Source: Tetrapyrgos nigripes
Lineage: Eukaryota; Basidiomycota; Agaricomycetes; Agaricales; Campanellaceae
Assembly: GCA_013368315.1 (NCBI GenBank)
Contig: JAACJM010000006.1
Span: 1,116,001-1,180,000 of the forward strand
Direction of reading: 5' to 3'
DNA: 64,000 bases
Part shown: one piece after another, positions 1-64,000 of the stretch
How the letters are laid out: each line of letters begins with the position of its first letter
Numbering within the stretch: the stretch's first letter is position 1
Position numbers and translations under genes: made by a program
Notes under the pieces: model-generated
Databases searched by the model: none
What the model saw: only the letters and a program-made list of their open reading frames with translations
What the model was told of the DNA's origin: nothing

Positions 1-303
1 AAATCTTCCACACTTTTCTTAGGATTGGGAATATTGATGATCTTTAGTTGACCAGCCATATATGGCTATGGGACTTGCGTGTTAAGGTTGGCCAGTCATG
101 TAAGATTGACATGGAGTGGCGACTACATACCATAATCCCTCTTCCATTTCGCTCGTGTATGCCATGGCTTCACGGTCGGAAGCTGCAATGCATTTCCCAG
201 AAGAGGTATCCCCGAGGGCCTGGAGAGTAGTGCAGATATGCATTTCTGCGGAAGGTCTTAAAGAGATAAAGCATAAGGGGACGGATATGATTTGCCAAGT
301 CAT
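1..303 (-). pseudogene. 5' fragment of a cytochrome P450 gene, frameshifted, cut by window edge
   Basis: This is the inverted counterpart of the first exon and first intron of the intact P450 at 32015-34267. Shared blocks include the proline-rich hinge (PGPRG) coding sequence and the segment encoding KPWHTLAKWKRDYG. Relative to the intact copy, about 10 nt are missing in the membrane-anchor codons and one A is missing after the PGPRG codons, so the reading frame breaks twice. The start of exon 2 is also altered. It lies just downstream of the left questin-oxidase-like gene on the same strand, the same order as in the right arm. Whether the rest of the gene exists left of position 1 cannot be seen. 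It reads as a decayed copy. Confidence 0.8.
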
Positions 304-533
304 TGCTCATGGCTAGCGCTGTATCAATGGTAAGCTTATATTCTGTCACTGCTCAGGGGGAAGTGAGTCGAGTCATGCCGGCTCCATACCAAGGTACCAT
401 AGAAATCGATTTGTTATAGTACAACGGCGTCTCACAGCGTTCATAACCAGCCGTATTAGAGACATTGACGAAATCCAGCCGAAATCGACATCTCCCACCC
501 CGCCAACCATACTTATCCTCATCCTCGCCTGAC

Positions 534-2264
534 TCAGTAAATCGATTTTCCCTTCTCCGACCACGTATGAAAGCCTTCCCGATCCCAATACATCACATAT
601 TCCTTCAAATTTTCCCTACTCGGCATCTGTTCCAAAACCCTGTTCATAGTCAGACCCGCAGCTCTGATGAACAACGTCCCATCGATCTTCTCCGCGCCTT
701 CCAACCCAGTGTCAAGGAAATCTTGCTCGCCAGCTGCACGAGAGCCGTAGAGAGTAGCGTAGTGGACTAAAGCTCGTACTAGTTTGATGAGATGATCGTC
801 GGGGTGGACAAGTGATTGTGAAACGATAGATGTCCAAGGGTTTGGGTTGGAAGCCAGAGGAGAAGAAGGTGAGGGAAGGGCGTGAGCGTGAACTTGAACC
901 GTGTTGGCCGAAGGGATGGCAGGATGAGCAGTGTCGGCAGAGAAGAAGTTGGAGATAGCGAGGTTGGGTCGACCATTGACAATCCACCAAGAGATTATGA
1001 CGGCAAAGTATCCTCGCAGGAGCATCTCCTGGGATGCAGCTGGAAGGATGGGAAGGATTGCCGGAAGGAAGAGTGAAGATGTTGCGAAATGCATGCTATA
1101 TTGTACAACATTAGTCAGCGTGAGTAAGTGATAGTTTAGAGAAGGACGCACTAGAGGAAATCAGCGTTGAATGGCCCGGTTTCTCGATAACCCGGTACCG
1201 CGTACAAGAGCGTGCACACAAACTGCACCTCCTCAATTGCTTTCTGGATCCCTTCTGGTGTGGATGTGTCAATAGTCCAATCATCAACAGTCTTGAAGAT
1301 ATCGTCCCGCAGACCTTGGACAACATGACCGTACATGGTCATAAAGTCCGGGGCTTGTGATACCTTGAATTGCGGTTCTCTGAGGATACGAGCGAGAATG
1401 TTGAAGGCATGGACTCTCGGTTTGACTGGTGCAGATTTGAGAGAAAGTGTGTTTTGGACACGGGACACCAGAGACTCTGGGGTGCTTGCCGCAAATAGTG
1501 AACTAGGAATGAAGGAAACGCATCGGTCACTGGCAGCCATAGCTAAACCTAGAATCGTTTGAAGACAAACTTGTTAGAGGTTGACTGCACACATATTGCA
1601 AGAAAGCACAAACTTTCAGCAATTAGTCCGGGCAGACCAAACTCAATTCCATAGCCAATATGAATCATAGGATGCATGATGACAGCAAAGAATCGGTCAA
1701 GCATTTGGGGATTCTCGCCCTGTCCAGACTTGGTCTTCGAAAAGTTGGCCTCAGGCGAAAAAATGTGTTCTTGCAAGGCGGCTGCGGCACCCTTTTCACG
1801 GACGACACCTTCATAGTACTCAAGGTACCCAGCGTAGTATCTGGAAAATGAAATGTCAATACAGAAGTGCAGTCTTTACAGGAGAGCATTTACTTATGAT
1901 CCCCAAGATGGCCATAGAGGTTGTCTCGCGTGATAGGCTCCGGAGCCGTCCCTCTGGGACGTTGGACCGGTTGAGATTCCTCATAAGCAGCTTCGAGTAC
2001 TGCTTTTGGACTTCCCATAGACCATAGCGCAACGAGGTGATGAGAGATGTGACTGTGGGTGTATTCAGCAAGGCACCGAGGCAGAGTGATAGGAGGGGCT
2101 GCTCACTTGTGTCTTCCAAAGTCATCAAAGAAGACATGATACTTGTCGTGATTGTCTTGCAAGATATCTCGAAGAGCCTGAGTCGACTCTTGGTTTGCGC
2201 CGGGCCATCGTGACGGACAAGCAGTAGACGGTGGGGGAGAAGGTGCTGGGAATAGTTCTGTCAT
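534..2264 (-). CDS. Questin-oxidase-like / AflY-type (DUF4243) protein, left copy
   Basis: Five exons on the minus strand encode about 500 residues from MTELFPAPSPPPST to a TGA at 534-536. Exon 2 carries the H-x3-HHLVALW motif followed by EAAYEESQPVQRP, the pattern I associate with the questin oxidase-like family (AflY of aflatoxin and GedK-type Baeyer-Villiger or ring-cleaving enzymes of fungal polyketide pathways). Exon 3 has the conserved stretch HPMIHIGYGIEFGLPGLIAE, with further His residues that may bind a ligand. All splice sites match those of the right-hand copy at 29291-31020 and I see no in-frame stop, so it looks functional. A TATA-like ATAAAA lies about 38 nt upstream of the ATG (2302-2307). 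The substrate is unknown. Family assignment is from motif memory. Confidence 0.85.
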
Positions 2265-2301
2265 GGTTGCGAGTTGAGTGGGTTCTAGGCACTTCAACGT
2301 C

Positions 2302-2307
2302 TTTTAT
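2302..2307 (-). promoter_or_regulatory. TATA-like box of left questin-oxidase-like gene
   Basis: GCATAAAAGAC on the minus strand, 38 nt before the ATG. The same core is kept upstream of the right copy (29259-29264) inside otherwise diverged sequence, which supports a core-promoter role. Confidence 0.5.
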
Positions 2308-2309
2308 GC

Positions 2310-3060
2310 GCCCCATAACCCTTCTCGTGAGTATGTCACTTGATGCTCGCGCCCTGGTCATCAAAAGCAAGTACATAGATATCGCAGCAGAAAAAAAGCA
2401 TAGGTGAGTCCGCTCAACTCGTAGATTACCGTTCTCACGGAGATGTCATTTGATCATGATCCTCGGCTGCTGAGCTTATCGTAAGAGAGAACACGGCTTT
2501 GAATTGTCTAACTCACCTCAGTTCGGTTAGACGTAGGCAGTGCTCACTAGCACTGAGAAAAGGACTATCGCAGGTCAGCGGGTGATTTTTCAGAAGGACC
2601 CCTCGGAGCTTCATGGCCAGAAAAGTACAGACAGTTAGTAGGATAGCACACGAACTTGAATGGTGAGACTCACCTGAGCTCCATTGACCACGTAGGAGCG
2701 ATCGTAGGTAGCCGGATAATTTTCAACAAAAAAAAAACAGATCCTGTAAGCACATTCAGCGGTTCGCGAGTACATGGGTTCTGGAAGCGACTGTGAGTGC
2801 TACGAATCCCAATATCGCCCATATCTTTACCATGTCGTAGGAGAGACTTGTAGAGAATTACTCACCAATGATGAATCCTTGATGGTTGCAATTTTTGTCA
2901 CAGTAGTGCACTCGCACCACAGCTCCGCGTGCAGAAACCTAGCATATAGATATTACTGCGTGTTTTCAGGGAATACACAGTAGAGATTAGCTGGATCGGC
3001 TTTGAATAAACTTGGCAGAAGCAAGAACGTGAAGGCTTCGTGCGAAAGAAAGTCGCGTTA
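2310..3060 (-). other. Upstream part of the left arm of the inverted duplication; no clear gene
   Basis: Read on the minus strand, this stretch aligns by eye with plus-strand 28600-29260 in scattered blocks. Shared landmarks include GTGAGTCTCAC, CGTGTGCTATC, GAAGCTCCG, CCTTTTCT and CTATATGCTAGGT. Several splice-donor-like GTGAGT sites are conserved between the copies, so it may be the remnant of a small multi-exon gene, but neither copy gives a convincing protein. Divergence is clearly higher than in the neighbouring questin-oxidase-like exons. Confidence 0.5.
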
Positions 3061-3239
3061 TTTACTCTTGTTTGCCAAAGCCTTCTCTCATAACCGGCCA
3101 TTGCGAACTACAAGGAATCATGGTCACTCTTCTCGTAGACTGCATCCAGCTCTTCGCATCTGTATTTGTGTTTCTCGAACAGACCCATCAAGTGACGTGG
3201 CGGAAGCTTCCGGAGTAAACAATTTCCCGCTTGACAAGT

Positions 3240-3290
3240 AACTGTCACCTACAACTTACAAGTAGTACCTGTAAGTTGTAGGTGACAGTT
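3240..3290. repeat. Perfect 21-bp inverted repeat (hairpin) with 9-nt loop
   Basis: Arms 3240-3260 and 3270-3290 are exact reverse complements (AACTGTCACCTACAACTTAC plus one A in the left arm) around the loop AGTAGTACC. It could be the fused ends of a palindromic miniature transposon or a structured regulatory site. The rest of 3061-3786 holds no recognisable gene. Confidence 0.9.
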
Positions 3291-3786
3291 GCTAGCCTAG
3301 TAGGCTCCCTGTCACCTCTTCTGCCAAGCCAACTGCAAAAAGGCTCCTAAATCTGCCTCAGTTCTGCTCTTATTTTCGCGGTACTGAAGGCTTTTTACGA
3401 GCTGTTTCGTTCCGTGCACGGGCACGGTGCCGCATGAAGGTCTCTATCGAACTGACTGTTTTTGTGGCCGACGCTGGCATCTGTTGTTCTCATGGTTATG
3501 GATACGGTGAGCAACGGATCTTCACAATTGCAATGCTTTAACATTGTGCTGAAGCGCTTCTTATTCAGATGAATGATGCCTGACCTCGGTAATCTGTCCA
3601 GAAATGTCTGATTGGGACTTGCGCGATGTTCCAGGTTGCTGGCCGCCGAAGATTGGCATGGGCGCTGAGCGCTACGCTCATGAGATAGGGCAGCATTTAA
3701 AGCACAGAGGTTTGCTTTGTGGGCCTGCTCTATCTTTTCCTCTTTTTCTGACGCGAGCTATCAAGGCAACTAAGTTGTACTTGACA

Positions 3787-6577
3787 ATGTCCATCTTCAG
3801 TCTCTTCGGCCAGCCCGTGTCCATGTCCAAGGAGACTCAAACCAAAACACTAGAGCCTATCAGCCAGGCAACTTTCGTCCAGCAGCGCGACAAGGCGGGT
3901 CTACTTGTCACCAACGAGTTGGAGAAGGCGCTGGAAGATTGCAAGGCCAAGGTCAATCGCATCTCAAAGGACTGTAGAATGAGAAATCGCAAATTTAGGT
4001 GCGGATTCCATTGCATATCTTGGCTTGCATATGCTCATGCACATTTTTCTCGTTGTTGACAGGGATCCCGAGTTTGACATCGAAAACGATAAAACGCGTT
4101 GTCTCAACGGCCTGGGCGAAGGCGACGAATCGTACACCCCCTCCGACATCCAACGAATTAGTGAAATCTTCGAGAACCCACAGTTCTTCGTCGACGGAGC
4201 TGACTCTGCAGATTTGGTACAAGGCGCTATTGGAGATTGTTGGTTCATATCTGCATTGGCGACCATGGCTACCAAGAAGGGGCTTGTAGAGAGGTTTTGC
4301 GTCGCTAGGGACGAGCAGGTTGGGGTTTATGGATTCATCTTTTTCAGAGATGCGGCTTGGATTACGGTTATTATCGATGAGTGCGTTATTTTTCCTTTCT
4401 TGCCCTTCATCTTTTCAGTTCTCTGATGTACTGCTCTGCCATGTCCTCAGTCTCTTGTTCACTTCTATTCCCAAATACGAAGAGCTCTCATGGGCCGAGA
4501 AACAGCTGTACCACGGGGACAAGGAACTTTACAACAAATCTGCGCGCAAGGGAACGAAAACCCTGTACTTTGCGAAGTCAAGCGCCCAAGGAGAAACATG
4601 GGTTCCTCTAATTGAAAAGGCTTACGCTAAACTCCATGGAAGTTACGCGGCTTTGAGTGGAGGTGAGGCCTGCGAGGCTGTCGAGGATTTGACTGGGTGA
4701 GTGCCCCTCTGCCTTGTATCTGTCACCGTCTTTGTTCCTAATCTCAAACGCATTTCAGAGGCATCTCCACCTTCATTCCATCCCACGACATCTTGGATGT
4801 TGACCGCTTCTGGAACGAAGAACTTGTAAAAGCTAACCAAGACCGTCTCTTTGGGTGTGCATATCAGACCTTGTCTGGAGCCCGTTCAGGAGATTGGTCG
4901 TCGAAAATTATGGGACTGATTGGGAACCACGCATACTCCGTCTTGCGTGCTGTCGAGGTCAAAGGAAAACGTTTCGTTGTCGTCAGAAACCCATGGGGAG
5001 AGTCTGAATGGACTGGGCCCTGGTCTGATGGATCTAAGGAGTGGACGAAGGAGTGGATGGAGGTTATGCATGAGTTTGGACATGAGTTTGGAGAGGATGG
5101 CCAGTTTGTTATGGAGTGTAAGTATCAGTGTTTTTATTCTTGTCGCCGAGGAATCTGTTGACACTGCATTGCTTGTAGACAAGGACTTCCTCTCATGCTG
5201 GGACACCTTTGATCGAACTCTCCTTCTGGACGACACCTGGGTACTAAGTTCCCAGTGGTTGCACGTTACATCTCGTCCTCTTCCCTCTGCTTGGACATTT
5301 GGCGACGTGTCGTGTACGTCTCTCTACTGTTACTCTATTGGTCAACGTGTGCTAACTAACTTTCTCTCAAACCCTTTTCTATGCAGTCACATTCTCTGTC
5401 TCTCAACCTACCCTCGCCGTCATAGTCCTCTCCCAAATTGACAACCGCTACTTTAACAACATCTCTGGTCGTTCTCACTGGCAATTTGATTTCGTCGTCT
5501 TTAAGAAGGACCAAAAAGAGATCGTTGCGGAGTCGTCGCACTCGAGGTTATACGCTCGTAGTGTTAACCTTGAAATTAATCTGGAGGCTGGTGATTATGT
5601 CGTGCATGTGAGTGCAGGACTACCCTCAAATTTTATGGCTGGATTTGTACTCACGTCTAACTTGTACAGGTGAGATTTGATCGCACACAATACCGAGACG
5701 CAAACTATTACTCCAACAAAGCCTCCGACTGGGATCAGCGAACTCTTTCTCGAATGCTGACTGAGAGAGCTGCCGGCAGGTCCATTGCCTCCAGTGAGTC
5801 TCCTGGGTCTGTACGCTAAAGCTCGTCATTAACCATAGCTCCCGTTGCGTTTTCATTCTAGATTTTAAAGCAGAGTGAGTAATTATGTCGATTGTTCCAA
5901 AACTTCAATATTGATGGTCTGCCAATTTTAGGTCCGAAAAGCAACATCTACACGTCCCTATCGACATTTTAGCTGGCCAAGATCTCGCCCAGCTCGAGAC
6001 TAAGGCCCTCGCAATCGCAAAAGCCAAGAAGAAGGAAGAAGAAGAGGCAGCGAAGAAGAAAGCCGACGCAGAAGCTGAAAAGGCCAAAAAGAAAGCTGAA
6101 GCCGAAGCTGAAAAGGCTAAGAAGAAAGCCGAGGAAGAAGCGAAGAAAGCCGCTGAGGAAGTTGCCAAGCATACGCCGGAAGGAGAGAAGAGCACGACTA
6201 CAATCGTCAACGAGGACGGGTCGACGACTGTGACTACGACTACGGTGGTTAAGAAGATGGTTTCCGTTACTACGAAAAAGACGGAGGATGGAGAAGAAGT
6301 GGAGACGAAGGAACAGGAGACTACGATGGCAGCGTCTGCATCTACATCTGCAGCTCCCAAACTCCCGACCGGAGATGATGATGATGCGAAATCAGACGCC
6401 AGTGATGATAGTGATGACACGCCAGAGCCGGACCCATTACGGGATGTGATGGACGCCTCTGAAGAGGATTCTATCTTCTTAGGATTGAAGGTGTACACAA
6501 AGAAGGAAGTGCCGGTCACGATTACGGGGCAGTTGAGGCATGAGATGGAGGTATCTGCGAAGCTAGCACTGGCGTAG
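3787..6577 (+). CDS. Calpain-like cysteine protease (peptidase family C2), copy 1
   Basis: Nine exons (3787-3998, 4063-4380, 4451-4696, 4759-5117, 5179-5313, 5387-5607, 5670-5793, 5862-5874, 5932-6577) give about 757 residues. The catalytic Cys lies in [10 protein letters not shown], the His in GNHAYSVL and the Asn in [17 protein letters not shown], so the calpain triad is complete. A beta-rich calpain domain III-like region follows (LLLDDTWV to [10 protein letters not shown]). The C-terminus has a Lys/Glu/Ala-rich probable coiled coil, then a Thr/Val-rich repeat and an acidic Ser-rich stretch, ending in a conserved [15 protein letters not shown] block. No EF-hand region is visible, as is usual in fungal calpain-like proteins. 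Exon 8 is only 13 nt. Likely cytosolic, Ca-regulated limited proteolysis. A tandem paralogue follows at 7345. An alternative upstream ATG at 3604 in another exon is not supported by the paralogue. Confidence 0.9.
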
Positions 6578-7277
6578 TCTGATCACCTGTCGTCCCCAGA
6601 CGCCAGCTTCCTTGTCTTGATTGTTTCTTTGTATTTCGGGTCTTGGTTTAATCACCATTGGGTTCATTTGCGTCTATTCTTTGGCCTTGGGATGTGGGTC
6701 GTGTTGTATTGAGATATCCACTCTCAGACTCAGTTCCCTCCGCAATTACTAGTGACTAGAACCGCTGTTTCAGGACTTGTGCCTCGAGTCTGGACCTCAA
6801 TGTTGATCCAGATTGATTGTTTTGAAGCCCAGAAACCAGAAACCGCTGTCTACGGTTGCTGACTATTTCTTCCGTATGATAAACTCCGGCCCCAAAGCAG
6901 CAAAATGTCCTCTTCTCCGCGCTTTAGCGCTGAAGAAAACGCTAGTACATTGCTTTTCCATTCAGACTGCTTCTATCTTCGTTCTGATAATTTCTATCTT
7001 TAGGTTGAGCAAGACGGAGATCAAGGAGCTGCGACCAGACGCTGCTGCGCCAGGAATTGGAATTGCGTGTTCTCAACAACCATTGGCTCAAGACGCTCAT
7101 CTGAAACATGAGCGCTGCACGAGCGTCAAGGGAGATTCAGTTCATGCCTTGTTGCTCCCCAACTATGGGAGCTAGGAGGGTGTCGTAACTGCTATTTGCT
7201 GCCACAGACCGCATGAGTCAGTTATAGCAGCTGCTAGATGGGCATCGGTTAACGCTTACGGTGGTGAACGAAAACAC
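6578..7277. other. Intergenic region between the two calpain-like genes
   Basis: About 700 bases without a convincing gene. A 120-codon open frame at 6813-7175 has no counterpart after copy 2 and no recognisable motif. The stretch presumably holds the 3' UTR of copy 1 and the promoter of copy 2. Confidence 0.5.
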
Positions 7278-7284
7278 TATAAAT
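7278..7284 (+). promoter_or_regulatory. TATA box of calpain-like copy 2
   Basis: TATAAAT sits 61 nt upstream of the ATG at 7345 and is followed by a pyrimidine-rich leader, typical of fungal promoters. Confidence 0.55.
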
Positions 7285-7344
7285 CCTCCACTGTTCATCC
7301 GCTTTCGACCATCCTATTTTCCTTTTTCACTATAACGCCTCAAA

Positions 7345-10058
7345 ATGTCTATCTTCAATCTATTCGGCCAGACTGTTCACGTTGAAGACAGGAAGAAGAC
7401 CCAAGAACCCCTCAGTCAAGCAATATTTGTTCAGCACCCTGAGAAGGCCGGTTTGCTTGTTACCAACGAGTTGGAGAAAGCGCTAGAGCATTGCAAGGCT
7501 CATGTCACTAGAATTTCAAAGGACTGCAGAATGAGAAACCGCAGATTTAGGTGAGGTCACTGTTGCCACATTGTGCTGCTTTGTTCTCATTATCTCATCT
7601 CTCGCTGTTCTGTCTTCTCTTCCATAGGGACCCAGAGTTCGACATTGAAAACGATTGCTACCGTTGCCTTTACGGGCTAGCCAAGTCCACAGACTTCTTC
7701 CCCTCGGGCATCCAACGTGTTTCCGAGATATTTGAGCAACCCCAGTTCTTCGTCGACGGAGCTGACTCCGCCGATCTAGAACAAGGAGCCATCGGAGATT
7801 GTTGGTTTATATCGGCGTTGGCGACGATGGCGACTAAGAAAGGTCTCGTCGAGAGGTTTTGCGTCGCAAGAGACGAGAAGGTCGGAGTGTATGGGTTCAT
7901 TTTCTTCAGAGACGCAGCTTGGGTCACAGTCATCATTGACGAGTGAGTTTACTTTCTTGTTGTCGTCTGCCGATCTCTCAGACTTCTTCAGCCTATTATA
8001 CACTTCCATGCCCAAGTTTGAGGAACTTTCTCCGCAAGAAAAAGCGCTGTATCATAATGACAAAGAGGCTTACAACAAGTCGGCGAGGAAGGGGACTAAA
8101 GCGTTGTACTTCGCCAAATCAAGTGCCCAAGGAGAAACTTGGGTGCCTTTGATCGAGAAAGCTTACGCCAAACTCCACGGAAGTTTTGCAGCATTGATTG
8201 GTGGACAAGCTTCTGAGGCCATAGAGGACCTTACAGGGTGGGCCTTATATAGTATATTTATCCTGCCTAACCTGACTTATCTTATGTTCACATCCATTCA
8301 GAGGCATCTCAACCTTCATACCATCTCGAGACATCTTTGACGTTGACCGCTTCTGGAATGAGGAGCTTCTAAAGGCCAACCACGACCGTCTCTTTGGTTG
8401 CTCATTCCAGCCTCTATCTTCTGAACGGTCAGACAATCAATGGGCAACAGTAGAGGGTTTAATCCAGAATCATGCATACTCAGTCTTGCGTGCCGTTGAG
8501 GTGAAGGGGAAGAGATTTGTCGTCCTCAGGAACCCTTGGGGCCGTTCTGAGTGGACTGGTGCCTGGTCTGACGGATCCAAGCAGTGGACCAAGGAATGGA
8601 TGGATGTTATGCCTGAGCTGGGACATAAATTTGGGAACGACGGACAATTTGTGATGGAATGTATGTATTGTTGTCTTTTGTCAATCACTCAGAGATCTGA
8701 CGACACTGCGTTGTTTATAGACAAGGACTTCCTGTCACGATGGGATGTCTTCTACCGTACATTGTTATTAGATGATTCTTGGGTCATGTCGTCGCATTTT
8801 TTGCAAGTCACCTCACGCCCTCTTCCTTCCGCTTGGAGTTTTGGCGATGTGTCATGTAAGTCTCCTCCCCTGGCAGTGTTTTCTTTGTTTGGCGTTACCT
8901 TCATCTAATCTGTCTTAGTCACTTTCTCCCTTGCACAGCCCACCCTCGCCATCATAGTGCTATCCCAGATCGACATTCGCTACTTCGACGAAATCTCTGG
9001 TCATTTTTGGTGGCGGTTTGATTTTGTAGTCTTCAGGAAGGGCGAGAAGGAGATTGTTGGAGAGTCTACCCATTCCAGAATATACGCTCGCAGTGTCAAT
9101 CTTGAGATGAATCTGGAGGCTGGAGATTACGTCGTACATGTGCGTCTCGTCATCCCTTTGGCTAGTTGTTGCACTAACGATCCTTGGTATAGGTAAGGTT
9201 GGATCGGATACAACGCCGAGACGAGGACTACTTCTCCGAGAATGCGAAGGATTGGAGCCAGCAAACGCTCTCTCGCGTCTTGACTCAGAGAACTATCGGA
9301 CGGTCAATCGCCTCGAGTGAGTATAGGCTGTTGCGGTTCGCCCGATGTCATTTAGTAACTGTCTGCTTTGACTTTGTGTAGACTTCAAGGCCGAGTAAGT
9401 AGTCTCGGAGGGTTGTTTCTGACATATCTGATACTGACTCCTGTTCTACAGGTTGGAAAAACAGAATATTCCGGTTCCTATTGACATTCTTGCAGGCCAG
9501 GATCTTGCAGAGCTGGAGGCGAAAGCTCTTGCGCTTGCCAAAGCTAAGAAGAAAGAGGAGGAGGAGGAAGCCAAGAAAAAAGCCGATGCAGAAGCCGAAG
9601 CCGCCAAACAGAATGAGGCTGAGGCAGCGAGAAGTACTGCACCAGAAGGAGAGAAGAACACAACGACGGTCACCAACGAGGACGGGTCTACCACTACTAC
9701 TACCACTACAGTTGTAAAGAAGGTCGTCACGGTCACCACAAAGAAGACTGACAGCGGCGAGGAGACAGAGACGAAAAAGGAGACTACGACAAATGGTCCT
9801 GCAGCTGCAAAGTTGGCCGAAAATGGTGATACGAAATCGGATGCATGGGCATCGGATAGCGACCAGACAGACGAATCAGATGCAGGGGCAGATAGCGACC
9901 AGACAGACGAGGCGGATCCTTTGGACGTAATCGAAGCGTCTGAAAATAATTCTATCTTCCTCGGTCTAAAAGTATACACTAAGAAGGAAGTGCCGGTCAC
10001 GATAGCGGGCCAGTTGAGGCACGAGATGGAGGTTTCTGCAAAATTAGCACTTTCATAA
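7345..10058 (+). CDS. Calpain-like cysteine protease (peptidase family C2), copy 2
   Basis: Nine exons (7345-7550, 7628-7942, 7992-8237, 8302-8660, 8721-8855, 8919-9139, 9193-9316, 9382-9394, 9452-10058) give about 741 residues. Exons 3 to 8 have exactly the same lengths as in copy 1 (246, 359, 135, 221, 124 and 13 nt). The triad is complete: [35 protein letters not shown]. The coiled-coil and acidic tail are shorter and diverge most (a DSDQTDE motif occurs twice), while the final [15 protein letters not shown] block is kept. Same orientation and short spacing indicate a local tandem duplication with both copies under constraint. Role beyond Cys-protease activity is inferred from family only. 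Confidence 0.9.
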
Positions 10059-10249
10059 AAGAGTTCACTAGGTTAGTACTACTGCAGTTTCTGTAGTACA
10101 CTCTTACATGTTACTCTGGAGCCCAGTTCTACCCACGTCTCTATGTAACTAGCTCTAGGTAACTTCACCTGAAGGGTGACATCAAAATTGAATTGGAGGA
10201 TCGACTCGGACAAAATAGTACCAAACAAACACCTTGATTCTCGACCACC

Positions 10250-13200
10250 ATGACAGAAGATGGTTCCAATAAGAAGCGGCGTTTTCAGAACGCTTGCGAT
10301 GACTGTCGCCGACGAAAAAGTGAGTTTTGAGGACTGATCCACCATCTTTTGAGCTGACTGATTTGATGAACTGACAGTACGGTGTAAGTAGTACGAGTCA
10401 TAGCTTCTGATAGAAATCAGTCTGAGCATTTTCTAGGTGATAGCGAAACGATGCCAGACAAAGTCTGCAGCTCCTGCCTGTCTCAAGGAATTGCTTGCTT
10501 GCATAGTAGAACACGACAGGTATTCTTCATTCTGTCTTCACAGTCCAGCAGTAGTAAGTACTTACTAGTGTGCATTTACAGAAAAGAGGACCCAAGTCTG
10601 CGTAACGAGTGGTTTCCTATTGCTGAAAATTCGATTACTGACAGCTATCCAGAGGTAATCGAACGGACCCTTCTCAACCCATAGACACGCTGGTTTCCAG
10701 GATTTTGCAGAGCACAGCAGATGATCCTTTTCACGTTCCTGACGATAAGGATGCTGTCCGTAAAATACTCTTCAGACTGGCGTCGCGTTTGAGGTCCATA
10801 GAAAATGAACTGAAGCACTATCGGAGCCGCTCACCAGACCAATCTCCACTAGCTGGCACGGAGAGCTCACCTGCTCCGGACGCAACAACTCCCCCGTCTA
10901 CAGAGCCTACGGAACCGATAACCAGTCTCACTGATTTGTCGAAACAATTGGCTGGTTTCACGATAGGCTTTCCAAAGAAGATTCACTTTGGGGAGTCCAG
11001 CAACGTCACACTCGTCATGGCTGCGATAGATCATAGAAAGGGACTCAGCGTTCCCGAATGGCAATCGATTTTTGCGAAAACTAGGCGACCAGAACTTTGG
11101 AAAGTCCCATCGGTAAGAGTAAATCCGTCAATAGATTATCATGATTCTGACATTGTCTTCTCAAGTACCCCGGATCTGATGGGGCATCAGAGTCAGAGTC
11201 GCCGCGGCAGCCTAGTTATAACTTTCCAGATCAAGATTCACTGCGAACGCTCGTCAACCTTTACTTTGATGAAAATAACATCTATTTCCCGCTCCTTCAC
11301 CGTCAAACATTCGAGAGATCTATTGCAGAAGGCCTACACTTACATGACGCTGGTTTCGGGGCCTTGGTGCTCATTGTCTGTGCTACTGCTGCTCGTCTGG
11401 TCATGCAGTCACCCAATGGCGAGTCTGGATGGAACTGGTTCAGTCAGATCCCTCTGGAGAAGATGGTTCTTGGAGATAATATGTCGCTTTATCATGTCCA
11501 GATGTTTATTGTGGGTGTAAGCTTCTTTCCTGTTAGCTTCTGATATTGACCTCGTGCAGTTGACTGCCCTATATCTGAAAGGCGTAACGGCGCGACCCAA
11601 TTCCGGCTGGGTTTTGACCGGAATAGCAATTCGTGTAGCTCAGGAGCGAGGCGTCCATCGACGTAATACAGATAATTCACAACCCACTGCCGAAAGTGAA
11701 TTGTGGAAGCGGGCGTTCTGGATGTTGCTGACGCTTGATACGAGATTGAGCTCGTTCTTCGGCCGTCCGAGAGCAACATCGTGGCAAGAGTCCGTATTCT
11801 CTGATTCAGACAGACATCTTTACTCAACAGTGCGACTCCTCTAGCTTTGATCTTGGCCCTCTCATTGAATGTGACGACGAATATTGGGAAACCGAAGATC
11901 CTGAGCAAGCATTCAAACAGCCCGAAGGGAAGCCGTCGGTCATTTCCTATTGGAACTGCTACTGCAGATTAATTGAGATTGTCGGCCTTTCTCAGGGTAC
12001 AATTGTAAGAGCAGTCTACTACTACTACTACTACTACGTCTGTATGTGAAGCTGAAATTTGCCTATAGTACTCTGTGCGCAAGTCGCAGCTGCAGAAGCA
12101 GTCGGGTCTAAGCACTTCTGAATGGTACGAGAAAATGGTGATGGAGCTCGATTCGGCTTTAAACCAGTGGGCGGATTCTGTCCCTGATCATCGTGAGGGT
12201 TTCTTTTCCATACACTCCTGTGATTTACAATGTAATTCATCTGCAAACTTTAGTCCGATGGGATACTACGCTCCATTCTAATGAAATCCTCTTCAGCCAA
12301 TCAGCCATCCTCTACAGTATGTATTATTGGGTCCAGATTCAGATTCATCGTCGCTTTATTCCAAGACCAGGGGAGATTTCAATATCTCTACCCTCTTTGA
12401 CAATATGCACCAATGCTGCAAGGTCCCTAGTCAAGGTCTGCGAGACACATTATAGACGGAGGCCCATACCTTACTCCGAGTACATGGTGGTATGTTTCTT
12501 CTGAGCGTTTTAGCAAAGTCAGTCGCCAATTCTGCGTGTTTTCCTGTACAGGTTCCACTCTTCAATGCAGCGATGGTTTTGACTGTCAATCTTTGGCGAT
12601 TGGCGGGTATAAAAGCCAGCACCAATACTCTGATTAATTTTGATTCAAGCAAAGAGATGGAATGGATACAGAAATGTATCGAGCTGATGGAGACGCAGGA
12701 ACCAAAGTAGGTGTCTATGTTGACACTGCGACTTTGTTAACAATATTTTGATTTCAGGTCTTCTCTATCAGGAAGAATGGTGTAAGTCGAGAACACTATT
12801 TCGTGATCCACTAACGTATCTTTCTTCTCAGTGATATCATTAAAACCGTGATCTGGGCTAGCCACCATACACCTCCGTCGACTCAGAACTCCATATCTTC
12901 GGACCAGACCGAGCCGGTCTTCGAAACCACCACTGAACAGGCTCAAGCTGTTGATCAACCTGGCCAATTCAACATCGCACACTTCAACGATTCATCCAAT
13001 ACCTATCTACCTTTCTATACACGCGAGCTTGGATCATTTGACCCTTACACGTACTACAGCCAGAATTCATCCCAACCAGGGGGTCCTTTCGGGGGATTTG
13101 ACTTTGGATCTGAGTCGTTTGACGCCGTGAATGCAGCCCAGACGCAGACTCTATCTTCGCAGGGAAACCTGCATACTGGAGACCTGGCCCAGTACTTCGC

Positions 13201-13525
13201 ATTGGCGAACGGGCACGGTAATGGTGCGTATTTGAACCCATGCGAATTTTTTCTATCACAGGTTCAAAGACTGTCTTTCTAGGTCAACCAGATTTTGCCA
13301 GTAATGGCACTATCGGAGCTAATATCTCGAATCGTTCCGTCGACATGCACGTAGCAGATATGGACATGAGCAACATGTCGTGGCCTGGTGATCCAAGGTA
13401 ATCGATTTCATTTTCAGAGCTCGTGGAGCAGTGGCTGATCGTTCCCTTTTAGTTATGCCCAAGACTGGGACTCATTCATGCAAGGCGTGGATCGGATGCT
13501 CAAGACAGGGACCTCTGCGGCATAA
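10250..13525 (+). CDS. Zn2Cys6 fungal-specific transcription factor
   Basis: The N-terminus reads CDDCRRRK, then IRCDS, then VCSSCLSQGIAC, a Zn2Cys6 binuclear cluster preceded by a basic KKRR. The cluster is assembled from exon 10250-10319, an apparent 6-nt microexon at 10378-10383 and an exon from 10437. A KRGPKS linker follows; exon boundaries in 10520-10705 are not resolved. The middle homology region (Fungal_trans type) runs from LVNLYFDENNIYFPLLHRQTFE through LTALYLKGV, WVLTGIAIRVAQERGVHRR and FWMLLTLDTRLSSFFGRP to the Cys-Asp-Asp-Glu-Tyr-Trp block near 11880. The C-terminus is Gln/Ser/Phe-rich with acidic patches, a possible activation region, ending at TAA 13523-13525. Expected to be nuclear. 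It neighbours the calpain pair and a secreted protein gene, but its targets are unknown. Confidence 0.85.
12016..12037. repeat. CTA trinucleotide microsatellite in an intron
   Basis: Six to seven CTA units lie in an intron of the Zn2Cys6 gene, just after GTAAGAGCAG. Likely length-polymorphic, with no coding effect. Confidence 0.8.
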
Positions 13526-13939
13526 GAAGTATAAGTAATGAGAGACTTGAATATCCTTATATATTTTCTCCGATTTCAAGGTTGGAAAGTTATGTTTATG
13601 GGTTGGCAATGGAACATTCGGACTGTTTTGATACTACCGCAAGCCACAAACGCGTAGTCGTCGTGGCTACCAGCTTAGGATCAGGGTGTACATAAGGATA
13701 TAGTTCGCGTGATTAGTAACTACTAACGAAAGCAAGGAAAGAGTGTTCTTGAAGCTCCAAGAAAGAGAGAGAATTTTGAGCAAAAGAGCGTTTCTAACGA
13801 ATGGGTATAAATGTGCATCCGAGATACAACCTGGAACGACGATGGTCAGATGTACTACAGGGCTAGTTAACGAGTAAGTGTACAAACACACCTCAGGAGG
13901 CTACCAGAGCCAGATATCTGAAGGATCATTGATCAACAA
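13526..13939. other. Intergenic, converging 3' ends
   Basis: About 410 bases between two genes that point toward each other. It holds presumed 3' UTRs; no ORF or repeat of note was seen. Confidence 0.4.
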
Positions 13940-14697
13940 TTAATCCTCTTCGTCACAATACTCCTCGTCCTCGTCCCCATCATCATTGAGTCCTCTCGTA
14001 TCGAGACTGGTTTCATCTTCGCAATCCTCCCAATCGTCATTGTCTTCCCCGTCATCTCCTCTTTTATCATATGTACCATCATCCTCCGAGTCGCAATCCT
14101 CATCTTCATCCTCCTCGTCATCATTGTCTCTCTCAGCAATATCACGGACATCCCAGTCCGATTCGCAATCCTCCATACCTTCCTCATCTTCGTCATCATC
14201 GCCACGACTCCTTAGCATCTGGAAACGTTCTCGACGCGACAAACGACTCATGGAGTACAAACGCCTCGTTACATAGATCGAAGATTCCGAAGGATCGTCT
14301 TCAGGCACAGCAGGACATGAATCTGAGGCAGCAGCTTCTGGACAAGAGTTGTTATCAGAAGATCCGTACTGAAATGTTCCATCTTGGAGAGAATAAGCGC
14401 AGCCTAGTCCTAGATTGGCATCCCCATAACTTCAGAAAAGCGATCGTCAAGTCAGTGAATGCCGGCACGAAAGACAAGGATAACACACAAGCAAGTCAAT
14501 ACGTTCCCAGAAGTGGAACTGTCGTCAACGTCCAGTTGATTGCTCTTCAGATCGACTGGAGGGCACGTATACGTGCAATTGGCGACTGAAAGAGAAGGTT
14601 GAGGGTCGAGAGATTCTACGCCAGAGGCGCCAACCACAGAAAGAAAAGGAGCGACGGAAAGGAGAGATAGGGCGCGGACAAAGCCTGTTGATTGCAT
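13940..14697 (-). CDS. Secreted Cys-containing protein with hyperacidic C-terminus
   Basis: Two exons on the minus strand (14697-14489 and 14429-13940; GTGTGT donor, GAAG acceptor) give about 232 residues. The N-terminus MQSTGFVRALSLLSVAPFLS looks like a signal peptide. A Cys-patterned domain follows: NCTYTCPP, then SGNVLTCFYGDANLGLGCAY and a CPEAA block. This resembles small secreted basidiomycete proteins with C-x-Y-x-C-P and L-x-C-x-Y motifs. After a short Arg-rich stretch (RRLYSMSRLSRRERFQ, a possible processing site) the tail is almost entirely Asp/Glu with a few Cys. Such a tail could bind Ca or cationic surfaces; function is unknown. The splice model was chosen because it restores the L-x-C-F-Y pattern. 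Confidence 0.7.
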
Positions 14698-15353
14698 GTT
14701 GGGAAAGGAAGAGAGAGCTATTGAGGATTTGGGGACGGTATGATTCTCTTTATATCTCAGTCCACCGTCTGCCGACGTTTAACGGTATTGGAGCAACTGA
14801 GGAGCTTCGCTAACCGCGCACAATGGTTGTCCGTAAGCTTCTACTCCAAAATTCAAATGCTTGGCAGCTTGCCGTGACCCTCAAACTTTGAACTTAGGGG
14901 CACTAGCTAAACCCTGAAACGATGCAGTTTTGACGATGTAAGTCCTAGCGATTCCTCTCTGTAAGTAAAAACAGAGAGGCTACCGGCTAACCTTTGAGTC
15001 CAACAAATCTATTAGGGTCTGGCTGAGACCACAAAAAACCTTTCTTCACCGGAGTGTAGCATATAATGAGGTACTTGGTGAGTCCCTTTCTGGTTCTTGG
15101 CTGCGCAAAGTGATTAAGCAGTCCGACATCATTTTGCCATTCACAACCACTGGTGAAGGTTCTGAAAGTGATTCGACTCTCCAGCCTCGTTGATAATAGA
15201 GCTCTAGGCCTGCATATTTGCTGCAGCGACTGGCAGCCCAATGAGAGTCCGGTGCCGACGCGTTGGTCCGGTTTTTCGAGTTACGTAAACGCAGATTGGA
15301 CTTTACCCTTACAGCGATCCTCCCTATCTTTGTTTTCTGTCAGGATCGACATT
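14698..15353. other. Intergenic region upstream of the BTB-like gene
   Basis: About 650 bases, the likely divergent promoter of the secreted-protein gene (minus) and the BTB-like gene (plus). TATATCTCAG occurs near 14753. No convincing ORF. Confidence 0.4.
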
Positions 15354-16403
15354 ATGGATACCGCTTGCCAAGGTAGGTTAACTGGAGCATACAGCTTTCG
15401 AACCTTACCCATTCCAGCCAGTGAAAACTGCCATCTTCCCGTCGACATCATATTGGAATCTTGCGACGGTCACCGACTCGGCTTTCACACTACTCTTCTA
15501 GAGACACAGACCGACGCGTTTCCTTTGAATGGATTGACACCTCCCCATCCCAACGAAGCAGTGAAGATGGAAGAATCTAAAGACGTTCTTTGTCTCCTAG
15601 CCCAGTTTTTGCACAATACTCGCGAACCAGATCTCCGCAAGTTTCACATGGCTGTTTTAGCTGGTCTCTTTACCGCATTTGACAAGTGGGGGATATATCG
15701 TGCACATGAGATGATTCGGAGTGCGATTCGGTATGTGCGCTGCTACCTAGTCAGGTTAATGGCAGTTGACGTTTGTGTTTAGTTTCAGGATGACGAGCGA
15801 GCCCTTGGAAGCATTGGTCCTCATGTACGCTAAAGAAGAATGGAAAGATGATATTGAAGAAGTGGCGCATCTCCTGCTCAAAGAGAACGATACCTCGATA
15901 ACCAAAGAGCTGGTGGGACGTGGTGAATTCAAAATTTTGGTATCTTGGGTACGCCGTATGACATTCCTGGTTGATGATTTTTCGCTTATTTTCTCTAGCA
16001 TCTTTACACTTACGCATGGTTCAAGAGATCAGAGGAATTGAAGGCGCATTTCGATGCGACGGTCCAAGACATTGCATTCGGTCCGGGGAGGTTTACCGCC
16101 TTCGGGGTCTACATTTCCGGGAAGCCGCCGACTGATATCCCACCTTCATGCAAATGGTCAGAATACAAGCGACAATTGCATACTTCTCTCAAAAGGTTGC
16201 CTATGTGGACCTCTAACAAAGATCTGAAGGCAGCGGTTAAACATCACAGTAGTACGGCTGTCCCGTGTATCTCGGCATGCTCACAGCTGTACGATACTAA
16301 TATTATGAGTGGGCTAGAAGTTAAGTTGCACACCCTTTGGCCGTGGCTGGAGGATACACTTCGAGATTTTCCGGAGCCTCGTTGGGATTCTTTCTATATG
16401 TAG
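15354..16403 (+). CDS. BTB/POZ-like domain protein
   Basis: Three exons (15354-15730, 15783-15948, 15999-16403) give about 315 residues. The N-terminal part has the shape of the short BTB proteins common in mushrooms: CHLPVDIILESCDGHRLGFH, then AVKMEESKDVLCLLAQFLH, FTAFDKWGIYRAHEMIRSAIR, and a helical LEALVLMYAKEEWKDDIEEVA. The D-I-I-L-x-S-x-D-G-x-R-x-x-x-H pattern is the main basis for the call. A C-terminal region with Pro and Trp-rich segments has no domain I recognise. Two degenerate copies lie immediately downstream, so this is the surviving member of a small tandem array. Protein-protein interaction is the presumed role. Confidence 0.65.
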
Positions 16404-16769
16404 TTGGTTGACTGTACTCACTTATGCCAAGTCGGATTCATATTGTATATTAGAGAATGGTCAAAGAGTGGAACGGTCGGATGTTCAACGAGATATAATA
16501 CAGAGTTTACAATAACAAGCGTGGCGGCCGTCGCTTCGCTCCGGCTTCCTGGTAGCTGGGGGCAGAGGAAGAGGGGCCAGGCAAGCAACTGCAAATACAT
16601 TTCTTAAAAAGGAAATCATTTCCTAAAAAGGGTATATGAAAAGGCGCCAAAGTTTATAAAGTGTTTGATAAGGCACGTCATTATGAGGTGCTCCTTTTAG
16701 GCCCTATCTCAAGTTTTTCTTATTCCTGCACTTCATCCTCAGTCTCGTCCTCTGGCATCCCTGTCAAGG

Positions 16770-17521
16770 TGAGCCTTCAAGTGTATCAACTGCTCCCTTC
16801 ACTTACCACCCGGTCACTCTTACGGCCAACGAAACTTGGCACCCGCCTATCGACATCATCCTCGAATCTTGTGATGACCATCGACTCGCTTTCACACTAC
16901 CCTCTTACAGACGCAAACCGACGCATTTCCATTGAAAGGACTCCTCCCTCCTCGATCTGGTGAAATAGTGAAGATGGAGGAATCTCGAGTTGTCCTTGTT
17001 CTGATGGTTCATTTTTTTGCACAACATTCCCGAACTAGAACTCCGCATGTATACTGTCAAAGTCCTATTCGATCTCAAACTGCGTTCGACAAATGGGTAT
17101 ATTACATCAAGCAAAAGAGAAGATTAAGGATGCGATTCCGACGGTAATGTCTGCTAGATAGGCCCGGGGTCTCTGTTGCAATCAGCACTGATATTGCTAT
17201 TCGGCTACAAGATAGAATGGGAGCCTCTGGAAGCCTTCTAATTGGGCTGGTAATATCGATGAAGTGGCGCGTACACTGCTCCAGAGGAATGAAATGAGAT
17301 AGCCAAGGGATTGAAGGAATATGGCGACCTCGCTATCTTCGACTGCCGAGGTGTGCTTCCGATACAAAGAAGTGGTCGATCATCGCTGGAGCGCCGATAA
17401 GATCGCCACTGTCCCGTGTAGGCCAAGACGTCTACAAGGACGCCTGCGCCCTGATGATTTTCCTCCGGATCTGAATGCGACTACAGTGGAATGGGTTAAC
17501 GTTCATACTACTCGTATGTGA
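16770..17521 (+). pseudogene. Decayed copy of the BTB-like gene (copy 2)
   Basis: Plus-strand blocks match the intact gene at 15354-16403. Examples are the coding stretch for PVDIILESCD at about 16830, the QTDAFPLNGL region near 16915, the EIVKMEESRVVLVL region near 16965 and the FDKW stretch near 17090. They lie in different frames with deletions and stops, so no continuous protein results. Confidence 0.75.
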
Positions 17522-17809
17522 CTGGAGGATACTACGATCGGACGGTTTCTTAAGCCTCGTTGTGTAGTCGATCCATTGTTAATAAAAAAAACTAGTTTTA
17601 AAAAAAGGCGAAAGGGTGATAGTTATTTATGGAGCTCAGAAAGAAGAAAAAACCACTGCGTCGTGCACGGTGGAAGCTTGCAAGTTTGTGTACTGACTAT
17701 TTCCTAGTGAACAAATAACAATGAGTAATTTGCAGCAATCGGATTCCAAACTTATATGAATCTCAAAAAGGCACTTGAGCTCTCATGCATCCTGGCAAGC
17801 AAATGTTCC

Positions 17810-18354
17810 TTTGAGCATCGAGAGAGGGCTGAGAGCATCAATGAAGTGGCGCATATTCTGCTCGACAGAGACGATTTGCCAGGAGATAACTAGAAATTTG
17901 AAGGAACACAGTGACACCGCTATCTTGACGACCTGGGTACGACGCAGCTTCTTAGTGTTGTTTTGGATTTTTACTAACAGTCTTCAGCCGCTAGCATCTC
18001 TATATACGCGCATGGCTTGACAGAACAGAGCGCTGAGATGATACATCGACAAGACGGTCGAACAAATCAGATTTGGTGAATGGATGGTGGGCACACACTG
18101 CACGGGGGAATCTTTGAAATTGCTGCCTAGGTGGGCTTCAAACAAAGACATACGGGCAGTGGTGGAGGATTACAACGGTAGACTCCCCTGCACAGAGGTT
18201 TGCCAACGTCTGCCAAATAACCCTCCTCTGGAACTGGACCTGGACGCGCCAGTGTGGGTATTCGTTGCAGCCCACAATCCTCGCGGGTGGTGGATGGAAA
18301 GTTAAAATAGCCGGGCAATTTCTGGAGCCTCGTTGGGAAGATTTTTATCTGTAG
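17810..18354 (+). pseudogene. Decayed copy of the BTB-like gene (copy 3)
   Basis: Homologous blocks to the second half of the BTB-like gene: INEVAHILL-type codons near 17838, an intron-like GTACGAC..TAG at 17938-17995, LPRWASNKDIRAVVEDY near 18125 and a terminal GXFLEPRWEDFYL-type ending before TAG at 18352-18354. Frames are broken and the 5' part is missing. The PRW-x-D/S-FY terminus of the intact gene is recognisable. Confidence 0.7.
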
Positions 18355-18660
18355 AGTTATAATAAGTAGTCGATTATTCGTACATATTTCTGAACGAGTT
18401 TTCCTTACCTTTACCTAACTTCAGGTAGTGGAACAAGCAAGAACCAAAGCAGTTTGACTAGACGGCCAAATTCGTCGGATTCGTCACTGCGGCCAGGCGT
18501 TTCTCACGACTAACCACTTGACAACCACTACCCAACACACTCTGCCTACTTATACTTTGTACACCTAAACGCGTCCATATCATATCACTTACACCTCAAA
18601 CAAGAACCAGTACTATGCTCAATTCCAACTATACCTCGCTATAATCGCGACCGACCGACC

Positions 18661-20011
18661 ATGTCTATACCTACTAATCCCCAATGGCCTTCACTCTACA
18701 ACCCTCGAGCCGAAATCGTCCGCATTGAGCACAGTCCACCTATTCAACCTGGAGGGGTGTATTTGACGGATTCTGGTGGTGCGTTGGTGTCTTTATTGGG
18801 TTATTTAGCTGGGGCTTACGATACAGGCAATCCAATCCAACCCACTTGGCGTTTTCCGTTTGCGTTTTGGTGTCATCACATTCTCCTTGGTACCTACGTG
18901 ACCCACATAGACGTCTTCCGTTTCACACTCTACTGGACCTTCGTTTTCTACATCCCATTCTTCGTCGTATGTGGTCTTTACGCGTTCTTCAATCTCGTTT
19001 TTCCTCCCTCGAAAGAAAGTGTGCGGAGTTGGAGCAGCAACACGTATAAACGTGACGACGACAACGTCGACCTTGATGCTGATGTGGATGAGGAGTTGGC
19101 CAGGCTTAGGTTACATCCGGACGAAGACCACGACCATAACCATAACTATGACCACAACCGCGACCATGGCACAGACATTCGTCTACAGCCTCTCACCGGT
19201 GCTGCTAGTGCTACCACCAGAGCTAGGGCCGGCGCCAGCACATCTACTTCAACCAAACGACCTGGGCCTCAGACATTGAGGAACCTAAGGTTCCTTTCCG
19301 CTTCCTCTAATTGGGCCCGTAATCGCTACCAAACTATTCGTTCTGATATCGTTCCTCCGCCAAGTCTTAATCTGGCAGACCCAGACCCGCAATCTCCTCC
19401 CTTGACGACGGGGTTCCCTACATCAACCTTCGGAGCAGCACCTGCATCTGCACCTGTACCATCTTCCTCCTCTGCACCACGGCCACCGGTACCAGCGTCT
19501 CTACTCCCACCACACACACCCCACACCCCTCCTCCCCTCCGCTTCGCACCCAAACAAAATGAACGTCGTTCCCGCCTCACCTTTGGCCTTCTCGTCCTAT
19601 TCGTCTTTCTCGCTGCCAGTCTCTTGGGCGCGGTGATTAGTTCGGCTATTATTGGGTTCGTTATAGCGGGGTTGTATAAAGCGGGAGGGTTTTACATCTC
19701 TACATGGGTGCCTTTTTTGTATGCGTTGATTGGGGTGTTGGTTGGGACTATGAAGTGAGTTGTGGGTTTTTGTGTGTGTTTTTTTTGGGGTCGTTTGGTG
19801 AGGTTGTAGTAGTGGTGGTGGTGGTTTGTGGGGTGTTTTGAGCGGGCTCTTTGGTTGGGTTGGGTTGAGTGACCTGGCTTTGTTTTCTTCTTTTTGGCTG
19901 CTTCGTTTTTTTTTTTTTTTTCCGTTCCCTTTTTATTTTTTCCCCAAGAGGAAGTGACTGACTAATTGTTGCCTTTCCAGTCTTTGGCCGACGGTTATTG
20001 GTTTTATCTGA
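18661..20011 (+). CDS. TMEM170-like integral membrane protein
   Basis: Two exons (18661-19754 and 19981-20011) give about 374 residues. The first TM region contains DVFRFTLYWTFVFYIPFFVVCGLYAFFN. A long hydrophilic, low-complexity loop follows (acidic, His/Asp repeats, Pro/Ser-rich). The C-terminal part has two more hydrophobic segments, LLVLFVFLAASLLGAVISSA and IIGFVIAGLYKAGGFYISTWVPFLYALIGVLVG, ending MNLWPTVIGFI after the last splice. The order FRFTLYW, GFVIAGLYKAGGF, W-P-F and a final PTVI is what I recall for fungal TMEM170-type proteins, three-pass ER or nuclear-envelope proteins. The unspliced frame stops three residues after the donor, so the short terminal exon is inferred from family pattern. 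Confidence 0.75.
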
Positions 20012-22402
20012 AACTCAGGCTGTACTTGATTGGTATCGCTGTCCCCGACGGCCGGGTGTCGGTCTGATTTGAAGCTTTGCCGTTTTGGCGTTTTGACATC
20101 ACACCCAGCCCAAGGGCCAACAGGTCGTATACGCGCGGTGTATATAGGCTGCGAGGATTGGAGGATGGTTAGACTGGAGTCTGGGATTTGGATTGGAGTT
20201 AGGCTGGAGGATTAGTCCGAGTCTATATGGTTGATATGGTGGGTGGTGGGTGGTGGTGGTACCGCGTATGAGCCAGCATACCATACCATCATTCTACGGA
20301 GGTTTAATCTATCCCATCCCATTCTATGTATACCCTATCGGAGTGGTCTTGACTCGCAAGCAAACACTCAATACCTATTAATATTGCCTATTGCCTATGC
20401 ACGTGCTACATGTTGTTCTGACCGGGGACATTTGACATACTACTTCTAACTCGTTTGTTGTACTTTTTTGTACCTACTACTTAGACCTACGAGTACTACT
20501 ACTAGATATATACTTGGATGTTCTATGTGAATTATGATTTGGTTTGGGTGCGGAATGCCGGGGACGAGTTTCCTCGGGTTGGTCTAGTAGAAACTAGAGT
20601 ACTAGAGAGAGACGTACAGTCAGTACTACATTACACCGCAGGCTTAAGCTTAAGCTTAAGCAGCAAGCTTGTACCGTAGAGACTACCGTCGACAATAGTA
20701 TTACTGACTATCGCTGGTCATGTAACTGTTAGCTCGGACGGTCGTCGGTCGCGCGTTTGACACTGGCACTCAGACAAAGCTTATTAAGGGTCCAATCATC
20801 GATGGCGACTCGGAGTCTGAGGACTATAAGTAGGGCAGCCCAGGGTTAATGCATTAATGTTCCAGAAGACTGAGCGGTACCAGTCAGTCGCGGAAAATGA
20901 TTTATGAAGGTGGGATGGGATGGACTGGGAATGGTTGGGAAGAAAGAAGCAATACAGAATTTTTCATCGATAACTCAAGCTCGGACCAACAGTAGTCTAT
21001 TATATACGTGTTGCATCGCCCGCGAACGCCAATAGAAGACTTTAATGTTTGAAAACATATGGGAAATATATGGGAAATGTGGGGAATATGACAGTGATGT
21101 TGACATTGGGACGTACAAAGTTGACCAACACCACCGCCAAGCCCAACACTGTATGTAGTATTACAGGCACAGACTATCCTATAGCTATTAGTAGTTTGAA
21201 CCTTTGATCATCTTTGACACGGGGGCGTAAAAGTTTGTCGTTCTTTGAAAAAAAAGCTTGGGGCCAAGTGTAACAGATTTAAAGTACCTAGAGGACTAGA
21301 CTGAATGGAGACAAGTGCATCAAAATAGGGTTGAGGCTGGGGAAGATCGACAAAGGTAAGAATAGAGGAGGAACAGAGTGAGAAGGAAAGAAGACTTACG
21401 AATTGATCTAGTGGGTAGACCGTAGTCTAGACTATCTCTTAAAAAAGCCATGGCGGTCGACAGAGGTAAGATTATAGAGGAGGAACAGAGTGAGAAGGAA
21501 AGAAGACTTAGGAATTGAGAGACTAGCGGGTAGACCGTAATCTAGACGTCTAAACTATCTCTTAAAAAAGCCATGGCCAACGATCTTGTCCCCATCCAAT
21601 CCCGTTGCAGCACATGCGAGTATTAGGGATGGTCGTGATTGGTAGCTTGACTAGTAGCATATCTTTGCGATACGATATCTTGGGGTTGTCCGCGGGGTGC
21701 CAGAATCATATCATGGGATATTTGCTATTTTCCGATGAGAAGGTCATTTCCTTGAATCCTTTCCCACTGACTTGAGTCTTGGAACCATCAGTGGCCGCTG
21801 CATAGCTTTCTCCACCAACCAACGAGAGAACCAGCAAAAAAGACGCATTTCATACGCATTTCAGACGTAAGTCAACGACAAGCGAAGGAATTGCACCGTT
21901 GGGAATTCTGTTGGATTTCTGTCATTGTGGCCAATAAAGAATTGAAAGAGAGGAGTAGTGACGCAGTAAGAAGGTCACGCTCCAGTGGTGGAGAGTGGTG
22001 AGACCTTCTGACTCCCGATCCGAGTACCGAGGTTTCTTTGAGGCCGAGGATGATTTTCATGGAGAGAAACGTAGTGGTGCATGAAAAAGTACGTACGTAC
22101 ATACGGAGGACCACAGTACTACGAGTAAGGCAACGCCAAAGACACTCCGGTTGCTAAAACAAATACGTACGCGGAAGTCCGGACCGTCGGAATAAATCGG
22201 GAGTAAAGTAATGAAAACCGCTTTATTTGGGGTTTTACAGCCTCTTTTTTCCTCTGCGCCAGCACACGACCACTCCTCTCTCCTTTTGCATCCGGTTTTC
22301 CCTCTCCTCTTACCACGGATCTTCTTCTTCCCCTCACTTTCTGCCTACTGCCTCTCTAGAGAAACCCCCCAACGTCGCAGGGAAAACAGCCGGTTGACAA
22401 CG
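20012..22402. other. Long intergenic region with short tandem repeats
   Basis: About 2.4 kb with no supportable gene. It contains a three-unit CTTAAG repeat at 20643-20660, the two-unit tandem repeat described at 21348-21576, and the pyrimidine-rich leader of the gene at 22403. Small open frames at 20030-20449 lack any recognisable motif. Confidence 0.5.
21348..21576. repeat. Tandem duplication, two units of about 110-120 bp
   Basis: Both units contain AGGAGGAACAGAGTGAGAAG, the block AAGACTTA(C/G)GAATTGA, GGGTAGACCGTA and finally TATCTCTTAAAAAAGCCATG. Unit 2 has small insertions (GAGACTAGC, CGTCTAA). It is a diverged local duplication in non-coding DNA. Confidence 0.85.
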
Positions 22403-25400
22403 ATGACCCGCAGAGGATGTCTCAAATCTCCCAGTTTGCCTGGAACACCAGGCACACCCACTACAGCTGGCTTCCGCAAAAGCGTAGCTTTTTGTGCAGA
22501 ATGCGATGGACTGGAAGAGGTCCATTTTGCAGATGACTGGGACAGGACCCCAACGGAGCCAGCTAAAACGCCTTTGAGCTATCAGTGCGTTTTCTTCACA
22601 TCTTCACATCTCCTAATCTAACACTCTCTTTGTGATGTGCAGAGACATACTTGAGCTCAAGGCCATCCAACGCACTCTGCCTCGTGCTCCGCAATTGCCA
22701 GATTTGTACACCGGCAAACCCGCCTCTCATTACCTTTGTGCCGTCCCTATCGGGCTGTTACCGTTGTTACCAGGCGACCATCCAGGCACTCCTCATCCTA
22801 CGCCCGAATCTACTCCTGGAAGTACACCTGCCGGGTCAGCCGGACCTTCTCCCTCTAATTCAGCATTCAACTCGAGAGAGCATACTCCCTCTCATACTCC
22901 CTCAAACTCAATACCGCAGTCTCCTTCCATGCCGCAGACGTTGACTACAGACTCCTGTAATATTTTCTCTCAGTTGACGTCACCCTCATCCTCGAGTAGC
23001 TCGGCCATTTCACCGAGCTCTCCTCCTACCTCTCCCTCTAAAATTGAACCCAACCCTCTCATGGCGTTGTACCCCAATCCTCCTCAGTCACCACCCGGCG
23101 AAAGATCACCCGGCCATACACCTCATTTCCCTTACTCATACACCTACTCTAATTCTCATTCGACGACGCCGGGGCATTCGCCAGGACGGCTGAAACCTGC
23201 TGCTCCTATTATACCGTTGACCGATAGTGTTGTTACTGCCGCTGCTGCATCAAGTAGTGGTACTTCAAGTCCAACGAATACATGGAGAAATTACATTCCC
23301 CAGTCCAAACCCTTACCAGGAGCTAAAATCTCTCCTCCTTCTACTCCTGCTCCTTTCCTTGCTCTCGGACCTTCTCCATCATCATCATTGCCTTCACCTT
23401 TGTCCTCCTCATCTACGTCATCAGCTCCCTCATCTACTCAATCACCTGCCTCACCTCCTATCCCATCTTACCTTGCCCACCTCCTCCCACGTAAACCTGC
23501 CGAACCAGTGAAACGCAAAGTAAATATAGGGCTTTTACCTCTTTTGGACACTCCTCCTCCTCCTGCTAATCCTTCTTCGCATCCTTCCTCGGTATCCTCA
23601 CCGTCAAACTCATTGTCTTTACCTTCATCTTTACCTTCATCCTTGTCATCTGGGTCTTCAAATGCCGGAAGTGTCGACAGTGCCAATGGTGCTGGTGGAA
23701 AAACCCCAACACCAGAGTGTATAGTCAAAGTGTTGGAAGGGCTGAGTGAGAGGGATACGACACCTACTTCGGTGTATTCCCGCGGGAGGAGTATAAGTGG
23801 GAGTGGTTCTCAATCCGAATCAGGATCGTCGGGGTCGAATTCGGAGGTACCCTCGATAGCGATGTCCAGGGCTTTGTCGGCCGAGGGTAAACCGAATATG
23901 GCCGAAGCCGAAGATCCAGACAAGAATAAGCCTGTGTCTGCACCCACGGAAGCAGTATCCTCGTACGCGCAGGAAATGCGCGCATATATCTCGAAGAAAG
24001 GGAGTATTCGGGATGACGCTGCCGATGGCAACACTAACGTTGTTGCTAAGCGGGATACAGAGGCAGAGGCAGAGGATAGAGACACAGATAGAGACACGGC
24101 TCCTCCTACACCTGCGTTGACAACCACGTCATTGATGACAGAGACGGAGGAGAGTGAGCTGGATACGGATGTTGAGGTACTCGGGATTGGGATTGGGAGG
24201 AGGCGGGTTGGGAGGGACAAGGCAAAGGGCGATTATTTAGAGAGTGGATTGGGCTTACACGCGGGGAAGGACACGGAGAAGAAGCTAGTCCAAGTGAAGA
24301 AAGTGAAAGTAAAAAAGATAATCACAGTAAAGGTCAAGAAGGAGAAGAAGAAGGAGGTTATGTGGATCAACGGGATGGAGGTTGAGCTTGATGATGATGA
24401 AGGTGAGGGAGGGGAGGAGTACGAGGATAAGCAGGTTGAGGTTGAGGTGGAAGAAGAGGAGGACGTCGTTCCTCCTCCGTTGCCGCCGAAGATGAAGATG
24501 AAAAAGTACAAGAAAGAGGTGATGTACATCAATGGAGTGGAGATGGAGATTGATGTGACGGATGATGAGGGGGATATGGATTGTGAGTGTTTAGGTTCAC
24601 GTTCAGGTTTAGAGAATACGAATACGAATATGAATACGGGTACGACTACGAGGAACTCGACGACGACGCCGGGGTGGACTTCTACATCGACATCGACATC
24701 GATTTTGACGCCGACTACGACGATGACGACGAACCTTTTGACACCCACTACATCTGTACCTAGTCGTGGTTCTTCTACCTCCTCTTTCTCTTCTGCGTCT
24801 TCACCTTCATCTTACGCTACACCTAAACCTTCATCTTCATCTCCCTCTTCATCCTTATCCTCACATTGGCAGCACCCATCTCACCACGGTTCAACTTCTA
24901 GAATTTACGACGACGATGTTGATGTCGATGTCGATGTCCCAATCGTTTTCGACGCTGACTCACCGACGTCAACAAAGACACTCACAGTGGACACTCCGTC
25001 CAAAAAACACTGTAATTGTTGTAAATCTCCGTCGAAAGCGAAAACGAAAGGGAAAGGGAAACCTTTTCTTTATACTTCCACCTCCACCTCTACTTCCTTT
25101 TCCACCTCTTCTTCTGTGTCCTTGACAGTGACAACGTCTCTGACGTCCTCCTCTGCGAGCAATGGCCCCCGTTCCCCATCCCGTCCTCCACCTCTCTCAA
25201 ATCATCCTGGGGAACGTATAGTGTCGTTACCCGAGGTACCGATACGAGCGAGGACACCTGTGCCTACGCCTCAAGGGTCGGGCTCGAATACGCCTGTGGC
25301 TGGTGTAGGTGCTGGGTCAACATCGACACAATCGTCTAATAATGATGTACCTCCTACATTATCATTAATATCCTCAACATCTCCAACGCCAATGTCCCCT

Positions 25401-25721
25401 ACATCTCTATCATCCACCATACACCCTTCTTCTTCTTCACCCAAAACAACCTCAACCTCAATCTTATGGCCAAGGTCTAGATCTAATTCTCCTACAACGC
25501 CTACGACTCCGAGGTCGATATCTAGACCTACGTCGCCGATTGTGTCTCGTTCGCCGCCACCGCTTAGGCGTGGATCTGCGTCAGGGTCAGGGTCGTGTTC
25601 CGCGGTGGGTTCCGGTGCGTCGACGCCCACCACTACTGGGTCTGGTTCGGGTAGTGGGTCTACTAATTCCAATTCGCCAAAGACGAATAGGCTGAGGCTG
25701 GGGCTTGTTGGGTTGGCGTAG
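22403..25721 (+). CDS. Large Ser/Thr/Pro-rich low-complexity protein
   Basis: Two exons (22403-22584 and 22643-25721) give about 1086 residues. The conserved-looking part is the N-terminal 100 residues: RRGCLKSPSLPGTP, KSVAFCAECDGLEEVHFADD, WDRTPTEP, then DILELKAIQRTLP across the splice. KSVAF fits the K/R-x-V-x-F docking motif of PP1-binding proteins, a suggestion only. The rest is Ser/Pro/Thr-rich and probably disordered, with dense SP/TP sites. A Lys-rich segment contains two copies of KKEVM(W/Y)ING(M/V)E followed by acidic runs (residues about 580-660), and Cys-poor basic patches follow. No enzyme domain is recognised. A scaffold or regulatory phosphoprotein is possible. Confidence 0.75.
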
Positions 25722-26560
25722 GTGTAAGTGTAGTTGGGAGTACTTGTGGGTTGACTGACGGGTATCTAATCTAATTGGACTGACAATTTTTTTAAAAGAA
25801 ATTTGTTTCGTTTCTTCTCGTTTGTGTTTTTTTTTTTTTTTTCCCTTAAGGATTGGCGTTGAGTTTTTTCTAATTTTTGTTTGCTCTTTCCTCTGCTGTT
25901 ATCCATATCCATAGTCATTTTTCTGCATTACACCTTCACTTACACACATCTACATCTACTCCATGCATTGTCCACACCCCATACAATCACTCACACCAGT
26001 ATCGATTATCACTTACACCTTTACCTCCACTCATACACATACATAGCACATTTAACATTTATGTCGTATACGGCGCTCCCATGGGTATTGTCCCGCATAT
26101 GCATCATCGATAACCTTAACGTTGACATCGATATCCTTTATCCTTTATCACATCTTTTAATCTAGTGGTACCATCTTATTTTTTTTAAACCTTCTCTCTC
26201 GCCTTCTCTCGCATGTTTGTTAGCACTCGACTATCTCATATCATTCTCATTCTCCATGTACACTGTATAGACACAAGCATCTACATATCTCTTTTTTTCT
26301 TTCAATGGCAAAACTAATCTCTTCTCTCTTCTTAAGCTTTGGACCTTAGCCATTCCGAGTCAGATCAGACGCATTCAAGAACTAGTACTCAACGTTACGA
26401 TGACAGACAATGACTCAATCCAGCCTCAATTTCAAAAAAAGTCCCGGTCCCATACTGGTCCCTTTTTCTTGTCTTGTCTCATGTGCAAGCGCTGTTCAAA
26501 CCACTTTGTTCTGTCCGTCCAGTATCCTTGAGCTGCCCTCAAATCTACTCACGTACAACT
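25722..26560. other. Intergenic region, T-rich
   Basis: 3' UTR and downstream DNA of the Ser/Thr/Pro-rich gene with two poly-T tracts (about 25790-25845). Short ORFs rich in His/Ser/Tyr at 25877-26165 follow base composition and carry no motif. No gene seen. Confidence 0.4.
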
Positions 26561-28380
26561 ATGTCATCTACTCGTCCCAAGAGAGCAGGCTCAGATAGCC
26601 AGCCCGCAGCTCACGGATCTAAGAAGGCTCGCGCCGATATTCAAGATGGCGGTACTACTACTTCGGACGACACCGTCAAGGTGAGGATTACGTTGAACCT
26701 GGTGGCATTTCAAACTAAGGTAACCGAATGAGGTACAGACGAGTCTCGACATACCCCTCGGTAGTCAGCTACCTGGTATTCAGAATGCTTTGCAGATAGC
26801 AGCAGCAATCTCCAAGTCGGAGTTCATACCCGTCATTCATTGGCTTCTGCCCATTCTGTGACGAAAACCGAAACATCGATATCATGGCAAATATCGCACC
26901 GACTCTCTAGACGATCTGATCTTCAACCCGGCTACAACGCGATCTCGACAAAACATGTACAATGGTCTTGACGGTCTCTTTGGAAACCCTCTGGCATTAC
27001 GACCAAACATGTTCGGTGCTATTGGCGGTCCCATGATGCTCGAAGGTCGAGGCACTTCAAGTTCCCGTGGGTATGAAGGTCTACTTAAGAACGCTTAACC
27101 TGTTGCTCGTAAAATAAGGAAGGAAAATGTCGAACAGGCGTGTTTCTGTACTATTGTGAAAGACTTTTTTACTCCGTGCTCAAGCCTCCTTTTCCAGGTA
27201 AAACGTTACCAACAGCTCTACCAACTTGTCGGGAGAGCTCATAACAACGATGTGCTGGAAACCCCAGTTAAGCTGAAAATCACCCTTCCCAACTTTGAGC
27301 AAGTCGTTGACCAGCTGTCCACCGAAGAAGCTGCCCGTGGAGAACGTCTCGCCACATGGTTCAACCACGGCAGTGTCTCCGGATACAGTGACCTCCGTGA
27401 ACACAACTCAGAGCGGGAGATACTTGCCGAGAACTTCCAGATCGAACCGGAGCTCCTTCGCGAGGTCGAGAAGATTTGGGGCCAGCACTTTTATCCACAA
27501 CAGGTCTACGCAGGGCCGCCAAAATCCACTTGTATGGTCCAGGCGGAAAGTTCAAACTCATCATGATCGCAATACGCCACCGAAGGACCTCGTTGGAACC
27601 TATCTCATCGGCCTTGGCGATACTACCGAGGATCGTCGTCTCGTCGTCAACGGCCAATTCAAGGCTGATGCGAACGAAGGATCTTGGGTGGCTTTCTATC
27701 CCGACGTCCCTCACGAGGTCAAAACCGTTTCCAAAGGCCATTGTGCCGTTTTGGCGCTCAAAATCTTTCACAAGGATTCGAATGATGCAACCTCATCATC
27801 ATTGGGAGGAGAGTTTAACCTTCCTCCTGCTCTTCACACTGCTTCGACTGAGCTCATCACTAGTCTCGAGCTCCCATTTGGGTTGATTCTCGATAGGAAA
27901 TATTGCATGGGTACGACTGAACTCAGCGGCGTCGATGCGACGTTGTACTCTATTGCAAAGAATACGCCTGACACCATCACCCCGATGATCGTTCCGGTCA
28001 TGATCCACACTGCCACTTTCGAGCCCTGGGGAGACGATGACGTTAAAGCGCAGACCGTTACTAAAGTTCAGCCGTTTACTGCTGCTAATGCTATTATTGA
28101 TGCAGTGGTGAGTATGGCGGAATCAAGCTACTCCTACTCCTTATCCGACGGCAGTCCTCTCTTGAAGGCATAGAAAAATTTGAAGGATATCCCCTTCTAC
28201 GATTTCCATGGACCTGAAGGGACTCAATCCGTAGAATGGAGTTCAAAGAGTGAAGATGTGAATTACAAAGGTAAGGAAGCAGGTGCTGAGGACCGGGACA
28301 TTGTCTATCTGTCATATGCTCTGTTTTGTTTGCCTTCATCTTCCAACCTGGAGGCATTGCTTCCCGATTTCCCTGCTTAA
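26561..28380 (+). pseudogene. Broken 2OG-Fe(II) (prolyl-4-hydroxylase-like) oxygenase gene
   Basis: The 5' exon encodes MSSTRPKRAGSDSQPAAHGS, a basic low-complexity start. Downstream, a segment with FYPQQV shifts frame near 27510-27522 into KIHLYGPGGKFK, then shifts again near 27555-27560 into HHDRNTPPKDLVGTYLIGLG. The H-x-D iron ligand pair, the distal His (FYPDVPHEV) and the downstream basic region are recognisable. The C-terminal family signature EDRDIVYLSYALFCL appears in yet another frame near 28290. No plausible intron explains the first two shifts, since the gaps are only 1-2 nt. I call this a decayed gene; sequencing errors are the alternative. A related fragment lies at 55440-55863. 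Confidence 0.7.
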
Positions 28381-28599
28381 GCATCGCCTCACGATTATGA
28401 CTTTGAAGTTTGGGGCATCCATACTTCAGACGCATGTGGCGGAAGTCTTGACCGTCACCGTTGATACTACGTTTCATGTACAATACTGTAGTGATATACT
28501 GCAAATCTTCAATGAGTTAAGCCCAAACCCTCAAAGCAGTTGCGATTAAAGTACTTGACAATGACATCGACGAAGAGAGAACTTGAAGGTTTTGGTAAA

Positions 28600-29258
28600 C
28601 ACGAGTAAATAACGCGTCCTTTCCTTCCGTCAACCACCTCATCGCACCTACATATTCTCAGTTTCTTGCTTCCGCCAAGGCAAGTAGCCCACCTAACTAA
28701 TTTCTATGGTACTTTCTGACCTGAAAGTACGCAGTGATCTTCATATGCTAGGTATCTGCACCAGCGGTGGCTGTCACCGTTGTGGGTGTAACTCTGGCAA
28801 TCACAACCACTGGCATCAGGTTGAAGGATTGATCATGGACGCTGGTCCATCAGTCAACGGTGAGTAAGCGTCTCTGTACTTCTCTCCTCCGATATGAGGA
28901 AGATATCGTACTGACATAATTATTCACAGAACTCCCTGTCGACCATGCACTTTTGCAGAACGCTAAATGAGCTCACAAAATTACCGTCGACCTACTTCTT
29001 CAATCAGTGAGTCTCACATTTCAAGGTCGTGTGCTATCTTCTTATCCGCCTTTGCTCTTTCTTTGCCATAAAGCTCCGGGAGCGCTTATTCCAAAATTAC
29101 TCGTTGACCTGCGACAAGACCTTTTCTGGAACGGAGCTAGGCTTGACAATTCAAAGTCCTACTTCCTTTCTGACTAAGACCATTTCTTCATTTCTGGTCA
29201 TCAGGCCTCAGGCTCCGAGGGATCAAGTGACAGATCCATGAGAATGGTGATGGAGTGC
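28600..29258 (+). other. Upstream part of the right arm of the inverted duplication
   Basis: Aligns by eye with the minus strand of about 2310-3060. It contains a short Cys/His-rich open stretch from ATG 28748 (MLGICTSGGCHRCGCNSGNH) ending at a GTGAGT donor. The left copy of this stretch is disrupted, so coding status is doubtful. Confidence 0.5.
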
Positions 29259-29264
29259 ATAAAA
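29259..29264 (+). promoter_or_regulatory. TATA-like box of right questin-oxidase-like gene
   Basis: ATAAAA, 27 nt before the ATG at 29291, conserved with the left copy. Confidence 0.5.
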
Positions 29265-29290
29265 GACTTCGAATGCCTGGAAAACCAACC

Positions 29291-31020
29291 ATGACAGAGC
29301 TATTCCCAGCACCCTCTCCTCCACCATCCACTTCTTGCCCATCACGATGGCCAGGTGCAAACCAAGAGTCGACTCAGGCTCTTCGAGATATCTTGCAGGA
29401 CAATCATGACAAGTATCATATATTTTTTGACGACCGTGGAAGACACAAGTGAGCAGCCCCTCCTCTCACCTCGCCTCAGTGCCTTGCTGAATACACTCAC
29501 AGTCACATCTCTCATCACCTCGTTGCGCTATGGTCTATGGGAAGTCCAAAAGCAGTACTCGAAGCTGCTTATGAGGAATCTCAATCGGTCCAACGCCCCA
29601 AAGGGGCGGCTCCGGAGCCTATCACACGAGACAACCTCTATGACCATGCTGGGGATCATAAGTAAATGCTCTCCTGTAAAGACTGCACTTCTGTATTGAT
29701 ATTTCATTTTCCAGATACTACGCTGGGTACCTTGAGTACTATGAAGGCGTCGTCCGTGAGAAGGGTGCCGCAGCCGCCTTACAAGAATACGTTTTTTCGC
29801 CTGAGGCCAACTTTTCGAAGACCAAGTCTGGACAGGCCGAGAATCCCCAAATACTTGACCGATTCCTGGGTGCCATCATGCATCCTATGATTCATGTTGG
29901 CTATGGAATCGAGTTTGGTCTGCCTGGATTAATTGCTGAAGGTTTGTACTTTCTTGCAATATGTATGCAGTCAGCCTCTAACGAGTGTCTTCAAACGATT
30001 CTAGGTTTAGCTATGGCTGCCAGTCACCGCTGCGCTTCCTTCATTCCCAGTTCACTATTTGCGGCAAGCACCCCAGAGTCTCTTGTGTCCCGTGTCCAAA
30101 ACACACTTTCTCTCAAATCTGCACCAGTCAAACCGAGAGTGCACGCCTTCAACATTCTAACTCGTATCCTCAGAGACCCACAGTTCAAGCTGTCACAAGC
30201 CCCGGACTTTAGGGCCATGTACGGCCATATCGTCAAGGACCTGCGGGACGATATCTTCAAGATAGTTGATGATTGGACGGTCGACACATCCACACCAGAA
30301 GGGATTCAGAAGGCAATTGAGGAGCTGCAGTTTGTGTGCATACTCTTGTATGCGGTACCGGGGTACCGAGAACCCGAGCCATTCAACGCTGATTTTTTCT
30401 AGTGCGTTCCTTCTCTAAACTATCACCTACTCACGCTGACTAACTTCGTACATTATAGCATGCATTTCGCAACGTCTTCTCTCTTCCTTCCGGCAATCCT
30501 TCCCATCCTTCCAGCTGCATCCCAAGAGATGCTTCTGCGAGGCTACTTTGCTGTTATAATCTCTTGGTGGATCGTCAATGGCCGACCTAACCTCGCTATT
30601 TCGAAATTCTTCTCCGCCGACACTGCTCATCCTACCATCACTTCCACCAACACGGTCCAAGCCCATGTCCACGCTCTTCCCTCACCTTCTTCTCCTCTGG
30701 CTTACAACCCAAACCCTTGGACATCTATCGTTTCACAATCACTTGTCCACCCCGACGATCATCTCATCAAACTAGTGCGAGCTTTAGCTCACTACGCTAC
30801 TCTCTACGGCTCTCGTGCAGCTGGCGAGAAAGATTTCCTTGATACTGGGTTGGAAGGCGCAGAGAAGATCGATGGGTCGTTGTTCATCAGAGCTGCGGGT
30901 CTGACTATGGACAGGATTTTGGGACAGATGCCGAGTAGGGAGAATTTGAAGGAATATGTGATGTATTGGGATCGGGAAGGCTTTCATACGTGGTCGGAGA
31001 AGGGAAAATCGGTTTACTGA
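29291..31020 (+). CDS. Questin-oxidase-like / AflY-type (DUF4243) protein, right copy
   Basis: Exons 29291-29448, 29503-29661, 29715-29941, 30005-30401 and 30459-31020 total 1503 nt, giving 500 residues, and every junction keeps frame. Motifs: NHISHHLVALWSMGSPKAVL, SQSVQRPKG, then AIMHPMIHVGYGIEFGLPGL and a hydrophobic FATSSLFLPAILPILPAA near residue 320. The His-rich N-terminal half and QRP motif suggest the questin-oxidase-like family, oxidoreductases that act on anthraquinone or related polyketide skeletons. Substitutions against the left copy are scattered and mostly conservative, and both copies stay open. A P450 follows on the same strand about 1 kb downstream, beyond an inserted MITE. 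Confidence 0.88.
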
Positions 31021-31293
31021 GTCAAGCGAGGATGAGGATAATTATGATTGGCGGGGGGCGGAGATGTCGATTTCGGCTGCATTTCGTCAATGTCTCTAAT
31101 ACGGCTGGATACGAAACGCTATGAAACGCCGTTGTATTATATAACATACCAAGGTATCGCGATTTCTATGATACCTTTGTACCTAGTCGGGACGACTACC
31201 ATGCCAAAAACATCCAACCTATTCGCCGAGCAGAAATGCGCAATGAAAGTTACGAAATGTAATTTAGGTCACGTCACGTCAATCACAGTCCGT

Positions 31294-31785
31294 CAGTGTT
31301 CGCCCTAAGGCCTTAATTAAGGGCACCTAACGAGGTTAGGCCTTAAAGGCCTTAAGTTAAGACCAACTTAAGGGTATTTAAGGTCTTATGATTTTTTTTT
31401 TTTGTTAAAGTACCAAGTCTGTCAAAAGTTGTTTGCCTTGTCCTGTCGTTGATACTTAGCAATGTTATTGCCATTCCTCATCCCAGTGACTCAGTTCAAG
31501 GCCTGGAATAGATGTATTTGCATACTCAGAGTTGACGAGGCTTTCAAAATATTGTTCTGATGTTTCTTTAAGCTGTCTGGTATTTGACTGAGAGAGAGAG
31601 CACATGTATGCAGTAATTGCAGCAAAAAAGTTTGGAATTTGGGGCCAGAAGGCAAATTTTCAAGTTGGAATTCACCCAGAGTTAGCTGGCTTTAAGGCTT
31701 AATTAAGAGGACTTAATGGCCGCCAAAGTGGTTAGGCCTTAAGTCCCTTAACTTAAGTAACTCTTAAGCCTTAGGGCGAACACTG
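31294..31785. mobile_element. hAT-type MITE with 8-bp target-site duplication
   Basis: The element begins CAGTGTTCGCCCTAAGG and ends with its inverted complement, CTTAGGGCGAACACTG. It is flanked by a perfect direct repeat CAGTCCGT at 31286-31293 and 31786-31793. An 8-bp TSD and CAGTGTTCG-like ends fit the hAT superfamily. At 492 bp with no coding capacity it is non-autonomous. It is absent from the left arm of the inverted duplication. The ends carry many internal TTAAGG/CCTTAA motifs. Confidence 0.9.
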
Positions 31786-31846
31786 CAGTCCGTGACTTTC
31801 AGTTCACCAATCCGTGTTCGGATTCTAGATTGGCGTTTTTGACGTG

Positions 31847-31905
31847 TACCCTGAGCGGTAGCGGATTGACGCAGCTCTAACTATGACCATGGCTTGGAAG
31901 AGTTG
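31847..31905 (+). repeat. Decayed tandem copy of the P450 promoter/start region
   Basis: TACCCTGAGCGGTA followed by GATTGACGCAGCTCT and ATGACCATGGCTTGG repeats the sequence around the real P450 start (31983-32055) with a deletion of the TATA-like segment. Confidence 0.7.
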
Positions 31906-32014
31906 GAATAATAACAAACCGATTTATATGATACTAACTTCGTTAGGGTCTGTGAGAGAGCCTAGTATGGATTTGGCACGACTACCCTGAGCGGTGACAG
32001 AATATAAGCTTTCC

Positions 32015-34267
32015 ATGATTGACGCAGCTCTGACCATGACCATGACTTGGCAGAGTGTCATATCCGTCCTCTTATGCTTGTCAGCGCTTTATCTCTTTCA
32101 GACCTTTCGCAGAAATGTGTCTATGCGCTACCCTCCAGGCCCTCGGGGAATACCTCTTCTGGGAAACGCATTACAGCTTCCGACCGTGAAGCCATGGCAT
32201 ACACTAGCGAAATGGAAGAGGGATTATGGTATGTGGTCGTCACTCCATGCCAGTCTTACATGACCTGAACGACCTTAACGTGCAGGTCCTATGGTCTATT
32301 TAAATATGGCTGGTCAACCAATGGTCATTCTCAATACTAGGAAGGCTGTGGAAGATTTATTCAATCAACGCACTTCAAAATATTCCGCTCGTCCTCATTA
32401 CATCGTTGCGAATATAATAACTGGAGGCTTCAGTTTTGTCCTTATGTCTGGTGGGGAAAGGTTCGCATTTTATCGTGGTTGTACTTGACGTACCATGAAG
32501 GCTGACGAAATCCAATCTGCTCTCTCTTCGCTGTTCAGATGGCGAAAGATGCGCCGTGCGTGTGATAACGCTCTGGGTCTCAAAAATGCAGTCAATTATC
32601 ATTCAATCCAGCGGAATGAAGCTGTATTCACAGCATACAGTTTACTCGGCGAGCCTGACAATTGGAGATCTCATGTTGAAAGGTGAGGCAGTTTTTTCTG
32701 TCCAAGGCCACCCAATAACTTACCTCGACTTAGAACATCCTCCTCGGTTGCTCTATCCATGATGTACGACTCCCCCCTCATACAGTCACTTCAAGATCCC
32801 TCCCTACTATGGATGAATCGTTACGTAGAAAATGTTGCCACCACTCTGATGCCTGGTGCCTTCCTGGTAGAGGTTCTTCCCTTTCTGCAGCACCTACCTC
32901 GGCTACTTTCGAAATGGAGACGGGATGCGGAGAAATCGTTTGAAGAATACAACATGCATTTTGGGAAAAGGTTTCAAAATATCAAGAAGCAGGTCGTATG
33001 TCACTCACTTTCCTTTGCAATGACTAGAAGTTTGATTGCAAAGTTCTTCATCGACAGGCAAGCGGTCAAGAGCAGCGTCCCAGCTTTAGCGTTTCCCTTG
33101 CAGAAAATCAAGAAAATAGCAAACTGTCTGATCAGGAGTGTTCTTGGCTTGCAGGACAACTCTAGTAAGACCTTCAATGTCGTAATATCTATGAAGAACT
33201 TGAAGTTCGTATACTGATTCATCACGTAGCGCTGCTGGTTCAGAAACCGTCAGTAAAGTCCACATTTTCGCAATGGCGAAACGTCCCAACTCATATTATA
33301 TTTGATCTAGACGGCAACTACGATGATATGGTTCATATTCTGCATGGTATTGTTCCCTGATATTCAGACCCGTGCCCAAGAGGAACTCGACAAGGTTGTT
33401 GGACGTTCACGGGTTCCTTCCTTTGCTGACCTCAAGCATCTTCCGTATATTCACGCCATTGTCAAGGAGGTATGTGTCCCTGCTTGTCTTCTGTCCATGA
33501 ATATTGATTTTGATTTTACAGGTACTACGATGGAGAACACCTTTACCGGTTGGAATACCTCATGTCAGCACTGAGGTGAGCTCATCTGGTACACGTCTCT
33601 AATTCCAGAAACACAAACAATTTGACTTGTAGGATGACTACTACGACGGGTACTACATACCTAAAGGGACGTTATGCCTTGCGAATGTATGGTATGTTCG
33701 TAACTCGATGTTGCCCGCAGAATAGTTCTGACAGTGGCTCAGGTCCTTGAACCATGACCCTGAGATATATGGCCCAGATGCGGAGGAATTCCGACCAGAA
33801 CGGCACCTAGACGAAAACGGCCAGCTGAAAGACGGACTGCTGGGTTTGTCTGACGGACACTTTACTTACGGTTTCGGTCAACGGTCAGTGCAACGAATTC
33901 ATCGGGACGAAGAGATACTGCGGCTCATTTTCGCTGATAAACAGAATCTGTGTCGGACGTCATGTTGCCAATAATACATTGTTCATGGAAGCGGCAACTA
34001 TTTTATGGACCATGCGATTGGAAGGTGTAAAGGATTCGGACGGTAACGTTGTAGTCCCCGACGTCAATGCCGAAGAAGAAAATGGTGTCTTGGTGTAAGT
34101 CTCTGCCCGGCTGAAAGAACTCCGCAACATCCTGACCTTTTGATAGACGCCCTCCCCCATTTTCAATCACGACGACTCCCCGTTTCCGGGATGCAGATAC
34201 ATTCATAAAGGAGGCACGAGACGAAGTTGTGGAAGAGAATCTCGCACGTCTGGATGCTAGAGATTGA
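32015..34267 (+). CDS. Cytochrome P450 monooxygenase
   Basis: A multi-exon P450 of normal full length. Features in order: membrane anchor (SVISVLLCLSALYLFQTF), PPGPRG hinge, the WRKMRRACDNALGLK C-helix region, I-helix AAGSETTATTMIWF (A-G-x-x-T; needs the GTCAGT donor near 33243), ExxR in EVLRW, PERH, and heme loop YGFGQRICVGRHVANN assembled across an intron at 33893-33944. The residue seven before the heme Cys is Tyr rather than the usual Phe. The ATG at 32015 lies only 7 nt after TATAAG (32003-32008), and the left copy lost it, so the in-frame ATGs at 32036 or 32042 may be the true start. Ends at TGA 34265-34267. Pairing with the questin-oxidase-like gene suggests a shared pathway. Subfamily not assigned. 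Confidence 0.85.
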
Positions 34268-35667
34268 TTGGTGGAAGTTATCTCATCGATATACTATGAT
34301 GCAAAGGGTGCTGACTGAGAGTATAGGATAGAAGTTCTGTCTGTAATAATAAATATCAATAATATAAAAACTTGTGTCAGACCCCCTACTTATGATGAGA
34401 AGAAAACATGACCTCTGCACAAATCCGCACAAATCAGCAAAAATATGCCAGATAAGCTGAGCTATTTGGTGGCTCTTAAGGGAAAGGGAGAGACACTAGA
34501 ATACAGAATGTATTCTAGTACTTATTAAACACACTTCAACGCCAACTAGGTTGTTATACTAGTTGGCGAGGTTTGGGGAAGGGCTCGGCCCGAAGTGCCA
34601 TCGGAAGATGCCGGGAACGTGACAGCATGCAGAGACGCGTCTGGAAACCGCGCCATGAGGAGGCATCTAATCGCCTATCGGGACCGAGTACTGAGCGTCA
34701 GGGTGCTAAGAGGAAAGAGAGGCTGACCCAAAGGGGCCCCAAAGCACCCAGAGCTAGAGGGATGTGGAGGGTGGGTTGAAAAGAAAGGTATGCGTCCTAG
34801 GAGCGAGCGTCGGACGAGATGGAAGGCGGGAGCAAAGCGAATACCGAATCTGCCTTACACGGCAGATTCGTCAGCAAAAGCATAGCCACTCCTTACGCTA
34901 GCTTATCCTAAGATAAGCACTTCGTACTCATCGCGGATTTCGGAGAAAATCTGCACGAATCTGGAGCATGACGGAAAATCCGCCCAAATCTGCAGGAAGC
35001 TGAGTCAACAAAACTTCTGTCCTAAGCTATGTAGTCAAGCTACTCTGATATCAGTACTGGTAGTTGTTAGTTAGAAAATGTAACTTAGAAATTTTCTTCT
35101 CGCAATCGGTGACAAGTTGGCAACAGGTCTCAACTCGTCGCTCGACCGTCAAATAGTCTCCCCTAGGCAGACTCTTGCTCGGTACCTTCGCTTATTAAGA
35201 GTCTGCGAAAAAACACGCCGCGTCTATAGGACCTCGGCGTTAAGTCTTATTTTCATCCATATAAGGCAGTCGTCCATATTGAGTAGTTCTTTCGCACAGT
35301 ACGTAGGCGTCAGAAATCGCGTCGAGTCGCCAGTGTTAGTACCTCATACTCCATTATAGCCCTTATGTCTCTCGTTATAATCAAGATACTTTATATTATC
35401 TCTCAATAATGAGTCTTCCAAGTGACTCCAATGATCCTTTTACACCAAGAAGACTACCATTATCCCCCTCCAAAAATACGCGTAGTAACACTCAACATGA
35501 GCATCAGCACACACCCACCCCGATTTCGTTCACTTACCAACCAGTCCCTGCCTCAACGGAACGAGAAAATACTGCCCCTGTTAGCGTTGAACGTAGCCCC
35601 AAACGACAGAAGATTACCCATGCTTTTGGAGGAGTCAATGTAGGAACAAGAACTTATGAAGCTTGTC
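34268..35667. other. Non-coding DNA with a cluster of hairpins and a dispersed repeat
   Basis: Perfect inverted repeats occur at 34496-34518 (CTAGAATACA arms, loop GAA), 34541-34569 (CGCCAACTAG arms), about 34845-34870 (GAATCTGCC arms) and a GCTTATC/GATAAGC pair near 34901-34918. Degenerate A-rich motifs of the type AAATCTGCACGAATCTG occur near 34420 and 34950, with inverse relatives near 51170. A 68-codon open frame at 34573-34779 is Arg/Lys-rich and unrecognised. Likely old transposon debris. A short open frame at 35409-35710 (MSLPSDSNDPFTPRRLPLSP) is interrupted by the LINE insertion. Confidence 0.5.
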
Positions 35668-35683
35668 TAGAATGCTTGCAGCA

Positions 35684-36287
35684 ACTGGTGAAGAGCGACT
35701 CTGGAGAATACTGGTAGCGGAGTCCGCGTACCTGATATGGAAAATGAGATGCGAAAGAGTAATAAGGAAGGACAACGCACCGTTCACGACGAGGGAGATT
35801 GAAAACAGATGGACACACATGGTGAATGAGAGAATCCAGCTAGATCGTCGCATGACAAGCCGGAAGTACGGAAATAAAGGAGTCAGCCCTAATTTGGTGC
35901 GTGCCACATGGCGAGGGCTGCTAATGAGGGAACACACCCTGCCTGATGACTGGGTTACGAATACCGGGGTTTTAGTGGGTATTGAGTCAGATTTACGCCG
36001 TCGAACAGGCCCTCGGGGCAGGTAGGTAAACATCCTACCCCCGAGGCGACTCTGAGTCCCACACTCTGTGCGTAAATTGCATTTCCTCGGGGAGGCTGAT
36101 AAAGCCCTGTCTCGGCAGTATGTTTAAATATGTGTTCCGAATTATGCTCTATGTCTATGTCTATGCCTATGTTTTCCTTTTAGCAAGGTTCCTATTCCTT
36201 GCGCAGACCGCGGGTTGCCCGTATCGTGACAACCAAGTTGGTGCGATGCGAGTACATAACGCTCCTCCAAAAAAAAAAAAAAAAAAA
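35684..36287 (+). mobile_element. 5'-truncated non-LTR retrotransposon (LINE) with poly-A tail and TSD
   Basis: The open frame gives TGEERLWRILVAESAYLIWK, then CERVIRKDN, NRWTHMVNERIQLD, RKYGNKG and TWRGLLMREHTLPDDWV, ending GPRGR at TAG. This is the extreme C-terminal region I recognise from Agaricomycete LINE polyproteins (after RNase H). A 3' UTR leads to 19 A residues (36269-36287). The 16-bp repeat TAGAATGCTTGC(A/G)GCA precedes (35668-35683) and follows (36288-36303) with one mismatch, a target-site duplication. The insertion interrupts an older open frame. Confidence 0.9.
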
Positions 36288-36303
36288 TAGAATGCTTGCG
36301 GCA

Positions 36304-37740
36304 GCTTTTATGCTGACATCATGAGGGTCATATGGGAGATGCTTCTGACCAATTTTGCGACAAGTAGACCGTCCCGCAGTTGAGTCAAAGCAAAAAGGAT
36401 TGTCAGCGTCAATGGAAGCGCTCATTGACGCGCTCCAGGTAAGATGCGTTTATTGCGTTTATTGAAAAATTTCATTATCTCCGAAAAACGTGATTTACAC
36501 CTGACTTAAATCCGAGCTACGGTAAGGGTGGTGGGAGTTTTATAAGACTAACCGTCAAATGAAATCGTTGACAAAGTCACACGCTCCACGGCTTTGACGC
36601 GTACCACCACCATTCCTTCCTCCTCCACATCGCCCCGCTATCTCCTCCTGCCCTCCTCCTGCCCTCCTCCTGCCCACTCAATGGCCACCGTATCTGTTTG
36701 GAATCAGCTATCATATGCCAGCTCGGTGCGTACTTTTACTCTTGCTTTGGAGGCTCCTAACACGTTTGTCAGGAAACCTTCCCTGGACAATGGGACGCGA
36801 GGCTTGACGGGGGTGGGTGTATGCGCTTTGCGAGAAGGTTTTGGAAGGGATTTGAGTACGCAGGTGAGTGCTGTGCTGCATTTTACGCATATCTGGCCGT
36901 CCTGACGCGTTTTCTTTGCCAGAACGACTCGTGTTAGATATGCAAGTGAGTGAAGTGTTGCGCTATACGCGTATTTGACTTGTCTAACGTGATAACAAGT
37001 TAGGTACAGGTAAGATAGCGGACATCGTTCTTCTTTGGATGTCACGTGGTCTAGTGTGACAGTCCTAATTTGGCGCGTTTTCAGTAGAAAAAGGTCTGAA
37101 ATATTTACAAGAACACATGTAGACTATTCCTGCCATGAAGTTGTCCTATCTAACCTACAGAACACCCTGATATAGTCAAAATTGAGAGGAAGTAAATTTT
37201 ACAAAAGTAGTAGGCAAAATACTAGGTACTCTGGCTAAACTCGTTGCGTACATATGCCTCGCCAAAAGGCATGGCTCAAACTCCGGACTCAAAACTTTCA
37301 AGGAGCAGGGAAGACTGGTCTAAAGTGCGTAGCGGATGCTTTCTCACCACGGAAAGTTCAGAAACGGCAAAAAACAATGGTTTCCGAGGTGCGTGTCGGC
37401 TGTCTATATCGTAAGATGCTTCTGCTAAGGGTCTCAATGGAAAGCAAGCTGCTTGGGCTGCAAGAAAGTATAGAGGTCATAGAGTTCTTCCAGTCAGCTT
37501 AATGGATGATATGGAGAAGGAGAATGTACAGTAGAACTTGAACTTTGTGGTAGAGTGGCTGAAAGGTAGAGATATTCCTAGTATAATACTTGCTTCGTCA
37601 TCAATTCTTGAACTAATTGGACCAAACTCAGAGAAACGAAATTCATTGCATATATGAACATTTTCATGGTGGCGATAGTGCATTGTAGACCTGGATGATT
37701 TTCTAATGATTTTCGAAAGTGCGAGCCGCTTAAATTGGTA
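36304..37740. other. Non-coding region, no supportable gene
   Basis: Starts with the interrupted target of the LINE (a readable KQKGLSASMEALIDALQ block near 36385-36440 before a GTAAGA donor). A three-unit CCCTCCTCCTG repeat lies near 36640-36675. A small ATG-started frame at 36681 (MATVSVWNQLSYASSVRTFT, about 66 residues with one intron) is possible but unrecognised. Nothing else convincing is seen. Confidence 0.4.
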
Positions 37741-38164
37741 CAGTGGCGGCCGTTGAAAATTCCTTGTTCGCTTTTGGGCAAAAGTTCTCACAGCTGCCCA
37801 GATACCCTCTCCTCCTCGTTGACATAGTGTAGATTGCTTTTGGTAGTGCACAGCTGCCTGTATTTTGATATAAAAGCAATCTAGCAGTATGTCTGTGTAT
37901 GTAGCAGCAGTATAACATGTCCACTGCTTGCCATACATGTCATTTTCGTTCATTCCAGCCTACCAGCACAAACCAAGCCAGGATTGGTCCAATATCACAT
38001 ATTGAGTACCTAGATACACCATATATACTCTCTAGCTACTCTTGGTACCTCAAATACAACTATTCAACCCATTTTGGTGGTGCTGATGAGGAGGAGAGGG
38101 TATTTGGGCAGCCATGAGAACTTTTGCCCAAAAGCGAACAAGGAATTTTCAACGGCCGCCACTG
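37741..38164. mobile_element. MITE with long terminal inverted repeats and TA target site
   Basis: Starts CAGTGGCGGCCGTTGAAAAT and ends with its reverse complement. The inverted repeats run about 75 bp with a few mismatches, through GTTCGCTTTTGGGCAAAAG and CTCTCCTCCTC. TA flanks both ends (37739-37740 and 38165-38166), as in Tc1/mariner-type insertions. 424 bp, no coding capacity. Confidence 0.88.
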
Positions 38165-38756
38165 TAGTGTGACAGGCATGTGATGTCTATCATGTGACGT
38201 CTACAGAAGAACGATGTCTGCTATCTTACGTGGATTAGCTTGTTTTATTGCCTCCAACTTCTTTGTTTGCAGTCTTCAGGAACTCAGTCCCGTCACCTGC
38301 GTGTCAAATCACCGTGTCTCGTTCCTCCCTCATTGTCTTCAGCTCTTCCGTTGGTGACTTTGCTGCAAGAACTGTGTTGTTAGTCGTGGCTGGGAGGACT
38401 TGGTATTTCTCACTCTATGATACTACATTGTATGCTATGGTACTAGTAGTAATACGACGTATTTTGTCAGAATCGGCCAGAATTACGTGGATCCAGCCCA
38501 AGATCGAGGAACCGTTTTGGAGCAGGTAGCTGGCTCTGAATCGGTCAGATTCCAGCATATTTCTACGTATGATTCTGAGTAGGGCTCCAACCAAATACTA
38601 TTAAATACTGTTATAACTGGTTGATAGCAGGTTAAAATAATAACAAGTTATACCTGAGCCCAGTAACAGGTATTAACTGTTATAACCTGTTAGTAACTGG
38701 TAGCCACCTGCCGGCAATTTCTGAAGAATGGCATCACGTCAGGACGGCGGTCCATC

Positions 38757-38851
38757 GAGGTTGAGCTGGACCCGAACATCAGATTCCTGCACAAAATCTT
38801 TTCCCTGACAACCATACCGCCACCTTTCCTCTTTTGCGCTAGCTTTGGGTG
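38757..38851 (-). repeat. Left copy of a ~95-bp direct repeat flanking the nested element
   Basis: GAGGTTGAGCTGGACCCGA and downstream sequence to CCTTTCCTCTTTTGCGC recur in the same orientation at 46011-46105. Read on the minus strand both copies encode AKEER(W/R)RYGC(Q/R)GKDFVQ then VQLNL, so a coding piece is duplicated on both sides of the nested element. Confidence 0.8.
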
Positions 38852-39054
38852 GAGCATGTATATGGTTGCCCATCGGGACAAGGTCAAGTTTGACTTTGAC
38901 TAACGTCGCTTAAGTGAGCCGGGGTCCTGTCACGCTTTCTATAGTGACAATGGACATGGACTAGTCCACGACACCACGATACTCAAACAGGAAGTGGCTG
39001 GGTCGACATGCATGAATGTCAAACGGAGTTGAAAAATCTAGAGAGAAGTTACTT

Positions 39055-39212
39055 AGCTGGATAGAACCAATACATGTATACATACTTCTTAATCCCAGTG
39101 ACTACCATTTAGAGGAGGAGAATTTGGAATATCCAGCAAGACATAGCTAGCTACATAGATAGAACCAATATATATACATCCTTAAGAATCCCAATGACTA
39201 TCATTGGAATAA
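39055..39212. repeat. Diverged tandem duplication inside the nested element
   Basis: TAG(C)TGGATAGAACCAATACATG... to CCCAGTGACTACCATT (39057-39110) recurs as ATAGATAGAACCAATATATA... to CCCAATGACTATCATT (about 39157-39205). Confidence 0.7.
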
Positions 39213-39860
39213 CCCGCGAGACGATAGCGAAGCAGGTGTAGTACGGTGGCGCGTATTAAGGCGCGTCAGCCTAATTTGGCAACTTGATTACATCATCCAA
39301 CCAGACACAGCTTTCCTTTTCACCACAATTCCAGTCTTGTACCAGCTGGTACATATTTCACTGTCCAAATTCTCATTTTCAGAGCACAAGGAGGCTGCTA
39401 GCTCCCATTTAAAAGCAAAAGCTAGGCTGTAGCTGCTCAGCTGCAAAAGTTACAGTCCATTTTTTGATAGCCCCTAACTTCTCTTGATGCACCTCCACTT
39501 AATATGTATCCCAGAAGAATAGATTCCCTGAATGAATGATAACATTAAGAGAATTGCTACTCTATATATAGAAAATTCAGGAGGAAAAAAGCTAAGCTGG
39601 GCCAGATAGAATACTGAGAGAATAAGGTAAGGATTTATGAATGATTGGCGGCAAAACAGTAGTCAAACGAGAGAAGGGAAATCAATGAGTGACACATAAA
39701 TGGGTAATGAGGCAATTAGACAAGAAATAATCTACAAAGTTAATGGACATGAAGATTAAAAACATCATAGAGTATTAGAGTATTGGATACCAATAGGTCG
39801 GAATTGGGTCAGAAACCATAACTTGAAGTACGAGTAATGTATGAGTTGAGAAGATATCTT

Positions 39861-42349
39861 CTAAGTAACTTGAAGGTGCAACAGAGAAAGGGCATTGCAG
39901 AAAGTGTTCCATTTGCATCCACCTGCCTGTTTGGTATGATGATTGGCATAGGCAGCCACTTTCTCTGGGCCTTGGTCCCAGTACAAATGAAGGCGGTGAT
40001 CACTTTCATCACTGTAAAAAGTCTCAGTGTCAGTATAGTATGGATATATGGTAGCGGAGATCACTCACGTATGGCACTGAGGATCAATAAGACAAAGAAC
40101 CCCATCTCTATCGCGTACACCTAGTGAATATGACACATGAGAATTGTTGGAGACTCAAAGACAGTTGGAACATTACCTTGAAGATCACATAGAAGAAGAC
40201 CTCCCTTAGACAGCTTATAGCTGTAGTGCATGAATGCATGCATCAGAGCCGTGGTCCTATCACTAGGGGATGCACCAACATTGTCGTAACCAGTGTATTT
40301 CTGGACTGGTGGGTCAGCTGGTCCGCATGGTAAGAGTGGTGTTGCAAGAAAGTGCTCAAATGGAGGTGCATGTACAAGTGTTTCAAAGGATGAGGCTGCA
40401 CTGAGAGTACCCACAAAAGCTCCCAGAAAGTTGAACTGGAATTCTGCCCACAGAGGTCAGCTTTTGAAGATCAAGAAAGAGAAATACCCTACTAGGAAAA
40501 TATATTCCGGCAGTTGACAAATCATTCTTGAAATCTTCACATAGGGTGTGTCCGTCACTCAGGTTTTCATACTCAGCACAGAGGGTCTTCAAGTTCTGTG
40601 ATTCGTCATTACCAGCTTGCAGTTGTGCAAATGCATATTCCTCATCCTGATATCTGACCTATTGCATAAGTTTACAGATTAGCCAAGCTCCAAAGATGTG
40701 CACTCAGTGGTACCCACATAGAAGACATTCTTGGAGCATCCGCTTCCTATGAATGCCGTCTTGATGACACTGTGTCCATCTGGAAACCAAGTGCGCCAAT
40801 CTGTTGGAAGGAGAATCTGGTCTGATGTTTCTTCTTCAGAGAAGTTGCGAGTTGCTGTGTCATAGGTCAGTTTACGGAATGGCCAGGACCTGAGCGGCAC
40901 ATCTCTAGCAAATGATTTTGGTGTTGGGAGCGGGACACTACACGAAACAAAAGCACTCTTCCGAATAAGGGAAGTGGAAGCCTGAGTCGGTCCACTAGAA
41001 TGACGTGCTGACACATGCCGCTTGAAGTCAAGCTCAAGCTCGGTGTAAGCTTTATGCTTTGTAACTGTGGAGGCCTGCCTGGAAACAAAGGCACTTTCCA
41101 TAGTGTAACCTGAAGACAACAGTGAGCTTTGCACAGACTGGTGATATGCAGGCTCTAGCTCATCGTCCTGGCCCTGGGGCTATAGATGTTCAATGGTTAG
41201 CAAGATACGACATATCGTCAGGAATAAAAATGACATACAAGAAATCTCTCCTCGATCACAAGCTGTAGCGTTAGTTTTCGGGATGAGACTTGGTTTCATT
41301 GGATATAATCATTTTGGGCAAAATGGTTCAGCAGGTTATCCATGTTCTTGTTCTCAAATTCCCAAACATCTAAAAACACTGCCTGTGTTTTGTTGACATG
41401 TGCATAAAATCGAACCATTCCACTGCAGAAGAGGTATCCGAATGGTTAGAAAGTCTCTAACAAAAACTCAAGCCATGAAGACCCACCGGTGGATATTACC
41501 AGAGCAACCGGGATAGCTTGCCTCCAAGATATCCCTGATTTTAAGAACCAAGTCGTCAAAAGCCCAAGCAACAGTGTCATCCTTGTTGTACATCGGTTGT
41601 ACCTGGTATTGTTCATGCTGTTCAAAATGATATTAGTGAAGCGAATACAGATACAGAAGCAACCCTTACAGCGGCAAGTATTTCTCCACCTCCCCTCTTC
41701 TTCCGAGAAGTGTAAAGGACAGCCAAGACCTGGACACTAAGCTGTTGCTTGGCGGCAGCTGCATGGAGGACTGCCTGTGTTTTTGTCAACCCACGATTAC
41801 CAGCGTTGGTAGCAGCAGCCTTCTGCAGATTGGCATTCTGTGGTTGCGGCACTGAGGAAGACGGAGCTTTGGAACGTGGAGTGGAGCGTGGAGTAAGCCG
41901 TGTGTCAGAAGCTCGTCCACGATGATGAACTGCTGAGGAAAGGATGGCGCTGGCAGTGTTTGAAATTGTAGGGGTGTTGGTCTGGAGTGAAAGCACTTGT
42001 TCTTGTGCACCTGGGTGACGTGTCAGAGAGGCCAGTAGTGCAATCTGATCAGCTGGAAAACATATCAGAAGGGAATAATCTGGATATATAAACATGTACC
42101 CCAGTGAAGAGCACAAGGCTCACATAGTGGCATGTCAAGCTCAGCATAAATAAGGCTACAGCTCATGCACTGTGGATTATTCTAGAAAAGTGTTAGTGGT
42201 AGTGTAATGATTGAAGAGTGGCCGAGCCCACTTACCTTGATCACAGCCTTCTCGACTGGTGATTTACCATTGACAGCTTTGCAGACAGCACAAGCTGTAC
42301 CCTCTAATAAACGAGGATAGTCTGCGCTGCAACTGCTGCACCTCGTCAT
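39861..42349 (-). CDS. Alpha-type protein kinase with N-terminal CxxC motifs (transposon cargo)
   Basis: Minus-strand multi-exon gene. The N-terminus has paired C-x2-C motifs (CSSCSADYPRL, TACAVC; after an intron CMSCSLIYAEL, CEPC), a likely zinc-binding region. A Ser/Gln/Ala-rich middle and a segment with YNKDDTVAWAFDDLVLKIRD follow. The kinase part runs GSGCSKNVFYV, RYQDEEYAFAQLQ, KFQFNFLGAFVG, FLATPLLPCGPADPPVQKYTG, MHAFMHYSYKLSKGGLLLCDLQG, DGVLCLIDPQCH and ends NTFCNALSL. KYTG, MHAFMHYS, LLCDLQG and DPQ are the signature of the Agaricomycete alpha-kinase family (PF02816 type). The kinase exons splice cleanly without stops. Boundaries in 41160-41470 are uncertain, and an in-frame TGA in one reading there could be intronic. 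An upstream in-frame ATG at 42391 is possible. Substrate unknown. Confidence 0.75.
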
Positions 42350-42630
42350 GCTAGGGAAGTGAAAGCTGGACCTCAACTGGATCCTGACCACTTAGCACTA
42401 AAACATTGGAGAAATTAGAACCCCAAAAAATAGACTAGAAATGCTGAATCGAATTCAAAGAAAACGGACCTTGGAGATTTTGCGCCTGAACCCTCACCAC
42501 CACATGAAAAAGCCCCCGAATCCCGACTTTACCAGAAATTCAGCTGGAAACAACCAGTATCCTGTATGTCGTGAGTCTCATCCCTGGCTTAAAAGAAAGT
42601 TACATACTTATTACGGCACCTTGTAGTTCC
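42350..42630. promoter_or_regulatory. Shared divergent promoter of alpha-kinase and integrase-core genes
   Basis: The two genes inside the nested element start back to back with about 280 bp between their recognisable 5' ends, so both must be driven from here. A small open frame (42441-42626) is present but unrecognised and may be the first exon of the plus-strand gene. Confidence 0.4.
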
Positions 42631-44109
42631 AGCAAGTGACCCTATGCTTCGTGAAGCTCTGATGAAGTATCACTGTTGAAAAGAAGGCAGCAATAAAAAA
42701 ATTTTGCAGCTGCTAGAAAAGGAGTACGGGATAAAAATGAGGTACTTTCATACACATATTGCTTATCATAGCTGACCTTGGAAAGCCCATCAACTGTCAA
42801 GAGCCAGCGAAAAGAGCTGAGACTATCCAGAAGCTTGGTGACTATGAAGACACTGGATGAAGAAGGCGTGGCGAATGCAACTCATATGGTACTCAACGAA
42901 CTGTCTAAAGATCCTGCACAACGTTCTGGGGTCCGTACCATACAAGGTTGCGTTTGATTATACAACACACCTTACTCGGTGCGTACTGCTAGTATGTATG
43001 GGAAAGCAGCTAACTCACTATCCTGTAGACGGTTTGTGTCAGATGTAATGCATGAACACGCTAATGAAGGATTTGACCTACGAGAACCAACAGCAAAGAA
43101 AATCAACCGAGTACCAAAAAATCCTCTGGGTATTCACCATCGCTGGTCTGGAGATGGTCATGACAAGCTCTACAAAATTGGATTTCCAATCTGGGCTGTT
43201 TGTGATGACGCAACTGGATGTTGGCTGGGTGCTTGGGTAGTACCAAGTAACAGAATGGCTGACATTGTTGCCTATTGCTTTCTATCTCTTGTCGTAAAAT
43301 TTGGAGGTTCGTGTGTAAACAAAGTCGTTGGAAGCAAGACGTGTTTTTGACGCGTGTGACCATCCTTCAGGTATACCAGTGCAGTTCACCACGGACTGTG
43401 GTTCGGAAATGACTGCTCTCTTTGGGCTCATCAATGCTTTGAGGTATATATTTTGTTTTCTCAACCTTTTTATATGCTAATTGACAAGTAATTGTGTGAT
43501 GCAGGGAGATTTTTTACCCAGAATGCCCCATTGATGAACTGCCAGTGCACATCTTCCTCCATAGCATTCATAACATCACCATTGAGAGGTCCTGGCTCAG
43601 GTTGCGACTCGACATTGGTGATAATGCAGTGATTTGGTTTCAGATGGGCATAGAGACAGGAGTCTACAATCCTAATAATGGAAACCATTAGTGCGTATAT
43701 TGAAGTCTCTGTGTCGTGACTTTGCTAATGGATGTATAGCCTGCTTTGTCAGTGGATATGGCCTTTTTTACTTCAGAAAGACCTCAACGATTTCATGGAG
43801 TTTCGTAATGGTGTCAAGAGGCGCAAGGATAGTAAGGTGGCCCTGTCCGGAAAGTCAAGAGCCGAAGCCTTTACGCTTTTCAAGGACTGGGGTGGACAAG
43901 ATTTTCTTATGCCCGTGGATGTAGAGGTTGTCAAAGAGAGCATGGAGTCCATGGGTGGTGACAGCCTGCTTGAGTTCGTGCCGAAAGAGTTTTCCATGCG
44001 GGCACAGGAGGTTTATGACTCCCTGGGGATTTCTGAGCTCACAATGCTCAATGTCTGGGATGTTTTCACGGCTATGCTTCCTATCCTTTTCCCTGACAAT
44101 GATCCCTAG
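42631..44109 (+). pseudogene. Integrase-core (DDE) domain protein, probable transposase, decayed N-terminus
   Basis: Reads SDPMLREALMKYHC, an in-frame TGA, then LLEKEYGIKM, SPSTVKSQRKELRLSRS, VLNELSKDPAQRSGVRTIQ, a one-base frameshift near 42935-42948, VAFDYTTHLTR, RRFVSDVMHEHANEGFDL, HHRWSGDGHDKLYKIGFPIW, VQFTTDCGSE, HSIHNITIERSWLRLRLD, NPNNGNH and a long C-terminus ending FPDNDP. Asp in SGDGHDK, Asp in TTDCGSE and Glu in HNITIERSW match the D-D-E catalytic triad of integrase-core proteins. The catalytic domain and C-terminus are open; the N-terminal third carries one stop and one shift. Partner of the divergent alpha-kinase inside the TIR element. Confidence 0.75.
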
Positions 44110-45900
44110 GCTCTTTCTGTACTATCTATGAATAATGATCAGTGTTCTGATACAATGTGCGGGTCTTTCTCTCTCAATTTAAGTCTCTTTTCTATTTGTA
44201 CAGACAGGCATACAGGCAGGCAAAGAGATGTAAGAGGGATTTGACAAAGTGCAGCTAAATATGAGTGTAGGCGAGGTGCTGGGACAAATGGAACAAAAAG
44301 CATAATGTAATTGAGTAGTAGTCCGTGCTTGAAGGTGAACTTCAACCTGCCATCCTTGACCTCATACTTCATATGCTCCATCATTGACTGGTGCAGTAGC
44401 ACCACTAGCTACAACTGCACAGATACCCGAAGGCAAATCCTCAAAGACCGGCGTCGTGTCATAGCCAAAGCATTTTGTAGCAGAGGAAAGGGGATTGGAG
44501 TGACTACAGTTTTGCCGGTTTTGAGACACTTGTCGTCGGTGGTGGGGATGGGAGGCAGTGTGATATACACCAGTTGCTGAAAGAGATCAGAATCAGAATG
44601 GTGAAAATGGAACAGAGAATGAAAGTAGACATGCGAAAGAGGATGTGGATGACGGGTTTCTGAAATATGCATATGACTTACCACAACATCCTTATAATGC
44701 CTGCAACCGCCTGTCACTTGTCGTCAAATATCAGGTGTTGTTCCCTATTTCTGACCTCCAACGCCTCTTAACCTCGCTTCCCACCCAGTTCCTCCATCTG
44801 ATCAAGATCCTGAGCTGATACTAAGGGTTCTTCTGTCGGGGGATTTAGGACTGCAGGTTTTGAGGGAGTAAATGCAGTTTTCGTGGATGGTCTGGCAGGA
44901 AGAACAGAGGAAGGTTAATAGTAAGAAAGAAACAGTGGAAGGCGAAAGAGAGGATGAAAGAAAAAAGGGACCAAAGCGAACGAAAAGAGAATGAGAAATC
45001 AAGAAAGGCATGACTCACAGTAGTGTTGGAATAGCTTGCTGAAAGAGTTGAGGGAATGTCAGGAGAGCGGTGTACGGCGAGGTTTCCCTCCGATGATGCC
45101 TTGGACTTTTGTCGGTTGCTTGGGAAAAGACGACGTGGTAACAGATGGTGGGTCAGATTATTTGGTGACTACGTGCTTCGACACCATTTGGATGGAGTAT
45201 GTGGGGTAAGGACCTTGTGAGTGACAGAAGTCTTCTTTGACCTTGGCCTTGAAGTTGGACAAGATTGGATTGTTGACTGTGAGCTCCCAAGAAGACTTGC
45301 AACTACCATCAAACCCCTACAAAAACGCTGGTGGTGAGAGGTGCTAGTATGAGGGAGCAGGTGCTGACTCAGGAGCATAGAGTGGAGAAAAGAGTATGCA
45401 TACTCCGATGATCCAGAATGGAGGGAATACTGAATGAAAGAAGGTAGCATAAGTCAAAGAGAGTTGCAGTGTGAAAAGAAACAAAACCTGCACAAAACCG
45501 AAACACCCATTGTTATAGGCTCATTTTTGGGTTTCCAGGTCTGAAAGTGACAGTCAATGGTCGTCGCATTAGAGCAGAAACAACAGGAGGACCTCAGAGT
45601 CTACTTGCGACCCGTAAATGTCAAGACTCAACGCAATTTGGAAGTTTAAAGATTCATTAGGGTTAGGGTTACCCTAAGCACGTATCAATACTACTTACAT
45701 GGCTCAAGGAATTACAGTGAATGGAAGGAAATATGGGCACGAGCTTCAGAATTGGCCAAAGAGGTATGTATACATGCTGAGTGCAGTAACTACAGCAGTA
45801 GAATCGTACACTAGCTTACATGAAGAGCCTGCTAGCTGATGGAGAGACCGTCGTCCATGGACCAAGTACAGTCACGGAGTGCCAGGACCCCGAAAGCAGG
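44110..45900. other. Non-coding right part of the nested element
   Basis: About 1.8 kb without a recognisable gene. Minus-strand open frames at 44409-45450 are Ser/His-rich and carry no motif. A short palindrome of telomere-like repeats, TTAGGGTTAGGGTTACCCTAA, lies at 45657-45677. Confidence 0.45.
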
Positions 45901-46010
45901 TGTCGGCTAAGGAAGGAACTCAACAGCCGAAGTCAAACTTGACCTTGTCCCGATGGGCAACTGTAATGTATGAATCAATGAGCACTGTATAATGTCACAA
46001 AATGATCTGT

Positions 46011-46105
46011 GAGGTTGAGCTGGACCCGAGCATCAGAGTCCTGCACGAAATCTTTTCCCCGACAGCCATACCGCCGCCTTTCCTCTTTTGCACTAGTGGA
46101 TGGTG
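46011..46105 (-). repeat. Right copy of the ~95-bp direct repeat flanking the nested element
   Basis: Same orientation as 38757-38851 with about one substitution every ten bases. Minus-strand reading AKEERRRYGCRGKDFVQDSD continues into VQLNL. Confidence 0.8.
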
Positions 46106-46196
46106 ATGAGGCTCTTATAAAACAGTGACAAGCTCGCTTAAATTCTTGACCATCAACGTGGACCATCCTAGAATCTTTGAAGCTGCACACAGGACT

Positions 46197-46932
46197 ATGG
46201 AAGTCATTGCTCATAAGAAGTACTTAGACTCTGGTAAGCTTATCATTTTTTACTTGTTTATTACGCATATTATGCACTTACAGTGATATATTACTCTAGG
46301 TCCAAGGCCAGAGCATGCTCGACCTGTTCTCAGTCCAACACAGTCTTGTGCAATAGCCAGACGTGCCCTGAGCTGGGTTTTGTCACTTTTTATAATCACT
46401 TTCACTCTGCTTATTTTTCCGTATGCTCTCCACCATGCAAGCAACTTCGAGAATGAGGGAATTGACGGGTTTGGGTTATTCTGCATCAACAGTGTTGCCA
46501 TGGGTATGTTGGGATTGTATGGCTATATGCTCCTACTTTTGCTTGTCCTAGGTGCGTATCTTTGTTCTCCGAGTTCTACTCACGTTGTTCTATCTGCTCA
46601 ACGAAATATGTAGCCCACACATTTGCTCCAGACTGGTTACTTTCATCGGGTCCAACCTTTTCTTTCCTTGAGATATCATCGTTCGCATATATTACATATG
46701 CGTCTTGATCGCTTTCAACGCCTCACACAAGCCCAACCGTTCACTGTATTTGCTCAAGGCTTCGGAAACAAGTCTATTCCAATCCGTAAGCACTTGCGTT
46801 CCAAGTAAACCTTTCTCCCAGTATTCATATGCCTTTCTTTCAGTTGTCACCTCAAATATGAATGTAGCTGACATCAAAAACTACCTGATTCACCAACGAT
46901 ACATACTGGCTGAGCTCTGGGGTAATACCTGA
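46197..46932 (+). CDS. Small hypothetical protein with a hydrophobic segment, within the hAT
   Basis: ATG at 46197 gives MEVIAHKKYLDSG, a GTAAGC donor, then PRPEHARPVLSPTQSCAIAR and a hydrophobic WVLSLFIITFTLLIFPYAL, FENEGIDGFGLFCINSVAMG, then a further donor. It lies between the hAT left part and the transposase. I do not recognise it. It may be a first exon set of the transposase transcript or a second hAT gene. The exact 3' end is not resolved. Confidence 0.3.
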
Positions 46933-47099
46933 ACAATGGTAACGATCCCAGGGCGATTAAAACCCATCAATGATGATGATACCTTTGCCTCATTGGCAGT
47001 GGGCCCATTATCGCACGTTCATTTTAGGGTGCTAATATCTGGTGGAGCACCAGAGACAGGTGTGGATCGGTTCAGTCATTGTGTTGTGTAGTCTAACAT

Positions 47100-50000
47100 T
47101 GTTGCTGTAGAGAAGGAATCAATACCAGCTGCTGGTCCCTCCACAAAAAGAAGAGCTTCGCAATCAAACCAAGGTCTGTTGAATAGTTATTACTTTTTGA
47201 ACTGAATTTGATAATTCTTCAAGTGAATGACACATCCATATCAACTGGAGCTTTTCAAAAGAAGCGTAAGAAGGATGAACCAGATCCTTCCCTCATGCTC
47301 GACACCCGGCAGACCCGTAAAATCGACAAGTTGCAAGCTGCACTGGTATTTCAGTGACAGTCCAACAACACAGATGATACAAAGACAAATCAAACTGCCT
47401 CACGCTCCAAGCCATCAGCGACACGAAGCCGTCCCACTGTTGCTAGTTCTTCAGGAATTGATGTTTCTTTCAGTTCAGAGGTATTTTTCTTTCCCAATTT
47501 CATGATATCACTCTCAACGTGTATTACGTGTATTTGTGTTTATGTCCAGTCAATCACTGTAGAGCGTATTTGGACAATCATTACTGAAATTGCTGACCTC
47601 TTGAAATCACTTCCTGATAGTGTTCCTATTGGTCTACCCAATGGGAAGATTGCTTTGAGTTTTGTGGAGAATGCTGAATCACCATGGGAAGCGTTCAATC
47701 ACTTTTTTGATAGGGCCTTTGGTGATGACACAAGGAATGCGAATGGCTGGCTCCAATATATGTCTCGGGGGGAACATGGTATGGATTCCGTCAATCGTTA
47801 CCTTGCTTCACTGTCCGAGGATCAGTTGGATACCATGCCATTTGTTCCTGCTCACCTTAAGTTTGTACGCTTGCGGGATGAGCTTAGGTACTTGATATCT
47901 GATGTGATCACTCACGAATCCAACTCTAACAGACACACCAACTTGAATAAGACTTCGAAGAAACCCCCTCAGACTATAGACAAGGAGTACAAGCCTCCGA
48001 AACACACTCGCGAGTTATCCATTGATGATGTTCCAATGCTGATTTTTGATGCTGATGGGAATGAGATAGTGCTGGGCGACAAGGATATTGAGCTCGCTGA
48101 TACAGAGGTGATTGATTTAGACGAGAATGGGTCGGACTTGGACAGTGATAAGCGAAAAGGAAAGGATAAGAAGTGCAAGAAAGTAAGTGAATACCACTCT
48201 CGATTGACAGGTTCTGATTCATGGTTGATCAGGTCTCTGCTGAACGAGCCATTGACATCAACATGAGTGACACTTCTGATGGTGAGACAGCACTACGAGG
48301 GGTTGAATCGAAGGAGAAAGCAAGAAAGGGAGGGCGACGTGGTCCAATGTCAGATACTTTGGACTATTTCTCACAACCTAAGCAAAAGAATGGTACATGG
48401 GTGTTCTCATGTAAAATCTGCAATTTGTATGTCACTTATCTCTTGAGGAACTCAAGCTTAATTTATCTTCTTCATTAGAATACGCAGTGTTCCAGCAATG
48501 CCAGGTTGTAGCTCATATTACGATGAAAACCCCCGTCCATCATTGTCGAACTTTACTTCTCATGTCAAGCAGCATCGTAACAAAGGAGAGATCAAGGAAG
48601 GAAAAAATGACAAGGAAATACCTGAGGAGATGGGTCAGGGTAGTCAGAAGGTAATGGAACAGTTCCTTAAGGCTGGAAAGGAGAATCCAGGGAACAAGCC
48701 TACCTATCAAGGCTTTCTACAAGTTTTCTCAGCATGGATCTTTGAAGATGATCTTGCATTCACGGTGGGAGAAAGTCCAGCCTGCAAGCGTGTTTTCGAC
48801 TATCTGAAGATTAAGTTCAAGCTTCCAACTGACACTACGGTTCGCAAAACCCTTGACTCAATTGTGGAATCACTGCATAGCACTGTTGTGAGAGAAATAT
48901 CAGTATGTTTCCTAGTCTTCTTTGGGATTCTCAGTTCATTTATCAAGCCTTAGCATGTTCAATTGAGGATTTCCTACTCAACTGATGTTTGGACAAATCG
49001 CCAGATGATCTTTAGTTTCTCTGGTGTCATTGCGCACTGGATCGATGACGACTGGAAGTTAGTTGAGTGCTTGGTTGATTTCAAGCACCTTGAAAGCCAA
49101 GAGCATGCAGGAGAGTATGCAGCGAAGGCATTCATTCAATCTGCATCGAAGCGTGGAGGTTTGAATAAGAAAAGTGTTGACCACATGCTTTTGAGGGCCA
49201 TCATCTCATGTTTCTTTACTTCTTAGGAATTGTTATGGACAATGCTTCGGCATGTGACTCTATGGCAAAATTCCTCCAGAAACTGCTCAATAGAAGATAT
49301 CAAGACCTTCAGGTGCATGTCGAGAATAGTCGCATCCAGTGCCTTGCACATGTCATCAATCTCATTGTCCAGGCAATATTGAAAGTTCTCGAGGAGGCAG
49401 AGTCAAGCGATGATGTGGATTACTATCTACTTCATAAAGATCAGCCCATTCACTATGATGAGAATGATGACGAAGAGTTGAAGGCTATGGAGGCAGAGGA
49501 GGATAATACGGAGGCTGGCGGGGAAGGTGATGAATCTGATGATGACGATGAGACATCTGACTTGAAGAATGCTCGGAGTCTGAGCACTTTGAAACGAGTA
49601 TGTATTTTATATCTGCTGAGAGGTACATACATTTGCTGAATTAATCATCTAGCTTCGTCTGATTACAACAAAAATTGTTTCGTCACCTCAATGACGTGCC
49701 AGCTTTCGAAAGATCTGTAAACGCGTCTACCTGACTGAGAAGAATGAGAAAGACACACCGCTAGCGAAACTGATGGTCATCAGAGATGTCTGAACATGCT
49801 GGAATTACACTCATGCGATGGTTCGACGAGGCCGTTTGCTACGTAGTGTACGTGAATGTCTGATTTCTTTCATTTTGTCACTCAAAAGGTCTCTCAGGCA
49901 ATCAATGAATGAGTGCTCAAGCACGAGGATCTTTTAGATCTTCGTATTTCAAAGGAGGACTGGGCAGAGTTGGAACAAATTGAAAAACTTCTTGAGGTCA

Positions 50001-50991
50001 GTGTTCTATGGAACTACCATAATATACAGTATGTCAATGCCTAATGATTGTGTTCTCTCAAGTCTTCACTGAAGTTACAAACTTGATGTCTCACGTGGAC
50101 ATGCCAACCTTGCTGTTTGTGCTTCCCATGTATCGACATATGGAGAAAAAGCTTCAGACTTTGAAAAAAGATCTAACGCTGCCTCCTGTCTTTAGTACCG
50201 CAATCAATGCTGGACTTCTAAAGCTCAATAAGTATTATGACCTTGCACACACAAATCAATTCTATGTCATAGCAACTGGTGAGTATCAGGCAATGCGTTC
50301 CAGATGTCTATACATTGAACAACAATTTTTTCCAGTATGCCATCCGACATTCCGCCTGAATTGGTTTGGAAAGCATCATTCAGATGAGTATCAGCAGGCG
50401 AAGGCCCTCTTTGAGCATGTCTATGAGTCCTATTCTCAGGCTGTGCCTGTGGGCTCGAACGGTGTCTCTCCAAGAAAGCCAAAGAAGACATCTGGCAATG
50501 ACAAACTCTTTGAGTCTCTGTGGAATGAAATGCCATCTGATTCAGAAGACGAGAGCTTGCTTGATATACAGGGTAGCTCTAGCCAAACATCAGATGAATT
50601 AGAGCGATATTTTTCTGGAGAGGGAGGGCAAGGCGAAATGAAAAAGCCCTTGCAATGGTGGAAGGTATTCTAGATTTTTATGGCTGTTGTGAATCCTATT
50701 CATGTTTTCCCGTAGACTCACTGCAAGACCACTGAAGATCAGCGTGGATTTCCAATCATATCATGCATAGCCTGTGACTTTTTGGCCATTCCAGGAACAA
50801 GTGTATCCGTTGAACGGCTATTCTCAAAATCACGTCACCTTTGCTCTGATGTGCGCTCATCAATGAAAGCCGAGACTACCACTCAAGCGATGTGTGCAAA
50901 GATCTGGTTGAAGGATGGACTCTTTGAATTTCACTCCCATAAGCTTATTTCACGCAAAATTCGGTCGTCGGAAAAATCTGTTAGTAACTAG
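47100..50991 (+). pseudogene. hAT-family transposase, several in-frame stops
   Basis: N-terminal part: VERIWTIITEIADLLKSLPD, MLIFDADGNEIVLGD and GTWVFSCKICN (BED-like zinc-finger start). Middle: LRISYSTDVWTNRQMIFSFS, VMDNASACDSMAKFLQ and CLAHVINLIVQAILK (RNase H-like core). C-terminus: VCHPTFRLNWFGKHHSDEY and, in the dimerisation domain (hATC), FPIISCIACDFLAIPGTSVSVERLFSKSRH. Stops: TGA near 47357, TGA near 49692 (in SSPQ*RASFRK), TGA near 49791 where T-R-W is expected, and TGA near 49910 where Trp is expected. These fit C-to-T or G-to-A changes. An acidic insert at about 49440-49570 is long. The element cannot make this protein in one piece. Confidence 0.85.
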
Positions 50992-51300
50992 TTATAACAT
51001 GTTATAACATAGTATACCTGTTACTTATTAGTTACCTCGAGAATTGTAACAAGTAATTAACAGGTTGGAGCCCTAATTCTGAGAGCTACGAAATTGTGTA
51101 AATCAATGGTCACCGGTTTTACGGATCCGGGAAAATAATCTGTCAGAATCTGAGAAGAGGAAAAGGGAAACAGATTTTTGCGGATTTTGGTCAGATTTCT
51201 GCAGATTCGTGCGGATTTGCCCAGAGTCCGTTTTCACTGGGAGCGCTTACGTTTCAGTACTTCAGTTCCCGCGCGAGTGCCCCCGCCACCGCCATCACAA

Positions 51301-51824
51301 ATGGATCAGAATGAGTGTGCAAATGCAACGCCTTCCTTAGGCCTCATCCGCAACCATTCTCTCTCCCCGTCGACGACACCCACAAATTACAACGACTCCT
51401 GATCAGTTACAAATCCTACTTATGGGACATGTCTTATTGTGAGCTCAAAATGGCCACATTATTCGTATCCTGGGAAGATATATCCTTGTCTGTCAACACT
51501 CTACTCCATTCTCAACGACATATTTGAAGACTCTGAAGCAGGAACAGGAGAGTTTGCAGGTCTATCTGAATCGATGCCGTTCCGCCGTCGCACTCATTTG
51601 TCCGTCTTCCTTTCGAAATCATGGATCATATATTCGTTTTCGCTTCCGAATGCAATCGTTTCTCGTTCGATGTCGCTGTACCTGAAGACCCCATTGCATT
51701 CAGCTTGGCTGCAGTATGCCGCAGCTGGCGAGATGTGGCTCTTGCGACTCTTCGTACTGGTCTAGCCTTGCCATTTGTATTATGCGAGGCGAATACTGGC
51801 TCGAGTTGCATTCCGATTCGTTAA
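51301..51824 (+). pseudogene. F-box-like protein fragment, frameshifted
   Basis: A coiled-coil-like LKTLKQEQESLQVYLNRCRS followed, after a one-base shift near 51590-51602, by RLPFEIMDHIFVFAS and AFSLAAVCRSWRDVALATLR. This is the Agaricomycete F-box arrangement (coiled coil, LPxEI, VCRxWRxVA). The frame then stops at 51822-51824 and nothing of the usual C-terminal repeats follows. It lies just right of the hAT end. Confidence 0.7.
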
Positions 51825-53305
51825 CGACCGCCATCGACTTGTGCCTCAGAATAAGACTCGTAACCACATGTACTGACAGAATTTGAACACTTTGATATTT
51901 ATTCCTCTTTCGGCTGCCACTGAACGCTGGCTAGGAAGAGCTGGCTGGGTCCTGCATATGTAGCATCTGGCATCCTGGCGTCGTCGGTCGACGTCCTCTG
52001 ACCCGTCTTTGTTTAAAACTTTACATTTGAACTCAACTTGTCAAATACGTATGTACAAGCACAAGTAAGCGGTAAGTAAAGGGATTCAAGTCACCGTACT
52101 ATAGCTAATGGTCCCGATTACATTTGAAGATTTGAAGCATCCTTAGTATGTACCTACTTACACTCCCCTTGTGCCCCCCTTATCCGTTTATCCGTTTCAG
52201 GGTACGGGCAGTAGTAGTAATATCTAGGTATTCGTATCCGCAGATGCAGGGGTAGGCAATATAGATCTACTTGATAAGAGGCTATATAAGAGGCGAATTT
52301 AAAGCTGGATATGCTTGATACAAGCATGCGATATTTGACACTGGCAACGCCACGTTCCCCCAACGTTCCCTTTTAAATTTCAATGTTTGACGTTCGGCTT
52401 GAAACCAAAACTTTGAACATAAACATCCAAATTAAGAAAACACCATGATGCATATTTATGGGCAGACTATATGGGGTTTAGTTACGATCGAATGTTGAGT
52501 ATCGTATATATGGACAGATAACTCCTTGCCAGCCTCTAGTCTCTGTCTCCGCGTCCCGTTCTCTTTCGCTTTCCCTCCCCTTTCCCTCCTTCAACTTTTC
52601 GACTTTGGAATTTAGCATAAAGCCCGTCGCCCAGATTCGCAGCCAGATCAAGGAAACACTCTGTACTTATTGAAAGGTGACTGTTGGTTTTCAAAAAGCG
52701 CTAGCACATAGCGTAAAGCTTCTGTTGACATTGACAAGTATGAATAGATGCCGACGGACAGGTTATGAAGGAGATGTGCGCCACCGCTGCGTGTGGCAAT
52801 GACCAGGCCCAAAGGAGAATGAGTGGCGAGCGCTAAAATGAACGTAAGAAAATCTCAAGAAAATCGTATATGTTAAGCATAGCCGCACCCGCAAAGCTGA
52901 GCTTGAAATAACAAGTCCTTAAAGGGGCCTCGTAGATGGGGTTTGTCTGTTTCTCACTACCAAGGGTCTGAATAACACGATTAAGTGGCAAGTGCATGAA
53001 GAAATGTGGGCCAGCGCTTGCGCGTGGCATGGTGGGCTCAAACTCGGGACTGTGATGCCGACCGCGGGTTCGTAAGAACTAAAAGAGTCTCTCCCTTAAA
53101 AGGGCCTCATAATGACCCTTGTCGCTAGTCTCCCCATATCTACCCTACCTACATAGTCTCCCCATACCTACCCTACCTACATACTTAATCTCTCTTTCCC
53201 TCTCCAACCTACGGAGCGCCGTCTCCCTCTTCGATTGGAGTTTCAGCAGAAAGCCCGGCCAGAGTCTGATCCCTTCGTCCGCCGTGCGCTGTGTCGGACA
53301 GTCCC
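51825..53305. other. Intergenic region, no supportable gene
   Basis: About 1.5 kb. Two loosely similar segments (52745-52835 and 52985-53070, both with GAAATGTG/GAGATGTG and GCGTGTGGCA/GCGTGGCA) suggest an old local duplication. A short repeat CTACATA-GTCTCCCCATACCTACC occurs at 53130-53170. It ends in the presumed promoter of the DUF6534-like gene. Confidence 0.45.
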
Positions 53306-55097
53306 ATGGACGCCACTCATATCAATCTGCACAAAGTCATTGGGTACGTGCTACCTACTAATTACTTAGACCCTCCGAGTTTGATCTCATTTCTGATGCA
53401 CATCGACTATCGTTCATCGTCGGGGAACAGAACAACGATCATAGCAACATGGTTGAACTTGATGCTATGTGTATTAGTGATTGATCGGGTGAGTAACAAT
53501 TTTTTTCGGAACAGTTTATGGTTTTCAGAGTCAAAGCCTGGGCCTCATCTCGACTTGAATTCTGCGGGCCAATCGCTCGTACGCGTAACTCGTATAAGTA
53601 CTGACATATAAGTATGTATGTCTAGGCTTTGTATTACTTTCGCCACTACCACACCGACGGAGCTCTCATCAAGATCGCTGTCTTTAGTGCCCTTACCTGT
53701 GATATGGCTACGATCATTGCAGAATGCGCTGACGTCTATATTGTGAGTCGCACATTTGCACAGTTGCACCATATACTCAGCGCCTCATTTTTCAAATCAT
53801 TTGGATACGATATACTAGAATACTGTCATCTTTCAAGGTAGGTACATAGACCGGTACCTCTATTATTTTTTTGAATTCGATTCAAAAAAATGGTAAGTAA
53901 CTTTGAAGCTGACTTACATCATGGCCCATGGTTGGCACAGGAAACGTGGGTGCTCTGCAAACGCGACTATGGTAAGCTAAGAAAATGATTTTAGTAAAAT
54001 GAAACGCCATTCGAATAACTTACTCATACTCATGAATTTACTGTTCGGCGATTGCGCATGCAGGCCTAGAAGCTTACTACTGGCTTCCACTGGATTCTCT
54101 GCATCGATCGTGCAGGTATTCATGTTGCATAGATATTGGACCTTGTAAGTATGGTTTAAGTTCATCTGCAGTCAACTCATTATCTGACATATTTTGCTTG
54201 GTTGAAGAACGCGAAGAAGAGTGCTTACAAGTGCCGTAGCACTTGTGATACTCTCGTCAGTAAGCATTGTCTTCAAGCTTAAGAGTAGCTTCCCTTGATC
54301 ATGAAATAATGATCAATAATTATTATAACAGCTTGCAAGTACCTTGTACCTCACCGGCGTTCTCACCTTTTTCGCATCCCAAAATCAAGTTCTAGCTGCA
54401 CAAATCGTGCCTGCTGCGGTGATGTAAGTATTTTCAGGTTCTGTGTGGTGTCTCGTACCTCGCAAACTTATCCCCTTATCCCTTACGATAGTTTGTGGTT
54501 ATCAGCCGCAATGGTGGCGGACCTATTAATCGCCCTAATCTTGGTCTTATATTATCGAACGACCGAACGTGAGAGGACGTTCAAGTCTTCATCCATGTGA
54601 GTCCCCTTTCCATTTGGCAAAATATGTAATGATTGGCTTAAGAAGACGAACAAACTCCTATCAGACTCGTTCGTCGTCTAGCAACCCTCGCACTCAAAAC
54701 CGGCTCTTTCACTGCTCTGACTGCAGTGCTAGGTCTTGTAACTTTTGTGACTGATATGCAAAGTAATCGTATGTTATGTCCTATCCTCTCTCCCTTCATT
54801 TGCCTGTGACATTGACATTTGGCCTTATTGAACTTTTGGATTGAAGTCACCGTGATATGTGGCTTCTGTATCGGCCGTATCTATTCATTGACGTTCTTGT
54901 ACAACCTGAATATTCGTCGGAAGCTGATCAATCGCCCGAGTCCCGCTGATGTTCTGTATATACGTATACCTCAGGATCTGCCAGTGGAGAATCGGAATTC
55001 GATGGCGAGCAACGGAGAAGACATCCCGATTGAGGAATTGAGGTCGCAGAGGGGCCGAGCAATTCCTGCTAGTATACATTACGAGTCCTATTTATAG
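53306..55097 (+). CDS. Multi-pass membrane protein, DUF6534-like
   Basis: A gene of many short exons. Exon 1 is MDATHINLHKVIG; then TTIIATWLNLMLCVLVIDR, ALYYFRHYHTDGALIKIAVF, MATIIAECADVYI, ASIVQVFMLHRYW, RVLTSAVALVILSS, LWLSAAMVADLLIALILVLYYR, SLIRLVRRLATLALKTGSFT, TAVLGLVTFVTD, and GFCIGRIYSLTFLYNLNIR. About seven hydrophobic segments and the C-terminal pattern L-x-R-L-V-x-L-A-x-x-T-G-x-x-T-A followed by G-x-x-x-x-x-x-Y-S-x-x-x-L-x-x-L-N-x-R match the DUF6534 family of basidiomycete membrane proteins, whose function is unknown. The tail (SMASNGEDIPIEELRSQRGR) is cytosolic-looking. Ends at TAG 55095-55097. All pieces join with GT-AG introns; I saw no stop. Confidence 0.75.
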
Positions 55098-55440
55098 GAC
55101 GAGTCTTATTCTGAGGTCCGAGTCAACCTTCTCCTGTCAAGCTTTCGTGGAGCAACGAACCAGTCCCCAGTCCATGACCCACATCTAACTCTTCAGAGTC
55201 AATTATTCAATTTATTTTTGGGCTATGGGATGAGGACTGCAGCAATAGCCACTGAAGTTGGTTTCTATACTTGAGCTCCAGTCAATCCAAAGGAAAAAAT
55301 AAAGAATTTATGTACTGTGTACACTTACAAGAATTGTGACTCGTGAGTTGTTCTAGATCCGGTCTTGTGACGGAAATCAGCGCCATCAGTGAGCCACGCG
55401 AGACCTGCCATGTACCGGGCCCTTGTTCGTAATCATCGAT
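55098..55440. other. Intergenic region
   Basis: Presumed 3' UTR of the DUF6534-like gene and spacer. No ORF or repeat noted. Confidence 0.4.
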
Positions 55441-55863
55441 GCGGTGTGGTAGTCCTACTCCTCCTCCAACGACGACAGCCTTCTCCTGAAGGCATGGAGA
55501 AAGTTGAAGAATATCCCTTTCTATGACTTCCACGGACAGTCCTACGAGAATTCGAAGACGCTGAAAACCCTCGACTCACGATTATCACGACCTCGAAGAC
55601 TTGACTACGCCGAGATCTACGGTGGTAGTCCAGAACATGATCAGAGCGTCGTTGTCCTTGCAACTCTGAAGGACCCCAAGAAGATCGCTGTTTTATGTAT
55701 CTTCACACATGGACACTTGAAGGCAGTCACGGAGGCGTATTGGCATCAGACACTCGATTTGCGCAACCCAGTCCCCTCGGAATGGCGTGTAATAACGAGA
55801 CTACGGATCAAGTCGAATGTAGGAGGTTTGGATTTGTATCAGGACCTCGACGTCATGAAGTGA
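55441..55863 (+). pseudogene. Remnant of the 3' half of a 2OG-oxygenase-like gene
   Basis: The block around CCTTCTCCTGAAGGCATGGAGAAAGTTGAAGAATATCCC is closely related to 28150-28190 in the broken oxygenase gene (SLEGIEKFEGYPLLRFPWT-type reading). The longest open frame, 55504-55863, includes DQSVVVLATLKDPKKIAVLC, but it is not the frame of the homologous part and has no known domain. Only the downstream end of the gene is present, so this is a partial, decayed copy. Confidence 0.55.
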
Positions 55864-55880
55864 GTGTTCCTGTATGATTT

Positions 55881-57116
55881 CACTTGCTCAACATAGTAAG
55901 CATTTCTAGTGACGCGTTTTTGGGACTTTTGCTTTCTTTATATTTTAAAGATTCTTTACAAAAGACTAACCATCTCTGTGAGTTCATCTTTCAATTCCTC
56001 TTTATGAACTCATCTACTGTCTTCGTGTGCAGGTCCATGCAATCTAGTACTATCGTCTCCCCTTGGCTTTGCATTATTGGTTTCATCTCCATTACCCCTA
56101 TTCCATTTCCATTTATCTCATACGTGTTTTCCGTCGTTCACCTTCTATCTGTGATCTGTTCATTCCCGAACCCCTCCTTACCTGTTTTATCTTTACACTC
56201 CTGAACACGTTTGATTCCTTTCATTTCATATATTATAACAGTACACCCCAAGAGACTCGTCGTCCTTCGCCTTCTCATCATTACTCACGAGTCTCTCGGG
56301 TACGTCGTCATTTTCTTATCTATACTCACGAGGTCGATGACGCAATTTCCGCAAAGATTTCGGCACATTTCCTGAGTCAAGAATCTACTAAGCCTTAGCG
56401 TTGAGAAAAGTAGAGATGCCCTCGGATTTGGACATACAGCCATGCTCACTGGGAGACAGCGTAAAAGGCGGTTAATTCAGCAATATATTATTCTAGGTGA
56501 GAAAGATGGAAGAAATGCAACGATACATCGCGTAGCTTTCATAACCATTCACGGTTGTTCTGCAGAGAAAGAATAGAGTCAGCCTCGGTCCTCTTCGTTT
56601 TGCCTGGCCAGTGGGAGCGGAGAAGTATCCACATTCTGACTAACAAACTTGCCCGAATCCTCCACACTCGAACCATCCATAATACCCAACATCAATTTCA
56701 CACTCTCCGCCGTAGATATCGGGGTCATATTCCAATCCTAGTCTCGATACCAGACTGACGATACACAGATAGTCGTGTGTATGTAGTCTGGTGTTAATGT
56801 TATAGACGCCGCGCGCACAAATTTTTATTAGCTAATTAAGAGAATTCACACGACCCCTTTTCCCCTTCCACCACGACGTATGTGGCTTCAGGCCACAATA
56901 CCTCTTCATATAGTCAACATACAGCTCTCATAACACTCGCTCGTGCTCTAAATGTCTGCAAACACGACAAAAACTCGAAAATTGCGAAAAAAACTGGCTT
57001 TCTGCTGCTGACGCAAACCTGGTCATTCCCAAGCCACTACCTCGCCTTTCTGACCATCGATTTCGTCCGTACAACTCTCCAGATGTCTCTTCAACTGTGT
57101 CGAATGACTCTATAAC
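55881..57116. other. Intergenic, T/C-rich on plus strand
   Basis: Short open frames (55884-56204, 56063-56398, 56555-56758, 56882-57115) are low-complexity and show no motif. The plus-strand ORF 57097-57306 is the antisense of the helicase 3' exon. No gene supported. Confidence 0.4.
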
Positions 57117-58592
57117 TCAAACCACATCCCAAGACTTACCCCGAGAACAGCTAGTTCCACCTTTGCCGCCATCAGATTCCATTGATAATCCATCCCCATC
57201 CAGCTCTCGTTCATCTGCTACTCTCTTCGACTCGCCCATTTCTGCTTCCCACACGGATTTTTCTTCAGCCGTGTCAGCTGGCACAGCTTTAAAATCATCA
57301 GAATGAGAACATTGGATGCTTCGAGAACTTACTTTTGACAATTTCTTCAGCTGATGCATAAAATTGTGGAGATATAATAGCTACACCACGACACAGAGTG
57401 TTGGGATCTCTGCCGGCACGACCTCTTCCTTGGTCAAAATTCTTCCGATCCTGGGGAAAACTCCAATGTATGCTATCGAGTATATTCTTTCGGTTTACGC
57501 CCACTAGGAAACCAGCGGTTGCAATAACGACTTGAAGATAAGGGTCTGAATCAACGAGGTCAAATGTCTCGTTGTTATAGTAATCAGGGCAAAGGGAATG
57601 AAACATTCGCATGCGGCGTAACTTGTTGTATTCTTCCGGAATGAAGTTCCAAAGAAAAGTGTAAATGGCATAAGCTTCAGGGATTGTCTTGACGTGAATG
57701 ATAGTCTTTCGACCGGACCGGAGATAATCATCGAGAAGACAGGTGTATTTGGAGAGACCGGGAAGTTTCTGATACGTCTGGATACGGACATGCATGTTTA
57801 TGCGCTCATTGGAACGTCGGATAAGGTGGTAGTTATCCCCGAGAAATCCAAGGGCATCACAGATGGCAGTTGTTTCGGGTCCAACAGGAGAAGTAGCTGT
57901 GAGAGCTACAATAGGAACGTTGGCTGGGAGACATCCCTGGGCAAAATTTCCGATAAGTTGGAAGTGAGGGCGGAAGCCTGAGGAGCCCCAAGAATTGACA
58001 AGATGTACTTTGTCCACGGCAAAGAGAATGAGATTGGATTTGAAAATGTCATTCTCAATAATAGACCTCCATTCGGGTGACGCAAGATGCTCCGGGTCTA
58101 CACAGATCACATTCCAGGTGTTGCATTCAGAGATAAGCTTCTCTAGGTTGACTTTTTTCACGGTCCGATATTCGGTGATGTTGCTATGACAGTACGAAAA
58201 GGCGGGGATCCCAAACGTGTCCAGTTCGCGAATCTAGATATAGATACACTCAGAAGACATCAATATGACTCAAAAACCCATACAATACTAGTGGCGAGGA
58301 CCTTCGTTGGGGTTATCACAAGTACAATGGGATTTGAAACAAACCGGAATGTCGGGTATGTGTCAGGGTTTTTTGCAATTTCCAAGTGAGCAAGAATCGG
58401 AACAGTGTACAGTGCAGACTTCCCATCACCCGTAGCGGCAATCGCGAAGAGATTTCGTCGGGAAAGAATGGTAGAGATGGACTCAAGTTGCCAATCACGA
58501 AGGCCATTACGCCATGAGGGAATACACTCGGAGACCACATGTTTGATGGCTTCCAAGCCTTGCTGACTTGTCCAGTTGTCGTTCCGAGGCAT
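57117..58592 (-). CDS. RecQ-like DEAD/DEAH superfamily 2 helicase with degenerate DEAH box
   Basis: Minus strand. Exon 1 from MPRNDNWTSQQGLEAIKHVV contains the Q-like LRDWQLES, Walker A ATGDGKSALY and motif Ia VLVITPTKVLA. After an intron: RELDTFGIPAFSYCHSNITE, NVICVDPEHLASPEW, then motif II reads VDKVHLVNSWGSSGFRPHF instead of D-E-A/C-H. Motif III is VALTATSP, motif IV HVKTIPEAYAIY, motif V IATAGFLVGV and motif VI DQGRGRAGRD. A final intron (GTAAGT after IVK) leads to a short exon ending GKSWDVV at 57117. Loss of the DEAH Glu would be expected to weaken ATP hydrolysis. This family of small RecQ-like proteins is often expanded in mushroom genomes. The first Met is also the first in frame. Confidence 0.8.
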
Positions 58593-58720
58593 TTGTGAGG
58601 TAAGTAGTGACGAAAAGACGCGAAGAGAGTAGAGGAGGAGGCGTTACGTCTCGACCACTGACCGCGCGAGGGTGGCAGTACTCACTTAATTACCTAATAA
58701 CTTTTCGTGGGCGCCTCGCC

Positions 58721-59761
58721 CTATAACTTAACCACAAGACTATTCCAATCCGGGTAGGCCTTCTTAAATGAAGCCGCCGCTTTCATTATTACCGACATTT
58801 CCTCTTCGTTAGGAGAAGAGAGATTCGTAGCTGATGTGTGTACCACCCCAGGGGCGATGTCGAGGAATGTGAAGCCTTCGTCTTTCAAAGCAACCGTATC
58901 GTCGAAGTTAATGTCGTGGATCATGTGAGTTATGATATTTTAGTTTCAAGTTAACGACTCGACACTCACCAGCATACTTCACATTAGTCATCTCCAATGC
59001 ACTCTTCGTAACACAATAAGGCGTGAACGTCGGAATTTCACCCTTTAGACTAAGTTGCACATCAGCCAAACCTGAGTTGATTGTGAAAACCTTCTTGAGC
59101 GAGCCTTTTCTCAGCAAGGGGATGAACGCGTTCGTCGTGACTATGGGCCCTAAAACATTCGTCTGGAATGCCTGGGTGAAATTTGAGATAAGGAGGTCTG
59201 TTGATGGGCTGTGATAGTGGAAGGCTCGTTTAATAAGAAAAGGCAGTGACAGGAAGAGGAAAACTCACTAGCTGATGAGGGTATGTCCTTGAGTCGTGCT
59301 ATCAGCGTAAACGGCATTATTGATGAGCACATCGACATATCCTCCCGGAATCCGTTTGGCGGTTTCCTTCGCTGCAACCTACAGAGGTTACACAGAACGA
59401 TGTCAGTGCACTGATAGTAGGAAACTGGATCTGAAAAAGTCAGAATAATCATTCGAATACTCACCTCGATAGAAACAGCATCGGCTACATCACCCTTCAC
59501 AATGAACAACTTCTTGTCGTTTTTCCCATCCTTGGCGAGCTTGTGAAGCCATTCTGCCTTGTCTGGATTTCTCGCAATGGCGACGACGATTTCGCCTCGA
59601 GCGAGGAGGGAGGTGACGAATTGGAGCTAAGTAGGCGAGTAGGCGAAATATGAAAAAGAGCGATTAACGTCAATCGAAGAAAACGCTATAGCGGGCGTAG
59701 GACTTACACCAATTCCACGAGAAGCACCTGCTACGACGTAGACATGAGACTGACATGACAT
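58721..59761 (-). CDS. Short-chain dehydrogenase/reductase (SDR)
   Basis: Five or six short exons on the minus strand. MSCQSHVYVVAGASRGIG carries the NAD(P)-binding G-x3-G-x-G, followed by FVTSLLARGEIVVAIARNPD, LFIVKGDVAD, DVLINNAVY (N-N-A-x motif), NVLGPIVTTNAFIPLL, a catalytic Ser in FTINSGLADV and YCVTKSALEM (Y-x3-K). The C-terminus FLDIAPGVVHTSATN has the usual P-G motif and ends at TAG 58721-58723. Length is near 245-250 residues, typical for classical SDRs. Substrate unknown. It is transcribed toward the helicase gene on the same strand, 128 bp from that gene's start. Confidence 0.85.
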
Positions 59762-60260
59762 GGCTTTGTAATGGAAGGAGTCAGAAGTTGAAGAGAAGAG
59801 TTGATGTCGATCAAAATATGAAAGAACAGGAGCACTGTGGTAGTAAGTTTATTATCCAGCCCGAAAAAACGACAACTTTTATATATGTACTCACCTTCTG
59901 AACCAGAGTAACTTTGTCTTGGTTGAATACTAAATTCCGAAAAGTCGGGGAAGGGATTGCAATTTGCTGATTCAGATAGATAGATAGATAGAAATACACG
60001 GCACGGTCCTCTACGAACATGCCGGGTGTAGACGTGGTATAGCCCGCCACGGCCTACGTCTACTCTAAGCCCTTACCAATGAAATCGAGCACGTCAACAT
60101 CGTGACGGTAGTCCCATGGCAGGTGATTAGATCAGGAGCTTGCACAGCTAAATCAGAATCGTCGAATCGTGTTTGATGATGCACTGAAAATTGAGATGGA
60201 AGGAGAACAAGTGTACGATTGTCCGGCATAGAACCTGGATTACTTAAATGGCTCAAACCA
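59762..60260. other. Upstream region of the SDR gene with a GATA microsatellite
   Basis: A run of TAGA units at 59970-59992; otherwise no gene seen. Confidence 0.5.
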
Positions 60261-60269
60261 CACTAGAAA

Positions 60270-60740
60270 TGAGAGACTTTGATGAAATATGAGAGTGAGC
60301 TGAGAGTGATTCTGAGTGAAGTTATGATTTTGAGTGCAGATTGCGAGGACTTAGGAGATTGTTTTGATAGAATACGGGGTTGAGGTGAGCTGAGAGTGAA
60401 GTGGAGAAAGATATTATTCTGAGTGCAGAATGCAAGGTATTTATTAGGAGAGGGTTTTAATACTGAGTACAGGGTTGGGGTGAAAGCGGGGTAGATTAAA
60501 GATATTGACATTGAATGTGGATTCAAGTTGCAAGGCTGGAGAGAAGGGAATGCTTGTAATGGGAAGTGGAATTTGTGATGATGCTGCAAGTGAGGTAGAG
60601 CAAAGATATTGATTCTGAGTATAGATTGTGAAGGATGAAAAGAAGGTAGAGTTAGGGTAATGCAAAGGACAGTGATAGTGGGATGGCAGATTATGATAAC
60701 TTGATGAAGAGAAGAAATTGATTTTGAGTAGATTGACTTC
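60270..60740. repeat. Degenerate minisatellite of roughly 90-100-bp units
   Basis: Units begin with TGAGCTGAGAGTGA (60297, 60385) and share TATTGATTCTGAGT/TATTATTCTGAGTGCAG and TTGCAAGG/TGCAAGG, with GGGGTTGAGG or GGGTTGGGG at unit ends. The plus strand is strongly purine-rich and the units decay rightward. The long minus-strand open frames here (60263-60902) are products of this composition. Confidence 0.6.
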
Positions 60741-62302
60741 ATAGCAAGAGTCAAGGCAGAATGGATTTGATGATATTAGATTTATGGTGTAAGATGGAGT
60801 GAGGGCCAATAACATTGGATCAGTGATGTGAAGCAGAGTTTTGTGACTTGGGATGGAGGATATAAAGCATTGGTGGTGTTTACAACTGAAATGCAATGGC
60901 ACAGTGGATACGGTCTCTCAATAGGATGTACAGAAGGCAGCGCATAGCAAGGGTGATTCGACAATATTGAAGTGGCAGAATTGCAAGCTCCGTGAACAGA
61001 GGTGCCAGAAATGGGCCTCTGTGGCAGATTGTGGATGGAGACGAGCGGGAATGTAGCGCTGCGTCAAACAAAGAATGATCCCACCATAGGTGTATAGATC
61101 TGTATGTTTTTCAAGGCTCTTCTGATATATGAAGAGAACAGTTCTTAGCAGGTCATCTGCATGCTATGTGCAGTAGCATGGATAGTGATCTTTTCCAAGG
61201 AGAGGAAGGTATAGCAGAAGTGGACTAAGAAGCTCAATGCCCAGTGCTCAGGGATATGACTGAGTATTTGGACAGAGATCTCATCCTGAACCTGTCAGAA
61301 TGCACAGCCAGGTGGGTAAGGATGGTTGTTGTTTAATCAAACATTAATAGAAGTGACTAGATTGCAAGTTTGAAAGGATTGCAAAATACATGCAGGGCAT
61401 ACAGGGCTGGCATGGACTGGTGGAGGTTGTTGGGTTTCGGGAGTGATGATATCGCAAAAGATGGTTACAGGATTTGAAGTTCATGTTGAAATAACCCCCT
61501 AATTACTTTGTCGGTGCATTCACCAAGATTTCATGTGTGAAATGATTAGGAGGATGTACAAGTGCGTGAGCAACAGGAGAAGGGTGAGAGTTAATATAGG
61601 CAGGGTTCCAGCTGGCAGTGACAGGTAGGCAGAGATTTGGTAGCTATATGTGTGGTATAAATGGGTGCATGTTGGGGATACCACGCAGCTGTAAAAGAGA
61701 GCGTGCACGAGCCTACAAAGAGGGCTGAGAAACGGCATATGCAAAAGATGTCAAGGCATGGTTAGTTTTGTAAATGGCAATGAGTAAGACTGAGTGCCAT
61801 TGGATTGAGGTCAAACATTAGGTAGCAGTAGAAGTAGAGCTGGAGACGTCGAACAGGGTGTGTGTTACCCCCAGCATATTGAGCAGAGTACACAATTACA
61901 GAGTAGAAGCTAATGTATTATTGATGCTCCTGATGTAAGAGAAATAAGGTATACATTCTGATGTTAAAGTGTGTGAGGTATGGGCAGAAGGTGTACAAGA
62001 TTATAGAGTGAGAGAGCTAGAGAGTATGTAAAGCAAGAGCTAGAGGGTAAAGAAGTCGTCCTTCGGTGGAGACATCGTCATGCCCATCATGGGGTCACCA
62101 AAGGGGCAGAGGCTGAGGGATCGAGAGTCCCACGAGAACTGCGCTTTGTAGAGGGCGAGCAGGGGCTTGCTTATTGAGGTGGGGCTGAAGGATCGAGAGT
62201 GCTGCGAGAACTGCTTTGTGGAGGAGGGCGAGTAGGGGCTTGCTTATTGAAGGACAGTGTGGTCTGTTTCATAATAGGCTTCTTCATGGAGGAGGTAGAG
62301 AC
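60741..62302. other. Repeat-rich non-coding region
   Basis: No supportable gene. A two-unit tandem duplication of about 75 bp lies at 62107-62261, sharing GATCGAGAGT, CGAGAACTG, GAGGGCGAG and GGGGCTTGCTTATTGA. Composition is similar to LTR-type sequence. Confidence 0.45.
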
Positions 62303-63142
62303 TGTTGGGAATAGAGGCGCTAGAGCCTAAATGAGCGAGTAGTAGGGATATGGCACGGTTCTAGGGATGCGTGCAAGCATTAAAGCTTAGAGGTGTTAGA
62401 GCCTAGTGGGAGGACGATGTTCATCTGTGTGTTCTTTTTATTTCATTTATTTTTCAAGCATTAGAGCTTGGAGGCGTTAGAGCCTAGTTTTTTTTTGGTT
62501 ATGGAGTGTGTGTGGAATGTGTGTGTATTGGATGAGAGAAGTGTATGTAGGGTGTGTAGGGTGTGTAGGAGGGTGTGCAGGTAGCAAGAAACGACTTACG
62601 TGCAGCAGGGAATGCAGACGAGGTGTTGAGACTGCCTGTAGCAAGAATCCAAGCGTCGTGATTGGATGGAAGTCATGTTCTTGTGGCTGTGTAATGTGGG
62701 AGGAGCAGCAAAAAGCGACTGCTTGACATCCTCGACAGTGTAGACTCGAAAGGAGTGCTTTTCCTGCTATAAGACTTGATAGAAAGCCTTGAGGAGACCA
62801 AAAGAGTGTATATGCGAAGTTTCAGAGAGAACGGACGGCAGGAGGAGGCTGGATTCGTTTTTTTGGAATGGATGATGATGGTCGAGATTGAGCTCAGTTT
62901 TTGGGAAGGTTGACTCACTGAGATCGAGGTACTCAGCAAGCGCTAGCCTTAGTAATAGTATCCAGATTACATATAGTGATGTGCAGACTGGCTTGGGCTG
63001 GGCTTTGTAAGAATCCAAGACTAGGATAATGTTGTCGCTCAAAAAGTCGCAATCAAAGTGTTGGATTAGTCTGAAGTTAAGTTTGTATGATAGAAAGTGA
63101 ACTACTGACCTACATTAAGCATTTACTGAGCCAAACCCAACA
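62303..63142 (+). mobile_element. Possible LTR of a retrotransposon
   Basis: The segment starts TGTTGGG and ends CCCAACA, a 7-bp terminal inversion typical of LTR ends, and TGGTGCCAAC (63148-63157) shortly after the end could be a tRNA primer-binding site. Internal short repeats GCATTA(A/G)AGCTT(A/G)GAGG(T/C)GTTAGAGCC lie near 62375 and 62458. A TGTTGGG at 61428 is an alternative start (1.7 kb). Without a second LTR in view this remains tentative. Confidence 0.35.
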
Positions 63143-63541
63143 TCATTGGTGCCAACAAGTAGTGGATAACAGCTGGGGATGACCCAGGAAGATGGTTAGA
63201 TGCAAGTTAGATGTTGAGCAACTGTAAATTGTGTGAGAACTTGGTGAGAATGCCTGCAAAAAAGAAATTTCATTGTGTTTTAAAAAGGGTTTTACAAAAA
63301 TCTAATCATTCCTGCTACGTAAGTAGTGGGTTTTTACAGTTTGCTGGCCGATCAGTGATCGGGGACAAACTTACCTGGTTGGAGCCGTTGGCGTTTCGGA
63401 CCGCTCTTTTACTGGTGTGCTGCTGGCTTCGCTCAATTGTTCCCGTTGTCCTGTCCACTCACCACCTGCTACCGGTACCCTCCATCATCGTGCCCCTCGC
63501 ATACCCCCCCTCACTTGCCAACCGTTCTCAACGTTCTCACC
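63143..63541. other. Leader-like region after the putative LTR
   Basis: Contains the possible primer-binding site, an ATG-started short stretch (MPAKKKFHCVLKRVLQKSNH at 63250) and an imperfect palindrome around CCGATCAGTGATCGG (63349-63363). No gene can be supported. Confidence 0.35.
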
Positions 63542-64000
63542 ATGGTTTTGCCCTCTGTTTTCCTCGACAGTGTTCTTCTGTTGGGATTCTCATGCGACTT
63601 CCAGCTGACAACCTCTCTCCTTTCCGTGCCTTACGCTAAAGGCCATGGCTTGCCGTTTCTGGAGTACTCTTCTGGGATTGTCCGGTCTCTGCCTCTGACC
63701 ATCACCTCTGACCTGATTCCTTTGACCACATCTATCGACTTCATCCTCTCTGATTATTGTCCTCATGGTGTGTCCGTTGTGTTAGGGCAGGACGTTCAAA
63801 ACGCTTGCACACGAGCATGTTTACCTGAGCTCCCCCCTCTGCTCATGGCTGCAACTGCCAGTAGTAACCTCAATGAGACGAGAAGTTCTTCTTCTGCAAT
63901 TTCTGGTCTTCCTTCGTTGCTACCTGAACGCTATTCGTTTCCTCCTGGTATGCCTCTTGTTCTCACCAAATTATTCCGTATTCCAACCACCTTCATTTAC
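63542..64000 (+). CDS. Hypothetical ORF running off the window end (partial)
   Basis: Open from ATG 63542 to the last base (153 codons; also open upstream to at least 63400 in the same frame). It reads MVLPSVFLDSVLLLGFSCDF, then VPYAKGHGLPFLEYSSGIVR, IDFILSDYCPHGVSVVLGQD and LPELPPLLMAATASSNLNET. The pattern of a hydrophobic stretch followed by V-x-L-G-x-D is vaguely like retroelement-associated ORFs, but I do not recognise it. It could belong to the putative LTR element or be a host gene. Confidence 0.35.
   Translation, partial: MVLPSVFLDSVLLLGFSCDFQLTTSLLSVPYAKGHGLPFLEYSSGIVRSLPLTITSDLIPLTTSIDFILSDYCPHGVSVVLGQDVQNACTRACLPELPPLLMAATASSNLNETRSSSSAISGLPSLLPERYSFPPGMPLVLTKLFRIPTTFIY

Follow-up and report, generated by a model that had tools for sequence, protein, structure and literature searches.

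A probable two-gene IS3EU-type DNA transposon carrying an alpha-kinase in the mushroom Tetrapyrgos nigripes

The window is the whole 64,000-nt stretch analyzed here, from contig JAACJM010000006.1 of Tetrapyrgos nigripes, and coordinates are positions within it. It contains a 7,105-bp element (38861..45965), delimited by its terminal inverted repeats (TIRs), a flanking duplication and alignment to other copies. The left TIR (38861..38896, plus strand) and the right TIR (45930..45965, minus strand) match exactly over their inner 32 nt (38865-38896 and 45930-45961, 32/32); the outer four nucleotides are TATG on the left and TACA on the right, reading inward. An earlier note on this DNA had described perfect 32-bp TIRs and element limits of 38865..45961. 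The arms are as described but the element is larger: we set its limits at 38861 and 45965 because other copies show that the ends run outward to TA. The target duplication ATGTA flanks the element on both sides (38856..38860 and 45966..45970). Between the TIRs lie the two divergent genes that the note had proposed, an alpha-kinase on the minus strand and an integrase-core (DDE) gene on the plus strand, head to head. No gene was recognized from the ORF list in the left arm (38897..39860) or the right arm (44110..45929); one left-arm ORF scanned with Pfam gave no family, and nine right-arm ORFs gave none above the family cut-off.

The alpha-kinase gene (39861..42349, minus strand) corresponds to P0001, D9758_005094. 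Its model has 10 exons with GT..AG introns and encodes a CxxC-rich N-terminus. The spliced product matches PF02816 Alpha_kinase (E 2.8e-15, 57.3 bits, cut-off 21.3), and mapping this match onto the exons places the kinase domain at approximately 39933..40744 (model residues 444-640, four exons). The kinase exons had been said to read cleanly. This holds for the catalytic exons but not for exon 5, upstream of the domain, which contains an in-frame TGA (41296..41298, minus strand) in a stretch that is conserved in the kinase of a second family, C23. A single-sequence search with the kinase returned only three proteins.

The integrase gene (42626..44109, plus strand) was placed from its PF24764 match, alignment to another copy (C20) and the start region; the true start may be upstream, from about 42441. 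It matches PF24764 rva_4 (E 2.9e-7, 30.9 bits, cut-off 26) and, below the family cut-off, rve (E 9.6e-4). The D, D, E triad pointed out earlier is well borne out: its residues, at spacings of 58 and 42, are retained in 113, 118 and 119 of 120 aligned homologues. The gene is broken by an in-frame TGA (42677..42679, plus strand) and by a frameshift at 42946..42947, where it lacks 4 nt that are present in C20. Given the stop in the kinase and the stop and frameshift in the integrase, the window copy is probably non-autonomous now; it probably yields no intact form of either protein and would depend on transposase from another copy.

The TIR family is repeated in the genome. A 23-nt pattern allowing up to three mismatches occurs at 16 places in 98.5 Mb, compared to none for a reversed control. 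Six elements are intact at both ends (C6, which is the window copy, C50, C251, C38, C136 and C5), and these have TA..TA termini, as do C58, C243, C23, C31a and C31b. Exact duplications of 5–7 nt directly outside the TA were found in 9 of 12 elements checked (lengths 5, 7, 5, 5, 7, 7, 6, 6 and 6; chance 0.0015 per element), leaving C243 (4 nt) and C38 and C20 (none exact). These duplications took the place of the empty sites that the note had suggested as a check.

Both genes occur together elsewhere in the same genome. C20, whose left end is damaged, is a second full copy with both genes in the same order; its DNA is 78% identical to the window copy in the kinase region and 85% in the integrase region, and neither copy has an intact kinase or integrase. 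Deletions in an element of this type gave rise to C50 and C136. When C251 (5.3 kb, same TIRs) was checked for a different passenger gene, its ORFs proved short and the integrase and kinase profiles found nothing in it; it looks like a non-autonomous element. Such shorter derivatives with common ends suit a transposon. C23 belongs to a separate, distant family and carries both genes in 15,098 bp. Within its spacer, four ORFs (624311-627891) matched no Pfam family, another ORF matched KOW5_SPT5 at 24.8 bits (under the cut-off of 27), and scanning for inverted repeats gave no sign of a nested element. Besides the window type and C23, four further families pair the two genes, among them the C58, C31a and C31b elements with TIRs, duplications and both genes (the exact TIR of C58 is 26 nt). 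Thus at least six families pair kinase and integrase, and in five of them TIRs enclose both. The note had named two results that would refute it, TIRs restricted to this locus or two genes never together elsewhere, and neither was obtained. We had considered the C58-type kinase as a host gene, a candidate rejected once both ends, the TIRs and an integrase were found.

To measure how often the genes pair, we looked for an integrase within 15 kb of each kinase, using 42 alpha-kinase matches and 110 integrase loci. Head-to-head partners were found for 20 of the 42 kinases, versus about 0.35 expected, and tail-to-tail partners for three. The remaining 19 had no counted integrase partner, and about 87 of the 110 integrase loci had no kinase partner. 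Pfam also detected 73 further rva_4 loci, and none of them had a head-to-head kinase, which suggests that only some integrase lineages carry one; all 20 head-to-head partners lie outside these 73 loci. The unpaired rva_4 loci and the 19 kinases without a partner sit less easily with a two-gene element. Twelve loci with C89-type integrases likewise had no kinase partner, and for the kinases C27:445921, C233, C240, C197 and C151 the 7.5 kb searched, lying for the most part on the upstream side, contained no integrase.

Both genes are under purifying selection. Between the two window-type copies, dN/dS is 0.38 (0.29-0.48) for the kinase, which was split for this analysis at window position 40930 (about residue 382), and 0.23 (0.16-0.32) for the integrase. 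Kinase and integrase divergence are also correlated across six taxa (Mantel r 0.78, with 23 of 720 permutations as high). The selection on the kinase and its presence in several families make the label of passenger, used in the earlier note, doubtful.

We consider it likely that the locus holds, in degenerate form, a DNA transposon of the IS3EU type with two genes, the kinase being a probable conserved accessory. In an intact copy, the DDE transposase would bind the TIRs and insert the element through a 5–7 bp staggered cut, while the neighboring alpha-kinase would be transcribed divergently from a short common intergenic region. The kinase would most likely help the element persist, and its target would be either the transposase or a nuclear factor of the host involved in silencing, chromatin or repair. 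We favor the second, taking the TET/JBP gene carried by sister IS3EU elements as an analogy. Instead, the kinase might regulate the element itself: phosphorylation of the element's transposase would then set the timing of transposition or hold it down. This is possible but doubtful: the head-to-head arrangement across a short gap in the window copy, the repeated pairing and the correlated divergence are all compatible with it, but the many integrases without a kinase would have to work unaided.

A second alternative of about the same modest standing concerns the enzyme: the kinase domain of the window subfamily may be a pseudokinase, or an altered enzyme acting as a binding scaffold. The N-lobe lysine of alpha-kinases presumably contacts ATP. 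In window-subfamily rows that align, the strand that follows the glycine-rich loop has the pattern [ED][YF][VA]xxQ by sequence alignment, and the lysine position is occupied by Gln in 18 of 22 rows and Val in two, the other two being non-aligning fragments. The C190- and C58-type kinases keep a lysine in this strand (MVFKRM and VVMKELY), although the C190 lysine falls one column from the Gln in the alignment that places it. Against a pseudokinase, the fold matches alpha-kinases well and the subfamily retains DLQG, DPQ and the His/Cys pattern; the DxQ and DPQ motifs and a His/Cys zinc site are features of the alpha-kinase family. Compared to the solved alpha-kinases (TRPM7/ChaK 1ia9, MHCK A 3lkm, eEF2K and ALPK1), the window kinase is transposon-encoded, has a CxxC-rich N-terminus and, as aligned, belongs to a subfamily without the lysine. 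A PDB sequence search with a C58-type kinase matched no chain.

The assignment to IS3EU is based on the TA..TA ends, long TIRs, 5–7 bp duplications and rva_4/rve transposase, which together mark the element as IS3EU-type by sequence. The earlier note knew of no class of transposon carrying such a kinase, but one is already in print: a passing statement in the accessible text of Kojima (2025; PMC12730594) gives all TET+ IS3EU families an alpha-kinase gene opposite the transposase. The rust IS3EU families described there have TIRs >30 bp and ends TAYGG..CCRTA. The left terminus of the window copy (TATGG) agrees, as do C50, C251, C38, C136 and C5; C23 has TACCG. Two details fit IS3EU less well, namely a right terminus of TACAG rather than TAYGG in the window copy and duplications that are not uniformly 6 bp, the usual IS3EU length (PMC10045372). 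The T. nigripes elements resemble the TET+ IS3EU elements of rusts and Tuber in their TA-ended TIRs (>30 bp in the window copy, but 26 nt exact in C58), short duplications and oppositely oriented transposase and alpha-kinase (PMC12730594). They differ in their Agaricomycete host, in duplications of 5–7 instead of 6 bp, in the tail-to-tail order of some families and in that no TET/JBP gene was found. We do not file the window element as TET+ IS3EU because no such gene lies between its kinase and integrase, where the kinase ATG (42349) is <280 nt from the integrase (42626 or upstream); Pfam also found no TET family in the scanned element ORFs.

That the integrase should belong to GingerRoot or Ginger, both sister superfamilies, is improbable. 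GingerRoot falls into one lineage with IS3EU and has the same TA..TA ends and 6-bp duplications (PMC10045372), but it is for fungal IS3EU that long TIRs ending TAYGG..CCRTA, and an alpha-kinase gene oriented against the transposase, are described (PMC12730594). The IS3EU/GingerRoot account matches our elements in termini and rve-like DDE transposase, with duplications there usually 6 bp; it mentions no kinase, a word occurring 0 times in its accessible text (PMC10045372). The accessible text of PMC12730594 does not describe IS3EU with an alpha-kinase and without TET, and it was the only source linking the two in a literature search outside Repbase reports and most subscription journals. An earlier report of alpha-kinase IS3EU elements may exist. 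What the present elements add is a form from an Agaricomycete that lacks TET, together with a count of the families and the fraction of one genome's alpha-kinases that they account for.

The unpaired integrase loci and the broken genes of both window-type copies might suggest chance juxtaposition, or that a host kinase was captured just once, without function, between two TIRs. This reading is rejected as highly implausible given the head-to-head excess, the multiple TIR-enclosed families, the purifying selection, the correlated divergence and, against segmental duplication of C58-type copies, the different flanks of C58 and C243. The pairing is not chance. About half of the detected alpha-kinases are in such pairs, suggesting a way in which the kinase family multiplied; with 23 of 42 beside an integrase, mobile carriage, proposed earlier as helping to explain the expansion, plausibly explains much of it in the T. 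nigripes genome.

The alpha-kinase family is described as highly expanded in rusts (PMC4469406), and a paper on wheat rust lists PF02816 in an enrichment table (PMC5295586); the accessible text of neither mentions transposons beside the alpha-kinase. Tentatively, and at somewhat under even chances, we propose that in several mushroom IS3EU lineages the alpha-kinase is a regular second gene working for the transposon, either countering host silencing or acting on the transposase, that much of the expanded mushroom and rust family consists of transposon rather than host signaling genes, and that one large subfamily lacks the usual ATP-binding lysine. Should most of these kinases be transposon genes, the expansion counts would measure transposon load, and the kinome annotations of these fungi would have to be corrected. 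Retention of a kinase by a DNA transposon would also open a direct way to study the action of such an element, in a eukaryote, on its host or its own transposase. In four other fungi the two proteins come from contigs of equal length, and there is one fused model; in Rickenella mellea both apparently lie on one 8.9-kb contig.

The feature at window positions 38861–45965 (7,105 bp) is a real two-gene transposon of the IS3EU type, decayed at this site. Its terminal inverted repeats (TIRs) are perfect, as the earlier note had reported, with arms identical at 32/32 positions. The span is drawn to 38861–45965 because the TIR ends run outward to TA in other copies, and ATGTA adjoins it on either side. 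The arrangement claimed for the interior also holds: an alpha-kinase gene (PF02816, minus strand) and an integrase-core gene (PF24764, plus strand) lie divergently between the TIRs.

The kinase gene model runs from 42349 to 39861 on the minus strand in 10 exons, with GT donors and AG acceptors. Its N-terminus is CxxC-rich and the alpha-kinase domain is C-terminal (57.3 bits against PF02816, cut-off 21.3). One in-frame TGA (41298–41296) lies upstream of the kinase domain. The gene corresponds to database protein P0001 (D9758_005094, Tetrapyrgos nigripes), in which the depositors' model omits the stretch with this TGA; the kinase of a separate element, C23, includes the stretch. The integrase gene occupies 42626 (or somewhat upstream) to 44109 on the plus strand and scores 30.9 bits against PF24764 (cut-off 26) and 19.8 bits against rve, under the cut-off of 32.6. 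The D, D, E triad noticed earlier is present, with spacings of 58 and 42. This gene has a TGA at 42677 and is 4 nt short of the C20 copy near 42947.

C20, the other window-type copy, has kinase and integrase in window order, with DNA identity of 78% over the kinase region and 85% over the integrase region; there, too, the frames of both genes are broken. Between the two copies, dN/dS is 0.38 for the kinase (0.29–0.48; 652 codons), 0.43 (0.29–0.63) over the kinase codons lying at or below window position 40930, and 0.23 for the integrase (0.16–0.32; 394 codons). Since both copies are broken, part of their divergence is neutral, and working kinase and integrase genes are probably under stronger constraint than these values. 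The function of the kinase is inferred.

The TIR recurs in the genome (98.46 Mb, 587 contigs): when up to 3 mismatches are allowed, a 23-nt TIR pattern matches 16 sites and its reversed control 0. Six elements sharing the TIR have both ends intact: the window element (C6, 7.1 kb), C251 (5.3 kb; G000:C251:42905-48197, L018), C38 (2.7 kb), C5 (2.3 kb), C136 (2.1 kb) and C50 (1.9 kb). In C20 (7.6 kb) the left end is damaged, and at C8, C18, C27 and C121 the TIR searches found one end only. C50 derives from a C6-like element by internal deletion, with arms 96–98% identical and neither gene left, and C136 is a deletion derivative that retains the kinase 3' end. No recognisable gene was found in C251, which contains an 86-bp inverted repeat. 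Exact 5–7 nt repeats stand directly outside the TA in 9 of 12 elements checked (C6, C50, C251, C136, C5, C23, C58, C31a and C31b); the chance of a 5–8 nt repeat in random flanks is 0.0015. C243 has a 4-nt flanking repeat only, and no exact flanking duplication was found at C38 or C20.

Other families pair the same genes. C23 (15,098 bp, TIR TACCGTTGCCC, duplication TTCAGTC) has the kinase on the plus strand and the integrase on the minus strand, with 32–53% and 41–64% protein identity, respectively, to the window proteins (tblastn pieces). In its integrase–kinase spacer of about 9.5 kb (G000:C23:622803-632259, L026/L027) there are long ORFs that match no Pfam family, and a single weak match to KOW5_SPT5. 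The C58/C243 element (7,010 bp, 26-bp TIR) occurs at two sites 99.7% identical with different flanks, G000:C58:344605-351614 (L028, L030) and G000:C243:104931-111940 (L029, L031), and each has its integrase on the minus strand and its kinase on the plus strand. Its TIR pattern is found at 55 places; seven pairs of TIRs have both genes between them (C20a, C58, C142, C154, C160, C163, C243), and the integrase is about 100% identical at seven places. This is a young IS3EU-type family and the best candidate for activity. In the C190 type the genes are head to head. Tail-to-tail genes are found in two complete elements, C31a (C31:98376-103410, L042; 5,035 bp, duplication CCACAC) and C31b (C31:138449-144839, L035/L041; 6,391 bp, duplication CTCCAA); C261 (L043) is a relative of C31a.

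We counted pairs across the genome. Kinases gave 43 rows above the Pfam cut-off; one row is a further piece of a locus already included, so the total is 42. Integrases collapsed to at least 110 loci: at least 73 from the Pfam rva_4 search and 37 from searches with individual integrases (3 window/C23-type, 24 from the C58/C89-type search, 10 C190-type). An integrase lies head to head within 15 kb at 20/42 kinases (17 of the 20 within 8 kb), against about 0.35 such pairs expected by chance. The other three orientations gave two cases, both at kinases already having a head-to-head partner. Adding tail-to-tail pairs within 2 kb (C31 twice, C261) brings the total to 23/42. Near-identical copies (six of the C58 type, at about 100%) inflate this count, as do C58/C89- and C190-type queries taken from integrases found beside kinases; it is deflated by searches that are lower bounds and by genes split by introns. 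The pairing recurs, and for the Tetrapyrgos nigripes genome the analysis supports the earlier proposal that carriage by mobile elements helps to explain the expansion of alpha-kinases.

Kinases are paired with 10/12 C58-type integrases (≥71%; exceptions C401, C5) and 7/10 of the C190 type (exceptions C281 and two fragments). None was found beside the 12 C89-type integrases (65–68% identical to the C58 type; G000:C89:35488-36710, L040, and 11 further loci), and among the matches listed 0/73 rva_4 loci have a head-to-head kinase. The kinase is therefore carried by certain integrase lineages only. Of the 19/42 kinases left unpaired in this count, C136 is a relic enclosed by two TIRs; a C58-type TIR stands about 0.7 kb from C99, and possible integrases, weak or same-strand, are found 12–13 kb from C197 and C233. 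No integrase was found in 7.5 kb (mostly upstream) at C27:445921, C233, C240, C197 and C151.

In other fungi, a search with the kinase alignment gave 22 proteins (7,995 candidates scored), the species-named ones presumably all from Agaricomycetes; the integrase search gave 207, of which 120 were listed. Genes were placed on one contig when species and exact contig size in bp were shared, as in Rickenella mellea (8,930 bp), Phlegmacium glaucopus (210,646 bp), Flammula alnicola (445,315 bp) and Hebeloma cylindrosporum (1,166,244 bp); among these four, closeness is evident from the contig alone in R. mellea only. For the remaining kinases no integrase partner was found among the matches listed (120 of 207). 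The model of P0125 (Arthromyces matolae) contains both domains, and P0047 (Laccaria bicolor) has an integrase followed by sequence that, by eye, is like the N-terminal part of the kinase; these models suggest either that both genes share a strand in those species or that the annotation was mis-joined. Across six taxa, distances between integrases correlate with those between kinases (Mantel r 0.78; 23/720 permutations as high), which, on few data, favours joint descent.

IS3EU elements are described as having TA..TA termini and usually 6-bp duplications (PMC10045372). Kojima (2025; PMC12730594) gives TIRs >30 bp with ends TAYGG..CCRTA, a TET gene between transposase and alpha-kinase in all TET+ IS3EU families, and opposite orientation of transposase and alpha-kinase. 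The window element agrees in all but three respects: the right terminus differs, the duplication is 5 bp long and a TET gene is absent. Its kind is therefore already in print; the class, new to the earlier note, is not unknown. No earlier description of the agaric form without TET, nor report of the share of alpha-kinases carried by such elements, was found in the literature searched.

Immediately outside the element on each side (38757–38842 and 46011–46096) is a copy of an 86-bp local repeat (direct orientation, 92%), as if the element had inserted between the two. Close by on the element's left, two nested pairs of inverted repeats at 37739–37817/38088–38166 (79 nt, 96%) and 37007–37048/38191–38232 (42 nt, 86%) are possibly a small separate element.
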